Below are positions 1 to 64,000 of a DNA stretch of 64,000 bases, piece after piece. The translations under genes were made by a program, and so were the position numbers. This stretch comes from Heliocidaris erythrogramma (lineage: Eukaryota; Echinodermata; Echinoidea; Camarodonta; Echinometridae): contig CM046863.1 in the NCBI GenBank assembly GCA_025617745.1, positions 4,660,160-4,724,159 on the forward strand. The letters run 5' to 3'. Positions within the stretch are counted from its first letter, which is position 1, and each line of letters starts with the position of its first letter. The notes under the pieces are model-generated. The model had not been told where the DNA came from. It saw only the letters and a program-made list of their open reading frames with translations, and searched no databases.

Positions 1-151
1 CTTTTTGGTATTTTCTTAATTTTGAGTTTGACCTATCCCATCTCTTCTGCCATTCATTTTGTATGAAAATTCTTAAAATATGTTTGGTTTCTTGGATATT
101 CAATCCATTATTAATCTCTATTCTTTGTTTTAGGGCTGTTTTCGCATAGAA
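1..151 (-). pseudogene. C-terminal tail of ORF2 after an internal deletion
   Basis: In the minus frame starting at 151, just past the broken RNase H, an open reading of about 50 codons runs to the window edge. It contains ETKHILRIFIQNEWQKRW, a block like the post-RNase H tail of I-group ORF2 proteins. It lies one base out of frame with the RNase H reading, so sequence encoding the end of RNase H was lost at about 151-153. It is cut by the window edge. Confidence 0.6.
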
Positions 152-816
152 ATCCCTTGGACCCCACAGTGAGATGGGATCCATTCTAAGCAGATTATTG
201 TGCCTTTGTATTTTAGACATGTAGCGGTGATTATAATTTCTTTTACGAAATTGTCGTTATTGTTTTCCTTGATTGCTTGAATAGCACTCAGAGAATCTGT
301 CAAAATTACCACTTTATTATAAACATTCAAATTTTCAAGCCACCTTAGTGCCAAGACAATTGCGGCCAATTCTGATCTGTAAGATGATGTAAAATTTTGC
401 ATTCTTTTACATTCAACTACCCGCATTGCAGGCACATAATAGCAAGCAGAGGCGCTGCCGTTTGCAGGGTCCCTAGAACCATCAGTATAAATATGGAGAT
501 TATTTTTCCACATTTTATTAATATACTCCACAGTTGTATTGTATTGATAAAAAATGTTATCACTTTTTGACACAAGCTCATGTAGCGCCAATGACACTTC
601 TGGTGGAGAGATATGCCAAGGCGGCATGGGGGTAAAAGACATGAGTGATTCGTTTGCATGATACATGTATATTTCATCTTCCATAACTCTCAAACCAAAT
701 GGTTTACGCACTTTCTTATTCTTTTCATATTCAAATTGCCAGCAGTTCTTCAAGGAGGATTGGAGTGGATGTGTGGGGTTTTGCCTTATTTTTGCTTTGT
801 ATACCTTACTAAGCAT
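130..816 (-). pseudogene. RNase H domain of ORF2, frameshifted off the RT
   Basis: This 228-residue reading continues ORF2 one base out of frame. RNase H landmarks are visible: YTDGS with the first catalytic Asp, SSYRSELAAIVLALRWL with the Glu, VVILTDSLSAIQAI with the second Asp, and EWIPSHCGVQG before the fourth acidic position. Directly after GVQG the expected NE-A-D segment is missing and the reading stops seven residues later. The domain is therefore both frame-separated and truncated at its last catalytic block. RNase H removes RNA from the cDNA hybrid; this copy should not. Confidence 0.85.
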
Positions 817-3472
817 GGATCTTCTTTAGGTCGAGTGGTAATTCACCCGTGTCCACCTGTAAAGATTCTAAGGAAGTTCCCGGCAACGCCCCTGTACACA
901 ACTTCAGAGCTTGGTATTGAATAGTCAGCAAGAAGTTCTTCACATGATCATGAGCCGAATCATATGCCTCAGATGCATAATCCAAGAGTGGCCTAATGAC
1001 CACCTTATAGAATTTCAGAAGGCTTTTATAGCTACTTCCCCAGGTAGTTCCCGCTAGTCTTTTCATGATATTTATTTTCTTTTTAGCTTTTGTTACAATC
1101 ATATTTATATGCGGTCTCCATGTAAGCTTCCTGTCCAGCATTACACCTAAAAATAGATGTTCCTCCTTTGGTGGTAAAGGGACCCCATCTAAGTCAATCT
1201 GTACAATTTTGTTAGTATTGCTGAAAAATAAAGTAACAGACTTTTCTTTAGAAAGGGTAAAACCCCATTTGTTGAACCACTCATTTAGGTTGTTTACGTA
1301 GATTTGTACTTTTCTTTTCAGAAAATCTATGTTTTTCCCACTCTTCCATATTACACAGTCATCAGCGTATGTCGAAATATTGACAGATGCGTCCATCGGT
1401 ATATCCGATAACATCAAATTAAAAAGGACAGGACTAAGTGAGCTGCCTTGGGGCAGCCCTTCCTCTATGTTGTGTGTTACTGAGTAGCACTGATTTGCCC
1501 GGACCTGGAAAGAGCGCCCACTTAAGTAGTTCCATAAGAACCTAACAGTGTTGCCTTGGAAACCAAGTTTGTTCAGTTTATAAATCAATCCTTTCTTCCA
1601 CAGTCTGTCATAAGCCTTCTCCATATCAAAGAAAACGGCCAGGGTATGTTCTTTATTACCAATACTCTTTTGAATGTCATTTTCTAGTTGGGTTATATTG
1701 TCTTTTGTGCTTCTTGCTTTTCTAAAAGCACTATGACAATTTGGTAACAGACAATGTTTTTCCGTAAACCATGTCATTCGTTCCTTGATAATTTTCTCCA
1801 CTATTTTGATGAAACAGGTAGTAAGAGATATAGGCCTATAGGAAGAAACATCTGTAGCTACCTTGTGTGGTTTCAATATTGGGACAATAACATAATGCTT
1901 GCATTGGGTGGGAACAATTCCTGTTACCCATATGTTATTCATGATATTTAACATTACTTCTCTCCCTTTGTATGAGAGATTTTGATATACTTCATACCCA
2001 ATTCCATCTCTACCTGGAGAAGACTCTTTACAGGTTTTTAATATTATACTTAATTCATACATGGTAAAGGGTTCATCAAGGACACTACTACTCTGTGCAT
2101 CACTAAAGGATGATATGATATCGTCACATTGGCTAGCAATTTCTTTTTGTTCAGGGGTATTAACCTTGCCCTGAAAACTTTCGTTAATGGTTTTAAAATG
2201 GCTGGCGAAAGTATCCGCGACTTCACTGTCAGTGATTGCGGAACAATCCTCTCTCATGAGAACAATGTTTTTCCTGGTTGAAATACCATCATTATTGATC
2301 CTTTTGATCATACTCCAGATATTCGATAGAGGGGTAAAACGATCAATGTTCTGACAGTATTTTTCCCAGTATAATCTTTTAGCTTGCCTTAAAGTTCTTT
2401 GAGCGATAGCTCTTTTCTTCTTGAAATCCTCCACTAAATCAGCAGAGGGTATTACATAACTTTTCAGTTTGCTCCTTGCCCTATTTCTCTCCTTTATTCT
2501 AGAGGAGCATTCTTTATTCCACCATGGCACAGGGTTTTTCTTTATTTTCTTTGTCGCCCGATGTGCTTTCACTTTTTCCAGGGAAAACCTAATTGTTTCC
2601 ATGAAAGTTTGGTACTCTATAACCTTACCTTCATTCTGTAAGGTATCCCATTGTTCCTCAGTTAGATGCCTAAATTCATCCCAATTTACATTCTTTGTGG
2701 ATAGCATTGAACAAATTTGTTGGGATTGATCAATCTTTGTATGTGTACTATTCTCATTCAATATGTTCAATTGGCATAACAGTGGGTAATGGTCACTTCC
2801 CAAACTATTGTTCAGGACTTGCCATGTTGTTTTGTTAGCTGTACAAGGAGGGGCTAAGGTTAGATCCAAACAAGAAAAATTACCCGTGTGGTAGTCTACT
2901 CTAGTAGCACTCCCATCATTCAAAATAACTAGGTTTCTCTCGTTTGCAAACTCTTCCACTACTTTACCATTTGTATCTGTTTTCTGGCTACCCCATAAAG
3001 TGTTGTGTGCATTAAAATCTCCTATTATGATTGTGTGCTTTTCCTTCACAACATTGTTAAATAATTCATTTAACGAACCAATGCTGAGTTTGTTACATGG
3101 GTTATAGAAATTGACTATATTCACAGAAACGTTATCATTCAATAAAACTTGTAATGATATGATTTCTAAATCATCGTGTTTGAAAACTCTATTGTAATTT
3201 AGTTTAGAATACACGTATATTGCACACCCACCCCGAGTTCCTCCTTGTCTATTTCTATATTCACATATATAATCTGGAATTTGCATAATACATCCATCGT
3301 CAAACCACGTTTCTTGAATACAGATAATTTCAAAGGGTCTTGTTTGCTGATTTAAAAAACTAATTAACTCATCCCCGTGGCATCCAAGACCCTGTGCATT
3401 CCACTGGAGAATGCTGAAAGCCACGAGTGTAACAAGGCTAGTGGAATAGGCCATGAATGGTCTGTAATTCAT
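809..3472 (-). CDS. Retrotransposon ORF2: AP endonuclease and reverse transcriptase
   Basis: 887 residues from ATG 3472. The N-terminal exonuclease-endonuclease-phosphatase fold shows the catalytic landmarks QWNAQG (about residue 24), QETW, GDFNAHNTLWG and GSDHYPL; it nicks target DNA. The RT follows, with RPISLTTCFIKIVEKII, the A motif FFDMEKAYDRLW (about 610), GLPQGSSLSPVLF (about 669), the active-site YADD (about 702) and LGVMLDRKLTW. The frame ends in ELPLDLKKIHA, a point where relatives continue into RNase H; here a one-base frameshift puts RNase H into the next frame, starting at 816. Target-primed reverse transcription is the known mechanism of the family. Confidence 0.9.
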   Translation of the reverse strand: MNYRPFMAYSTSLVTLVAFSILQWNAQGLGCHGDELISFLNQQTRPFEIICIQETWFDDGCIMQIPDYICEYRNRQGGTRGGCAIYVYSKLNYNRVFKHDDLEIISLQVLLNDNVSVNIVNFYNPCNKLSIGSLNELFNNVVKEKHTIIIGDFNAHNTLWGSQKTDTNGKVVEEFANERNLVILNDGSATRVDYHTGNFSCLDLTLAPPCTANKTTWQVLNNSLGSDHYPLLCQLNILNENSTHTKIDQSQQICSMLSTKNVNWDEFRHLTEEQWDTLQNEGKVIEYQTFMETIRFSLEKVKAHRATKKIKKNPVPWWNKECSSRIKERNRARSKLKSYVIPSADLVEDFKKKRAIAQRTLRQAKRLYWEKYCQNIDRFTPLSNIWSMIKRINNDGISTRKNIVLMREDCSAITDSEVADTFASHFKTINESFQGKVNTPEQKEIASQCDDIISSFSDAQSSSVLDEPFTMYELSIILKTCKESSPGRDGIGYEVYQNLSYKGREVMLNIMNNIWVTGIVPTQCKHYVIVPILKPHKVATDVSSYRPISLTTCFIKIVEKIIKERMTWFTEKHCLLPNCHSAFRKARSTKDNITQLENDIQKSIGNKEHTLAVFFDMEKAYDRLWKKGLIYKLNKLGFQGNTVRFLWNYLSGRSFQVRANQCYSVTHNIEEGLPQGSSLSPVLFNLMLSDIPMDASVNISTYADDCVIWKSGKNIDFLKRKVQIYVNNLNEWFNKWGFTLSKEKSVTLFFSNTNKIVQIDLDGVPLPPKEEHLFLGVMLDRKLTWRPHINMIVTKAKKKINIMKRLAGTTWGSSYKSLLKFYKVVIRPLLDYASEAYDSAHDHVKNFLLTIQYQALKLCTGALPGTSLESLQVDTGELPLDLKKIHA

Positions 3473-4754
3473 CTACGGTGGGATGTAAGCCCAGTGTATC
3501 TTTCAAGATATGTGTAATTTCATCAAATGGGTTACAATCTGGCTTTGTGACTATTCTGATTAATCTGATAAAGAAAGAGACAAGTGTGATGTCGGGGACA
3601 CCTTTCAAGAAATTTCTATTGTTTTGGTCTGTATTTTCAGACTTATTGCTTGTCGTATCCGTTTTGGTAGAAAATTGCGAGCCGGAGACGATTTCCATAT
3701 CGGTTTGATCGGAATCTACAATTGTTAAATTCTCTTTCCGAGTATTTATTTTGTCATTTTCTTTTATTACATTCTTAAGTTCTGAGTTTTTAAACTGTTT
3801 TTCCTGCTTATGTTCCTCATTTTGTTCTGAGTGTAGTTTCACTGCCTGTGCAAAAGAAATTCGATTTTGTATTTTAATTTGCTGCACTTCTTGTCCTTCT
3901 TTCGATGACTCGCATCCTTTATAAGCGGCCGAATGGTTACCATTGCAATTTACACATTTGAAATGTTGTCTCTCCAGCTCGCAACTTTCTACCGAATGCC
4001 CTAGGCCACACCTAGGGCACCTCTCCTTGGCTTTACATCCTATTGCTAAATGCCCGTATCTTTGGCATTTGTAGCACCTGGGTACTGGTGGAATGTATTC
4101 CTTGACTCTTATCTGCTGGAAGCAAAATTCAACATATTCAGGAACTTGAGGGGTAGAGAAAAACAGTATGATAGTTTTTAGGGGCTTCAAATCACCTTCA
4201 ATTCTTTTTTTCATTCTCTCAACTTTCACTACCCTACTTCGTTCTAGCTTTTGCAGAATATCTTCCTCAGATGTCTCAAGAGAAATCCCAAATATGACCC
4301 CTTTCGAGGCGTAGGTTTTTTCCTCTGCTTTTACTGCAATTTTGCCGATCTCCGGTATCTGGGTTAAGGCTTTATATTGCCTGTCATTTCTGCATTTTAC
4401 TAAGAGCCCCTTCCCACCTCGAACAAACTTAATGTAGTCTGGGGGAGACCTACAAGCCTTTTCTATATCTTTCTTGATAGTTAGCTGATTTACTGCGCTC
4501 AGGTTTTTATTTCTCTCTATGGGTACTAAGAGCACCTTAAGGTCTGTTTTTTTGGCGTTTTCACCTGTTTTGAGCGGAGTTGACGGCGGGGTGCCGAAGT
4601 CGGTATCCGCCGCCAACTCCTCCACATCACTTAAACTACCCCCTCTCATCCTTTTTTTGGCTAATTTTAGTTTTCTTATTACTTGAAAACCTCCATCATC
4701 TACTGAGGGCTTCAGATGAGTTTGATTCTCTGCCACTGGAGTGGCGCCCGCCAT
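3438..4754 (-). CDS. Retrotransposon ORF1, gag-like nucleic-acid-binding protein
   Basis: The 438-residue protein has an ATG at 4754. Around residues 225-280 lie three zinc knuckles in a row: C-x2-C-x4-H-x4-C (CYKCQRYGHLAIGC), C-x2-C-x3-H-x4-C and C-x2-C-x3-H-x6-C. Such ORF1 proteins coat the element RNA and form the particle in which reverse transcription starts. The stretch before the knuckles has the RNA-binding-fold character common in these proteins, and the C-terminal third is polar and low-complexity. Its stop (3438-3440) lies downstream of the ORF2 start at 3472, a 35-base overlap in another frame, which suggests coupled translation by reinitiation or stop-start. The frame is intact. 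Confidence 0.88.
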   Translation of the reverse strand: MAGATPVAENQTHLKPSVDDGGFQVIRKLKLAKKRMRGGSLSDVEELAADTDFGTPPSTPLKTGENAKKTDLKVLLVPIERNKNLSAVNQLTIKKDIEKACRSPPDYIKFVRGGKGLLVKCRNDRQYKALTQIPEIGKIAVKAEEKTYASKGVIFGISLETSEEDILQKLERSRVVKVERMKKRIEGDLKPLKTIILFFSTPQVPEYVEFCFQQIRVKEYIPPVPRCYKCQRYGHLAIGCKAKERCPRCGLGHSVESCELERQHFKCVNCNGNHSAAYKGCESSKEGQEVQQIKIQNRISFAQAVKLHSEQNEEHKQEKQFKNSELKNVIKENDKINTRKENLTIVDSDQTDMEIVSGSQFSTKTDTTSNKSENTDQNNRNFLKGVPDITLVSFFIRLIRIVTKPDCNPFDEITHILKDTLGLHPTVDELQTIHGLFH

Positions 4755-5009
4755 TTGTGGTTTTGGCGGGAAATTTAAACAAAAGCTATATGGTGCAGGT
4801 GCAGAGTGCGTGAACGGCCCAAAAATGTCAGCTTACCCTTCTGCAATCCGAATATCCCCCAAACTGAAAGCAAATCCAAAATGATCCGAAGTATATGTCC
4901 AAAATATATCCAAAATACAGAATCCAAAATCCAAAATCCCAAAGTAATCCCCTGTTTATGCTCCGTATGTGTGATAAACGACAACCAGACAGCTGATAGG
5001 TAGACCTAC

Positions 5010-5420
5010 CCTCTTTTTCTCCAGTGACTCCAGCTTCAGAACTGCAGACCGACTCTTGTTTTTTTAGCTCCCTGTGTTTGGCTTCCAGTTCCACAGCCCT
5101 CAGTTCCCAGTAGGATGACAGGGATAGCTGTCGGCCGCAGCATTTTATTCGTGGGCGCAAATCCTAGCTGGTCATACAGCCCCTGGCCTGAGGGCCTGAC
5201 TATCGAAGTCCTCCTCCCTGAAGTGGTCACTGCAAACAGTACTGTGAACGGAAGGGCCATCCCACTGAGCTAGCTCGCGTCAGCTTGATCCTTGACTGAT
5301 CCAAATTTTTCGAGTTGCATCACCTTTAGGAAAGGTGTGCAGACTGACACCATCGCTGGTGCCTTTGCTGCACCCAGCAACAACACATCTCCGCGGCATT
5401 TTCTTGAGATATGCACTCCT
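5010..5420 (-). pseudogene. THAP-domain exon with stop and frameshift
   Basis: From ATG 5420 the minus strand reads MPRRCVVAGCSK..GVSLHTFPKG..RKIW, the start of a THAP zinc finger (C-x4-C, then conserved W). An in-frame TGA comes soon after. The same frame then gives AQWDGPSVHSTVCSDHF, the C-x2-H half of the finger, and a shift to the next frame gives LRPTAIPVIL, the AVPTIF-type box that closes the domain. A third frame gives a coiled-coil-like stretch (ELRAVELEAKHRELKKQE) up to a possible splice donor GTAGGT at 5009-5004. THAP domains bind DNA and occur in host factors and P-type transposases. The order of blocks is right, so this is a decayed or mis-sequenced real exon. Confidence 0.75.
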
Positions 5421-5559
5421 ATCATGCCTATCCAAAATTCCCTGCACTGGATATACACAGACAAGCGTCGTCCGCTAGCTAGACGTTCCCGATGGTACGT
5501 CACAGGTCACCTGACAAGGCACGTGACTGGGCCCTATTTTTCGAGGGGCGTGACAGACT

Positions 5560-6520
5560 AGCTGATAAACGTGCGATTTAGGCAATTTCAACGAAGCTTA
5601 GAGAAGTACACAGATCTTTTTAATAAAAAGTATATGCGATTTCTAGCAATATTGACACAATTCTTTGATATTATCATGAAATGTAATTCTAATTGACTCG
5701 CCCTTTAAATCAAGATGGGAGATATGTGGGACTCAAGCTTTGTCATTTCACCGTCCCACTTTCATATCATCAAGTTACTGTAATATTTCATCATCATAAA
5801 TAAAAATGACAGACACACCATGCTGCTGACCTCTCTTGTGAAGTCATTTTTTACCAGCCATTGTTTTGTCGACAGTTGTCGATGTCGGCTAGATATTTAA
5901 CATATGTCGACAGAAAAATTTCTACTTAACCCATTGTAACTTTTTGCAACTCTTGGTGTGACTAAGCCTTCAAGGGAACCAAAACCCAGACATATGCATA
6001 GAGTATTAAAATGAACGAAGAAACAGTCAAGCGATTAATGCGCTTAGATAGCTGAGTGTCAGTTCCCTATAACAATATATTCTGTTAGGTTAACAATGAC
6101 AAAAAATACTTAGTTAATGGCATAATTCAACAATGCTTTTACAATGAAAAATTGAGCTGGGAATACCTATTAAGTATCATGATATGTCTTATGATATAAA
6201 AAACATACAACTAGGAAAAAATCCCAGCTTGACTGTTCAGAGTCATAAATTATTTTCTTGCTGAATCGTCCTTATTTGGTCCATTTGCTTATTGTACTGG
6301 AATAAATCATATCAGATACAGGGTACCATTACAATACTGGCACACGGTTGCTAGAGGACGCATTCAAATTCCAAAATATCTTTTTTTTTTAATTCTTGAG
6401 TGTTTTTGTTCATATTCACGTTTTTTGATAGGGGCCCAGAACATCTACTATTTTCTCTGCACGTCCGCTCCTTATTAATATTATGAGATTCGAAGTATAG
6501 ACCTAACACTACACTAGTTA
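5560..6520. other. No gene seen
   Basis: AT-rich sequence with no open frame of note, no clear repeat borders and no splice-flanked coding stretch on either strand. Confidence 0.5.
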
Positions 6521-6527
6521 GCCCTAG

Positions 6528-7009
6528 GCCCCAGGGGGTCTGTCCTCATTGCAAGGGGGTTATCATGCGCGTTGTTTTTCACGATCAGGCACGTTACGTA
6601 CGTAACGTGAATAGGGTCTCAAAATCACCAAAAATCAAGAAAAAGGGTATCTTTTTCAAAGTCATGAATTACGCATTTAGGGTGATACTTAGGGTCATTC
6701 AACACTAGAACAAGTTAAAATCACCATTTTAGCTGAAGTATCCTGTGAATTATGGAAGGAAAAAATATCAAATATATCCACCAAAGTTCCAAAGGGGTAA
6801 GCCTAGTAAAAACTGGTATTACTTGCTTAGCCTTAGGGGGGTTACAAACAATTATTACTTACTTAGGGTAGCAAATTACCCAACTCACGGGTAATCATAC
6901 TTATTTAGGGTGTATTTTTTGGCACCACGTAAATACTTGCTTAGGGTGCTTTTGGTGAGTCTTTGGTCACGCATGATACCCCCCTTGCAATGAGGACAGA
7001 CCCCCCCGG
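6528..7009. mobile_element. hAT-like MITE with 7-bp target duplication
   Basis: The left end contains GGGGGTCTGTCCTCATTGCA and then GGGGG.TATCATGCG; the right end is its inverse, with a few extra C/G bases at the tip. GCCCTAG stands directly outside both ends (6521-6527 and 7010-7016); with one mismatch the match extends to 8 bp, the hAT hallmark. The 482-bp body has no transposase. Near the left end is the palindrome ACGTTACGTACGTAACGT. Confidence 0.75.
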
Positions 7010-7019
7010 GCCCTAGCAT

Positions 7020-7780
7020 GCCTAGGCTATGCCTACGGTCGACACACACGGTACCGTGCGTATACACATCGTACAAGCCCACACACGCAGTCTTCACCAC
7101 ACATGTTAGAGCCAAGTTATACTCATATAATACCATACTCATATAATACCATATAATACCATACTCATATAATACCATACTCATAGTCATACTCATAGAA
7201 AAGGTCCCTGCCTTGTGCAATTGTAACTGTGTGCTTTACTTTTTAGAAGTACCGGTAGGCCTAAGATCTAACGCTGGGCCTACGGTAGTTAGATTAGAAC
7301 GGCATTATGATAATGATTATCGTGGTTTAGAAAAACCACTATTCACTCCGCACAGAAGCGCTTCAGCCTTCATTGCGTACACGCATTGCCATTGGTTTTC
7401 TCATTCCCCGTCCATATATAACATAGACTCTGCACTTTATTTTTGCGTGCTAACGAACGAGGAGTGGTTTCCTCAACCACGATGCATTGTATAGCCGTTC
7501 TAATAAAAGCAAAAACTTGAATAAATGTCAAAATTAGTTACACAAACGACACCAAAAAAAATGCAGAACGACATAGGCTATACTTACAGTGAAGTTTGAC
7601 GTTCAGCTTCGCCCGGCCTGCTCGGTGCGGTCATCAAAATGGGGTCGATATACACGCGTCATATATAGCTGCGCGCGCTGCATGCATGCATGCTCATTTA
7701 TGCGCTGCAGCTAGCTGCGCGCATGAGCATGCACGTCACGTGCCCCAGAGCGCGCCATTACAACTCAAAAGGATTTAACT
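7020..7780. other. No gene; palindromic GC-rich patch at 7660-7745
   Basis: Apart from the minisatellite, this holds a patch of nested palindromes built from GCATGC, GCGCGC and CAGCTAGCTG at about 7665-7735. Short frames here are by-products of the palindromes. Confidence 0.5.
7118..7201. repeat. Minisatellite of about 16 bp, ATACTCATATAATACC type
   Basis: About five imperfect copies of a 16-base unit in a row, some lacking ATACTCAT. No coding meaning. Confidence 0.8.
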
Positions 7781-7782
7781 AA

Positions 7783-8022
7783 TGAGTCATGTGACTCAGT
7801 GGTTTAGGCGTAGCTAAATGACTCACTTAGAATATGAAGTAGGTCCAGTGCTGGCTATCGAACCGGCATGACAGAATCTCGACTCAGAAACTATATTTCT
7901 CTGGTGAGTCACCGTGCATTTGACACATATGGAAGTACTTATACTGAGTCTACTTGACTCAAGACGCACCATATCCGAGTCAGAAAGCACGTTACTCGTT
8001 AAAAATTGGCAGAGTTGAGTCA
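7783..8022. promoter_or_regulatory. Cluster of six TGASTCA (AP-1-type) sites
   Basis: Perfect TGAGTCA or TGACTCA heptamers lie at 7783, 7792, 7819, 7905, 7955 and 8016, with further one-off matches between them. The heptamer is the binding site of Jun/Fos and related bZIP factors. The cluster ends 82 bases before the first P2X7-domain exon at 8104, so it could be a promoter or intronic enhancer of that gene. Spacing is irregular, which argues against a simple tandem repeat, but an old transposon with motif-rich ends remains possible. Confidence 0.45.
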
Positions 8023-8103
8023 TTTGACCCAGCATTTATTTTCTGTGTTCCGTTATAGTTGACAATAGATATGACCTTCTTCTCCTTCTTCTTCTCCACC
8101 CAG

Positions 8104-8206
8104 GGTTTCATCCAGTGTGTCTGGAGCGGTATGTGATGGAAACTGCTTACTATCTGTATCGGCAGCAGTATGGCGGACAGGCAAGGCAGGATGCAACTGA
8201 AAATCA
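8104..8206 (+). CDS. P2X7 intracellular (ballast) domain protein, internal exon
   Basis: The 103-base exon lies between a pyrimidine-rich acceptor (..cttctccacccag at 8103) and the donor GTGAGT at 8207. It enters with two bases and leaves with two. It encodes VCLERYVMETAYYLYRQQYG followed by GQARQDATENQ. This matches the block HPxFxxVCLxxxVLxxAYxxYRxxYG seen in invertebrate proteins that share the cytoplasmic ballast domain of P2X7 channels (family assignment from memory). In vertebrate P2X7 the domain is cytosolic and zinc- and guanine-nucleotide-binding; in many invertebrate proteins it occurs without a channel. The upstream exon that should carry the cysteine motifs was not found. Confidence 0.75.
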
Positions 8207-8612
8207 GTGAGTACACCATATTTTTTGTTTTAATCCTTACTGCAGTATTCCTGTATTATATAAAGCAGTTTGGATGCAAAATTTGGCTCCTTATGAAATT
8301 AATATTACGATATTCTATAAAAGAAAATAATGTTTTAGCCTTAATGTAAATAGAGGAAGATTATTCTATTTGCAGTGTACATGTATTTTCTTGTCCTATG
8401 TGCAGATTAACGTTTGTTTCCTCTTTCCCCATCACAACATTTTACACTGCGATGTTGACAACTAAATTATTAGCTAATCCTCTATTGTTTATTTGTGAAT
8501 TTCAAAGTAAAAGTTACCTCACTATCACCTACATCATAGACTACACTGTGCATTGTTTTGAATTTGTCTAATCATAGTTTCCTTTGTACTCTTTAAAAAA
8601 AATCTTTTATAG

Positions 8613-8737
8613 GAAAGCCAGGCATGTGGCCTATAGGCAGCTTGTAAGATGGTGTTGGAGTTTCCTGGGCAGGGCAGGACGTGTTCCTCTCCCATCTTGT
8701 GCCGTGACAAGAATCCGTGCAGCATTTCCATCAGAAC
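8613..8737 (+). CDS. P2X7 intracellular (ballast) domain protein, next exon, ends in transposon
   Basis: The acceptor ..aatcttttatag at 8612 is followed by one base that completes the split codon of the exon at 8104-8206, so the phases agree. The reading RHVAYRQLVRWCWSFLG..RVPLPSCAVTRIRAAFPS is the C-terminal half of the ballast domain. After FPSE the frame runs into TTGGCGGATCCAGGGGGC, the end of a dispersed hAT-like repeat, and the expected closing residues are missing. The gene is probably truncated here; the alternative is a chimeric end, since the frame stays open to about 8952. Confidence 0.72.
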
Positions 8738-8938
8738 CATTGGCGGATCCAGGGGGCACAGCCGGCCCGGTCCCCCCCCCCCTTTTGGAAGAGAAGTATG
8801 ATTTTTTTTTTGCTTGTCAGGGAATTATGGAGGGAAACTGGACCCCAATAACCCCCTACTTAGCGATTTTTGAAGGTTTGGCGAAGGTTTGGCGAAGGTT
8901 TGGCAAAATTTACTGCATGTATATATATATATATTTAA
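8738..8938. mobile_element. hAT-like repeat fragment, GGCGGATCCAGGGGGC end
   Basis: It starts CATTGGCGGATCCAGGGGGC with a C-rich run and contains GCTTGTCAGGGAATTATGGAGGG and AACTGGACCCC. The same modules occur inverted at 12945-13166 and, less complete, at 61020-61235, so this is a dispersed family. The CAGTGGCGGATCCAG end is typical of hAT-derived MITEs (from memory). It holds a triple 12-bp repeat (GAAGGTTTGGC, about 8870-8903). Its right half probably resumes after the nested element, near 9383. Confidence 0.65.
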
Positions 8939-9378
8939 AGACCTCAGCCTGACCCAAAACAACCATATGTTGACGTAAAGCTTAGTAAACAAAGAATATA
9001 ATTACCCTGGGTATTCATAAATTTTCGTCTCCGTTTATCCATAAAAAATAAAAAAGATTTTTTTTGGTCCGCCCCCTCCCTATTGCGTAAGAGAGGAAAC
9101 TGCAGGGGGACGCTAGACGTGTGACGACATGTCATGTATACAGCTCCGAGTGCGTCTACACGATATGTCGTCATCAAATTTTTCACCCCCCGCAAAGTAG
9201 CGTTCCTCAGAGACGGGGCCCTCGTCAGAAAAACCACCGGGGCTCAACATTCGGGACGCTGTTACTCATTCCACAGGAAACGGAATCTCATGAAGTTGGT
9301 TTCAATTTGTTCAGAAAATATATGGCTCCCCGTGGATGAATAAAGTGTATATTTCAAAATTCGGTCAGGCTGAGGTCT
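8939..9378. mobile_element. piggyBac-type MITE, 16-bp TIRs, TTAA duplication
   Basis: Perfect 16-bp inverted ends AGACCTCAGCCTGACC (8939-8954 and 9363-9378) are flanked on both sides by TTAA (8935-8938 and 9379-9382). TTAA duplication is the hallmark of piggyBac and Kolobok. The 440-bp body has no transposase, only an internal inverted pair around TGACGACAT/ATGTCGTCA. It sits inside the hAT-like repeat that itself interrupts the P2X7-domain exon. Confidence 0.85.
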
Positions 9379-9382
9379 TTAA

Positions 9383-10540
9383 CCTTTGCAAAAAAATCAA
9401 AAGGGAGAACAGCTCTGTGGAATTTTAAGCTATGCAACCATTATTCTCATATTTTTTACTGGGGCTTGGATATGACATGCACAAATCTCAACATTATGCA
9501 AAGGTGATAGTAGAATTGAACATTTTAAAAAAATTTATGTATCAGAACTGTTGTTCCATCAGTGTAAACATTTACACAAAGTTTCATTATTTGAAAGAAA
9601 AAATTATTCAGTACTAATGACTGGCAAACATGATCTTTTATTTACTCGGGTCATTCATGTGATCATCATTATTGTTGCTTCACATCATATTTCTTTTCAA
9701 ATTGACATTATTTTTTCTACAGATTTTTTTTCTTCTTTCATTTGATTGATTGTTGTATTTATTATTATGTACTTATATATGCTGGTCTAGTTGTTAACTT
9801 GATAACGCTTAGATAGCATATACATTTATCATGTACATAACTGTTTATAAGAAATGTTAAAAATGCTAGTACGTCATTTCTATCTTTTCATGATATTTAA
9901 TTCCTATACATGTATATCAGTTTCCCTGAAAGTTGGGTTTATTACATGAGGGTGTGCTACACTGTGACAATGTGGTAAAAATTGTATTGCTGTTTTTGGT
10001 TCAAGTATCAGAGGAAAAGAGGTGTCTAGGAGGCTTATTTTGAATATTCATTTTCACTGTCAGAAATAAAATTGGAATTAGGTAACTGAGTTCACATCTA
10101 AGTATTTGCCCAGAGCATTCTTTGTAATTGATGTTGTAAAGATGCATGTATCTCAGTTATTGATAACTCTATTGTTAATGGCAAATGAGGTCTGTTATTT
10201 TTTATGGCATTTGTTGTTTAATTTGTTAATGAAAGACACTTTGGAAGCTAATCAGTTTTGTTTGTTTTGTTTTGTTATGGTTTTTTTTTTTGGGGGGGGG
10301 GGGTGGGCATTCTCCTATTGAATTTTTGATGTTCAATTGTAAGACAACCATTTCCTGGATACAACATCTATATCTCCATAAGTAAAAATAGATTTCAAAT
10401 CAATTGAATATTTTTGTCATCTCTGGAAGAGCTCAAACATATTTACTATGCAAGGCTTGTCGTGAATGAAACTAACAATTGAAAAGAAAGGTGTGAGTGC
10501 GTGAATGAGATTAAAACCAACAATTGGCAGAATGGAAAAA
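9383..10540. other. No gene seen
   Basis: AT-rich intergenic or intronic sequence; short frames have no recognisable content. A G-run lies at about 10292-10302. Confidence 0.5.
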
Positions 10541-10544
10541 GAAA

Positions 10545-10795
10545 AAAAAGAGAGATAAAAAGTTGAGAGGAGATGTGTGTAATTGGAGAATATTGGGCAA
10601 AAAGAAGGAGAAAGGGAGGGAAAGCACAAGGGAAGAAATAGAAAGAGAGGGAATCATTGGGCGAAAAAGGGAGAGATAAAAACGTTGAGGGAAGATGTGT
10701 GAAAGTGGAGAATTTTGGGCATAAAGAGGGAGAAAGGGAGGGAAAGCACAAGAGAAGAAATGGTGAAAGAGAGAGAGGGAATCACTGGAAAATAG
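10545..10795. repeat. Two tandem copies of a GA-rich 121-bp unit
   Basis: The unit begins AGAGATAAAAAGTTGAG at 10551 and repeats at about 10672, both with GGAGAAAGGGAGGGAAAGCA. The long minus-strand frames here are only the T/C-rich complement. Confidence 0.85.
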
Positions 10796-10873
10796 ATTTT
10801 CTGTCAAATGAACTACATGTATAAGGTAGAGAAGTAACTGTAACTGTAGTGATGTTTACCCCTTTTTCCTGCC

Positions 10874-10898
10874 GGGGGGGGGGGGGGGGGGGGGGGGG
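10874..10898. repeat. Run of 25 G
   Basis: Uninterrupted G homopolymer; the length is likely uncertain in any assembly. Confidence 0.9.
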
Positions 10899-10969
10899 TT
10901 GTAGGTTGAAAATTGCCCGTTACATTTTCACTACATTCAGGGTGGTAACAAAAATCAATATTAAATATA

Positions 10970-11141
10970 CGGTGGAAACTTAGTATAACGAGGTCCTTGG
11001 GACTATTAAAATTACCTGGTTAAATCCAGAATCGTTATATCAGTTTTAAAAAAAAAGAATATAAAGAGTTGAGACCAAAATTTTACCTTGTTATATCAGG
11101 AATATTGTTGTATCAGACCTCTTTATACTGAGTTTCCACTC
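10970..11141. mobile_element. pogo/Tigger-like MITE, TA duplication
   Basis: The ends CGGTGGAAACTTAGTATAA and its inverse TTATACTGAGTTTCCACTC match over about 24 bases and continue as ACGAGGTC/GACCTCT. TA stands outside both ends (10968-10969, 11142-11143). The style GTGGAAACTC..TATAA.GAGGTC resembles pogo/Tigger termini. The element is 172 bp without coding capacity. Confidence 0.7.
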
Positions 11142-11303
11142 TACCATGATAAACATTTTTATAACACCCTCTTTATGGAGAAAGATCTTTTTCTTCATCA
11201 AGAACAAAAAAAAAAATTTAATAGTAAAGACCAATTGAGAGAGGTGCTTGTGAGGTAAAGCTCAGAGTCGCCAAATTTCATATTATTGATACATGTACTA
11301 TGA

Positions 11304-11557
11304 TCAAACTTGTTTCAGGGACGGCCTCTTCTTGATGCCATACGCCGCATGCAGCCCCGTGCTATCGACGAAGTCCTCCGCACAAAAGTGCTCGGAGCAC
11401 ACAACACTGCGGTCACTCGGCCCTTCCAATGGGCGCGAGTTAATTTTACTTTTGCGGTCCATTTCCTTCTTATAGTTGGGTCTTTAGGGAATAAATGTAG
11501 ACTGACACCCTCCTTTGTGGTGTTGCTGCAACCTGCAACAACGCAGCGTTGCGGCAT
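11304..11557 (-). pseudogene. Second THAP-domain exon, one frameshift
   Basis: From ATG 11557 the minus strand reads MPQRCVVAGCSNTTKEG followed by VSLHLFPKDPTIRRKW and RAHWKG, the first half of a THAP finger (C-x4-C, conserved W). Shifting one base after AHWKG gives PSDRSVVCSEHF and then EDFVDSTGLHAAYGIKKRP, the rest of the finger with its C-x2-H. A single base missing from a G/C run explains the break. The shifted frame meets TGA at 11304; no good splice donor is seen before it. It differs clearly from the THAP remnant at 5010-5420, so the two are not a recent duplicate. Confidence 0.78.
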
Positions 11558-11941
11558 ACTTCGCTTTAGAGGTGGTTTTCGAGGTGGTATACACAACAGC
11601 AAGTTAGTTTGCACATGTGATACATATGCAATATTGTAAACAAGCATCGGCAATGTCGGTTTGTGACGTCACACGTCAATCATGCTCGCGGAACGAGAAT
11701 TCGGGGTTTAAAAGGGGGCGGAGCTTAGCAGACTGTTTTGGACATGAATACCTGGGGGAAATATTATTTTTCAAATATTTTGATACGTATTTATTGCAAA
11801 CGGATGTCATTTTTCAATTTAGATGAGATGCATGTACAAACTACCAAGAATTATAATTTAATAAAAGGGGACCTTTAAGTACAATATCCATTAGGATATA
11901 ATTTTGAGTCGTATATTTCAATATAGCCCTCGTTTTCACAT

Positions 11942-12308
11942 TTAATAATAATAATAATATGTTACATTTATATAGCGCATTACGTGAACACCTCAATGCG
12001 CTTTACAATGTTATTTGTTATTACCCCTGGTCATTGGATTTCAAGCCTGCACACAAGTGTGCACCATCTCCACTCCTTAGGGAGCATTCCTACCATTTTG
12101 CACCGTTCACATGCATGCATGTAGGGCAATGGCAAATACAGTCACATTGACTTTTGGCAATCCTCACAGGTACCCATTATCTCCTGGGTAAGAGTGGCAA
12201 TGTAGATTAATGTCTTGCCAAAGGACGTTAGTGCCGTGGTGGGACTCGAACCGCGAACCATGCGATCCACAGTCCGGTGACGTATCCACTAGACCACAGC
12301 ACCTCTCA
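11942..12308 (-). mobile_element. tRNA-derived SINE with (ATT)n tail
   Basis: On the minus strand the head reads GTGCTGTGGTCTAGTGG (A-box-like) and later GGTTCGAGTCC (B box), and GTGCTGT can pair with ACGGCAC as an acceptor stem. The anticodon arm does not fold well, so this is a tRNA-like head and not a tRNA gene. The body ends with TATAGCGCATTA-type sequence and an (ATT)n tail at 11942-11958, the usual SINE order. Transcription would be by RNA polymerase III from the internal boxes. Confidence 0.8.
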
Positions 12309-12944
12309 TAATTATAGCCCGCAACTATTGCAAATACCATTTTAAGTGACAGTAAATCGAAGCTCGCAATGGCGCCATCTTTCAACAGGATTTGAAAAGT
12401 GTCTATGCCTCTAATTGTCCCATCATACCCGATTCTAGTTTGTAGAAGCTTAGAATGTATCTGTAGGTAAATTTCCACATGTGCAAAAAAAAAATTATAG
12501 TTTGAAATATAAAATATGCCTATTTTCCAAACAGCTGTTGGTCAAAATTCAAAATAAAATGCAGTTAATTTTCAAATTGTATTCTCAATTTAGCAGTTAC
12601 TGTGAGACGGCGCTGTTCAAATTTTGCCAGTTTAATGCCATTTTAAATTTTGATTCTGTAAAGCCCAGCTCACACAAGGCGCCATTTCCATTGCGTCATT
12701 ACATGCGCTAAGCGAACCTGTGAAGGCAGTTGACCCATACGTCAGTTATTAAAAGTATTGTTTGCACCGTTCATTTTGCAATTTCCCCCCGGCAAAATTG
12801 TGCCCGCACTCCTGTTAGGGAGGGGATTTTTGTTCATTGGAATATTAATGGGAATTTATTGATAACTGGGCAAATCCAAGCTAGTTTGTCCCTTACCTTA
12901 CGGAGCAAATCTAAAACCCCGGATGCAGGTTTGTCAACTTTTGG

Positions 12945-13166
12945 AAAAGGTAGACCCGTATTTTTTTGGTCTTGCCAGCTTCTCGAAAAGGCGGGGGGGG
13001 GGGGGGGGGTATGGGGGTCCAGTTCCCCTCCATAATTCTCTGACAAGCAACAACAACAACAAGTTTTCATTCTAAAAGGGGCGGATCCTTTATGGTCAAA
13101 ATGCATATTTCTTCCAAAAAGGGGGGGGGGGGGGCACGGGTCGGAAGTGCCCCCCTGGATCCGCCA
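12945..13166. mobile_element. hAT-like repeat fragment, inverted relative of 8738-8938
   Basis: It ends in CCCCCTGGATCCGCCACTGG and contains TCCATAATTCTCTGACAAGC and ATCCTTTATGGTCAAAATGC. The last module is repeated at about 61208-61228. It includes two long G runs at about 12991-13009 and 13121-13134. Confidence 0.7.
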
Positions 13167-13491
13167 CTGGCCAAACCGCCCAAACTTTTATAACTGACGT
13201 GTGGGTTAATTGCATTCACTGGCTCGATTAGGTAATAATGACGTAATCGAAATGTGAGTATATCTGTATCCAGCTGATAGCCCTCATACAGCTCGCATCA
13301 GACAAAATATCAAGTGAAATTAAATTTAAGTAAATTTAAGTTCTCTTTTCCATGATACAATTGATAATATTTAGCAAGATATAGCGCATTACCGTGAACT
13401 TAATATGGGATTTCATTAACAAACTGTCCTATTGAACACTGAAAAATAAGAATTATGAATTGCACATTTGATCTACTTTCTCGATCTCCAG

Positions 13492-13779
13492 GGTCCCCGA
13501 GCTCGTCTGTCGTCATCGTCATCAGACGTCTTCGATGTCCTGGGCGACATCGATAGCTTCTCACTGATCGAGCTTAACACCACCGTCATCTCTGACAACC
13601 TCGAACTCAAGACCAACGACGACCTCCTCCACGAGGAGAGCCTCTTCGAATCGGACGTTGACTTCGGAAGCACGTCATCGTCACCGTTTGATGATGAGGC
13701 CTTCGGACATTCGTCGGAGAGACCCCTCGTGGTCATGTTCACTTGGCTTCTTGCGAAGCCGCGTCACGTCATTATGTAG
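13492..13779 (+). CDS. Orphan terminal exon, acidic Ser/Asp-rich protein
   Basis: The acceptor ..tttctcgatctccag at 13491 opens a frame that has no ATG near its start and ends TAG at 13777-13779, so it reads as a last exon. Codons end mostly in C or G, unlike the surrounding AT-rich DNA, which supports real coding. The product is acidic and serine-rich (LGDIDSFSLIELNTTVISDN, then ESLFESDVDFGSTSSSPFDD) with a short basic C-terminus. I do not recognise a family. It could be the end of the P2X7-domain gene or of another plus-strand gene whose upstream exons are not visible. Confidence 0.5.
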   Translation, partial: GPRARLSSSSSDVFDVLGDIDSFSLIELNTTVISDNLELKTNDDLLHEESLFESDVDFGSTSSSPFDDEAFGHSSERPLVVMFTWLLAKPRHVIM

Positions 13780-13847
13780 AGCTGTACACCCGCAAAGGGT
13801 AAGGTGAAGATGATAAAAATAGTTATGATAATAATATTAATATAATA

Positions 13848-14028
13848 TTAATACATGGTTGGGAGTGCGTTGGTGCGATCTTGTCTATGGGTGCGATCTG
13901 GCAACACAAAGGTTATTATCGTGGTGTACTATACGCACGAGGCGCAAGCCGAGTGTGTTTGACACCATGATAAAAGCCTGCGTGTTGCTAGATCGCACTA
14001 ACGAACGAACTCACAACCATGTATTAAT
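13848..14028. mobile_element. Palindromic MITE-like element
   Basis: ATTAATACATGGTTG at the left is inverted at the right, and similarity continues through TGCGATCT, GCAACAC and TTATC.TGGTGT almost to the centre, so the 181 bp can fold into one long hairpin. Confidence 0.65.
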
Positions 14029-14029
14029 A

Positions 14030-14530
14030 GTTTTATAAAACGGGTCGACAATATGATTATGAAGTCTATAAAAATGGTTACGAACCCCATAGAAACGCCA
14101 AGAGTTGCACAGTCATGGAGGCTGCCATTTGCTTTCCTGGATGACATCACAGAAGCGCAGTATTAATATCTCTAGGCGCTTTCAAAGAGCTTTTGGATTA
14201 TTACCCTGGCTCAGCCTAGCTGCCCTAATGAAGGCCTTGAAGCTTGGAACGAAGAATAAATTCCTACCGCTATCCATTTGCTACACCTGGGTCGAGAGCA
14301 GTAAATGTAGATTAAGGGGAGAAATTCTAAAGTGTTTACTGAAAGTACATGCACATGCTCAACAAGATCGCAAAGACTATCGAAATATAAACCTGAGGCA
14401 ATTTCAGTAGCCTTAATTGTGCGTCAAGTACTGAAATGTGCCAACAGTATATTACGTAATCCGAACATAATTTCTATGTAGTACACAATATGGTATTGTA
14501 AATGATTTCTCGAAAGTCAATGCGATCGTA
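14030..14530. other. No gene recognised
   Basis: A 101-codon plus frame at 14105-14410 lacks any known motif and has no splice support; I do not call it a gene. Confidence 0.45.
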
Positions 14531-14535
14531 TTGCC

Positions 14536-14785
14536 CCAACTTCCATGTATCGACACTGGCTGCTATTCATTCAAGCATTTTGCTTAAGATAGCTGGCCCC
14601 TGCATTTCTGTTATTTCTACTTGTTTATTTCGATTTATAATCATGTCTTTATTATGTTGTCATTATTTAACTGTCACATTTTTGAATTTGAACAATTATG
14701 TTGTATACTACAATTGTAAATTTATTTGATTTTTTTTTATTTGATTTGACAATAAATGCAGAAACTCCTGCAAAAAAAAAGTACA
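14536..14785 (+). mobile_element. 3' UTR fragment of the CR1/L2-like element found at 19.2 kb
   Basis: ACTGGCTGCTATTCATTCAA through GCTGGCCCCTGCATTTCTG and AATAAATGCAGAAACTCCTGC, followed by an A run, is the inverse of 19190-19430. It is a 5'-truncated insertion in the opposite orientation. The common 3' end is a small hairpin, GCAG..CTGC. Confidence 0.85.
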
Positions 14786-15089
14786 TGGAAATGTGACACA
14801 GGATGCTTTGATTTGATAAAGTTTATTAAAAGCAGCCCTCAGAACAGCGAAAAATACTTATCCAATTATTGAATTTCCAAGAAAAACATCTTTACCCACG
14901 CTTTCATCAAAATGGCAAAATGCAAATTTTTAAAACTATTCAGTCAGTCAGACCCAACTTCGAAAAACCGAGCACTGGTATAATCTGAAAACGGTGTATA
15001 ACGCACAATGAATATAGAGCCCTCATCGTTCAGTGCGATTCAATGCGTACAAAAGGCATTGGGGAAATCTTGCAAAGTCAACATGCAAA

Positions 15090-15139
<50 letters not shown>

Positions 15140-16060
15140 GCAAGTAAAAGTACGGAGAGGGAGGTAAACACAAAAATAGAGAGGTTAAGGGGACATAATT
15201 TATACAAGAGAGAGGGAGAGAGGGAGGGGGGGGGGGGGCGGGCGTGGGGTTTCGATTTTTTTTTATTGAGTAAGAGGACATAATAAGAAGAATAAAATAA
15301 GGAATGTCTAAACGGCTTTTCCGAAGCTCCTCAAACTATGTGCGGGTGCGTGTGTGTCTGGATCTGTGTTGGGGGGGGGGGGGGATGCTTTTAAAGATGG
15401 AATCGACATGAACATTTGTCATTATCACGGATATCAATTTTGGGAATGTCATTCGCCCTATTCAGGCTCATTTCTTTGGTGATCGGGGGGGGGAGGGGAT
15501 GGGCAGACCACCTAATCATGTAGCAGAGGAATACCAGAGGAAATCAATTTATTTATGTGTACAGAAAAAAATCAACCTCTCCTTGAACATATATTTATAT
15601 TTGATTTCGACTACTCATATTCTTCATTTTGCAATATCAAGCTTTTTTCGTCAGTATCTGTTGATAAAACAAAATAATTCAAGCTGCACAAAATTAAGTT
15701 AAATCCCAGCTTCACCACACATGAGTCCTTAGTATGTAAACAGTTTAGAAGCCACAGCTACCACTCCAAATGTGGTAGTTGTAATGCCATTTTTTTTTTT
15801 TTTCCTTACGTTTGTGCACTTTTCCATGTGGATTACGTAGCTGAAAATCCCCGATTAATATTATCAAAATAATACGTACTGTACATTCCTATGACGGTGT
15901 AATGAAAGGTCTCCTCGCCAAGTTTGATAATGAATTGCAAACTTTGAAGGACAATAATGGAAATTGCAAGATGTCTCAAGGCTGGGTGATCTAAAACGAT
16001 ATCGAGACTTATATCAGAACTATGTTAGAATTTAATTGTCCATACAACATGTACAAGGAA
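14786..16060. repeat. Microsatellite-rich stretch without genes
   Basis: It holds an (AT)n run at 15093-15135, GA-rich and G runs at 15206-15240, and G runs at about 15370-15384 and 15485-15498. At 15925-16055 is the left copy of a diverged direct repeat whose partner is at 17640-17770. Confidence 0.7.
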
Positions 16061-16067
16061 GATATTA

Positions 16068-17590
16068 GGTACGTTCACACGTAGAGCGATAGCATCGATG
16101 CTATCGAGGTGTCGATGCTATTTTGGTGAAGACCAGATAGTGTCGAGACCAAACGCTGTCTGAACGCAGATAGTCACGAGATAGAAGCGAGTTTCCAAAC
16201 TATTCTTGCAGCGAGTTTAGCAGGAGTAAATCTCAGGATCCAGCGACAAAGCATCGACGCTTTGCGGTAGACCACCCACCGCGCTTGTGACTATTTGTCG
16301 TGTGAGCGCAATCGCTGCTATCTTCACTCGCTGCTATTATAATTCTATCTGTTTCATGTGGTGCTATAATATAATGCAATGTATGTATTCATGTGATGTA
16401 CCCTCTTCCCTACTTTTTTTTCTATTATCATTCAGTCTGTTTCATCTGGTACTGTAATATAATGTATGTATTCATGCGATGTATATAGGGGTATAGTAGG
16501 GTAATACTGTGTGGTAAGGAAGGGGTTTTTTTTTTGGGGGGGGGGGGTCCTTCTTTTTATCTTTTTCTTTTTTATATATGTGACCAGGCACCACAAAACC
16601 ACCCAAAAGTCGCACTGTGTGATTTTCAGTTAGAGATCAATCAATGTGTTTTGGTTGGCATGCATGGTCAAATTTTAGTGTATTTCCTGAAAGAGTATAC
16701 TTTTTTCTAAGTAATCTAAAATGTGGAGGCACCAAACAATCTAGAAGTGGTATTTCTGCCAGGTTTTTATCAGACTTATGTGTGTCTTCTCTGGATTTTG
16801 TTGTATTACTTTTCTTTTTCACGACCCTGAATACTTGTCTCATTTTAATCTCCCATAAATCTCCCGGAGTAAGTTCTTGCATTGATACTTGTGCACTATG
16901 ATAAACATTTTATGTCTATGTAGTATGCCAAGTTTTAGGACAATCTGATAATCCCTTCATAGAAATTTTCATTGAGTTATAATCCTCCATTTGTCACCTT
17001 TGCAAGTCAGAGTGCTTCAATAGACTGCAAACTTTAAACCCTTTTTAAGAAGTAACATTATGAGGGACTGTGTATTCTTCTCTTTGTACATTGAGTTATG
17101 AACATCCAATGAGTTATATATCATTTTAAAGCTGAGAATCTGCTCTTTCAGAATCAGACATACTAAAGTATGATGTGGTCTTTAGATATTGATTTACATG
17201 TGCTTACCAGAGAATATAGTGTGCATGCATGTGTTTTATTTTGGCATAAGATTGGAGTACAGTCAAGTTTGAATGTACAAGGTTTATTTAAAATTAAGTA
17301 TTATAACACATATATTTGCTACTTGATTGTATTATCGATATTACAAATGAATTGTTATTGTGTTATTATGTTGATTTATGAAGACATATAACTTCCGCGC
17401 GTTTGACCATGCATACCAATTATACTCGGGTCACTCTGTGTGGCGCAGTAATTATTGTTTTGGCAGCGGGTGAGCGATGAATAGTCACGAGTGGGTGATA
17501 GAAGCAAGTCGATCACGGCCTGTCTGAACGTACTGGAAATATTTTTGAAACTTACATAGCATCGATGCTATGTACTACGTGTGAACATAA
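16068..17590. mobile_element. Degraded TIR element, GTTCACACGTAG ends
   Basis: The left end GTTCACACGTAG..ATAGCATCGATGCTAT is inverted at the right end, where ATAGCATCGATGCTAT..CTACGTGTGAAC closes the unit. Inner modules (GTCTGAACG, ATAGTCACGAG.G..GATAGAAGC) appear at both sides. No transposase is visible and no clean target duplication was found. Diverged direct repeats lie on both sides. Confidence 0.6.
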
Positions 17591-18305
17591 CTATTAACTT
17601 TAAGGTATCGCACCAATAATCTGCTAATGTATGTTTAACATTGAATAGCAAAGTTTGAAGTATAAAGATGGATATTATATTCTCAAAGCTGGGTGATGTA
17701 AAACCTTATAAAAACTTAAATCCATACCATATCTGAATTGATTGCATTGCCCATGCAATGGAGATACTTGGTTGTATACATAAAATCTGACTTTGTATGG
17801 ATAAAGTTGTATCATTGCGCTGTCCTCATAATGTTGCAGATATCACGCCGTTCTTTTAGTGCACCGTGATATTGTAGGGACAGCGAACTTCGTTCAAAGC
17901 GCGGAATATATATGCATGGGTAAACAAGGTAAACCTCTCCCATGGATTGTGGGTAAACCCCTTGAATGTGAGGGTGTGAGACCCGTTAAAATGGTATTTC
18001 CAACCTGTGCTCTAATTTAAAGCGAATAATGAAATACTCTCCTATGAACAGATTATCAGGCTGAATGGATGAAAACGAATTATCATCACCTTTGACATCC
18101 AATTCAACAGACCAGACGTCAATGAGTGTAGACGTGTGAAGTCGCTCTCTCCGGCCACCGCCCTACACCGCGTAGCCTTAGTTTATTTCACATTTTTTCA
18201 CACTTCTAATTTACTTCGCGTGAGTTGTTTCATCATCCTATCTCCAAGTTTGTTCAATTATTCAACTAATCTCGAATTAAGCTGTAACTTTACAAGGGAA
18301 GTGAA
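17591..18305. other. Flanking direct repeat and probable 5' region of the ORF1 element
   Basis: 17640-17770 repeats 15925-16055 in diverged form (shared CTCAA.GCTGGGTGAT.TAAAAC). The rest leads into the retrotransposon ORF1 at 18310 and may be its 5' UTR. Confidence 0.5.
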
Positions 18306-18309
18306 AAAT

Positions 18310-19185
18310 ATGTCAATGTCTAACCGTGGAACGGCGCCACGCCCATCTGCCCATAAGCAGCCGACTCGCGAGTCTGGAAGCCCTACATCAACGGGACCCA
18401 ACCCCACGCCAGCCGGAACAGCACCCGGACCCGTGTCAACCCGCGGAGCGGCGCCACGCCCATCTTCCCATAAGCAGCCGACTCGTGAGCCTGACAGCCC
18501 TACGCCAACGGGTGCCAGCCCCACACAAGCGGCAGCGGCACTCGTACCCAGCCCCAAGCAGACGGAGACAGAGGAGGAGGAGGGCCCGTTAACACTAGCC
18601 GACATCCAGCGCAATCTTCAGCAGTTTTCCAATAAAATTTGCGGTAAACTGGACCAGATATCGGAGGATGTAAATGTAATGAAAAATAGATTTGATGAAT
18701 TAGAGTCCAGTGTAAAGTTCAATTCCGAAAAAATCATCGATTTGGAAAAAGAGGAGCTTCCAAAGATGAAATCAATGTTTGGTGAGAAAATTGAGAAATT
18801 GGAAGACTCTGCTGGAAATTCACAACCGGAAATCAAATCTTCTCTTCTACGGAGTCGAAACTCAACAAGGAGAGGACATTTACGCCAAATTGAAGTCCAC
18901 TTTCATCGACCTAGCCATCGAGGAACCCGTAGCTAATAACATAGTTATCGCCAACGCCCATCGCCTGCCGCGTCGCAATGCCACAGCCGCCCAAGGTCCC
19001 ACGCCCATTATCGCGAGGTTTTGCTACATGCGTGAACGCGACCTTGTTCTGGGAGCGTTTGAGAACCAGCAGCGCCAACGCGGCATCACTGGAGGTGCTC
19101 CGGCCCAACCCCAACACCGCCCGCGAATATCAATGAGAACCGACTTGCCACCTGCTCTAAAGATCCGCCGAGGAGTGTTTTTATT
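18310..19185 (+). pseudogene. L1-like retrotransposon ORF1, frameshifted and split
   Basis: From ATG 18310 the product has a Pro/Thr-rich head with a duplicated block (APRPSAHKQPTRE / APRPSSHKQPTRE). Next comes a coiled coil (FSNKICGKLDQISEDVNVMK). After a frameshift near 18830 follows an RRM-like core (RKSNLLFYGVETQQGEDIYA, IANAHRLPRR, PIIARF) up to ISMRTDLPPALKIRRG. This is the ORF1p layout of L1-like elements, an RNA chaperone. The reading breaks at RRG; the missing C-terminal domain reappears on the same strand at 27040. An inverted element lies between. Confidence 0.8.
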
Positions 19186-19571
19186 TTAGGGCAGGAATTT
19201 CTGCATTTATTGTCAAATCAAAATAATAACAAATTTACAAACAATTATAATAATAAATATACAACATAATTGTTCAAAAAAAAAAAATGTGACAATTAAA
19301 TAAGAATGACAATAGAAAAAAGACATGATTATAAATCGAAATGAACAAGTAGAAAGAACAAAAATGCAGGGGCCAGCTATCTTAAGCAAAATGCTTGAAT
19401 GAATAGCAGCCAGTGGAAAGGGCTACATGGAAACCATACTTAATATAAATGTCTATATCATAAAAGCGATGTCACTAACTGGAAAAAAAAATATTTACTA
19501 CAGAAAAAAAGGGGGAAGGGAAGGGATTAAAGTGAAGTGTGTGCAAGTGGGTGCACGTGCAGGTGAGAAGT
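19186..19571 (-). mobile_element. 3' UTR of the CR1/L2-like element
   Basis: Noncoding tail of the minus-strand element whose ORF2 ends at 19572. It ends with a small hairpin (GCAGAAATTCCTGC) and an A-rich tail adjoining the interrupted ORF1. The same 3' UTR occurs at 14536-14785. Confidence 0.8.
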
Positions 19572-22500
19572 TTACGAATAAGTGGATAGCAAATACTTCT
19601 TTAACGAAGCTTTAAAAGAAAAAAGAGATACGGCGTGTTTAATATCATGAGGTAAATTGTTCCAAACATCTGGACCGTGATGTCTTATCGTTTTTTGGGC
19701 TATTATTAATTTTGGATTTGTTAGATGAAGATCTGATGAATGTCGTGTCGGGTAGGAATGGACATCTCTGTTGTAGATAAAAATATTATGAAAGGATATT
19801 GGTGTAGCGTTGGTGGAAAATTTATACATAAATATAGCAGTTTGGTAGGTGTGAATATCGTTAATTTTCAATGTTTTAAACTTATGAAATATAGGATCGG
19901 TGTGGGCTAAGTAATGAGAATGAGAACAGATACGGAGTGCTTTCTTTTGAAGACGCAACATAGTGTCTATATTCATTTTGTTACTATTTCCCCATACTAT
20001 GTTACAGTACGATATATGTGACAAAATAAATGAGTTGTAAAGCATCAATAGCGATCTTTGAGAAAGATAATATTTGAATTTATATAAAATACCTATGCCT
20101 CTTGCTACCAACATGCTAATGTTACGAACGTGACTATTCCAAGTTACATTTGAGTCGATCAATATACCTAAAAATTTTGTTTCATGTTTTTCGGTAACGG
20201 GCATGTCATCAATAAAAATATTATTACGAAATACATGTGTAGAATTAATGTGTTTAAAGTACATGAAGTTTGTTTTGTTTATATTGAGGGAGAGTTTATT
20301 GGATTTAAACCACAATGATAATTTCTTTAGTTCTAGATTCAGAGTTGTAACAAGCATATTTAAATTTTGGTGTGAATAAAATATGTTAGTATCATCTGCA
20401 AATAAAACGTATGTTAGTAAAGGTGATGCATTGACAATATCATTCATATATATTAAAAACAGCAAGGGCCCTAAGATTGAGCCCTGTGGTACTCCACATT
20501 TCACAGTACATATATTAGATGATTTGGATTTGAAATTAACATATTGACGTCTATTATCTAAGTAGTCCTTAAACCAGGAAAGTACGATCCCTCTGATGCC
20601 ATATGTCTTTAATTTACATAATAATATAGCATGATCCATTGTATCGAATGCCTTCGATAAATCCATAAAAACCCCAACAGTGTGCTCCTTTTTTGAAAAT
20701 GAATCGGTTATTTTGTCGTAAAGTTGTAAGATTGCGTAGTCAGTCGAATGATTTTTTCTGAAGCCATATTGGTTGGGAATTAATAATTTATTCATATCCA
20801 AAAAAGAGTATAAACGTTTGTAAACAATTTTTTCAAGTATTTTAGAAAAGGTTGGTAACAACGAGATTGGGCGATAATTTGCGATACGGCATGGGTCATC
20901 TTTTTTAAATATTGGAATTATTTTGGCAAGTTTTAGTGAATTAGGAAAAATTCCCTGGGAAAGAGATAGATTGAAAATATGTGCCAGCGGGGAAGCCAGG
21001 AAATGAATAATTTGTTTTAATAGATATACACTTATTCCATCATGGCCACTAGATTTTGAAGGACTTAGAGATCGAACAATTTCTAAAATTTCATGAACAT
21101 TCGTTGGATTAAAAAATAATGAGTGTTCGGTATGATTATTTAGATATTGTGAAAAATCATTATCATTAGTAACAATCGTTGAGGCCAATTTAGGGCCTAC
21201 ATTAGTAAAATATGTATTAAATGCTTCAGCAATAAGACCATTGTCTTTAATGGAATTTCCATTCTCTAAAAATTCAACATTTTGTATATTTTCTCTTTTT
21301 TTACCTAACATTTCATTAATTGTATGCCATAATGTTTTGTTATTGTCTTTATTGCTTTCAATTTTGTCAGAGAAATACGATTTTCGTGCTAAACGGATAA
21401 CAGAAGTTAACCTATTGCGGTATTTTTTATATTTGTTTTGATGTGCCAAAGTAGGTGATTTAAGTGATATTTTATATAATCTATTACGAGTAAATATTGA
21501 TTTTATGATTCCTTGAGTGATCCACGGTTGTTTATTCTTCTTTTTGCTGGAAGTTATTCTTGTTAGAGGCACATTTTTATCATAATAATAAAGAAGTTTG
21601 TTTATAAATATTTCGTATGAACTATTAACATTTGTCTCATGAAGAACACCTTGCCAACTTTCTGTACTCAAATCTGTTTTTAGGGACTCTATGTTGCGTT
21701 TGGTTTCTTTTCGTCGAGTAATGTGTTCTTTATTTGAATGTTGATGTAAGCGTTTATTATCTGAACATATCGTGAAAATTGGTAGATGGTCTGAAATATC
21801 GTAATATATTATTCCATTACTATCTCTACTCAGCACGTTTGAGAAGATGTTGTCAATTATTGTGTGTGTTGTATTTGTAATCCTCGTAGGTTTGTCAATA
21901 AGAGGTTTGAAAGAAAATGATGATAATAAATTAGTAAAATGTTGCCCAAGGGCAGTGTAAGGCAAAGAGAGATCTATATTAAAATCACCCATGAGGTAAA
22001 TGTCTTTGTTTTCTCGAGATACGGTTTCAAGACATGATTCTAATTTATCTAAAAATATATCAGCTATGTTGTTAGGTGGTCTATAAATTACACCGACTAT
22101 TTTATTTTTATAGTTATCGTTAATAATTTCTATGAATAGGGTTTCTATGCCGTTGATTATAATATCATGCCTCACTTTATAATGCAGATTATTGTGAATA
22201 TAAAACGCAACACCGCCTCCCTTACCATTTTTGCGATCTATATGTTTAAACGTGTAATTCTCAATATCAAATATGGGAGGGGTCGTTGAGTGTAGCCATG
22301 TCTCTGTCAAAGCTATTATAGAAAAAGGAAATGAATTTAATATGGATAAAAATTCATTGAAAGTATCAAAGTTCTTTTGCAAACTTCGGATATTTATATG
22401 TATTACGCTGAAAATTTTTCGTTTACCATTTTGGTTTGTTGAATTAAAAGTAGAAATGAATTCTTTTGCAGTATAGTATTTGCTCTGGGAATTAAATAGT

Positions 22501-22625
22501 TCATCATTTTGGAGTGCTTGGTGCGTGCAAGTGCAGAGAGGTGCATGTAGTGATGTGTCGAATTGTGTGTGTGTGTACATGTTCGCGTATGTGTGACAAT
22601 CAGACAGACTCGGGGCTGGTGGCAA
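19572..22625 (-). CDS. CR1/L2-group ORF2, intact endonuclease-RT
   Basis: The open frame is 1017 codons. It has no ATG at 22625; the first in-frame Met is at 22580 (residue 16). EEP endonuclease: HINIRSL, ALTETWL, GDFNIDL (about 211) and SDHLPIF. RT: RPISLLPTFSKILEKIV, FRKNHSTDYAILQL, the A motif FMDLSKAFDTMDH (about 651), CGVPQGSILGPLLFLIY and FADDTNIF (about 742). The C-terminal module has HSYPTRHSSDLHL and GPDVWNNLPHDIKHA, typical of CR1/L2-group elements. No RNase H. An unbroken frame of this length suggests recent insertion. Confidence 0.92.
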   Translation of the reverse strand: MPPAPSLSDCHTYANMYTHTQFDTSLHAPLCTCTHQALQNDELFNSQSKYYTAKEFISTFNSTNQNGKRKIFSVIHINIRSLQKNFDTFNEFLSILNSFPFSIIALTETWLHSTTPPIFDIENYTFKHIDRKNGKGGGVAFYIHNNLHYKVRHDIIINGIETLFIEIINDNYKNKIVGVIYRPPNNIADIFLDKLESCLETVSRENKDIYLMGDFNIDLSLPYTALGQHFTNLLSSFSFKPLIDKPTRITNTTHTIIDNIFSNVLSRDSNGIIYYDISDHLPIFTICSDNKRLHQHSNKEHITRRKETKRNIESLKTDLSTESWQGVLHETNVNSSYEIFINKLLYYYDKNVPLTRITSSKKKNKQPWITQGIIKSIFTRNRLYKISLKSPTLAHQNKYKKYRNRLTSVIRLARKSYFSDKIESNKDNNKTLWHTINEMLGKKRENIQNVEFLENGNSIKDNGLIAEAFNTYFTNVGPKLASTIVTNDNDFSQYLNNHTEHSLFFNPTNVHEILEIVRSLSPSKSSGHDGISVYLLKQIIHFLASPLAHIFNLSLSQGIFPNSLKLAKIIPIFKKDDPCRIANYRPISLLPTFSKILEKIVYKRLYSFLDMNKLLIPNQYGFRKNHSTDYAILQLYDKITDSFSKKEHTVGVFMDLSKAFDTMDHAILLCKLKTYGIRGIVLSWFKDYLDNRRQYVNFKSKSSNICTVKCGVPQGSILGPLLFLIYMNDIVNASPLLTYVLFADDTNIFYSHQNLNMLVTTLNLELKKLSLWFKSNKLSLNINKTNFMYFKHINSTHVFRNNIFIDDMPVTEKHETKFLGILIDSNVTWNSHVRNISMLVARGIGILYKFKYYLSQRSLLMLYNSFILSHISYCNIVWGNSNKMNIDTMLRLQKKALRICSHSHYLAHTDPIFHKFKTLKINDIHTYQTAIFMYKFSTNATPISFHNIFIYNRDVHSYPTRHSSDLHLTNPKLIIAQKTIRHHGPDVWNNLPHDIKHAVSLFSFKASLKKYLLSTYS

Positions 22626-22639
22626 TTAACACTATTCTT

Positions 22640-22700
22640 CTTTTTATTTCTATGGGGGGAAAAAGTAAAAAGTAAAAAGTAAAAAAAGTAAAAATACATT
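22640..22700. repeat. (GTAAAAA)n short tandem repeat
   Basis: GTAAAAAGTAAAAAGTAAAA upstream (minus sense) of ORF2; possibly the 5' truncation junction of the element. Confidence 0.6.
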
Positions 22701-23456
22701 TTGCAAATAGCTATAGATTTGATGGCGGGAAATAGCTCTAAATTACATTGTTGATAATTCTATGTAGTCAGATTTAAATTATACTTTAGTACTGGTAGGC
22801 CTATAATTAGCTCTACATTAAATAATAACGGTGACGGAAAGGGAAAAGTCGCCTCATAACATAGCCTCATAACATAATCACCAATTCGGGAGATTCCATA
22901 ATAAAAACGCGTGGCGGGTGGCCCGACGAGGCTGATTGAAAGACATCCCATTACAAGTATGTTTCAGCCAGATGATGAACCCGAGTCGTCGAGCCATCCG
23001 CCACCAATCTGACAGGAAGGAAGGTTTGGGAGAGAGAAGAGACAACACAAAAACAAAGAGGGAGAGAGTGAGAACGAGAGAGAGAGAGCGGGGGTATATT
23101 TAGTACAATGGTAACTGGAATCATTTAAATGCCGGTGTAGTTATCTATAGTTATTTTCGAATGTTGGCCAACAGGCTGAATTGTGAGTCCCATTGAATTG
23201 GAGACACTTTGTTATTTAAAAAATGCATTGTTTAACAATAATTAGAATGTAAAAATGAATGACTAATGAATTCTTAAAAGGGTGTTAGGGACAGGCGTAT
23301 AAATCAAGAATACCACAATTCAGACTGTATAATAGGTTAAATTGAGAATAACAGGAATGTTGGCCCTGCAGATGTTTCCTTTCTCAGTATCAAATGATTC
23401 GATACAATATGCACTACAATTACGTCTGAAGAGGGTAAGTAAAACTAACCCGACAT
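22701..23456. other. No gene seen
   Basis: It contains a GA-rich stretch at about 23030-23090. A 17-codon ATG frame at 22964 (MFQPDDEPESSSHPPPI) stands alone without splice support. Confidence 0.45.
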
Positions 23457-25425
23457 AAAATAACCTTCGTAATGCAAAGTGATAATTAACAGTAGCATTT
23501 GTGTATATTCGTAAACATAATTATATTACAGCAATACATTTAAAGAACAAGAGTTGAAAAACATAGAAAATCTAACATTGAGCTTGGGTTGACATGGATT
23601 TTAAAGAAAAAAAAAAAAAAAATTGTAGTAATAAATACGGGGTTAAATAATTTATCATATTTTGAAAGGAAATGTGCAATAAATCTGGGTCTCTCAGCTA
23701 GGGAAAACCTTGCAAAAATTGATTTCAATTTTTTATTTAATACAAAATGAAAATAGAGCTTTACTTTGAAACAGCAACACTATTCTCAGCAACTGTCCTG
23801 TCCTTATCCTGAGCTTAGAGGGCGGTTCACTGATTTGGCAATAGGAGTGCGTTTGCATCCTATCGCAGACTAAACCTTACATAAAATAACCTTCCTGGCA
23901 AAGTAATAATTAGCAGTAGCATTTAGGTATATTCATAAGCGTATATATTAGAGCAACAAATTTAAAGAACAAGAGTAGAAAAACATAGAAAATATAACAT
24001 TGAGCTGGGTTGACATAAATGAAAAAGAAATTGTACTAATAGATACGGGGTTAAATAATGTATCTATTTAGAAGGGGGATGTGCAATAAGTCTGGGCCTC
24101 TCATGCAGCTAGGGAAACCTTGCAAAAATTAATTTCAATTTGTTAATTAATAAAAATGAAAATAAGGCTTTACTTTGAAACAACAATATAATGTTTACAA
24201 CTATTCTCAGCAACTGTCCTGTCCTTATCCTGAGCTTAGAGGGCGGTTCACTGATTTGGCAATAAGGGTGCGTTTGCATCCTATCGCAGACTAAACCTAA
24301 AATAACCTTCGTAGTGCAAAGTAACAATTAGCAGTAGCATTTAGGTATATTCATAAGCATAATGATATTAAAGCAATGCATTTAAAGAACAAGAGTTGAA
24401 CAGAGAAAATATAACATTGACCTTGGTTTGACATAAATGAAAAAGAAATTGTACTATTGAATAAATACGGGGTTAAATAATGCATCATATTTAGAAAGGG
24501 GATGTGCAATAAATCTGGGCCTCTCATGCAGCTATATAGGGAAACCTTACAAAATTTGATTTCAATTTGTTATTTGATAAAAATGAAAATAAGGCTTTAC
24601 TTTGAAACAACAATATAATGTTTACAACTATTCTCAGCAACTGTCCTGTCCTGGTCCTGAGCTTAGAGGGCGGTTCACTGATTTGGCAATAAGGGTGCGT
24701 TTGCATCCTATCGCAGACTAAACCCTACATAAAATAACCTTCGTAGTGCAAAGTAACAATTAGCAGTAGCATTTAGGTATATTCATAAGCATAATGATAT
24801 TAAAGCAATGCATTTAAAGAACAAGAGTAGAACAGAGAAAATATAACATTGACCTTGGTTTGACATAAATGAAAAAGAAATTGTACTATTGAATAAATAC
24901 GGGGTTAAATAATGCATCATATTTAGAAAGGGGATGTGCAATAAATCTGGGCCTCTCATGCAGCTAGGGAAACCTTGCAAAATTTGATTTCAATTTGTTA
25001 TTTGATAAAAATGAAAGTAAGGCTTTACTTTGAAACAACTTAATGTTTACAAATATTCTCAGCAACTGTCCTGTCCTGGTCCTGAGCTTAGAGGGCGGTT
25101 CACTGATCTGGCGATAAGAGTGCTTTTGCATCCTATCGCAGACTAATCCTACATGAAATAACCTTGGTAATGCAAAGTAATAATTAGTGCTCAGTAGCAT
25201 TTAGGCATATTTATAAGCATAATTATATTAAAGCAATTAAAGCAATACATTTGAAGAACAAGAGTAAAAAAAAACATAGAAAATATAACATTGAGTTTGG
25301 GTTGACATGAATGAAAAAGAAATTGTACTAATAAATACGGGATTAAATATTGTATATTTTAAGAGGGAATGTGCAATAAATCTGGGCCACTCAGGACTAA
25401 CGGGCAAAAAATGACCAGAAATCAT
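23457..25425. repeat. Tandem repeat, about 425-bp unit, about 4.6 copies
   Basis: The module AAAATAACCTTCGTA.TGCAAAGT begins at 23457, 23883, 24299, 24731 and, variant, 25155, giving spacings of 415-432 bp. Each unit also has GAACAAGAGT.GAA..ACATAG, ATACGGGGTTAAATAAT, TGTGCAATAA.TCTGGGCCTC and CTGAGCTTAGAGGGCGGTTC. The repeated minus-strand mini-frames (KMQTHPYCQISEPPSKLR) come from the repeat and are not evidence of genes. Satellite or multiplied transposon core; cause unknown. Confidence 0.9.
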
Positions 25426-25980
25426 TTATTTAATCAGATATTTTCGTTCTATATGCCTCCCCCCCCCCCCCCCATCCTCCCACCAGTATCTAACATCGGT
25501 GTGCGTTTTAATATGATATGAATACTGCGACGGACACTGATAATAACCCTATAAAATAGTCGCTCTTAGACAATTATTACTCATTTAGGTATCAGACGAA
25601 ATTTGAGAGCGACGTAGTGTATACTATGATGAATTAGGCCTATTCATAAGTACTTGTATATGTATAACATCGAACGATCATTCTGTGAAATAAGCAAATC
25701 CATCACATTTTATGACACGTGTACGACAATTATTTGAATACTACAAAGTATACAATTTATATTATGAACTAGATTATGAGTAATATTATTTTAATATACA
25801 TGTACAGAATGAATGGGTAATACTTATGCGACATACTGATGAATTGCATAGGCTCACGTATTAATGTTCGTAGGGCTATACATTATATAGACCTAACGAT
25901 GTAATAACTAATTGAGTTGTGTAATTTGCATAGAAATTAATGGCGATGTTCGCTATAAATGATTTGAATATATCCTTACT

Positions 25981-26802
25981 CTATTCTTTGTAGGTTGTCC
26001 ACTCCCTGGCAGTCTTTTCCTTGTACTGGAGCAGAACGTCTGTTCCTTTTACGAAGATCTTAGTTGACATGTTTTTTTCCTTTCTGAGAGTGTAGGCTAC
26101 TGCAGCGAGCTTCCCACGGCGAGCTTTCATACTGGGCGGTAGATCGGTCCTCACAGAAACCCTGGAGCCGGGCCCGGGTTTCGCGCCACTACTGGTCACG
26201 TGACTAGGGGACGACGTGTTGACGCTTCGTGATTGGTTCTCGTAGGCCTCGAGGACACGTTGGCGGTCTTGCATGATGGTGAATTTTGCGATAATGGGAT
26301 CGGGTCCTGGGTCTCTGGCTGCGGCTCCACCGGGAGGTTTCCGTGGTAGTCGATGCGCGTTTGCAATTGTAATAGCTTCGGCCTCCTCCCTCGGTATACC
26401 AAGATCCATAAATACAGTCAGTAGTTTAGAAAAAACGTTTTCTGTTTTGCTTTGGCTTACCCCGTAGAAAAGTAGATTTGATTTTCGCTGGTAGAGTTCC
26501 ATCAAGATTAGTTTGTTTTCTAAAACTGCCATGTCAGAATTGTGTTCCTCTTTAAGTTTTGGGATCTGCACCTTTTCAATATCTAAGGCACGTTTACTAG
26601 TGTCAGATAGTGCAGACTCGATGTCAGAAATCTTACGGTGCATAAGAGATATATCTCCGCGAAGACCGTCAATTTTCCCGCCAAGTACCTCAGATAGCTT
26701 TATGATTTCCGTTTTGATGTCGTTATAGGAGTGTTGAGGGGAGGTACTCGGGTGGGCACCCCTCTCCATGGTCGTAGATCGCGTGCTGCGTGCCAATGAC
26801 AT
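25981..26802 (-). CDS. L1-like retrotransposon ORF1, intact
   Basis: The first ATG is at 26802 (MSLARSTRST), giving about 274 residues; the frame is open upstream to 26928. It has a coiled coil (IKLSEVLGGKIDGLRGDISL), an RRM-like core (YQRKSNLLFYGVSQSKTENV, TIANAHRLPRK, DPIIAKFTIMQDRQRVL), then VSVRTDLPPSMKARRGKLA and a C-terminal domain ending TAREWTTYKE. It is homologous to the ORF1 at 18310-19185. On its strand the intact ORF2 lies 3.3 kb downstream with the 425-bp satellite between them, so both may be parts of one element. Confidence 0.85.
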   Translation of the reverse strand: MSLARSTRSTTMERGAHPSTSPQHSYNDIKTEIIKLSEVLGGKIDGLRGDISLMHRKISDIESALSDTSKRALDIEKVQIPKLKEEHNSDMAVLENKLILMELYQRKSNLLFYGVSQSKTENVFSKLLTVFMDLGIPREEAEAITIANAHRLPRKPPGGAAARDPGPDPIIAKFTIMQDRQRVLEAYENQSRSVNTSSPSHVTSSGAKPGPGSRVSVRTDLPPSMKARRGKLAAVAYTLRKEKNMSTKIFVKGTDVLLQYKEKTAREWTTYKE

Positions 26803-27039
26803 GATGTAAGAACAGATGTCGAGATACGTTGCGTTGTGGAGAGTTGATACGGGATTTTTTGTGTTAATTTGCAGATGATAGAGTAGAATATCAAATTTGC
26901 TGCTAAAAATAACACATTTGCGGTTCAAATTGGGAGATCGAGGAACATTGTATTGGGTGCTGGGTAAATAAGTTTAGGCACCAACCGGAGCTGTCCAAAA
27001 ACACGTCTTCACTCTGTAGCGTCCATGTAGCTTTTTTTT

Positions 27040-27162
27040 GCAAGTGTTGCCTACAAAATGCGCAAAGAAAGAGGTTTGTCAACCAAAATCTCCGTTCAAG
27101 GGGCCGAAGTTATTCTACAGTGGAAAGAGAAAGGTTCATCAACATCCAGAATCGACCACCGT
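27040..27162 (+). pseudogene. C-terminal piece of ORF1, continuation of 18310-19185
   Basis: The plus strand reads ASVAYKMRKERGLSTK followed by ISVQGAEVILQWKEKG, which aligns with the C-terminal domain of the minus-strand ORF1 (AAVAYTLRKEKNMSTK..). It starts just where the plus-strand ORF1 at 19185 broke off (RRG), short by only two or three residues. The simplest reading is one plus-strand ORF1 split by about 7.85 kb. Confidence 0.75.
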
Positions 27163-29460
27163 AAGCTCCATATCAATTTATCTTATCTTAAAAGTTTCAT
27201 TCTTCTATCTGGGCTAAAATGAACCTCACCTTCTGTTTAACAAGCCTCCAGCTGTTCTAATTCTTCAACTAGATATATTTAATCAAATGTCTATGAACAG
27301 AAAGTATATTTCGTGTAGTTCTTTCACATTATAGTAATATCCTGCAATAATATTTTTTTGTCTTGTAGACCAATGACATAAAGCGCCATCTTGAGCGCCT
27401 TCCCCCTCAATATTGTGCCATTCCTAGTTCTTGCTCATGAATAAGTGATTCGGAAAAAAAATTGAGGATGGTCAGCTAGTTCTTACGAGGGTAACCGTGT
27501 TCATATTGTTCGATTCATGTTTTTTTTTTATAGTTGACTTTATTTCACATTCTATCAATATACCAATAATCCAGTAACATGTCTTACTATAAGTGATGCA
27601 AACTGGGCGATTTTATTCCCGCGAACTTGCTAAAAAAAATTTATGCATGCCAAATGAGGGAAACCTGTCATTATAGAGTCAGCTGACTCCCCCGTTAGAC
27701 ATGCCTTGTATTCTACTCTGATTTATGCCAATGTTATGCAAATTGTTTTGCCCATGCAGAGTTCGCTAATACGAGATTCGTGTTGTCATTCCCAGTTTGT
27801 AATATTCACCTACAGTTGCTTAATGCACATTTGATTTTATTTCTAAAAACATTTGTATTCGATTTATACGTAATCAATCTGCAAAGTAGGTATATTTTGT
27901 TGGGTGACAAATTCGCGCCTTTATGTTTCACATTCTATTAACATGACAAGAGTTCAGCATCTTGTTATGTTCTCTTTGTATTTATGCCTTAACAAGTGAT
28001 GCGAATCGGCATCATTCCGCGATTCTCTTCCCACGAACTTGTCATAGGCTAAAGATCATGCATGACTAGAGAGGGAATATAGCGTCAGCTGACTGCCATG
28101 TATATCTTCTTTCACGGATTAAAACAAATTACATTCAACGTCACTTGGTTTAGAGTTCGTGTCAACGAAACCACTACTGTCATTCCGGTCTTAAAGGGAA
28201 ATTAACCTCAGCGTATGAATTAGCTTATTTTGAATGGTGCAGTATATGCCTCTTATTTGATACATGCAATTTCATGTAAAAACACAGGATATAGATATAA
28301 ATCACTATTTTCCAGCCAAGTTATCGTCTGCTAGCAATAATAAGGGGGCTGCCATTACTTTATGTGTACACGAACATATTTTTCATCCCAAGTAAAATTT
28401 CCTTCATCGTTAACTTGTAATTGATTTCTAGAGGACAAATATATATTAGATAAAGTCACATATTCTGAAATGTAAGTTTAGTTTTATATATTTTTTAAAA
28501 GGTCTTAATTTGTTCATAAAAAATATACTTCATAAAAAATATACGTCAAGGACGGAGAATTGACGTCAAGGACGGAGACAATCGTAACAATACCAAAACA
28601 AAGCGAGGAATCTGCTTTACAGGATGGCTATTAGAACTCATGGGTCGTCAATTATCTAGGCCCATGGCCAATAACAATCGTAATACAATCAGAACAAAGC
28701 GACGTATCTGTTGTAAAGGTAGGCTATTATCAATGCATATGGTACCTAATGATCCGTGTCATGCACAAAATGGCAGCCTCCATGGAAAGACGTAGCAGAC
28801 AATAGGTGCATCTAGAATATCACGTGGGGTTAATTGTCCTTTAAATTTTTACTGACAGTTGCGTAATAGTACGGCAGTTCATTTTATTTAATCCAAACAT
28901 TCCTATTCGATTGTGATTGAGAAGGCACACGCAATAAGCCACTTCGGAGATGCAATCTGAGCATGAGCAGATAAAGGTCATCTGTACCAAATTCTAAAAC
29001 CCACTGACACTAATATTCGATATGTGCTCATGAATGTCATGTAATCATTATTCAATTATGCACTAATGGTGCATTCCATGATATCCAGGTGGAAGTATTC
29101 TTTTTAAAGGGGGAAACAAAAGCTATTCATGAGGCACCTCTATCACTCCCAGAGTTATTTTTCTGAAGTGCACATAAAGGGACCCTCCATGTCTAAAATA
29201 TCTGTGGATATTTGGGGTCATTTGTACCATGCACTAACCCCGAACTGGCTTATTGATGCTAATATTCTCTTTACTTGCTAACATTCAGTATTCAGTATCT
29301 CTTTTTGCGTTCAATGTATTCATGCATAACCGAGTGTAGTGTCACTATTAACCGGTCACGTATTATGCTTCATCGAGTATACAGGGTGATTTACGGTGAT
29401 GAAAAAGCTACTTTTATTTTCTGGTTATCTATAGGCCTACAGTAGAATAATAAGTTTAGA
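27163..29460. other. No gene; diverged direct duplication
   Basis: 27543-27700 and 27925-28095 share TTTCACATTCTAT.AA, AAGTGATGC.AA, CG.GAACTTG and GTCAGCTGACT.CC in the same order, an old duplication about 382 bp apart. At 28545-28580 ACGTCAAGGACGGAGA occurs twice. No coding signal. Confidence 0.6.
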
Positions 29461-29489
29461 CAACCATACCCTTATGGAAAGATCACAGT

Positions 29490-30100
29490 GTTACCACACT
29501 ATGTATCACAGTGTGAAACACAGTGTGGATCACAGTGTGGATCACAGTGTGGAACACAGTGTGGAACACAGTGTGGTACACAGTGTCTTGCATGTGGTAA
29601 AACACACGTGTTTAATATGTGATTTTGGGACGTGTGGTAACGCTGTGTATTTACCACATAGTCCACCACACTGTGATATTCACCACATAGTCCACCACAC
29701 TGTGATATTCACCACATAGTCCACCACACTGTGATATTCACCACATAGTCCACCACACTGTGATATTCACCACATAGTACACCACACTGTGAAATTCACC
29801 ACATAGTCCACCACACTGATATTCACCACATAGTCCACCACAGTGATATTCACCACATAGTCCACCACACGGTGATAGTCGCCACATAGTCGCCACATAG
29901 TCCACCACACTGTGATAGTCCACCACATAGTCTACCACAGCGTGATAGTCGCCACATAGTCCACCACATAGTCCATGACACTGTGATAGTCCACCACACT
30001 GTGATATCCACCACATAGTCTACCACAGCGTGATAGTCGCCACATAGTCCACCACATAGTCCATCACACTGTGATAGTCGCCACATAGTCCACTGCACTA
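29490..30100. repeat. Left subterminal array
   Basis: First a run of CACAGTGTGGAN units of 12 bp (29507-29585), then 29-bp units of the type CCACATAGTCCACCACACTG with TGATATTCA, in register at 29653, 29682, 29711 and 29740 and more irregular after 29860. No spacer diversity as in CRISPR. Confidence 0.9.
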
Positions 30101-30109
30101 CAGTGGGAG

Positions 30110-31650
30110 AGTTTGCATCACAATCTGCAACACTGCTCACTTGGAACCAAGCACAATGTCCAACAATATTGACCACAAAAGTATACCAACAACTGCCAAG
30201 TAACTAAATGTCAGCCTGAAAACTGTAATACTGATCTCAATACAAGTGGAAGCTTATTAATTTAATGTAGTCACCATTTCAGAGCACCCTTTCAAATATC
30301 TTCCCATTTGGAAATCCTAGATGGACAAATATTAAAACTGTAAAGCTTCCAATCTCCTGTTCGCCACATACTTTGATTTGGGAATTTGTCTGCTCTACCT
30401 GGCTGGAGGTGGTATACTCAAGTTGTTATCTGGTTGTATGGTAAAAAAAATGTCGCACAGGTCACCAATACTCAGGAAACTAGCAAAAAGTGTAATAAAG
30501 AAAGAACATTTGCAAATTGTAATTTTTGGTCTATTTTTTTAATATATAAAACTAAAAACATTGAAAAAACAAAATGATACATGAATACTAACACTGTGCA
30601 TAGAATCACTAATGTAAACTTTCTTCTTGCTTTTCATGTTTTGTACATAATACTGAGTGATAAAGAAATAAACGGTTATCACAAAGTAAGAGCATTCCAA
30701 ATTAATATTCCGATTAAGTTTGGCAGTAAATGCATCAAGAAATTAGACAAAACAAGTGGAATGCCTCTGTCAGCCTCGCCTGCATCGCGCGAGTAGTGTA
30801 ACATTTGAATATCAGAAATTTTGTTTCTGAACATTTTGAAAATTAGAGCAGCGCCGATATCTTGCTCTGCTATGCAGGCAAGACACACTTAGAAAAACAA
30901 ATGCCATTCTTCCTGGGTGTAGGATTGTTTTCCAAGCTATAATAATACACAAATGGCATTTATGATTAAATTCCCGTTCCATATCTATAGACATAATCAC
31001 AGACAAAAAAACAAATTTCTTTCCCCTAAAATAATGTTTTTATCAAATATGAACAGCTGGCAGGTATGATAACTATTGCACAGGGGGAACAATAATACAT
31101 GGTAGTATTTAAAGCAAGAGTTTGCATGTCTTGCATGTGCTACGAAATTGTTCATAGCACATACATAGCAATATATCTAATCAATCTGAATTTGATGAAT
31201 GGCACATTCAGTTAATTAAAAATTAATTTCAAAAAATGAACTATACCATTGTGTACATTGTGTTATTTCTGACATGCGTGCCGATTTTTGGCTAGTCAGC
31301 CTCCAAAATATCCTGGGCAATATAATATAGGGTTAAAAAGGGTGCATAAGAGAAGCTGAAACCAGTGAAATTGTAGGTTTTCTTGATTAAAAATTTGTTA
31401 ATATAATATTTTAGTGCTTTTTGGTGATGTTTTTGACAAATTTAATGTTGCACGTCATAAGGGGACATTTTTGTTTCCTTCATACTAAGAATATATGCAT
31501 TAATATCATTATTAAATTACATTATCGATAGTCAGCAGTTAATATTTAAATAGTTTCTTTGATGAAATAACCTTGTACAATGATTTTGAGACTTGAATAA
31601 TGAAAGAATTTTTTCTTGCTTTTTTTCTACATATATTTTGCACTTATACC
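30110..31650. other. No gene seen between the array and the MULE-like MITE
   Basis: AT-rich sequence downstream of the last BEN exon (minus sense). No transposase-like frame on either strand. Confidence 0.5.
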
Positions 31651-31660
31651 TCTTCTTGTC

Positions 31661-32207
31661 TAGCCTTTTCACAAGGCCCTCGTGACTTGGCTATTTTGCT
31701 CTGCAAGTAAGCTAGTAGTGGCTGCATAACAAGACTAGCCGCACAGCCCGGTGAATGCGCAATCGAGCGACGTGAGTCCGAGGGCCTTTTGGAACCTGGC
31801 CTGTATTTCTTATGTTATCCTTTGTTCCTAGCGAGGATCTGCTACCTTATAGGTAGGAGCCAATCAGCAAACGTATCTTCGCATGACGTCGGCATACATT
31901 TGGTATGCAAATTCACCTTCATCTCGAGCTAGCGCTGCCCGTCCAAGCTACTAGTACATCAATCATGGAAAGCAAGCCCCGCAGATACCGTTGTGATTGG
32001 TCGATAATCCTCGGTAGGCGTGTTAGCATACGAATGTCAACTTCGTGAATAATTCATATCGGACGATGGAAACCCAGGTTCCAAAAGGTGTCGCTCGATC
32101 GCGCGTTCACCAGGGCCGTGTTGATTCTTTTCGTCGCCGGCTAGTCTCATCTCAGGCACAGCATGACGAGGAAAATAGCCAAGTCACGAGGCCTTGTCAA
32201 AAGGCTA
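31661..32207. mobile_element. Fold-back MITE, 9-bp duplication, Mutator-like
   Basis: The inverted ends start TAGCCTTTT.ACAAGGCC and continue TCGTGACTTGGCTATTTT. Similarity resumes further in with GACTAGCCG, GTGAA.GCGC.ATCGAGCGAC and CCTTTTGGAACCTGG, so the arms reach about 140 bases. CTTCTTGTC is repeated exactly at 31652-31660 and 32208-32216. A 9-bp duplication with long TIRs fits Mutator-like elements. No transposase. Confidence 0.88.
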
Positions 32208-32448
32208 CTTCTTGTCCTACAGTTATGTCCGCAAACACACATGTACGAAATGCAAAAGGAAGAGTACCAATTTATTCATAAAATATGAACCAGTGATGGG
32301 TAGCAGACTGAAAAAAATCGATGAATATGCTAGATATGACATGACCATCAAAAAAATCATACCAAAAACTTTAATTTTTAGCCTTCTGCAACACATCGGG
32401 TACCCATGACTGGAGCCATGTACATTAATGAACATATTTACTTGAAAA

Positions 32449-32560
32449 TCAATTCTCAGCCCTCCGATATGCTGCTCTGGTGTCTTTCAGCTTCTGTCCC
32501 ATGCGGGCACGGACCTGGCCAGCTGTGGTGCAGGGAAATCGACTCGTGGGTATGCTGTAT
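32449..32560 (-). CDS. BEN gene last exon, C-terminal helices
   Basis: The frame ends TGA at 32449-32451 and reads RFPCTTAGQVRARMGQKLKD and TRAAYRRAEN, the C-terminal part of a BEN domain. The 5' border is uncertain: acceptors at about 32567 and 32558 are possible but neither gives an ideal protein join. Confidence 0.55.
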
Positions 32561-35500
32561 CGGATAATGATAGGATACAAAACTAGCTCGAATTAGCAAA
32601 TGAGTGGATTTAAGAATATTTATACATGTATATGTATGTGTAATGAATAATTCTGCTAAAAGATTATCGTCCACCCAGGCACAAGTTGGCGAATGATCAC
32701 TGATTAACCCCAATGCCCCTAAACATTTCATGCAATATATCCATGACTATTTTTATTGAAGTCTCGCTCAACTTTTCAGACCAAATTTGCGGGATGCGGT
32801 GCGAAGTAAAACCCAACATTACATAAGTGCATGTCAGACCCAGAATTTCTTAATAACATGATCTTAATGGGGATAATGCCCCCCCCCCCCCCCCTGTGAT
32901 GAAATGCTCAAAAATACCTTGGGAATATTTATCACAACTATCACAATTCAAGAGGGGGGGGGGGATTTGGCGGCCAATTTCGCCCCCTCAGATCTCAGCC
33001 GTATGTCGTCTGTTTGCAGCAAAAATTGCCAAATTCCATAAAAAAAATAACAAAAATTGGCACGTACACCACCCACCACGTAATCTAAAAAACTGTCAAT
33101 TTCAAAAATCATGTTTTTGATCAATTCTGGAACCGCACAGGCAGACGTCACAAAGTTGTGCATGACTCGAAATAAAAAAATAGTCTGGAATTCAATTACT
33201 AAGAAATTCTGAAACATGAAACATGGTATAATAGAGTATCTTTATCTATATGCTGTTCTTTATCTGAAATAATTTGAGTTATTAGTGTGAATTTATTTTT
33301 AAGATTCAGGCAGTGACAACCATTGTGTGGAAAATATACTAGAAAATATGCAAAGTATTTGAGCAATTGTTTCAAATCAATGTAATCATCATGCTTGCAA
33401 ATAGCAAATACATAGAACAATGATACATACCGACAATGAACTCAACCTTCTTCCTGTCGAGCAACCTCTTCTCCTGCTCCTCCTTTTGCCTCGTGCCGGT
33501 GGCAATTGATGTCCTCATTTCGTCAACCGTAAACAGACAATTCATGAGGGTGCAGATCATTTTAGATGACTGTTGTGACTGGTTCACGATTTGCACTTGG
33601 GTTCCAGTCAGGAATTCTTCTGTCTATAGGTGATAAAGTAAAATCATGGAAAAGTTTTAACACTCATCCCTTTGCACTGAGCAACACTTATCTAAGAAGT
33701 TGTGTGCATTGCATTTCCACCACACACCCTGTTCCATGCATTATTTGTATTGTAAGAAAATAAAATCTTATAGAATTTTATACACATTTTAAAAAGTAAG
33801 TTCAATTTTCATAATTGATTATAATTCAAATGTCCTTGGTTTTTATTCAACCCGTCTCATTCAGAATATTGAAATTGTAGGCAAAGTTTAACAATAACAT
33901 AAACAACGAAAGAAGTACTTACATCTGGTGCACTGGTCTGTTCAAAAGCAGGTGATCCTGTTCTTGATGTTGATGGCGTCTGTATTTCTGATGTGGTTTT
34001 AGGTAATGCAGGTATTGGGGGAAGAGAAGGCAGGGGTGTTGATGAAGGTCGATGCTTTGTGGGGTTTTTTTTTCGTTCAACACCTCTTGTACCGCCTCCC
34101 GCACGGCTTCCCTCATAACTTGTACACCTTTCTTTTTCTCCTCATTCAAAATGTCTCGTATTGCTGCTCTGAGTTCTTTAAAATAAAATTGCAATATAAC
34201 ATTCAATTAATAAATCTGCAGTAAATGATTTTCATAGCATTCATTCGAGAATTGATAAACAATCTGCTACCAACTGACCATAATATGCAATAATAGCTTG
34301 CAAATTAAAGATATTCTAAGATAAGATTAAGTACTTCCAAAACATAATTCTATTTTTGTAAATTCCTCTGTATCCATGAACAAATGTTCTGAAAATATTA
34401 CTTGAGTAAAGTAGAGAACAGTTCAATAATTTACCTCTACACATAAGACATGCTGACAAAGTATTAAAGCAAATCTATACATGTATGTGGTAAATATTAA
34501 ATGTGAATATTATGATACCAGGTAAACTGATAAAAATTCACATAACAATACACATTCTGTGATACCAGGTGGCAATGTTTTGCATCATTCAGCCATTGTA
34601 AATGAAAGTTCAACCAAAAAAAAAGATTTGCAAACTTCATAAAAAAGTACATGTAAACTAAAAGATAAAATTTAATACATGTATTTGATTTCTTTTCAAT
34701 TACCATGCTGCAAGTAAAGACATTCTTGGATAAACTAAACTGATCCACACCCTTGAAATTTTGGATCAAATGTACAACTACAACTTACCCTCTTTCTCAT
34801 TGATTTTTTTGAGGTTGATGGCTCCTCGTCATCTCCAACTTCTATTTCGTCACTGTCTAGGTCCATGGCATCATCTGCAGTGTCCTTCAGGAACTCCTTT
34901 TCCTTCTCAATGATGACACTCTTTTCTTTCTGCCATGGGAAATGTAGCAAACAGACATGAATAATCATAGTACTTTCAATTATATAAAGCTATTTATAAA
35001 ATGGGTTGTAAACTACACAGCTCGATGAGAACAGCTACTTTGAAGGTACTCTGCGTTCTGGCGAAGAAAATCAACATCAGCTCTAGCTACATGTAGGCTA
35101 GACCGAAATTTTCTGTCTCCAGTACGTTAGCCTCTTATCTGGGTAGGGTCGGCTACTACTTGGAGACAGAAGCCGTCATATCACTTTGCTGTGCAAAATT
35201 TGTCTATGCCTTTTATACATGTATGGCGTTGTGCCTGCTGGAACAGTAGGAAAAAATCATTTTTCCTCTGTATTTTTTTAAAAATAATCATAAGGCCTAG
35301 GCTCTAATTCATATACTTAATCTGTTCAACATACCAATTTGACCAAATGATCCATTTAATGCTCCTTTTTCATGTAATTCAGGGTCCAAGCCTCCAAGGT
35401 CTTCTCCGTTCGAAAATCCTGCAGCCGTATTCACACCGTTACCCGAGCTTCTAGTCTCGTACAAGGCAAAATGATTATGAAGGAAAAAATACGATAAATT

Positions 35501-36589
35501 CATAACGAACTCGTGCACATTGATTTGAAAACGGTTATTTCTTTAACACTAAACAAACATATTTAATGTTAAAGAAATAACCGTTTTGAAATCAATGTGC
35601 AAGAGTTCGTAATGAATTTAGCGTATTTTTTCCTTCATAATCATTTTGCCTTGTACGAGACTAGAACGGCACAATGCCATAGACAAATTTTGCACAGCAA
35701 AGTGATAGGACGGCTTCTGTCTCCAAGTAGTAGCCGACCCTACCCAAATAAGAGGCTAACGTACTGGAGACAGAAAATGTCGGTCTACATGTAGGCCTAC
35801 CATGCCTGCACGTACATGTAGATCATAATGATAGCTAGAAGAGCTCCATGGCAATACTTGGCGTACTGACCAAGAAAACCTAAAAATGTCTTCCACATTA
35901 TACTGTATGATGGCCTGGGGGGACCTTAAGGTACGCACTTTGTCTTTGTTTTCAAACGATTTAAAACTTATATACAATCAGATTTTCTCAATTTAATTTG
36001 TGGTCAATATTCTAAAGATCATAACCTGAGAAGAAAATTGCAGAAAACTCACATTTCGCTGTCGCTTTTCGGGAGGGGTCCTAAAAGCTACGTTATATAA
36101 GCACTCAATTTCTAATGCTAAGTCTTCACTTCAGCGCATTCTTCATCTTGACTCGAGCTCCACCACCGCGAAGCAGTGGCGGAGCTCCTCAAGTTACCCA
36201 TGACCACGACCATGACATGACATGACAATATCAATCATCTTTCAACATCACGTAGCCTAACTCTTTAATACTAATAACAATGGAACAAGTTAGTGCACAT
36301 GCATGACATGCATAGCAAATTTTCTTCATTTCATGGTTATTTTGTCAATCAATCATGTCTAACGAGTCGGAGTAACAACATTGTGGTCACATGGTCATGG
36401 TGCCAAATTAAACCACCAACATTATGATAAACCAATAAAAAAACAGGGTTATAATGCTGTAATATATTTACCATTGGCTGCCAACACCTTTGCTTTATAC
36501 ACCTCCCAGCCATGCTTCGGAGGCTTTTCTCCCGGCGGGTTCCCATACTGAACCAGGCCTTCCACTTCAGATTTGGGTCCTCCCAACAT
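32449..36589 (-). CDS. BEN-domain protein gene, at least six exons
   Basis: Exons in transcription order: 36589-36472 (ATG), 35450-35335 (tentative), 34929-34789, 34175-33923, 33623-33431, and a last one ending TGA at 32449. The product has a conserved N-terminus (MLGGPKSEVEGLVQYG, then HGWEVYKAKVLAANG), an acidic Lys/Glu segment, a helical segment, a Pro/Ser/Thr linker and a C-terminal BEN domain (MICTLMNCLFTVDEM..LLDRKKVEFI..; MGQKLKDTRAAYRR). BEN domains bind DNA in nuclear, mostly repressive, regulators. Exons 4 and 5 join cleanly in phase only if one base is shifted at an A9 run; exon junctions 1-2, 3-4 and 5-6 do not match in phase as drawn, so small exons are missing or the gene is damaged. 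Confidence 0.68.
32600..33400. other. Long BEN intron with repeats
   Basis: Between the last two BEN exons. It contains a C run (32879-32894) and a G run (32954-32964) with GGCGGCCAATTTCGCCCC, a dispersed-repeat-like patch. No coding signal. Confidence 0.5.
33431..33623 (-). CDS. BEN gene exon 5, first half of BEN domain
   Basis: Acceptor ..tttatcacctatag, donor GTATGT; 193 bases. Encodes TEEFLTGTQVQIVNQSQQSS, MICTLMNCLFTVDEMRTSI and EKRLLDRKKVEFIV. The pattern of a LMxxLFTxxEM helix followed by LLDxxKVExI matches the N-terminal helices of BEN domains. Confidence 0.7.
33923..34175 (-). CDS. BEN gene exon 4, helix plus Pro/Ser/Thr linker
   Basis: Acceptor ..ttttattttaaag, donor GTAAGT. The first half reads LRAAIRDILNEEKKKG and EAVREAVQEVL. 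At an A9 run the frame that makes sense moves by one base to PSSTPLPSLPPIPALPKTTS and FEQTSAPD, which joins exon 5 in phase 0. The A9 run suggests a sequencing or slippage indel. Confidence 0.6.
34789..34929 (-). CDS. BEN gene exon 3, acidic segment
   Basis: Acceptor ..tttcccatggcag, donor GTAAGT; 47 codons in phase 0. Encodes KEKSVIIEKEKEFLKD and DDAMDLDSDEIEVGDDEEP, then a basic SKKSMRKR that may be part of a nuclear localisation signal. Confidence 0.65.
35080..35806. repeat. Large imperfect inverted repeat around 35550
   Basis: The left arm pieces 35080-35210 and 35451-35550 match the right arm 35565-35806 inverted, with TTTTCTGTCTCCAGTACGTT, GGAGACAGAAGCCGTC, TCGTACAAGGCAAAATGATT and TTAAAGAAATAACCGTTTT among the matches. 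The right arm lacks about 230 bases of the left arm, which include the tentative BEN exon 2. The centre is nearly perfect and could extrude as a hairpin. Confidence 0.85.
35335..35450 (-). CDS. BEN gene exon 2, tentative
   Basis: Acceptor ..cgagactag before 35450, donor GTATGT after 35335. Encodes SSGNGVNTAAGFSNGEDLGG and LDPELHEKGALNGSFGQI. The composition is protein-like, but the entering phase does not fit exon 1. It lies inside the left arm of a large inverted repeat. Confidence 0.45.
36472..36589 (-). CDS. BEN gene exon 1
   Basis: ATG at 36589, 39 codons plus one base, donor GTAAAT at 36471. Encodes MLGGPKSEVEGLVQYGNPPG and then EKPPKHGWEVYKAKVLAANG. Confidence 0.65.
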
Positions 36590-36910
36590 CTTTTTTGTTT
36601 CCAACAAACTCGCTGGACGTCACCGTGACCTCATTGGTTTCCACCCAGTGAACTAACACCCACATAGCAGGCATGGCTGATTTATCTTTCTCCAACTAAA
36701 AAAACAACAACGATCAAAGTACGCTCCAACAAGTGCCAAAACGAGTAATACCAGTCAACGGTTAATTATGAAGGTAACCACAGGTTGCTTGATTTGAATT
36801 GCGAGCCAGCTCGAAGTAAAATGCGTGTACTGTTACGTGTGTACGTGTGAGGCTATACAGTATACTGCATGCAGCGCTCCGACGCGACACGTGATTTCCG
36901 GAAGTAAACA
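36590..36910 (-). promoter_or_regulatory. Promoter-like region of the BEN gene
   Basis: Upstream of the exon 1 ATG are an inverted CCAAT box and a GACGTCACCGTGACC block (about 36614-36640), an E-box CACGTG (36888-36893) and an ETS-type CCGGAAGT (36898-36905) in a locally GC-richer stretch. These motifs are typical of broadly used promoters; the transcription start is not determined. Confidence 0.4.
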
Positions 36911-38090
36911 AAAGCATTGTCTAGAATCCTATACCGGTAGGTATATTTCTTCGGACTATAATGTGTAATGTTACAGTAGTCTAACCATTAGTCATTGCGA
37001 TGATTAATTTGAATTTGTTTTAACTATATTGAAGTTCCAAAGAAGTTGGAATGGAATAAAAGAACATTTACAGCAACTGTGCAATTTGCTTCTGTCTTCA
37101 AATTATTAAAGTATGTTCATCATTATATCATTGACAACCATTATATGACAATTGATTGTTGATCAACTGTTGCATTTGAAGAAATAAATCAGTATTGCAA
37201 TTACCATGTACTTGAATTGTGTTGTAAATGTATATTGTCAAGCTTCAGTTGTTGGTTTATTACTTCAACTTCATTCAATCATTATAACCATTTAGTTACT
37301 CATCAGACTTGATGAATCTTTCTGGGGATTAAATGTAGTAATCCTATAAAATAAAATACAATACTTTATTTTTTTGAAATTTGAACATACTGGTAAAATA
37401 CGACTCTTCCTGCTACCCTACTCTCTAAAAGAAATCGAGTGATCACTGAGGTCACTCCCCGGCGAGTGAAAATAGACTGAAAATAAAGTGATACTCACTC
37501 TTTTCTTTTTAGAGAGCACTCGATATTCACTCAATATTCACTCCTAAACAAGTGATCACTGACGTCACTCCCTGGGGAGTGAAAATAGAGTGAAAATGCA
37601 CTCTTTTTTTTTAGAGAGAGAGTACCAAATGTGGAAATAGCCCAGTTTTAACATGCCAGTACAATAAAAATGACATTGTAACATGAAGAAAGAGTTCGGA
37701 CTCGACTCGTTTAGTAATGTTAATATTTTTTTTTTCCTTTTTAATCTGTATTTGTACAACATACCTCATTAAATGAGACACTGCACTTGGGTATTAAAGG
37801 GAAACTTACTGCCCGAATGCCAGGGACAGGGCCGGCGGAACGTTTTTCAGAGTGGAGAGGCCCTAATATGGGGGCAAATTTTGTGCCAATTTTTTTTTGA
37901 CACCTTAAAAAAAATAGATTTTCCGATGGATTTGTCGATCCTAAAAACATATTTTTTTTTAACATGTCTCTCTCTAAAAGAAAAAAAAGTAAGCATGGCA
38001 ACACCTAGATAGATTTCCCCTTTAATGTTCATTAACACAGGATGTACGCATAATTCAGTAAGTACCATACTGTCATAAGTCTGCTTCACT
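36911..38090. other. No gene between the BEN promoter and the right array
   Basis: Apart from the CACTC element this holds a repeat-like patch GGGCCGGCGGAACG at 37828-37842 and T-rich runs. No open frame with recognisable content. Confidence 0.5.
37421..37620. repeat. CACTC-rich duplicated element
   Basis: GTGATCACTGAGGTCACTCC with GAGTGAAAATAGA.TGAAAAT occurs twice about 115 bp apart, and CTCTCTAAAAGAAA at the left edge is inverted as TTTCTTTTTAGAGAG. Probably a small MITE with an internal duplication. Confidence 0.6.
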
Positions 38091-39208
38091 GAGTATTCAG
38101 CATGCCCTGGATGAAGTGGAAAATGATTTGATCTGAAACCCCCCAGTGTGACATGAACGAAGGGTCTACATGGAGCTCAATACATACCACACTGTCACTG
38201 TGTGTTCAGTATGCCAAGTCTGTGCATGGGGATTGTGCTTTAAAATGAATGAGCAGTACCAACACTATGAATACAGGGTTTACACATAGTTCAATATATA
38301 CCACACTGTGGTAAACATGATTTGCAGTGTATATGTCGAATAATTATTTGGAACTATGTTATAAATGCATGATTGGAAATCCCAGTTTATGAGAACAGGA
38401 ATTACACATAGTTTAATATATACTACACTGGGGTAAACATGATTCACAGTGTGATCAGTATGTCAAATATGTGGGAACTATGTGGTATATGAATTATCGG
38501 ATATCCCACAGTGTATCAACACTATGAACACAGGGTTTACACATAGTTTAATATATACCACACTGTGGGAAAAATGATTCAGAGTGTGATCAGTATGTCA
38601 AATAATTATGTGGGAACTATGTGGTATATGAATTATCGGATATCCCACAGTGTATCAACACTATGAACACAGGGTTTACACATAGTTTAATATATACCAC
38701 ACTGTGGTAAACATGAAGCACAGTGTGGTCAGTATGTCAACTATGTGGGAATTAAGTGGTAAACCACATAGATTGAAATACCACACTATGTCAACACTAT
38801 GAACACAGTGTTTACACATGGTTTAATACGTGCCACTCTGTGTTTGGTATACCAACTATGTGGTAAATTATGTGGTACACTATGTGATTTGAAATGCCAC
38901 ACAGTGATCACATAGTTTACACATAGTTAACTTTGTGAACACACTGTGGCAACACTGTGTTTGGTATACCAACTATGTGGCTAATTATGTGGTACACTAT
39001 GTGATTTGAAATGCCACACTGTGATCACATAGTTTACACATAGTTAACTATGTGAACACACTGTGGCAACACTGTGTTTGGTATACCAACTATGTGGCTA
39101 ATTATGTGGTACACTATGTGATTTGAAATTCCACACTGTGATCACATAGTTAACACATAGTTTACACATAGTTAACTATGTGAACACACTGTGGCAACAC
39201 TGTGTTTG
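38090..39208. repeat. Right subterminal array
   Basis: Higher-order repeat built from CACACTGTG, CACAGTGTG, CACATAGTT and TATGTGG words. Near the tip the period is about 117 bp (AACACTGTGTTTGG at 38951 and 39068); further in, longer diverged units share ATCAGTATGTCAA and GGTTTACACATAGTTTAATA. Confidence 0.9.
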
Positions 39209-39596
39209 TTCCATAAGGGTAGGCTTACATGATACACATTTTCGATGGAAGAATAGTAACTTCTACAGATAATAACCTAATTCTTTTTTATGGGCCACCT
39301 GGTATTATTGCCTTTATGAATATATCCCTGCTCATTATTCAGCTTATCCAATTTACTTGCGTAAAAATCATGCCTATAATAATGTATACTTTATAAATGT
39401 TGATTTTCACGGAAACCTTAGGCAAATGTTCTACAGAATACAAAGTCATGTTTATTACATTCTGGTTTCCATTGTTTCTCAATGACAAGGTGTTGGTAAA
39501 TACATTTATACTTGTAAACATGATACGAACTCTCCAATTATCATGTCTGCATGAATAATAGTTGTAGCTGTAAACAATGAGATTAGTATGATAACC

Positions 39597-40085
39597 ATCA
39601 GATCTTCAGTTCAGTTCAGTTTTTATTTTTTTTTCATTTCCAACGAAAAGAAATATACAATTCACATACATCATTAAATCAACAAAGTAGGATACACGCA
39701 ATACAACACATAAATATAACAGTATTGTAGATTAGATAAGATGTACCAAACTATTGCAGTATGAAAAATAATTGTATGAATGTTTGGTTGGAAATGGAGA
39801 GGTCCACTGTGAAGCTAAGCTTGTAAATTGTGGACCCCTCAGGTGAAAGTATTCAATAATAGTAATTTACATAACAAAAAATAACGAGAATAATGGCCAA
39901 CAGAGAGGGGAAAGCATAAACATATACAAAATGTGTGAAAGTAACAAGGGAAAAGTAAAAGGAAAGACAGAAAGAGGAGAGAAATTGACTGCATGTGGGA
40001 CTGAGGAATGACGAATGAAAGATGAATAGATGTAACTGATCAAAACAAAGGTAGCGCGCAACATCGATTCGTGTAAAAAGTGAAA
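39597..40085 (-). mobile_element. 5'-truncated non-LTR 3' end with (CTGAA)n tail
   Basis: On the minus strand the sequence ends ..AAAACTGAACTGAACTGAA, a short tandem tail typical of CR1/L2-group 3' ends. Upstream sequence is noncoding. Assignment rests on the tail and is tentative. Confidence 0.45.
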
Positions 40086-41940
40086 TATTTATGAGGATGT
40101 TCCTGGTTGACGAGTGGTGACGAGTTCTTTGTATAATAATAATAATAAATAATAATGATCATTTAATAATAATAATAACTAGAAAGGCCGTCAAAGGCGG
40201 CAGACCCACGCCTTAACCCAATATAGGTTTTGTTTTGTTGCGATTATTTTTGTAAGCAGTAGCCATTCAAAGGGGATAACAAGAGGCACATCTCCCCCCC
40301 CCCCCATAAATATTGCCATATCCAGGTCATAGCTTTGTGTATCCCCACCCTTGAAAAAATTCTTCTGAAAAAGATATTTTATTATTGAAACATCCCTCCC
40401 CTAAAAGTAATTGATTAGACATGTCAGAGAGCGTGGCGTGGTGAGAAAAAAAAATGTTAGCAATTTGTATTCAGTGTTCAGTCATGTAAGTGTTAGTAAA
40501 TGTATTCATGTTCTATCTTTAAATTACATTGCAATTGGGGTTGTTGTTTTTTTTTCATCGGGCTTGGATAAAATATATATGACGACAAATAAAGTTGGAT
40601 CTAGACTTCAAAATGACATGCATGCGAGGCACAGAGCTTACTCACTCAGCTCAGTCACCACCCATCAACAAAGTCAACGTGGATATACTGGCGTGCATGC
40701 CCGTATTCGGCGAACCTCGATCAGCCACCAAATTTTGCAAATCCACACAAATTAAAAAAAAAAATACAGTTTTTGTATATATTTTACAACTACGAAATCC
40801 ACTCAAACAGACATAAATGAGGTATAAACTAGTTATATGACAGGACCGTTATAACCCAAAGAAAAAAGTTCAATCCTACTACAGTGAGCCAGGCACAGGC
40901 TGACTCCCTGGGGTTATGTACTCCCTAGCCCGACCAGATCCCCGTCACTTCGCGACAGCGCTGTGTATAGTTATGTACGTACAGCTAGCTACACAGCCCA
41001 CTAGCACTCACTCAGATCAACACACGCGAACGCTCGCGAGTGCGATAAACTCACTCACGTCGAACAAACTCACCAGATTTTCACCGAAAACAATTAAAAT
41101 CACGTACTACACGTCCACCAGGATAAAATAAATCACAAAAACTTCCACAACAAAGTGGAAAGAACCGGGGAAAATAAACAGAAATGCACAGAAGATAAGA
41201 AATAGAGGAGAAGCCGTAGGGCTAGGGTAGCCTGAATCTAAATGAATTTGTGGATAAAAAAGGTATCGCGCGCGATAGCTATAGAGCCTAGCCGCCTATT
41301 AGTATACCGTACATAGCCGCTTTCGCAGTAGTAGTTCAAGCCCGCGAAAAATCCCTTGTTGCTGGGATACGTTGGCTTTGAATATTCATTGCAGGCTCGT
41401 ACGGATTTGAAGTGAAATGGCAAATAATGGGTCTAAAAGTCTTCTAAAATTCATAAACCTGAAATAGACTTTTGGTGAGACGAAGTAATGAGTGTTTTGA
41501 TTGGCCAAAATATTTCTGCATCTGCAGGCGAAGTTTGGGGTCATCAATCTTTCTAGTTTCTTTCCTGTCACTATCTGAACTGAAGTTCCTATACTTTACT
41601 ACAGGGTCAAAACTTCAAGGTCACACAGAATGTGCAGGGGTCAACCAATCATCACCAAAATCTAATCGATTCTTTCCTGTCACTTTCTGAACATTCGAAA
41701 ATTTGGTGCAAATCCGTTCACCCGTTCTCTTGTTATCTTGTACACAAACAAACAAACAAACAAACAAACAAACAAAAAAACAAAAAAACAAAAACAAACA
41801 AACAAACATACGGAGCCCTTTACATAACCCTGCCGATTTCATCGGCGTGGGTAATAATGATGCATATATACATAGACACACATACACATTTAAATGCTGC
41901 ATATATAGAGGTAATCTAAATGCTACTAACAAATGACAAA
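40086..41940. other. Repeat fragments, no gene
   Basis: It holds (ATA)n-type repeats at 40135-40180, the palindromic dispersed motif GGCCGTCAAAGGCGGCAGAC (40187-40206), a C run at about 40295, and an (AAAC)n microsatellite at 41744-41810 following CCCGTTCTCTTGTTATCTTG, which looks like the 3' end of a short retroelement. Plus frames near 40411 and 40916 have no recognisable content. Confidence 0.5.
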
Positions 41941-41945
41941 GCGAG

Positions 41946-43640
41946 TTAGGTTTTGTAAGGAGCCAATACAAATTTCTTTAGATTTCTCTTAAAGATTGTG
42001 AGTGAAGAGGATTTTTCCAAATCATGGTGCAAAGTATTCCAAAGTTTAGGACCTTCAAAAATAAATGTTTTTTGTGCAGAAAATGTTCTCAAAAATGGTA
42101 AATGAAATTCATCCGACTGTCTGGTGGGATATTTGTGAATTGTACGATTTTTTAGAAACATATCGTGAAACGCAGATGGTAGAGTACCACAATTGTATTT
42201 ATACATAAATTCACCAAGATGAAATAAGTACAGATCTTTAATTTTTAGGATGTTATGTTCAAGGAAAAGAGAATCCGTATGGGCACGTATAGGAGCATTA
42301 CAAATTATACGAATGACTTTCTTTTGTAGTAGTAAAACTCTTTCCAGCAGTGTTTGATGACTGTTTCCCCAAACCAAAAGACCATAGTTTAAATATGGTA
42401 AAATAAGAGATGAGTAAAGCATAAGTAAAGATGCTTGAGGAAGGTGTGATTTAAGTCTGTTAATGATACCGATATTGCGAGAGATAATTTTACAAATATT
42501 TTCGATGTGTATTTTCCAGGAAAGTTTACTGTCAACCAAAACACCTAAAAATTTGGTTTGAGAGACTTGCTCAAGAGGGATATTGTCAAAAACAATATCA
42601 GTAGGTAATGATGCTAAGGAGTTACTAAACAATATATAATTCGTCTTCAGAAGATTCAATGATAATTTATTAGCCCTTATCCATTCTAATATGTTACGCA
42701 GCTCTCTATTGATTACATCGACAAGAACATTTGGATCACTGTGAGAAAAAAAAAATTGGTGTCATCTGCAAATAAGATGAATGACAGGGAATCGGATGAT
42801 TTATGAAAATCATTTATATAAAGTATAAACAATAATGGGCCTAACAGGCTTCCTTGAGGGACGCCACAAGAAATATCTTTAAAATCTGATGCTTGCTCGT
42901 TTAAGAAAACAAATTGTTTTCTGTTAGAAAGGTAGCTCCTGAACCACTCCAAGGCCTTTCCACGAACACCAATATGAGCAAGTTTATAAAGTAAAATATC
43001 ATGATTTATCGTATCAAAGGCCTTGGAGAAGTCCAGGAATATACCTACTGTGTGAGAAGACGAGTCAATTAAATGGGCAACTTTCTCAACAAAAGACATC
43101 AAAGCATGAACAGTACTATGTTTCTCCCTAAAACCAAACTGGAAATTAGAGAGGATATCATATTTTTAAGGAAAGAAATCATTCGAGTAAACACTATCTT
43201 TTCCAAAATTTTGGAAAAAGAAGATAGTAACGAGATTGGCCGATAATTACCTACTTCAAGTTTGTCACCTTTTTTGAATAAGGGAATAATTTTTGCTAGT
43301 TTCATGGAATTGGGAAATTTACCATGCATCAATGATAAATTTCAAATGTGGACCAAAGGATCTACAATAACAGGAATAATGGCTTTCAACATTACGTTAT
43401 TAATTCCATCAAAACCGGAACTTTTTTTATTCTGTAAGTTGGATACAATATTAATGACTTCTTGCCTATTCGTAGGAAAGAGAAAAATAGAATTTGGATT
43501 AGCAGGGCCTAAAAAATCACTATAATTTCTGTTTGCTGGGGAATATTTTTAGAAAGATTGTTGCCGATTGACGAAAAGTAAGTATTAAAGATATTCGCTA
43601 TATCTTTGGAATCTTAGATAATTCTTTTTCATGCGCATGC
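41946..43640 (-). pseudogene. CR1/L2-like RT pseudogene
   Basis: Three out-of-phase minus-strand readings follow one another. At 43332-43099: LAKIIPLFKKGDKLEVGNYR. At 43102-42713: FLDFSKAFDTINHD, CGVPQGSLLGPLLFILYIND and LFADDTNFFF. At 42659-41946: KFLGVLVDSKLSW with the C-terminal module HKYPTRQSDEFHL and GPKLWNTL. The upstream endonuclease is missing apart from a faint NIFNTYFSSIGNNL at about 43560-43600. It resembles but is not identical to the ORF2 at 19.6 kb. Confidence 0.85.
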
Positions 43641-43702
43641 ATTAATAAATATAGCAAATATTAAATTATATAAGTATACAATATCAAAGGACAGAAATTA
43701 TA

Positions 43703-44042
43703 GTCCGGCAGCCAAACCCGGATTTTGGGCCTAAGTTTGGATTTGAATGTTATAGTTTTTTTTTTTTAATTGATATGGACTGTTTAGACCTTCTATTTTA
43801 ACAATCCACATGCTGGAGCTCTGTCAGCATTGAGCAATTTGAGATATACGCGAAAATCCAAAATGGCCGCCGGCGGCCATCTTGGAAATGCTGTTTACCT
43901 ACTTTAAACATCCCTAGAATTTTCAAAAATGGGTAATAAAGGTTTTTTTGGATGGAGAATCCAAATCTGAGGTTAGTTTGAAGATATGACAATGTTTTGA
44001 TGTCTAGATATAAAATGGCGGCTTATTGTCAAGATGGCGCCC
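43703..44042 (+). repeat. Left TIR of the 5.45-kb unit
   Basis: Matches the right TIR inverted over nearly its whole length apart from a diverged patch 10-50 bases inside the tip. Confidence 0.85.
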
Positions 44043-44159
44043 CCAGTGGCCTATTCAAATATTCCTATGATATTCAGTACAAAGTCAATTAAATAAGATT
44101 TTGTATTTTTTTCCTGATATTTAGAAACAAAAGCCAAAAGTGAAGTGGGGATATGGGGA

Positions 44160-44221
44160 TGGGGGGGGGGGGGGGAAGGGTAGCCCCCTTCCCAATCACA
44201 CGCACACACACACACACACAC

Positions 44222-44255
<34 letters not shown>
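44160..44255. repeat. G run, (CA)n and (TA)n microsatellites
   Basis: G run at 44161-44175, (AC)n at 44202-44224 and (AT)n at about 44225-44253, next to the inner edge of the left TIR. Confidence 0.9.
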
Positions 44256-44256
<1 letters not shown>

Positions 44257-45399
44257 TAAAGACAAAACAAATGACGTTCACTTTTTGTAGATGACAAAAA
44301 GTACATGTACTCACTTTTACACATGTACATGTATACATGTTTTTAAACATTTTTGCTCCAAAAAATGATCTGACACTGGTCTTGCAGAGATATTGGCATC
44401 CACATTTGAAGGTGTTGGCAAGATGATGACAGGGAAGAAACTCCCTATGAAATTGAACATGAGAGCCATTCGGATGGTAGCTGAAGAGCTCCTTCGAGAT
44501 ACTCTTTCTACTGGATATGATTGTGAAGTCCCAAAGAGAGCTTCTTTCTGAACTGGAGAACCTTGTGCTACGGAGTTGCACAACAAAGATGTGGGTTCAA
44601 AATCTCATCAATCCTGTGCTCACCATGATGATGTATGTGAGGGCGAGAAGCTGATTGGGCCCTTCATCTCCAGGCAGTGAAGCCCATGATCCCCTAATTC
44701 TTTGCATCCCCACACCTTAATTATGCTCAATATTCTTTGCTCTATCTCAGGAGCATGGAAGCTCTTCCAGAAGACGTCCTTCAGAATTTCTTGGAAGGTG
44801 AGCATGTCATGCGCCATAATCAAGGGATCTGGAACGGCATATGGAGCGATATGTTCATATATAGAGAGTACCTTCACGAGGTATGGACATGGCAAGTGTG
44901 GCATCATCGGAATCACACTCAAACCTGGAACCATGAAGACATGGGCCCTTAGTTTGCATGCTTGCGGAAAGATGCTTCAAGATCTGTCTGACATTCAGGA
45001 AAATGCATCATGTTGCAGTGCTACAAAACACAAAGAAGAGTATGCATCTCGTATCTCAGCAAGACAAAATCGACAGAAAGGGTAGAATTAAAGTAGATAC
45101 CTGCATCTTCCCTTGGAGCCAAAGGGTCATCCAAAAGCCATGATCGCAAATGTTGTGAATGGCCGTCTTGCTCCAGAGTCAGTAAATGTAGATATTGCAC
45201 ATGCAATAGGAATGAAGCAGATGAAAGAATTTGAACAAAATTTGCCAGAAGGTTACTCTGCTCCTATATCAAAGAAGGTGGTATTGATGAGCATGGGGAA
45301 GAAGGCCATCGACTTTGGTGAGTCAAAATTATATGACACGAAAATTGGTCTACTCGCAAGTGATTGGAGTACAAGCAAGTTCGAGGGATCTTTTGCGCA

Positions 45400-45465
45400 A
45401 GTTGCGCCTTGAGCATTTGACCATCAAGTTGATTCGGCGCCTTATAAATCTTATATATTATTATT
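45400..45465 (+). mobile_element. Short SINE-tail-like insertion
   Basis: GATTCGGCGCCTTATAAATC followed by (ATT)n interrupts the pseudogene between its SSRD and DVMSCELSP blocks; it looks like a SINE 3' tail. Confidence 0.4.
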
Positions 45466-45567
45466 ATGATCTAAATTTCTGTGATGTGATGTCTTGTGAA
45501 CTCTCACCTAGCTGTGCCTACACCGTTGTTTGGCGACTGTGGCCTGGTGAAGCCACTCGCCCGAAGA

Positions 45568-46543
45568 GGGAGATGCGTATGACCGTTACCACAAATGCAA
45601 ATAACCCCCTTTTCCATTCAGTTTCAAGGACATTTTGTGAAATTTACCCCCCTTTATTACGTCAAAACCAGGAAAAAAATGGTACTTTGAAATACCCCTA
45701 TTGTAAGGACTCTTTCGCAAACTCACCCCTATCTTACCATAGTTCAAGGACAAGACATTATATCCTTTTTTCATTAACATAAAGGTGTCCAAGACCCTCG
45801 AATTACAAGTTCACACACAAGTAATATTCAGTTCACTAAGTTCACTAAGTCCTATTTCAGTACATACGAAATCGGTAACGCATATCCGAAATCTGCTGTT
45901 CTGTAAGGCAAAATAAATTTGTCCAAGACAAGATCAACAATTAATTGTTTTAATACCTCTCGTTGCCAAATGTAATGTCCTGAAATGTCAAATACAATTT
46001 CTTGCACAGTTGCACTAGTCAACAAACTCCGTAAGTTTAAGCCTATAATTGAATGCTTCTTCTGCGTGTAGATCTCCTTCTACTATCATCTTCAGGATTT
46101 CGTGTTGGGCTAACGGTGATGCGAATTCTTCCATGATCAGGACCAGAGTTTTCAACTGATGTATTTCTGCTTTGTGAAGTGAGACTAACTGACCTTGCAT
46201 TGCATACAAAATGAATCTGTTAGCGTATTTGCATCATGCTGGCTCAGAACAAATTTGACGCCCAATCGTGTCCTCCTCTGATCCATCCTCAGTGTCCTTG
46301 CAAACAAGATTCACTTTCATGATGACATCTTGCAACACAACACCAACATTGGTGCTTGTATTGATGAAGACATTTTCCAGGATTTTTCTTCCCAGGTTTT
46401 CTTCCCTTTCCTGACACCTATTTTATCAATTTCGAGGACACTTTCGCACCCCTATTTTCTATATTTCTAGGAATATTCTGTCTGCAGACGTTCCTTGAAA
46501 TCGACCCCTTTTCTGGCGATTTTGGTAACGGTCATGCGGTCCC
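45568..46543. mobile_element. TIR element inserted in the nuclease-like pseudogene
   Basis: The ends GGGAGATGCGTATGACCGTTACC and, inverted, GGGACCGCATGACCGTTACC enclose 976 bp that fall between the DVMSCELSP and DMQIAKSK blocks of the pseudogene. No transposase; a 64-codon minus frame has no motif. The target duplication is not clear. Confidence 0.65.
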
Positions 46544-48215
46544 TAAGTCACATTGAGTGGCTCCACCGGGGACTGTGGTGACATGCAAATTGCTAAATCC
46601 AAGGCCACCTTGAAGAATCAGATTAAGGTTGAAGTCAGTTCGACAAGACAGACGGGAAGACAGCAAGGTGAATTACGCACAGTGATTGATGGCTGTGCCC
46701 TCCTGTGGATCCCCAGCTGGCCGTCATCATCACCGACAAGACAAGCAACTGTGATGGATTACTTTAACAAATTCAAGAGCAAGGTAGCCGACCATCTTAA
46801 ATCTGGAGAGACGTATTTAATCTTCGATCGCTACTGTGATTACAGCATGAATTGTGCCACCATATCGTCCAGGGGAAATGACGGATCACGGGTATATCAA
46901 CCAACCTGTCATCACCTCTTCCTACCCAGAAACTGACTCTTCACCGTTAACGTGAACAAAAGAAAACTAATTCACAGCATATCCAAAGAAATTCAAACAG
47001 ACAGTGATTTTCATGAAAGAGAATAGACACAAGCTTGTCGTCACTGATGAAGAAGCAACCCCTTTTGAAGTTCGCCCAGATGGGTCACTAACACGGAGGC
47101 AGCATTTGTCAACTAAGCATGAGGAAGCCTATACCATCATTGTCCAGCAAGCCATCAAACTGACAGCCGATGAGGGAAGTTTCACTCGAGTGATCGCCGA
47201 CGATACAGATTACCATGATCAAGGTCTTACATCACCTTTAGTGACGGAGTCACCAATCAAAGACAGGACCGTCATTGCCATACCTGGAACAGTCAACAAG
47301 TATAATGAAATCGTCCACCTGATGTTGCCAGGTCACATGCTGACCGGCTATGACACAGTTGGGGCATGTTTCGGCATTGGTAAGGGAACTCTGCTGAAAG
47401 TCCTTAGAAACAATTCTGGGATGCAGTTGGAGTCAGGAGACATTAGGGAGTTTTCGATTGTGTCAATTTGAACGTCGTCCTAGATCCTCCCAGCTACAAT
47501 GGACTGCTTTGTGCCAACTGCATACAGCGCTTTGTTCAAGAACGGCTAACCCGTCCACTGGCTTCTCCCTCGTCCACTGGTCAGATCGATAATGCGTCAA
47601 ACATGGTATTGCCGTCTTCTCTAAAACGTGAACCTCGCTTCACCCATGGTAGCTTCATGCTTCACCTACTTTGTATGCAGTTAACACAAAGCAGTCCATT
47701 GTCGCTGGGAGGATCTAGGACGGCGTTCACATTGACACATTTGAAAACTCCCTATTGAGGGTGACATGGCTGATGTCATGCATGAAGCGACTGCACTTAT
47801 TGGAGCTTGTTATGGGCAACCCAGTGCTACACCAATGACAGAGGCACGTTGGAGCACATGGCGATCAAAAGTAGGATGACCAGGGGCAATGAACATGCCA
47901 AATCTCTCTTCCCTGCAACAGAAGCCTTCACTGAAATGTGATACGTGCCCACCTTCAAACATGGACGGAGAAAGGCCCTGGATCTCAATCCTAATGTCCC
48001 AGACCCGACAAATTATGCTTACTGTATAATGAAGAAAAAAGCAATTCACTCCTACCAATAACAGTTCCTCCACAAGTACAGCTAGCTCCTGCAAGCATTT
48101 TGAAACTCATCCGCTGTACGTGTTCAAGTGACATGCCTTGCAGAACATCTCGATGTGGCTGCCATAAGGCAAATCTAGCCTGCACAATATTTGTTCGTGT
48201 AATGGCTCTTTAACT

Positions 48216-48805
48216 TGTCACAATGACCAAACAAGAGAGGCAAGAGATATTTCCAGCTATCCAGAAGAAGCAGAGGAATTAGATGAATAAACAGTATAGG
48301 ATAAAGACTGATATTCAGGAACATGAAATCACTTTACAGCAGTTTTGGCAAAAGTAGCAGTATGGCTCTAGCACTTCAGGAGCAGGATTGTAGAATTGTT
48401 CCATCACACTATTCATCAGGGAGAGGGACAGATTCTCCAACAGCAGAGTGGTGTAAAAATCTTTAACAGTCATTTAGGGCCCAGTTTGATCATTATTTTG
48501 TATCATCCCAAAGAGATTACTTTCAAAACAAACAAGAGGTAGTAAAAAAAAGTCATATCAGGAGGATATCTTAAAAATGATGTATACCTAAAAAGTTTAC
48601 AGAACAGCAACATTGCTATTTTGAAACTTTGTACTTAACTCTGATATTATTTTACTTAATAAACCTAACCTTTAGGGTTTAACCTTCGTAAATTATCTAC
48701 ATTATGCCCCTACCCCTTGTCCAAATAAATGGGTTAGAGTTAAAGGATAAATCAGTTCTACGTGCGCTTTTACTTAGTCTATACATTACTATACAGCATG
48801 TTTAT
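48216..48805. other. 3' region of the TIR unit, no gene
   Basis: AT-rich sequence between the last cysteine-rich block and the right TIR. Confidence 0.5.
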
Positions 48806-49154
48806 ATGGCGGCCATCTTGAAAATTAGCTGTCATATTATATCTAGACATCAAAACATTGTCATATCTTCAAACTAACCTCAGATTTGGATTCTCCATCC
48901 CAAAAACCTTTATTACCCATTTTTGAAAATTCTAGGGACGTTTAAAGTAGCATTTCCAAGCATTTCCAGCATTTCCAAGATGACCGCCGGCGGCCATTTT
49001 GGATTTTTGCGTATATCCCAAATTGCTCAATGCTGACAAAGCTCCAGCATGTGGATTGTTAAAGGTCTAAACAGTCCATATCAATTAAAAAAAAAAATAT
49101 AACATTCCAATGCAATCTTACCCCCCCCCCCCCCCCCCCCCCCCCCTGCCGGAC
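48806..49154 (-). repeat. Right TIR of the 5.45-kb unit
   Basis: Inverse of 43703-44042. It includes a small local duplication of CATTTCCA (48948-48975) and the C26 run (49121-49146). Confidence 0.85.
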
Positions 49155-49159
49155 TAAAA

Positions 49160-49992
49160 ACCTGAAACGAGATTTATCGATGTTTAATTATATCGTACTC
49201 ACAATCATGATTAATATATGAAACATATGTAAAGCTTGGATCCTCTCTTTCATATGGTGCCTCTCATGTGATACATACTTCACGCATGAGTGAATAAATA
49301 GCAGGGCTAAAAATCGTTTGGCCAACGATATCTGAATTTCAAAGAGATAATCACATTTCTAGAAGTAGTTTTTCTTTCCTTTCATATGACACCTCAGTAG
49401 GGGAAAATGAGCCACGGACGACAAAGCTCTGTTGGTGTAAATTGATGCTTGACTGATCATTTTCATGATTTATTAAATGCTCCCAGATCGTCCCCATTCT
49501 GTTACCAGAAATACTGGTTGCTCTGCTGTTAACTGCATGGTCAAGTTGGTTAAAGAAAAACAAACCTCATTATTAATTACATTTTATAATTTTGTACTCA
49601 ACACTCCATTTTTTTGACGATCAGCCATGCATGAAGTTATTCTGTCTTCCTTATTTATTGCTAGGACTAGCAGCCAGTGCAAAACGGATTCGTTTAATGC
49701 ATCATCAAAATGCAAGCATCAGATTTGTCATCCCTGGCTCAATTTTCCCGATTAAGGTGTCATATGAAAGGGCAGAATCAAACTTTCTAGAAATATGATT
49801 ATCTCTTTGAACTTCAGATATCGTTCTTTTTTGGTAGCCCTGCTTCATATTGTCTATATTCACGTATGCTTGAAGTATGTATCATTATGGGTGGCATCAA
49901 ATGAAAGAAGATGATTCACGCTTTACAAATATGTGTCATTCATAAAACATAATTGTGACTGTTTGATAAAACATCGATGAATCTCGGTTTCC
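49160..49992. mobile_element. Fold-back element with arms of about 320 bp
   Basis: 49163-49510 is inverted at 49640-49992. Matches include GAGAT.TATCGATGTTT, CTTTCAT.TG.TGCC, ATGATACATACTTCA (one mismatch), AGCAGGGCTA, ACGATATCTGAA.TTCAAAGA and CTTTCATATGACACCT. It lies within 10 bases of the right end of the 5.45-kb unit. No coding content. Confidence 0.8.
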
Positions 49993-50159
49993 TTTTTTCC
50001 TGGGACGTAATGTACTTATATATATCTATATGTCTATGTCTTCGGTTGGGAGACACTTGTTTGTCTCCCTCTTTGTCCATTGTGTCTCCCTATCACACCA
50101 GTCCCTATTATAATGGAATTAACAGCGTTGTCGTGTGTCTCCCTAATACCCGATCCAGT

Positions 50160-50219
<60 letters not shown>

Positions 50220-52540
50220 ATATATATGTGTCTGTGTGTGTGTGTAGTATATCCCAGAACAAAAATAGGCATGTGGGTACCAGTCAGTAAAGACACCGTT
50301 TGATCCTGTCCAGTAGTCACGGAGAAATAGAGATTTTCTTAAAGCCTGTCATTGGTCTCTTTCTTCCATCTTTTGTCAATTGGATGTTATTGGCATCCAT
50401 ATGACTTGTGTGGATAAATATTTTGTTTGTAATAGACATTTTTACTAACATATTCAATTCAAATTCGTTGTATGGTATGTCTACATAATGATCAGGTTGT
50501 ATCTTCCTGGATCAAGACAAATCACTGTATTAATCAAACAGATTCATAATTTTGTTTAATCATTACTTTTCATCTTGCGAACTACTGCGAGGAGCCTTAG
50601 ATTCCTCTCTTTTATGGAAAGATCTGTGTAAATGCATACAACTGTATTCCTAATTTTGCCTGGCAAAATTCCTATGTCTTTTCCTATGGAAGGTTGGCAG
50701 GTATGAAATATTTTAAAACTGATATCAAAACCCCTCACAACACCTATCCCTCATCTATGCACATGTCGATTTGAATTGCATTTACAAAGTATAATTGCTG
50801 TGGGTCGACTAGCAAATGTGTTATATCTGGTCCCTTTTACCAACCACTGATTTTGTTTTCCTTTAAATGTATATGTTGCTGGTGGTAATAAAATAAATCA
50901 ATCAATCAAACCACCCTTCTGATTGAAATATTAATATATGAAAATATTGATATATCAGGCGAACGTCCATAACGTCTAATTCACACGAAATATTGCATTT
51001 ACATCGTAACGCTTCTTTCATGCCTCACTCGTTTTAAAAGAACCTACAGAGAAACTACTAACAACTAAGGCATTAATCTTGAGTTATAATATTTACAAAC
51101 ATTTGTCAATGAATGTCTGTCATTAATTAAAAAATATACTTACGATTGGTTTACAGGACTATCCCTTTGTGCTATGGACTTCTCTAGCTTCACCCGACGA
51201 TGACTATTCACCCGACTATTCAAAGCCTACAGTTTGTATATATGCCATATAAAAAAGGGGTGTGTATTGTGAAATATCGGGCATTTACAGCTACCATGGC
51301 TACAAAATACAAATGGTGCTCAAATTAAAAGCAATCATAACAATGGTATCTCCCCCACGTGTTATTATATGATCAAGTTATTAACGTGTTTGTTAAGTAA
51401 GGTGTTAGCACGTCAACATTCAACCCCTATGCGCACGAAGAGGCAGTTTTGGGACGACAACCGGATCAATAGCGGAATGAAAAGCTCTTCGGTAATTTGA
51501 AAGGCACTAGCGTAGCCTGGGGGCACATTTTTGTATTCTATTGTTATATTAGTAGTCACAATTCATTTTTTTTTTTCTACGACTTTTATACTCGTATAGT
51601 ATTCATTCGCGTGCAGTGTTCGTGATAAGAGTGTACAAATCAAATGGAAAAATGGCAGCCGTTGCAGGGGTATCGATCTATCTCCCGCATTCTCTCTTGC
51701 TGTTATTCGAATGCCCTTTGCTATTTCGCCCTCTTTCTCTCTCTCTCTCTCTCTGTAGTTGTCTCTCTTCTTCTTACTCTCTTGCTGCCAAGTTCCATTT
51801 CACACCCCTCCCACAATCATCGAATTCCCATTATTCTCTTGGTAACAAGTTTCTTTCTCACATCCCCCCCCCCCCCTCCCTCTCTCTCTCTCTCGAATAG
51901 TCCTTACTATATCGCTGTCAAGAAACTGACACTGATAAAATATTAAGTCGAAACTAAACAATGTTTTTATTGTAATAATTGGCGTATATTCAAGATCTTT
52001 AAACATTGACTGAGTTCAATGGCAAAAGCGAAGTATTTAGAATTGACAATTGACAGCAAGACCGAATAAAGTTATGTATGGATTATTATAGGAAACAAAT
52101 TCCTTTGCCTGACAGAAAAGTCAGAACTGAATACACACACACACAGGGTCTTTTCGATGATATGAATTTATCATTATTAAGTTTTGAGTAAGGGTCTAAA
52201 ACATATTCTAAGTTGTAGTCACAAGACAGGCTAATCATTTTATTTCAAATGAACAGTATTAAAAATACAGGCCCATTTACTGAATAGCATTTCATGACAT
52301 ATCTTACGAAATACATGAGAACAATGAAATTAATAACAAAGATTGGTAAATGTTAAAACAACATCATGATATTTTTCGTGGGTGAAAAAAAAGGTTTTCA
52401 CATCTAACAGAACGAGTCCTAACCTTTCCAAACTATCCCATTGTAATCACGAAACCTGTCTTGATCCTGAAAAGATCTGTGAGTAGCACTCCCAACCCCA
52501 TTAAATCTTGCAATCTCGGATCGGTTGGTTGGGGGGGGGG
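49993..52540. other. Microsatellites and a non-LTR 3' remnant, no gene
   Basis: (TA)n at 50161-50225. A possible 5'-truncated non-LTR 3' end at about 50650-50910 ends in AATAAAATAAATCAATCAATCA on the plus strand. CT-rich microsatellites at 51730-51755 and 51865-51895, a short (AC)n at 52132-52145 and a G run at 52529-52546. Frames around 51616 are by-products of the CT-rich tract. Confidence 0.55.
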
Positions 52541-52797
52541 GGGGGCGAGCCTACCGCTTAGCGGTTAATAAAATACAGAATGTCAAACATAATTGTGGGG
52601 ACATTTTGACCAACTGTTGGTGAGTTCTCCCCTTGGTCAGCTCGATGACATTTGGCTGGCCGCTCTGCACAATTCCATCATTTTCTTCACCAATCTGCTG
52701 GACGACTGATCTAATTCTATATAAATTCAAATTTGTTGTAGCTATGGCATTTTGACTAAAAACCATCGCTGGTTGTAATGCCACCATAGTAAATGAG

Positions 52798-54212
52798 TTG
52801 AAAAGTCTAAACGATATGCCTATTGAATGTCAATTTACAGATGTAGTAAAGTACTTTAGCTGTATAAACCCCAGGAAAGCCATGGGACCTGACAGTATTT
52901 GTGGCAAAGTGCTCAAAACATGTGCAAGGCAACTTGCTGTTCCTTTCGCCAGCCTCTTTCAAGAGTCACTGAATCAAAACTATGTCCCACAATGTTGGAA
53001 ATCGTCTACCGTCATTCCAGCAGCAAAAACACCCCGGGCCTCTGAGCTGAATGATTATCGGCCCATAGCCCTCACTTCCTTGGTCATGAAATCTTTTGAA
53101 TGTCTGATTCTCCAGAAGCACTTACTGCCACAAATACTGCCACACATTGATTCACAACAATTTGCTTATCAACCTAAAAAGTCTGTTAACGATGCCATCT
53201 TACTCTTAGTTGATACAATTGCTCGGCATGTCGACAAACTTGGCCACTATGTTCGCATTACTTTTGTAGATTTCGCTTCGACTTTCAACACCATGCAACC
53301 CCACATACTAATGCAAAAACTCAGTAAGATGACTGTTAGACCCTCACTGATACTGTGGTTGCATGATTTTCTGACAGGTCGATTCCAAGGGTTCAATTAT
53401 TGAATGTTCTTTCGGATTTTATAAACATCAACACTGGGTCACCACAGGGATGTGTGCTTTCTGCACCGCTATTCATTCTGTACACGAACGATTGTATATC
53501 ATCCTCTGCAGATGTCAGTATGATTAAATATGCAGATGACACGGCTATTATCGGTCTGATTTCAAGAAACAATGAGCAAAATTATAAAGAAGAATTGCTT
53601 GTGATTGAAAAATGGTGCGATGAGAACTTTTTGGTTTTAAATACTAGTAAAACGAAAGAGATGATAACCGATTTCCGTTCTATGAAACAAAACAATGTAA
53701 ATCCGATAACAATGAAGGGCAAGACTATAGAAGTAGTTGATAGTTTTAAGTACTTGGGAACAACTGTTGACAATAAACTGACATGGATCGACCAATGTCA
53801 GAATGTGTATGCAAAAGCACAGCAACGGTTATACTTTCTGAAAAAGATGTACTCATTTCACGTTGATAGGACAATTCTCCTGTTGTTCTACAAATCAGTA
53901 ATTGAAAGCGTAATTCTGTCTAGTTGTGTAGTTTGCTTTGGAGCATGCAGACAGGAGGACTTTAAACAATTGAAAAAAATCCCCAGGCACGCGAAGGAAA
54001 TGATAGGCGAAGAGACTAATTTGAATGAGGCATGTACCTCTCTGATTTTGAAACAGGCTGAAATTATCTTTGAAAATACAAATCACCCTCTCCATTCCTA
54101 TTATACTGTCATGCGTTCTGGAAAACGGTTTCGATCGGTAGGATTTCGTACAAATCGTTTTGGAAACTCATTTATCCCGCTGTCAATCCGGGAATACAAT
54201 AAACTCAAGTAA
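52798..54212 (+). pseudogene. Rex1/Babar-like reverse transcriptase, one frameshift
   Basis: Two open readings, 52798-53403 and 53400-54212, form one RT with a frame break at about 53400. Landmarks: KAMGPDSICGKVLKTCA, DYRPIALTSLVMKSFE, FAYQPKKSVNDAIL, VDFASTFNTMQP (A motif; the usual FSSAF is changed to FASTF), TGSPQGCVLSAPLFILYTND, KYADDTAI (active site) and FKYLGTTVDNKLTW. The FNT and SPQGCVLS style is that of Rex1/Babar, within the CR1 group. The endonuclease is absent, so the copy is 5'-truncated or its front part is unreadable. Confidence 0.85.
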
Positions 54213-54563
54213 CAAAGCTATACAATTATCGTCCCGCTATACATGCAACTCACCAGACTAGACATTATTGACTTGTTCAACGTATTATCCTCATATTTTT
54301 TTTATGTTGACTCTATATAGAAAGCTAATTTGTATAGCAATCTAAACCTAAATTGAAAATCTTTCCTTTCTGATGAGTTTAGGCTGAAAAAATATGCTGA
54401 TTGTAGTACGTATAATTCTGTATGTTTATGACCACATATGACTACATGTTCATAACATGTGTAATTTTGTTTATTTATATGAATGTTATGTACTTTTGTA
54501 AGCCAACAAAGCAAATTTCCTTAATTGGACGAATAAAATTATCTATCTATCTATCTATCTATG
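54213..54563 (+). mobile_element. 3' UTR and (CTAT)n tail of the Rex1-like element
   Basis: Noncoding tail ends GGACGAATAAAATTATCTAT with a (CTAT)n run at 54541-54563, the tandem tail on which this group of elements primes. Confidence 0.75.
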
Positions 54564-54613
54564 CTGCCATCTACAGACGAAATGCATATCTATGCTTATT
54601 GTTGCAGTTTTAT

Positions 54614-54871
54614 CACTGATCTCTATGTAAAAATCTGGATAGAGCATTGGCTTGTTGAGGTGAAGCCGCTAGGCCGCCATGCTACCACTCCCATTTCTAT
54701 AGCTGGAGATTGGAAAGGCCAATCACGTCGAAGCTGGTTCAATGGCTGTGCAGTGATGCGCAGCGTGCGCATTGTATTGGGAGTGGTTTAAATGGCCGCA
54801 CTGTGGCTTCAGATGTTTGCACAGTGCGTATGGACCAATGCTCTATCCAGATTTTTACATAGAGATCAGTG
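54614..54871. mobile_element. hAT-type MITE, 37-bp perfect TIRs, 8-bp duplication
   Basis: CACTGATCTCTATGTAAAAA..GCATTGG (54614-54650) is perfectly inverted at 54835-54871. AGTTTTAT is repeated exactly outside both ends (54606-54613, 54872-54879). The 8-bp duplication and CA..TG tips fit hAT. 258 bp, no coding capacity; perfect ends suggest a young insertion. Confidence 0.92.
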
Positions 54872-54879
54872 AGTTTTAT

Positions 54880-55215
54880 TTGCTTTTGCTGTCTGTTCTT
54901 GTTTTTGTTTTGTTTATTCGTTTATATTGTACCTCACTTGTTTATCCCCAATTGACAGTGTTGTAGTGTGTCACCTGTAGTCTTTTACCACTAAGATGTG
55001 TTATACTTTAAATGGCTAATTTTACCTTTTAAGGATGTAAATGATTTTGATTTGAACATTGATTTTACAATTACACCATAATGCTGCCAACATTTCGGTT
55101 TCTCATGAACAATATGAACGTAATATTTCAAACAATATAGATAATAATATATAAGAAATTGAATGTACTTTTGATGTCAATGATAATTCTTTTGTTAAAT
55201 CTCGATATAAAATAT
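54880..55215. other. No gene seen
   Basis: AT-rich sequence between the MITE and the next RT remnant; short ATAAT-type repeats near 55140-55220. Confidence 0.5.
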
Positions 55216-55219
55216 AATA

Positions 55220-57880
55220 TAATATAAAAAGAATGACCTGAATTTGTTAGATCTTAATATTCGCAGTGACCAATTGATTTTGTTATTAGATAACATTAAA
55301 AGTAGATGCTTTTGTGATTGGTTTGACAGAAACCTGGTTTACGGATGTCTTGTCTCGGCATAACCTCATCTAACAATAGAAGAAATAAGCGAGGAGGTGG
55401 AGCAGCACTGTATGTTCCAACATACCTGCATTACGTTATATTTAACGAATGAAATACGATGAGTTAAACGATGGAAACGGTTTGTATTGCAATAACATTA
55501 CCCAAGAGGAAAAACTTAGTTATAGGCAGAATTTATTGCACACCTTCTTTTGATCACAATACATTTCTACTAGAAATGCCACGATTGCTTTCAAACCTTT
55601 TATTTCAAAATAAACTTTGCTTTTTTAATGGGCGACTTTAACATCCATCTTTTAAAATTCTAAGGAAGATAACTTTCTCAACTTTTCTTTGACACTCTAT
55701 TATCATTTCCATTTATTCTATTGATTAATAGACCCATTAGGCTATCCTCTCATTCATGCACTTTAATTGACAATAAATTATTTTCTCAAATGTTGATAGG
55801 GAAACTGAATCTGGCATCATTCTGTCCGATATTTACGACCATTGTCCAATATTCGCAAGAATATTATCTTTCTTTGGGAATAATTCCTACTCTCCCCCTG
55901 TCAAAATGGTGAGGTAAAATCATTCCCAAAAGACTTCAAGATAAACTTAGTTTACTTAGCTGGGCAGACGTTTTAGTCAGCAACGATGTCAACATGTCTT
56001 ATAATCATTTCATGAGTATTCTTGTCAATTCGTTTAATGAATGTATCCCTCCTGTAAAATGTAAACTAAACAACAAGTGGAAGACACGAAATCCTTGGGT
56101 TAGTAAATCACTTTTAAGAGCCATCAGTAGGAAATATAATCTCTTTTAGAAGTATCGTGCAAATCCGCCCGATGCAGCACTGACGAGAAAAATATGTTAC
56201 ATATATAAACATTTTGACAACTCTTTTGCCATCTGAAAATAAAGTTATATTGTTCCAAATTTGAATCAAGTTCGGCTAATATAAAAGAAACATAGAAAGT
56301 AATTAATGATGTTTTAAAAAAAGATCGCAATAACATACTCATATGAAGATCCATAATACAATTGTTGATGATAATTCTGATACAGCTAAAAGTCTCAATG
56401 ATTATTTTTTCAGGAATTGGTCCTAATCTCGCTAACGCGATACCCCGCGTAGATAAGAGCTTTGAATGATTTTTAAATAGTGAAAATCCAAATTCGTTAT
56501 CCTTCCTTCCAACTGACACTCATGAAATAATAAAACCTTAAGTAAAAAGAGCCCATGATATGACAAGATAAGTATGATTTACTAAAAGACATTATCAGTG
56601 AGATTGCTATTCCTTTAGAACATGTCATGACTTTGTCAATTGTGAGTGGTATTGTTCCCGACAAAATGAAAATTCCAAAAGTGGTTCTCTTTTATCTTAT
56701 AGTTTCATAATCTGGAAAAAATAATATATAATCGTACAATAAAATTTGTAAGGAGTTTTGACCGTTTTAGGCAAAAGCACACAACAGCGCATGTAATTCT
56801 ATATTTTATTAATAACATAACAACTACTGTTGATGACCATCTCCACACGCTTGGAATCTTTCTGGACTTCTCCAAGGCCTTTGACACCATTGATAATGAT
56901 CTCTTATTGGCTAAGTTATGACATTACGGAATAAGGGGAAAGGCCTTGGAGTGGTACAGAAGTTACCTTACAGGTAGTAAGCAGTTTGTTTCCATAAATG
57001 GTTAAAATTCAGATTATAATAACATAACATGTGGACTGCCCCAGGGTTCTCTTCTTGTGCCACTACTCTTTATTTTATTTATCAATGATTTTCAGAATTC
57101 GAGGTCCTATCATTTATATTATTTGCCGATGACACCAGTGTTTTTTATCTCATAAAAATCCCGATACTCTTATAAATACAATCAATACTGAACTTGGATG
57201 TATTGAAGTGTTTTTTAGCCATTCAATTTCACCTTTTTTTTTCAATTTCAGCTTTACCCGGTAATGTCTCTCTCAATAATACTTCTATATTTTTATTTAT
57301 AGACAACAAACTTTCATGGAAGAAACATATCACGCATTTATGTAAACTGTTATAAATGTTGGTGTCATTAACAAACTGAAAATCATTTTTCCCTCCAATA
57401 TATTATTTAATTTCTACTGTATGCTTATTCTCCCTTACTTGAATTATGGGTTATTAACTTTGGGCAAATCCACTAAACATTTATTGGATAGATTATTGCT
57501 TACACAAAAATGATAATGATAATCATTTGTCATCAAAGCAGATTAGATTCAGATCAATTGTTTTACGCTAATAAAGTATTAAATATACACGAGTTATACA
57601 ATCTTCGTCTGGGTTTTTTATGTATCAACTAAATTGCGGCGAGTTGCCAACTCCCTTCAGTTTATTGTTTTCAAAAAATGAAAGTTTTCACAGTTACTCC
57701 ACAAGACAGGCGTCATCTTACCACCTTCAATTTCCAAGGACTTTGTACAAACAGAAAACTATTATCTACACCGGCCAACGTTTCTGGAATTCTCTTGATG
57801 GGTCATTCAGACAGTCACCAATTTTTTTTTCGTTCGAACATAATCTTAAGCTTTGGCAAATAAACGGTTACAGTATGTAA
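55220..57880 (+). pseudogene. CR1/L2-group element, heavily decayed
   Basis: Ordered landmarks survive among many stops and frameshifts. Endonuclease: LTETWFTD near 55325, RGGGAALYVP near 55390, MGDFNIHL near 55628. RT: LGIFLDFSKAFDTID near 56852, GLPQGSL near 57030, FADDTSV near 57120. C-terminal module: CGELPTPFSLLF and TIIYTGQRFWNSLDGSF at 57635-57820. It is older than the other copies in the window. Confidence 0.8.
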
Positions 57881-57882
57881 GG

Positions 57883-57952
57883 TTCGGATAGGTTGACTGT
57901 CCGTCATCAGAAGTGACCAGAAGTGATGAAGTACAGTCAACCTGTCCGAAAC
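57883..57952 (+). other. 18-bp inverted repeat hairpin with hammerhead-like words
   Basis: TTCGGATAGGTTGACTGT (57883-57900) pairs with ACAGTCAACCTGTCCGAA (57933-57950), one mismatch, loop 32 bases. TGATGA (57924) and CGAAAC (57947) stand in the order and rough spacing of a hammerhead ribozyme core, with a small stem between them. The leading C of CTGATGA is G here, so a functional ribozyme is doubtful. Confidence 0.35.
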
Positions 57953-58960
57953 GTCAAGTCTTCTCCACCCTCAGCCTTCTCATCTGGTTTACAGTCCTTG
58001 TCTACACTCTCTGAATTTCTATCTCGCTTTTCCTTTTCTTCTCCTCTCAACTTTTCTCCACTTTCTTCTTCTTACTCAATAGTCATTTTCAGGACTAACC
58101 ACATGGTGAACTGTAAACCTTCTCCACGTTATTCAGTTATTCATATTGTAGGTTCTTTAAAGTACAACTTTAATGATTTTAAATATTGGCTTAATACTTA
58201 TTATTGCATAGATGGCATAAATTAAACCAGGTTATCCAAATTCAACGCTTGGAAACATTTGAAGTAATGATTATTATCAATTATAAAACGGTAAAATACA
58301 GCCCCCGATATAGCAGCTGAAGAGCTCCTCGAACGCTGCTGAGATATGTGACGACACACCATGGACCAGTTCTGTCTAAGCAGACGATGTCCCATAACAT
58401 CTTACACATTTTCAGAGCCTATTTTGTCATCTCCTTTGCACTTATTTCTCTTCCTTCACTAGCGTCAGTCTTAATGTTAGTCTGTTGCCTCACTCTTAAC
58501 TTCGTGTATGGTATTATTTTGATGCAGCGTAAAAATGCAGCGTAAAAAAAAATAAAGGAATCAGTCACTTGTAAACAAAATAAGACGCCATTGTATTTTC
58601 AGCTGCTTGCACCGGGCATGTTCGGCGTTTCAAGAGGGAACGAATACCATCCTGCTATTATTCGGAGGGCTTTTCAATTTGAAAGTGGGGTTTATTTCAT
58701 TGATCATTGACCCTTCTCCTGTGTATTTACAATCAAACGGTTTTAGCTATCAGAATCAGTTTCACTTTCCCTTTATAATGGTGTGAAATAAGGTCATGTT
58801 TAAATACACCAAACTCTTTATAATTTGATAAATAATTGCATTGCAATTACGTTCATTGATTATAGGACGTCGTCTGCTTAAGCAGGATCGATCCCGAGTG
58901 AGACGACATCAAAACATCGCTATATTTCTGGCGAATCCTCGGATATTCCAGATGCTGAGA
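57953..58960. other. No gene seen
   Basis: T/C-rich frame at 57923-58225 is low-complexity; the rest has no coding signal. Confidence 0.45.
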
Positions 58961-58966
58961 AGAGCT

Positions 58967-58972
58967 TTTATT
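58967..58972 (-). terminator. Polyadenylation signal AATAAA of the TRIM-like gene
   Basis: AATAAA on the minus strand about 155 bases downstream of the stop codon at 59127; the nearest canonical signal for that gene. Confidence 0.55.
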
Positions 58973-59126
58973 TGTGTTGTTTTATAATCATCAGATACGC
59001 AGTTGACATAAAACTTATACGATTGCCATCTGTAAGCTTCCCAGTTTCTAGTGATACATTAATTGCCATATTTGTGATTTTCTTTGAATTTTAGGAAGTC
59101 CTCGTAGTTCTGCAACCTGTCATGAC

Positions 59127-60794
59127 TTACACACTGAATCTCTTCTTATAAACAAGGAGCTTGTCTCCGTCACAAGCTACAAGGTTACCAGAAGGAGTTA
59201 CATGGCATGGGCTGTGGGAGTCAGAGCGATCTGAATCCACGTATTCTATGATCCTCCTTGCCTGGATGTTACCATCACACGACACCTGATCGACTGCGTA
59301 CATAATATCACCACGCCCTCTATCTAAGTATGTGATGTAGAGTGTGTCTGTCAGTTTGTCAACGCGACACCATGACATGCCCCACTCATCACAGTGTATG
59401 AAAGCCTTCTTTTCTCCTGATCGTGAGATTATCATGTATTCCTTCATACCTGTCTGCGCAACGATATCACCTGATGACAAGGCATGTATCCCACCCCACA
59501 CCTTCTTGCCCTGCATCTTAAACGAGTTTACTATCATACCAATATCGGGGTTGATGGCGTAGATGTTAGACCCCAAGTCGGGAACGGCAATGATCATTCC
59601 ATCAATATCAACATCAACATACACTTCAGTATAATAAGGGTTATTTCTCTGTATCATGATGTCTGTAATCACGTTCCATTGTCTGTCATAGAGAGTGATG
59701 TTTCCATCCAAGCTGTCACCCGTTTCGTCGCCTCTCCATTTACCACATGCTATCACGTTGCTGTCTATGGAGGCACATGATGTAATACCCATGTTACTAT
59801 CTCCTTCAATGACTTTCTCTGTATGTTCACTGCTGAGACATGTAACATAACATGCACTGTCACTGCTGTCAACCACACATATCTTATCATCACAGATCAA
59901 ACTACGTACACACGGGTGTTTAACGATCGATGGAATGTCGATTGACTTGACAAGCTCCCATTTTCCGATATAGCCATCAATCCTCGCATAGTGTTCCCCA
60001 CCTACTTTACCCTCAACGAACTTCACTCTCTGAACTTCTCCCTGTATTCGGTCAAGACAGTCAACAACATCTTGATGAACATTGGCACGTAAACTCTCAT
60101 CAAGTGATGCAATTACTTGAGGAGCTTCATTCACTAATGTTTTATCATCTTGTTTGATTCGTGTAATCTTGCAACTAATGTTATCCATAGTGTCGACTGC
60201 TTGCTGGTGTTTACTTTTAAGATCTTCTATCTTTTTGGCAAACACTCCACTGATTGTCTTTGTCTCTGACATGTTTTTTGCTTGGGATTCTTTGAGAATT
60301 TGTTGTTGCTGTGCTGCTTCTTCGTTACATACTTTGATCAGTATTTCCCTCTTCTCGTTTATGACTCGTATTTCCTCATCCGCCTCCTTATTGATCAAAC
60401 GCATCTTCTTCTGCTCTTTATCTTTCACGGTCTTTAGCTTTCCCTCGTAGCTGGCGTTAACCTCATCACTGAATGACTGAAAATGGTTACTTGTACATGT
60501 GGCACTCGACTTTATTTTAGTGTCAAGCGTTTGCAGTAGTGTCTCCGTTTTCTTTATTTCTTCCACTTTGTCTTCCAGTTTTCTCTTCATCTCCAAGATG
60601 ACATCCTCGATGTCTTCTAGCTTACATGGTTTCTGGCCGTGATCTTTGGTTGCGCATGGAAGGCAAATAGGGATTTCGTGCTTTTTACAGTAGAATTTTA
60701 TTGGTTCACCATGCTTGTCACATGACCATGTCATGTCATGACCTTTTCTGGCTCTCAGTTCAACCTGGTTATCTGTAGGAAACCTGGACGCCAT
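59127..60794 (-). CDS. TRIM-like B-box, coiled-coil, beta-propeller protein
   Basis: 555 residues in one exon from ATG 60794. Residues 25-57 form a B-box 2 zinc finger (C25, H28, C36, H39, C44, C47, H52 visible; SCDKHGEPIKFYCKKHEIP). Residues about 60-250 are a coiled coil, rich in Lys/Glu. From about 285 to the end, repeats of the type VRSLICDDKICVVDS and ITLYDRQWNVITDI suggest a beta-propeller like the NHL/WD-like ends of TRIM proteins. There is no RING finger, so ubiquitin-ligase activity is not expected unless it pairs with RING partners. Such genes are multiplied in echinoderms and amphioxus, and immune or RNA-binding roles are discussed; the function here is unknown. Confidence 0.9.
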   Translation of the reverse strand: MASRFPTDNQVELRARKGHDMTWSCDKHGEPIKFYCKKHEIPICLPCATKDHGQKPCKLEDIEDVILEMKRKLEDKVEEIKKTETLLQTLDTKIKSSATCTSNHFQSFSDEVNASYEGKLKTVKDKEQKKMRLINKEADEEIRVINEKREILIKVCNEEAAQQQQILKESQAKNMSETKTISGVFAKKIEDLKSKHQQAVDTMDNISCKITRIKQDDKTLVNEAPQVIASLDESLRANVHQDVVDCLDRIQGEVQRVKFVEGKVGGEHYARIDGYIGKWELVKSIDIPSIVKHPCVRSLICDDKICVVDSSDSACYVTCLSSEHTEKVIEGDSNMGITSCASIDSNVIACGKWRGDETGDSLDGNITLYDRQWNVITDIMIQRNNPYYTEVYVDVDIDGMIIAVPDLGSNIYAINPDIGMIVNSFKMQGKKVWGGIHALSSGDIVAQTGMKEYMIISRSGEKKAFIHCDEWGMSWCRVDKLTDTLYITYLDRGRGDIMYAVDQVSCDGNIQARRIIEYVDSDRSDSHSPCHVTPSGNLVACDGDKLLVYKKRFSV

Positions 60795-60826
60795 CGTGCT
60801 TTCTATTATTTACATGAAACAGCAGT
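60795..60826 (-). other. 5' UTR part of the coding exon, with splice acceptor
   Basis: ..tcattatttgcag ends at 60827, giving a 32-base leader before the ATG. It pairs with the donor at 61655. Confidence 0.6.
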
Positions 60827-61019
60827 CTGCAAATAATGAATAAGAAAAATGTTATTGGTTCATAGAACGCTTTTTAACGCAGTAATACAAAAACAATAAA
60901 CACAATAAAACAACACAAAAACAAAAACTGATAATGAAAAAGACTTATCCTTATACCAAAGGAAATAGGTAATGGGAGAGAAAGTAAAGTTGGATTTACA
61001 TGTAAATTAACTAAAATAG

Positions 61020-61235
61020 GGGTGGATCCAGGATTTAGTACACCCTAGACCCGTATTTTTTGTTCTTGGAGTGGCGACATTTTTTTTTTCGCCAGACCTC
61101 CAAAATTCGCTCGTGGAGGGTTATGGGGTCCAGTTTCCCTCCATTATTCTCTCACTAAACAAGGGTTTTCATTCTAAAAGGGGGAGGGGCAAAATCGACA
61201 AAAGGGCGGATCCTTTATGGTCAAAATGCATACTT
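61020..61235. mobile_element. hAT-like repeat fragment in the 5' intron of the TRIM-like gene
   Basis: GGTGGATCCAGGATT, TAGACCCGTATTTTTT and GGCGGATCCTTTATGGTCAA repeat the modules of 12945-13166. No coding capacity. Confidence 0.65.
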
Positions 61236-61655
61236 TTACTTTTTATACTTTATATTTAGCTAGCAGCTCAAGGTATTCAGTTATTATGTGCCTCTTTATT
61301 TCACCGTGTATGGCAAAGTATTATTACTGATTATATATTCATCGCATTCTCTGATAGACACTCAATAAATGGAGGAATACTTCCTACCCCGGGTCCACTT
61401 GATTCATCTGAGTCGAGAGCAAAATGTTACATGTATTGTCTGGCACCCCCGTACATGACCAATCCAAAACATTATCCATGGGATCAGAGAAATCAATTCA
61501 TCTCACAAATGCTTCTTTTCTCATTGTTAGATAAAAATTGGATTTCATTTTTTAATCTTAATTGAAACCATCTTTGCATTCTTGTTCTATCAAAGATCTG
61601 CTTGCAGTCATTGCAAGCTCTTTTTCTACCTTGCACACAACAAAAACACACTTAC

Positions 61656-61765
61656 CTTGATATGTAGTTGCAATCCACTGAATATATACACTATGATACA
61701 CTAAATTCAGATTTGTACAAATCAACAGAATGAACGCTCATCGGCGTTGATTGAAAATAAAGTAT
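61656..61765 (-). other. 5' noncoding exon of the TRIM-like gene, with TATA-like box upstream
   Basis: CATATCAAG followed by GTAAGTGTG is a strong donor at 61655. TATA-like words lie upstream at about 61769-61774 (TTTATATC) and 61793-61798 (CATATAAGC). The exon start is an estimate from their spacing. Confidence 0.5.
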
Positions 61766-61799
61766 GATATAAATCGCGTGCGAAGCAGGCTTATATGGT

Positions 61800-62690
61800 A
61801 GCCCTTATAGCTCACAATATTTGCAGAGAGAAGTTAATATTATTTACATATCGGGAGATTATATTGCTGATGGATACTTAGATTTGTCATATTATTCAGT
61901 TATGATTTTTTAGATTTTTAACAATAGTGATACTTTGAACACATCAATAATAAGAATGAATCAAGCTGAGTCAAACTGTACGAATAGGCGATTAAAATTG
62001 ATAGTGTCAATATCTGATTCTTGTTTATGGTTCTGTAATGACGTAGAAATAAATAAATGATAAATTGCACTTATAATCATTTAATGTCTCTTGGAGACAA
62101 AGGCTAGTGTTTATAAAAGCGTACTTTATTCTAGGTTTAAGGTGGTAGGTGTAGTTCACCAATTTATGGAGCGCTTAATGTATTACCCCCCTTCTCCTTA
62201 AAATTATTTTAACTTTGTAACTAAGTGAAGAAATAAAAGTCACGTCAACATGAAATCTTTTTTTTTTACTTTCGGGAGTGGATTCTTTTCGCTCATTCAT
62301 TTTTTTTCAGAATTAAAATCATTTATTACTTGAACAGACTAAGGGATTCGATCCTTGGTGCTCCATAAATCAGAGGATTAATGGAGGCAGGATTAACTTA
62401 ATCCACCTTTATTAATATGTGGCAAAGCGATTTGGAAAAACGTTGAGGTGGGTTTTACAAGTTGTAGGTGCTTCTGTAATCCAAACAATATTTTCAACTG
62501 ATCCTTTGGAACATCTCAATAAAACTGAATTCGAGCACCAGCCACTATTCATGCAACTACCTCATCTTTATTTTGGGCAGAAATTTGTTTCTCGTATCTA
62601 GTATACTTTGATCACAAAATTTCACTTTTACAATAAAAAAGGGGAATAATTTACCCCCTTGTTTTGTTCGCGCGCATAATTTTAAAATTA
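61800..62690. other. No gene seen
   Basis: AT-rich upstream flank of the TRIM-like gene. A 60-codon frame at 62419 has no motif. Confidence 0.45.
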
Positions 62691-62696
62691 GGACAG

Positions 62697-63213
62697 TTAA
62701 AGGGGAAGTCCACACTGATATAAACTTGATTAAAAGAAGCAAAAGAAAAATTAAAGAAACACATCAATTAAAAGTTTGAGCAGAATCCGATCATTAAATT
62801 CAGAAAGTTATTGATTTTTGAAGTTGTAATCAATTAAATACAAATTAGCAACTCTGTGACGTACTAGTATATTGCGAGGTCATCTTCCATTTGCCCATTA
62901 CTAAAAGAAAATCATAATTTTCAACTTTATCTAAAGAAAAATACATGTATTTAATCATACATGCAACATAGATCATAATCATTGCACACATGTTTCTACA
63001 CAATACCTGTGTGAAACAATTGTATTCCTTCATGAACAACTAAGAAAATGAACAGACCATATGCAAGATACGTCAACGAGTTGCCAATTGATTACAACTC
63101 CATATATCATAACTTTCTTATTTCTCGTTGGATTTGTGCTCAAACTGTCACTAATCTGTTTCCGTCATTGTCCTTCTTTTATTCAAATCAGCTGATTACC
63201 TGAGGGTGACTAC
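62697..63213. mobile_element. MITE-like element with imperfect arms of about 150 bp
   Basis: 62700-62861 and 63068-63213 are inverted diverged copies sharing GA.TAAAAGAAG, AGTTTGAGCA.AATCC, A.AAAGTTAT.AT and GTTGTAATCAATT. The tips AGGGGAAGTCCAC and, inverted, TGTAGTCACCC are too diverged for a target duplication to be read. A C run lies just outside at 63219-63239. Confidence 0.65.
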
Positions 63214-63239
63214 AACCCCCCCCCCCCCCACCCCGCCCC

Positions 63240-64000
63240 CACATCCATGGAGAATAGTGTCCCGTACGCCTATGATGCTACATGTACACGAATAAAAAAT
63301 CTCAACAATCTTTCTTGGTGTTGTTTTGAAGTGATAACCACAAGACGAGAGTGTATACACTTCGCGGTGGAATGCAACTCTTAATGTATTCCCAAGTGAT
63401 CTGTTCGTCTGTTAAAACTAACCTGGAGAACAGGGGAAATGTTTCATATACATGGATAGTTACAAAGTTGTCAGAAAACTCTTTCTCTCTCTCTCTCTCT
63501 TCGTACAAGGAGCAATATTTTATAGCACCTAATCCAAACGTCATAAACATAATGTGTGCCATGCAACCAGGCAAGCTTAAATAAATCATGACCCAAAAGA
63601 AAGGTATTTCAGATATTGTTTACAGAAATTTTATGGATTTGCTTTATACGAAGAGATAGCCTCAGCCTATATTTGCACAGAAAAAAACGACTCCTCTTTA
63701 TCGCAATATACAACGGATCCTGTTCGAAGATTTCTGGAGTGGTCGAGTATCACTAGAATGGGAATGTATGAAAAGAGAGTTAAACCATTATCTTGCTATC
63801 AACCCCTTCCCCCTACCCACACTATTTTCAATTGTTTCAGTGGTCAAAGAAAATAGGAATTGTATCCGTGTATTCCAAGCCTTTATTTAACCACGCGGTA
63901 CAGTTCTCTCTATAAACTCGGGGCCTGGAAAGGAAACATGGGAAATGTGGACCCAAATCGAATGGTTAAAAAAGAGGCGGATTTGGAAGAAAATAGTGTA
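63240..64000. other. No gene seen
   Basis: (CT)n microsatellite at 63483-63500. No splice-flanked coding stretch to the window edge. Confidence 0.45.

Follow-up and report, generated by a model that had tools for sequence, protein, structure and literature searches.

An apparently dead, internally deleted DNA transposon of probable Academ (AcademX) type in Heliocidaris erythrogramma

We analyzed a 64,000-nt stretch of Heliocidaris erythrogramma DNA (the window; GCA_025617745.1, CM046863.1, positions 4,660,160-4,724,159 of the forward strand), in which a pair of long terminal inverted repeats (TIRs) encloses the remnants of a gene (Table 1). Aligned over 322 columns, the two TIRs agree at 88.8% of positions (E = 2e-105), bearing out an earlier, sequence-only reading of this DNA that had described inverted repeats of ~340 bp around the unit. 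The exact 11-base tip occurs twice in the whole window, once at each end of the element, and allowing up to one mismatch gave three matches against 0.27 expected, a count reached in none of 100 shuffles. Reverse-transcriptase ORFs, LINE-like by eye, also occur in the window, at 809-4832, 19572-22625, 41946-43341, and 52756-54212.

Table 1. Features of the transposon copy, in window coordinates.
Feature	Position	Strand	Remarks
Left terminal inverted repeat	43701-44041	+	Tip TAGTCCGGCAG at 43701-43711
Junction of 4.1-kb internal deletion	44290-44369		~80 bp of other sequence as filler; BLASTN against L024
Remnant of rear DDE transposase domain and linker, frameshifted	44369-45542	+	91% DNA identity to L024
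Insert A, 1028 bp, TIR-type	45543-46570		8-bp direct repeats GACTGTGG at 45535-45542 and 46571-46578
FEN/EXO1-type nuclease remnant, front half	46571-47020	+	VIDGCALLW, YLIFDRY
Nuclease remnant, rear half	47030-47444	+	HEEA, ADDTD, HMLTGYDTVGACFGIGKG
Insert B, 309 bp, TIR-type	47445-47753		~86-bp inverted repeats, 91% alike; ATT 3-bp duplication
C-terminal remnant, CXC cysteine cluster at end	47754-48287	+	Cluster at 48112-48233, in two frames
Right terminal inverted repeat	48808-49156	-	Tip at 49146-49156

A survey of reading frames showed that the gene remnants (plus strand, 44369-48287) are distributed over all three frames, with stops within them. The motifs VIDGCALLW, YLIFDRY, and ADDTD and the terminal cysteine cluster, by which the only gene of the unit had originally been recognized, are indeed present on this strand, but the gene is not intact. 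In addition to the frame changes and stops, it is interrupted by two inserts and lacks the part matching residues 1-688 of the open frame of a longer element, L024, i.e., nearly half of the protein. The internal deletion takes the front portion of the transposase gene, and with it two of the candidate catalytic aspartates, the first and the second. Pfam searches with pieces of the window produced no significant match, and the CXC similarity of the window's C-terminal cluster is drawn from the profile matches of its relatives.

The sequence-only reading had proposed searching the source genome with the TIR. Using the left TIR as query against that genome (1.06 Gb, 26 contigs), we found at least 40 matching places, amounting to ~20 elements, and 18 of the matches (self included) spanned at least 336 of the 340 bases at 95-100% identity. 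Twenty regions (L009-L028) were fetched and, together with the window copy, make up the family sample. L024 is 8.8 kb long, has the same TIRs as the window copy, and carries a 1255-aa open frame with an overlapping 259-aa frame; compared with the window, it has lost a few bases at the ADDTD motif. When the L024 protein was used in tblastn, gene remnants were detected in 19 of 20 entries (window included, L024 excluded). In 18 of these the match begins at L024 residue 689, and in L023 at residue 703. The exception, L028, has the repeat and no gene detectable by this search; its BLASTN matches to L024 are confined to repeats and low-complexity sequence. The same ~4.1-kb deletion junction is present in all seven gene-bearing copies among eight BLASTN queries compared with L024 (the window, L010, L013, L014, L022, L023, and L027), with a filler of ~80 bp (57 bp in L023). 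The sites of inserts A and B are uninterrupted in L024 by the same BLASTN comparison, and in the seven copies site A holds an insert of 1.0-1.3 kb in every case and site B one of 240-310 bp in six, L022 having no sequence left of site B. Substitutions between the window copy and the other short copies amount to 2.2-4.6%, as against 6.4% to L024 and 7.3%, over 645 bases only, to L028. Since the internal deletion and both nested inserts are held in common, the window copy and its sisters descend from one crippled founder, whose damage preceded its spread; this would imply mobilization in trans. What is present in many copies, as far as elements found by this TIR are concerned, is a crippled derivative with a deletion, not the full-length element.

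Target duplications were scored in the window copy and in 14 of the 20 regions (n = 15), all with both tips at no more than one mismatch; L018, L021, L025, L026, L027, and L028 fell outside the count because one or both tips failed this test. Three pairs (L012/L017, L015/L016, and L019/L020) have common flanks, so that the 15 copies represent 11 independent sites. The three bases outside TAG...CTA were identical in 14 of the 15 copies (e.g., TTA/TTA in L024), and in none did the match extend over four bases. The window copy is the sole exception, with TTA on the left, AAA on the right, and no matching duplication. We also compared the 15 joined flank pairs (window included) with the window and the fetched loci, and a single junction-spanning match was obtained: window 17390-17570 is the uninterrupted insertion site of L011 (on C21), identical at 179 of 181 positions without gaps, with 158 bases to the left of the junction and 23 to the right, after which the sequences diverge. 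The empty site reads GGTATGCATGG, with a single TAT, and the filled site GGTAT-element-TATGCATGG. The 14 matching flanks and this empty site together indicate that the duplication is 3 bp long and that TA belongs to the terminus. The earlier interpretation, a TA target duplication to be confirmed by an empty site, therefore has to be amended: TA does lie outside GTCCGG at both ends, but as part of the terminus, and the empty site, when found, showed a duplication of three bases, variable in sequence among copies, and not of TA. Tc1/mariner and other TA-duplicating superfamilies were rejected on the same grounds.

Searched with the L024 protein, the source genome gave at least 44 matches (462 candidates, of which 37 were scored), and with the L060 protein at least 42 (35 of 816 scored); 13 of the 42 L060 matches listed lie in frames of at least 1334 aa that are stop-free within the match, though for one of these 13, on C10, a second match in the same frame contains a stop. 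Three open frames were read, L059 (1484 aa; 31% identical to the L024 protein by BLASTP), L060 (1334 aa), and L061 (1612 aa). In sequence and predicted fold, each joins a DDE transposase domain of RNase H-like kind to a 5'-nuclease domain of FEN/EXO1 type and has a cluster of cysteines at its C terminus, upholding the nuclease-like core and CXC end ascribed to this orphan family in the sequence-only reading. In L059 the candidate DDE residues are D468, D649, and E853, and the candidate nuclease residues include D1081 and D1223. The predicted transposase fold has a core like that of RNase H, in which a long helical segment lies ahead of the last acidic residue, and the predicted nuclease domain returned the FEN/EXO1 fold in all 50 matches listed and retains conserved acidic-site motifs. 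The C-terminal cysteines have a CXC/TCR-like pattern and a profile match below the Pfam cut-off. Searches of the PDB with single protein sequences gave no significant match, and searches of viral_contigs and of genome_contigs with short peptide or DNA patterns found no relatives.

L059 has TIRs of its own (1506-2117 and 8700-9300, tips TAGTCCAGTAG) flanked by the duplication CTG/CTG. Two divergent families therefore have long TIRs ending in TAGTCC(G/A)G(C/T)AG and 3-bp target duplications, and the proposal that a DNA transposon with TIRs carries the orphan gene family holds both for copies of the L024 type and for L059. Carriage by such a transposon accounts for the scatter of this gene in genomes. 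Two kinds of locus had been named beforehand as speaking against this proposal, and both exist: gene copies without these TIRs (L059, which has others, and L060 and L061, whose examined 8-kb stretches showed no pair of TIRs) and TIRs without the gene (L028). The former would be members of other families, and L028 may be an eroded or non-autonomous copy.

The X of AcademX stands for XPG, and Academ elements have a Cys8-type zinc finger. According to an extract of PMC10045372, citing Kojima (2020), AcademX elements encode a nuclease in addition to the transposase and produce target duplications of 3 or 4 bp; 100 curated Academ consensus elements average 5565 bp in an extract of PMC10294476. All three features recur here: a DDD/E transposase in the relatives, as modeled; a nuclease, by its predicted FEN/EXO1 fold and the conserved acidic site expected of FEN/XPG/EXO1 enzymes; and a 3-bp duplication in 14 of 15 copies, in L059, and at the L011 empty site. 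The window copy differs from AcademX elements in being deleted and dead, and the likeness is one of published description. On this basis, the unit is likely to be a defective, non-autonomous cut-and-paste transposon of Academ type, from the lineage that encodes a nuclease (AcademX), and probably belongs to a group that is already named, if little described, and not to a new kind. A scan of the seven other A3 rows gave one match above cut-off to DUF6589, a putative mark of fungal Academ elements; a literature search on DUF6589 returned nothing.

The suggestion of a new superfamily is left unsupported because transposase, nuclease, and 3-bp duplication are stated together for AcademX in the extract of PMC10045372. 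It would be rather unlikely that the family forms a separate superfamily, or at least a major branch so far undescribed, whose transposase resembles that of the P element and is joined for good, in a single protein, to a nuclease like EXO1/FEN and a CXC domain like that of LIN54; the metazoan "CXC orphan" family would then be this transposase, and the nuclease would be obligatory for its end processing. P-element and hAT (Hermes) transposases do share with the relatives a predicted RNase H-like core and a long helix before the last acidic residue, although identity in structural alignments is 6-10%. Both make 8-bp duplications, and neither is known to have a flap nuclease or a CXC domain fused to it. 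FEN1, EXO1, and XPG 5' nucleases are 9-19% identical in the matches listed, and differ in that the nuclease here shares one protein with a transposase and a CXC domain. Accessory nucleases also accompany the DDE transposons KolobokP, KolobokD, and KolobokE, but with other folds (His-Me, DEDDh, and PD-D/ExK) in an extract of PMC9587614. A variant of the same idea, in which a P-element-related lineage apart from Academ works by the same mechanism and acquired its flap nuclease independently, seems unlikely too, and the published AcademX description bears against it in the same way.

Judged from its sequence, the window copy is a dead, internally deleted DNA transposon copy. Its long coding stretches remain 91-93% identical to L024, as might be expected if the element were still autonomous and its protein made by splicing around the inserts; however, the regions of two candidate catalytic aspartates are deleted, and frame breaks and stops interrupt conserved stretches, many at positions common to sister copies, leaving autonomy very improbable. 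That a host gene was bracketed by chance, between two unrelated solo insertions or within a long palindrome, is scarcely credible and was rejected: the window copy lacks a matching duplication and L028 a detectable gene, but the same remnant recurs in 19 of 20 entries, the divergent open-framed L059 has its own TIRs and duplication, and the L011 empty site has a single TAT.

As a defective element of the AcademX type, the founder would have lacked its own transposase and been spread in trans by full-length elements recognizing the common TIRs. The DDE domain of such elements would cut the ends and join them to a target staggered by 3 bp, and the fused flap-type nuclease may act at these ends or at the donor site, where it would trim or resolve an intermediate with a 5' flap or a hairpin. 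The CXC domain, a putative DNA binder by its likeness in cysteine pattern to the LIN54/tesmin CXC (TCR) domain, might aid DNA binding. Large uncharacterized proteins that pair a nuclease-like core with a CXC end are probable transposases, and annotating them as host genes should be avoided. Several relatives with open frames, some of them nearly identical to one another, are present in the source genome and provide material for asking why a DNA transposon would need a fused flap nuclease.

Two other copies are 97-99% identical to L061 over the full 1300-base query, up to the edge of the stretch, so that the left end lies outside it or larger duplications are involved. L061, C11:35525164-35528811, and C2:13321125-13322459 form one family, and in its members on C1 and C11 the frame is 1612 aa long and stop-free in the match; the near-identity of these sequences suggests recent copying, by transposition or duplication. 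The L059 TIRs hold 174-bp tandem repeats (1649-2079 and 8389-9170), with more copies in the right arm. Finally, in another subfamily the rear part of the gene is present twice, head to head on opposite strands, at nine of nine loci (L033, L035, L036, L037, L039, L048, L051, L053, and L055), and this looks like an amplified fold-back derivative.
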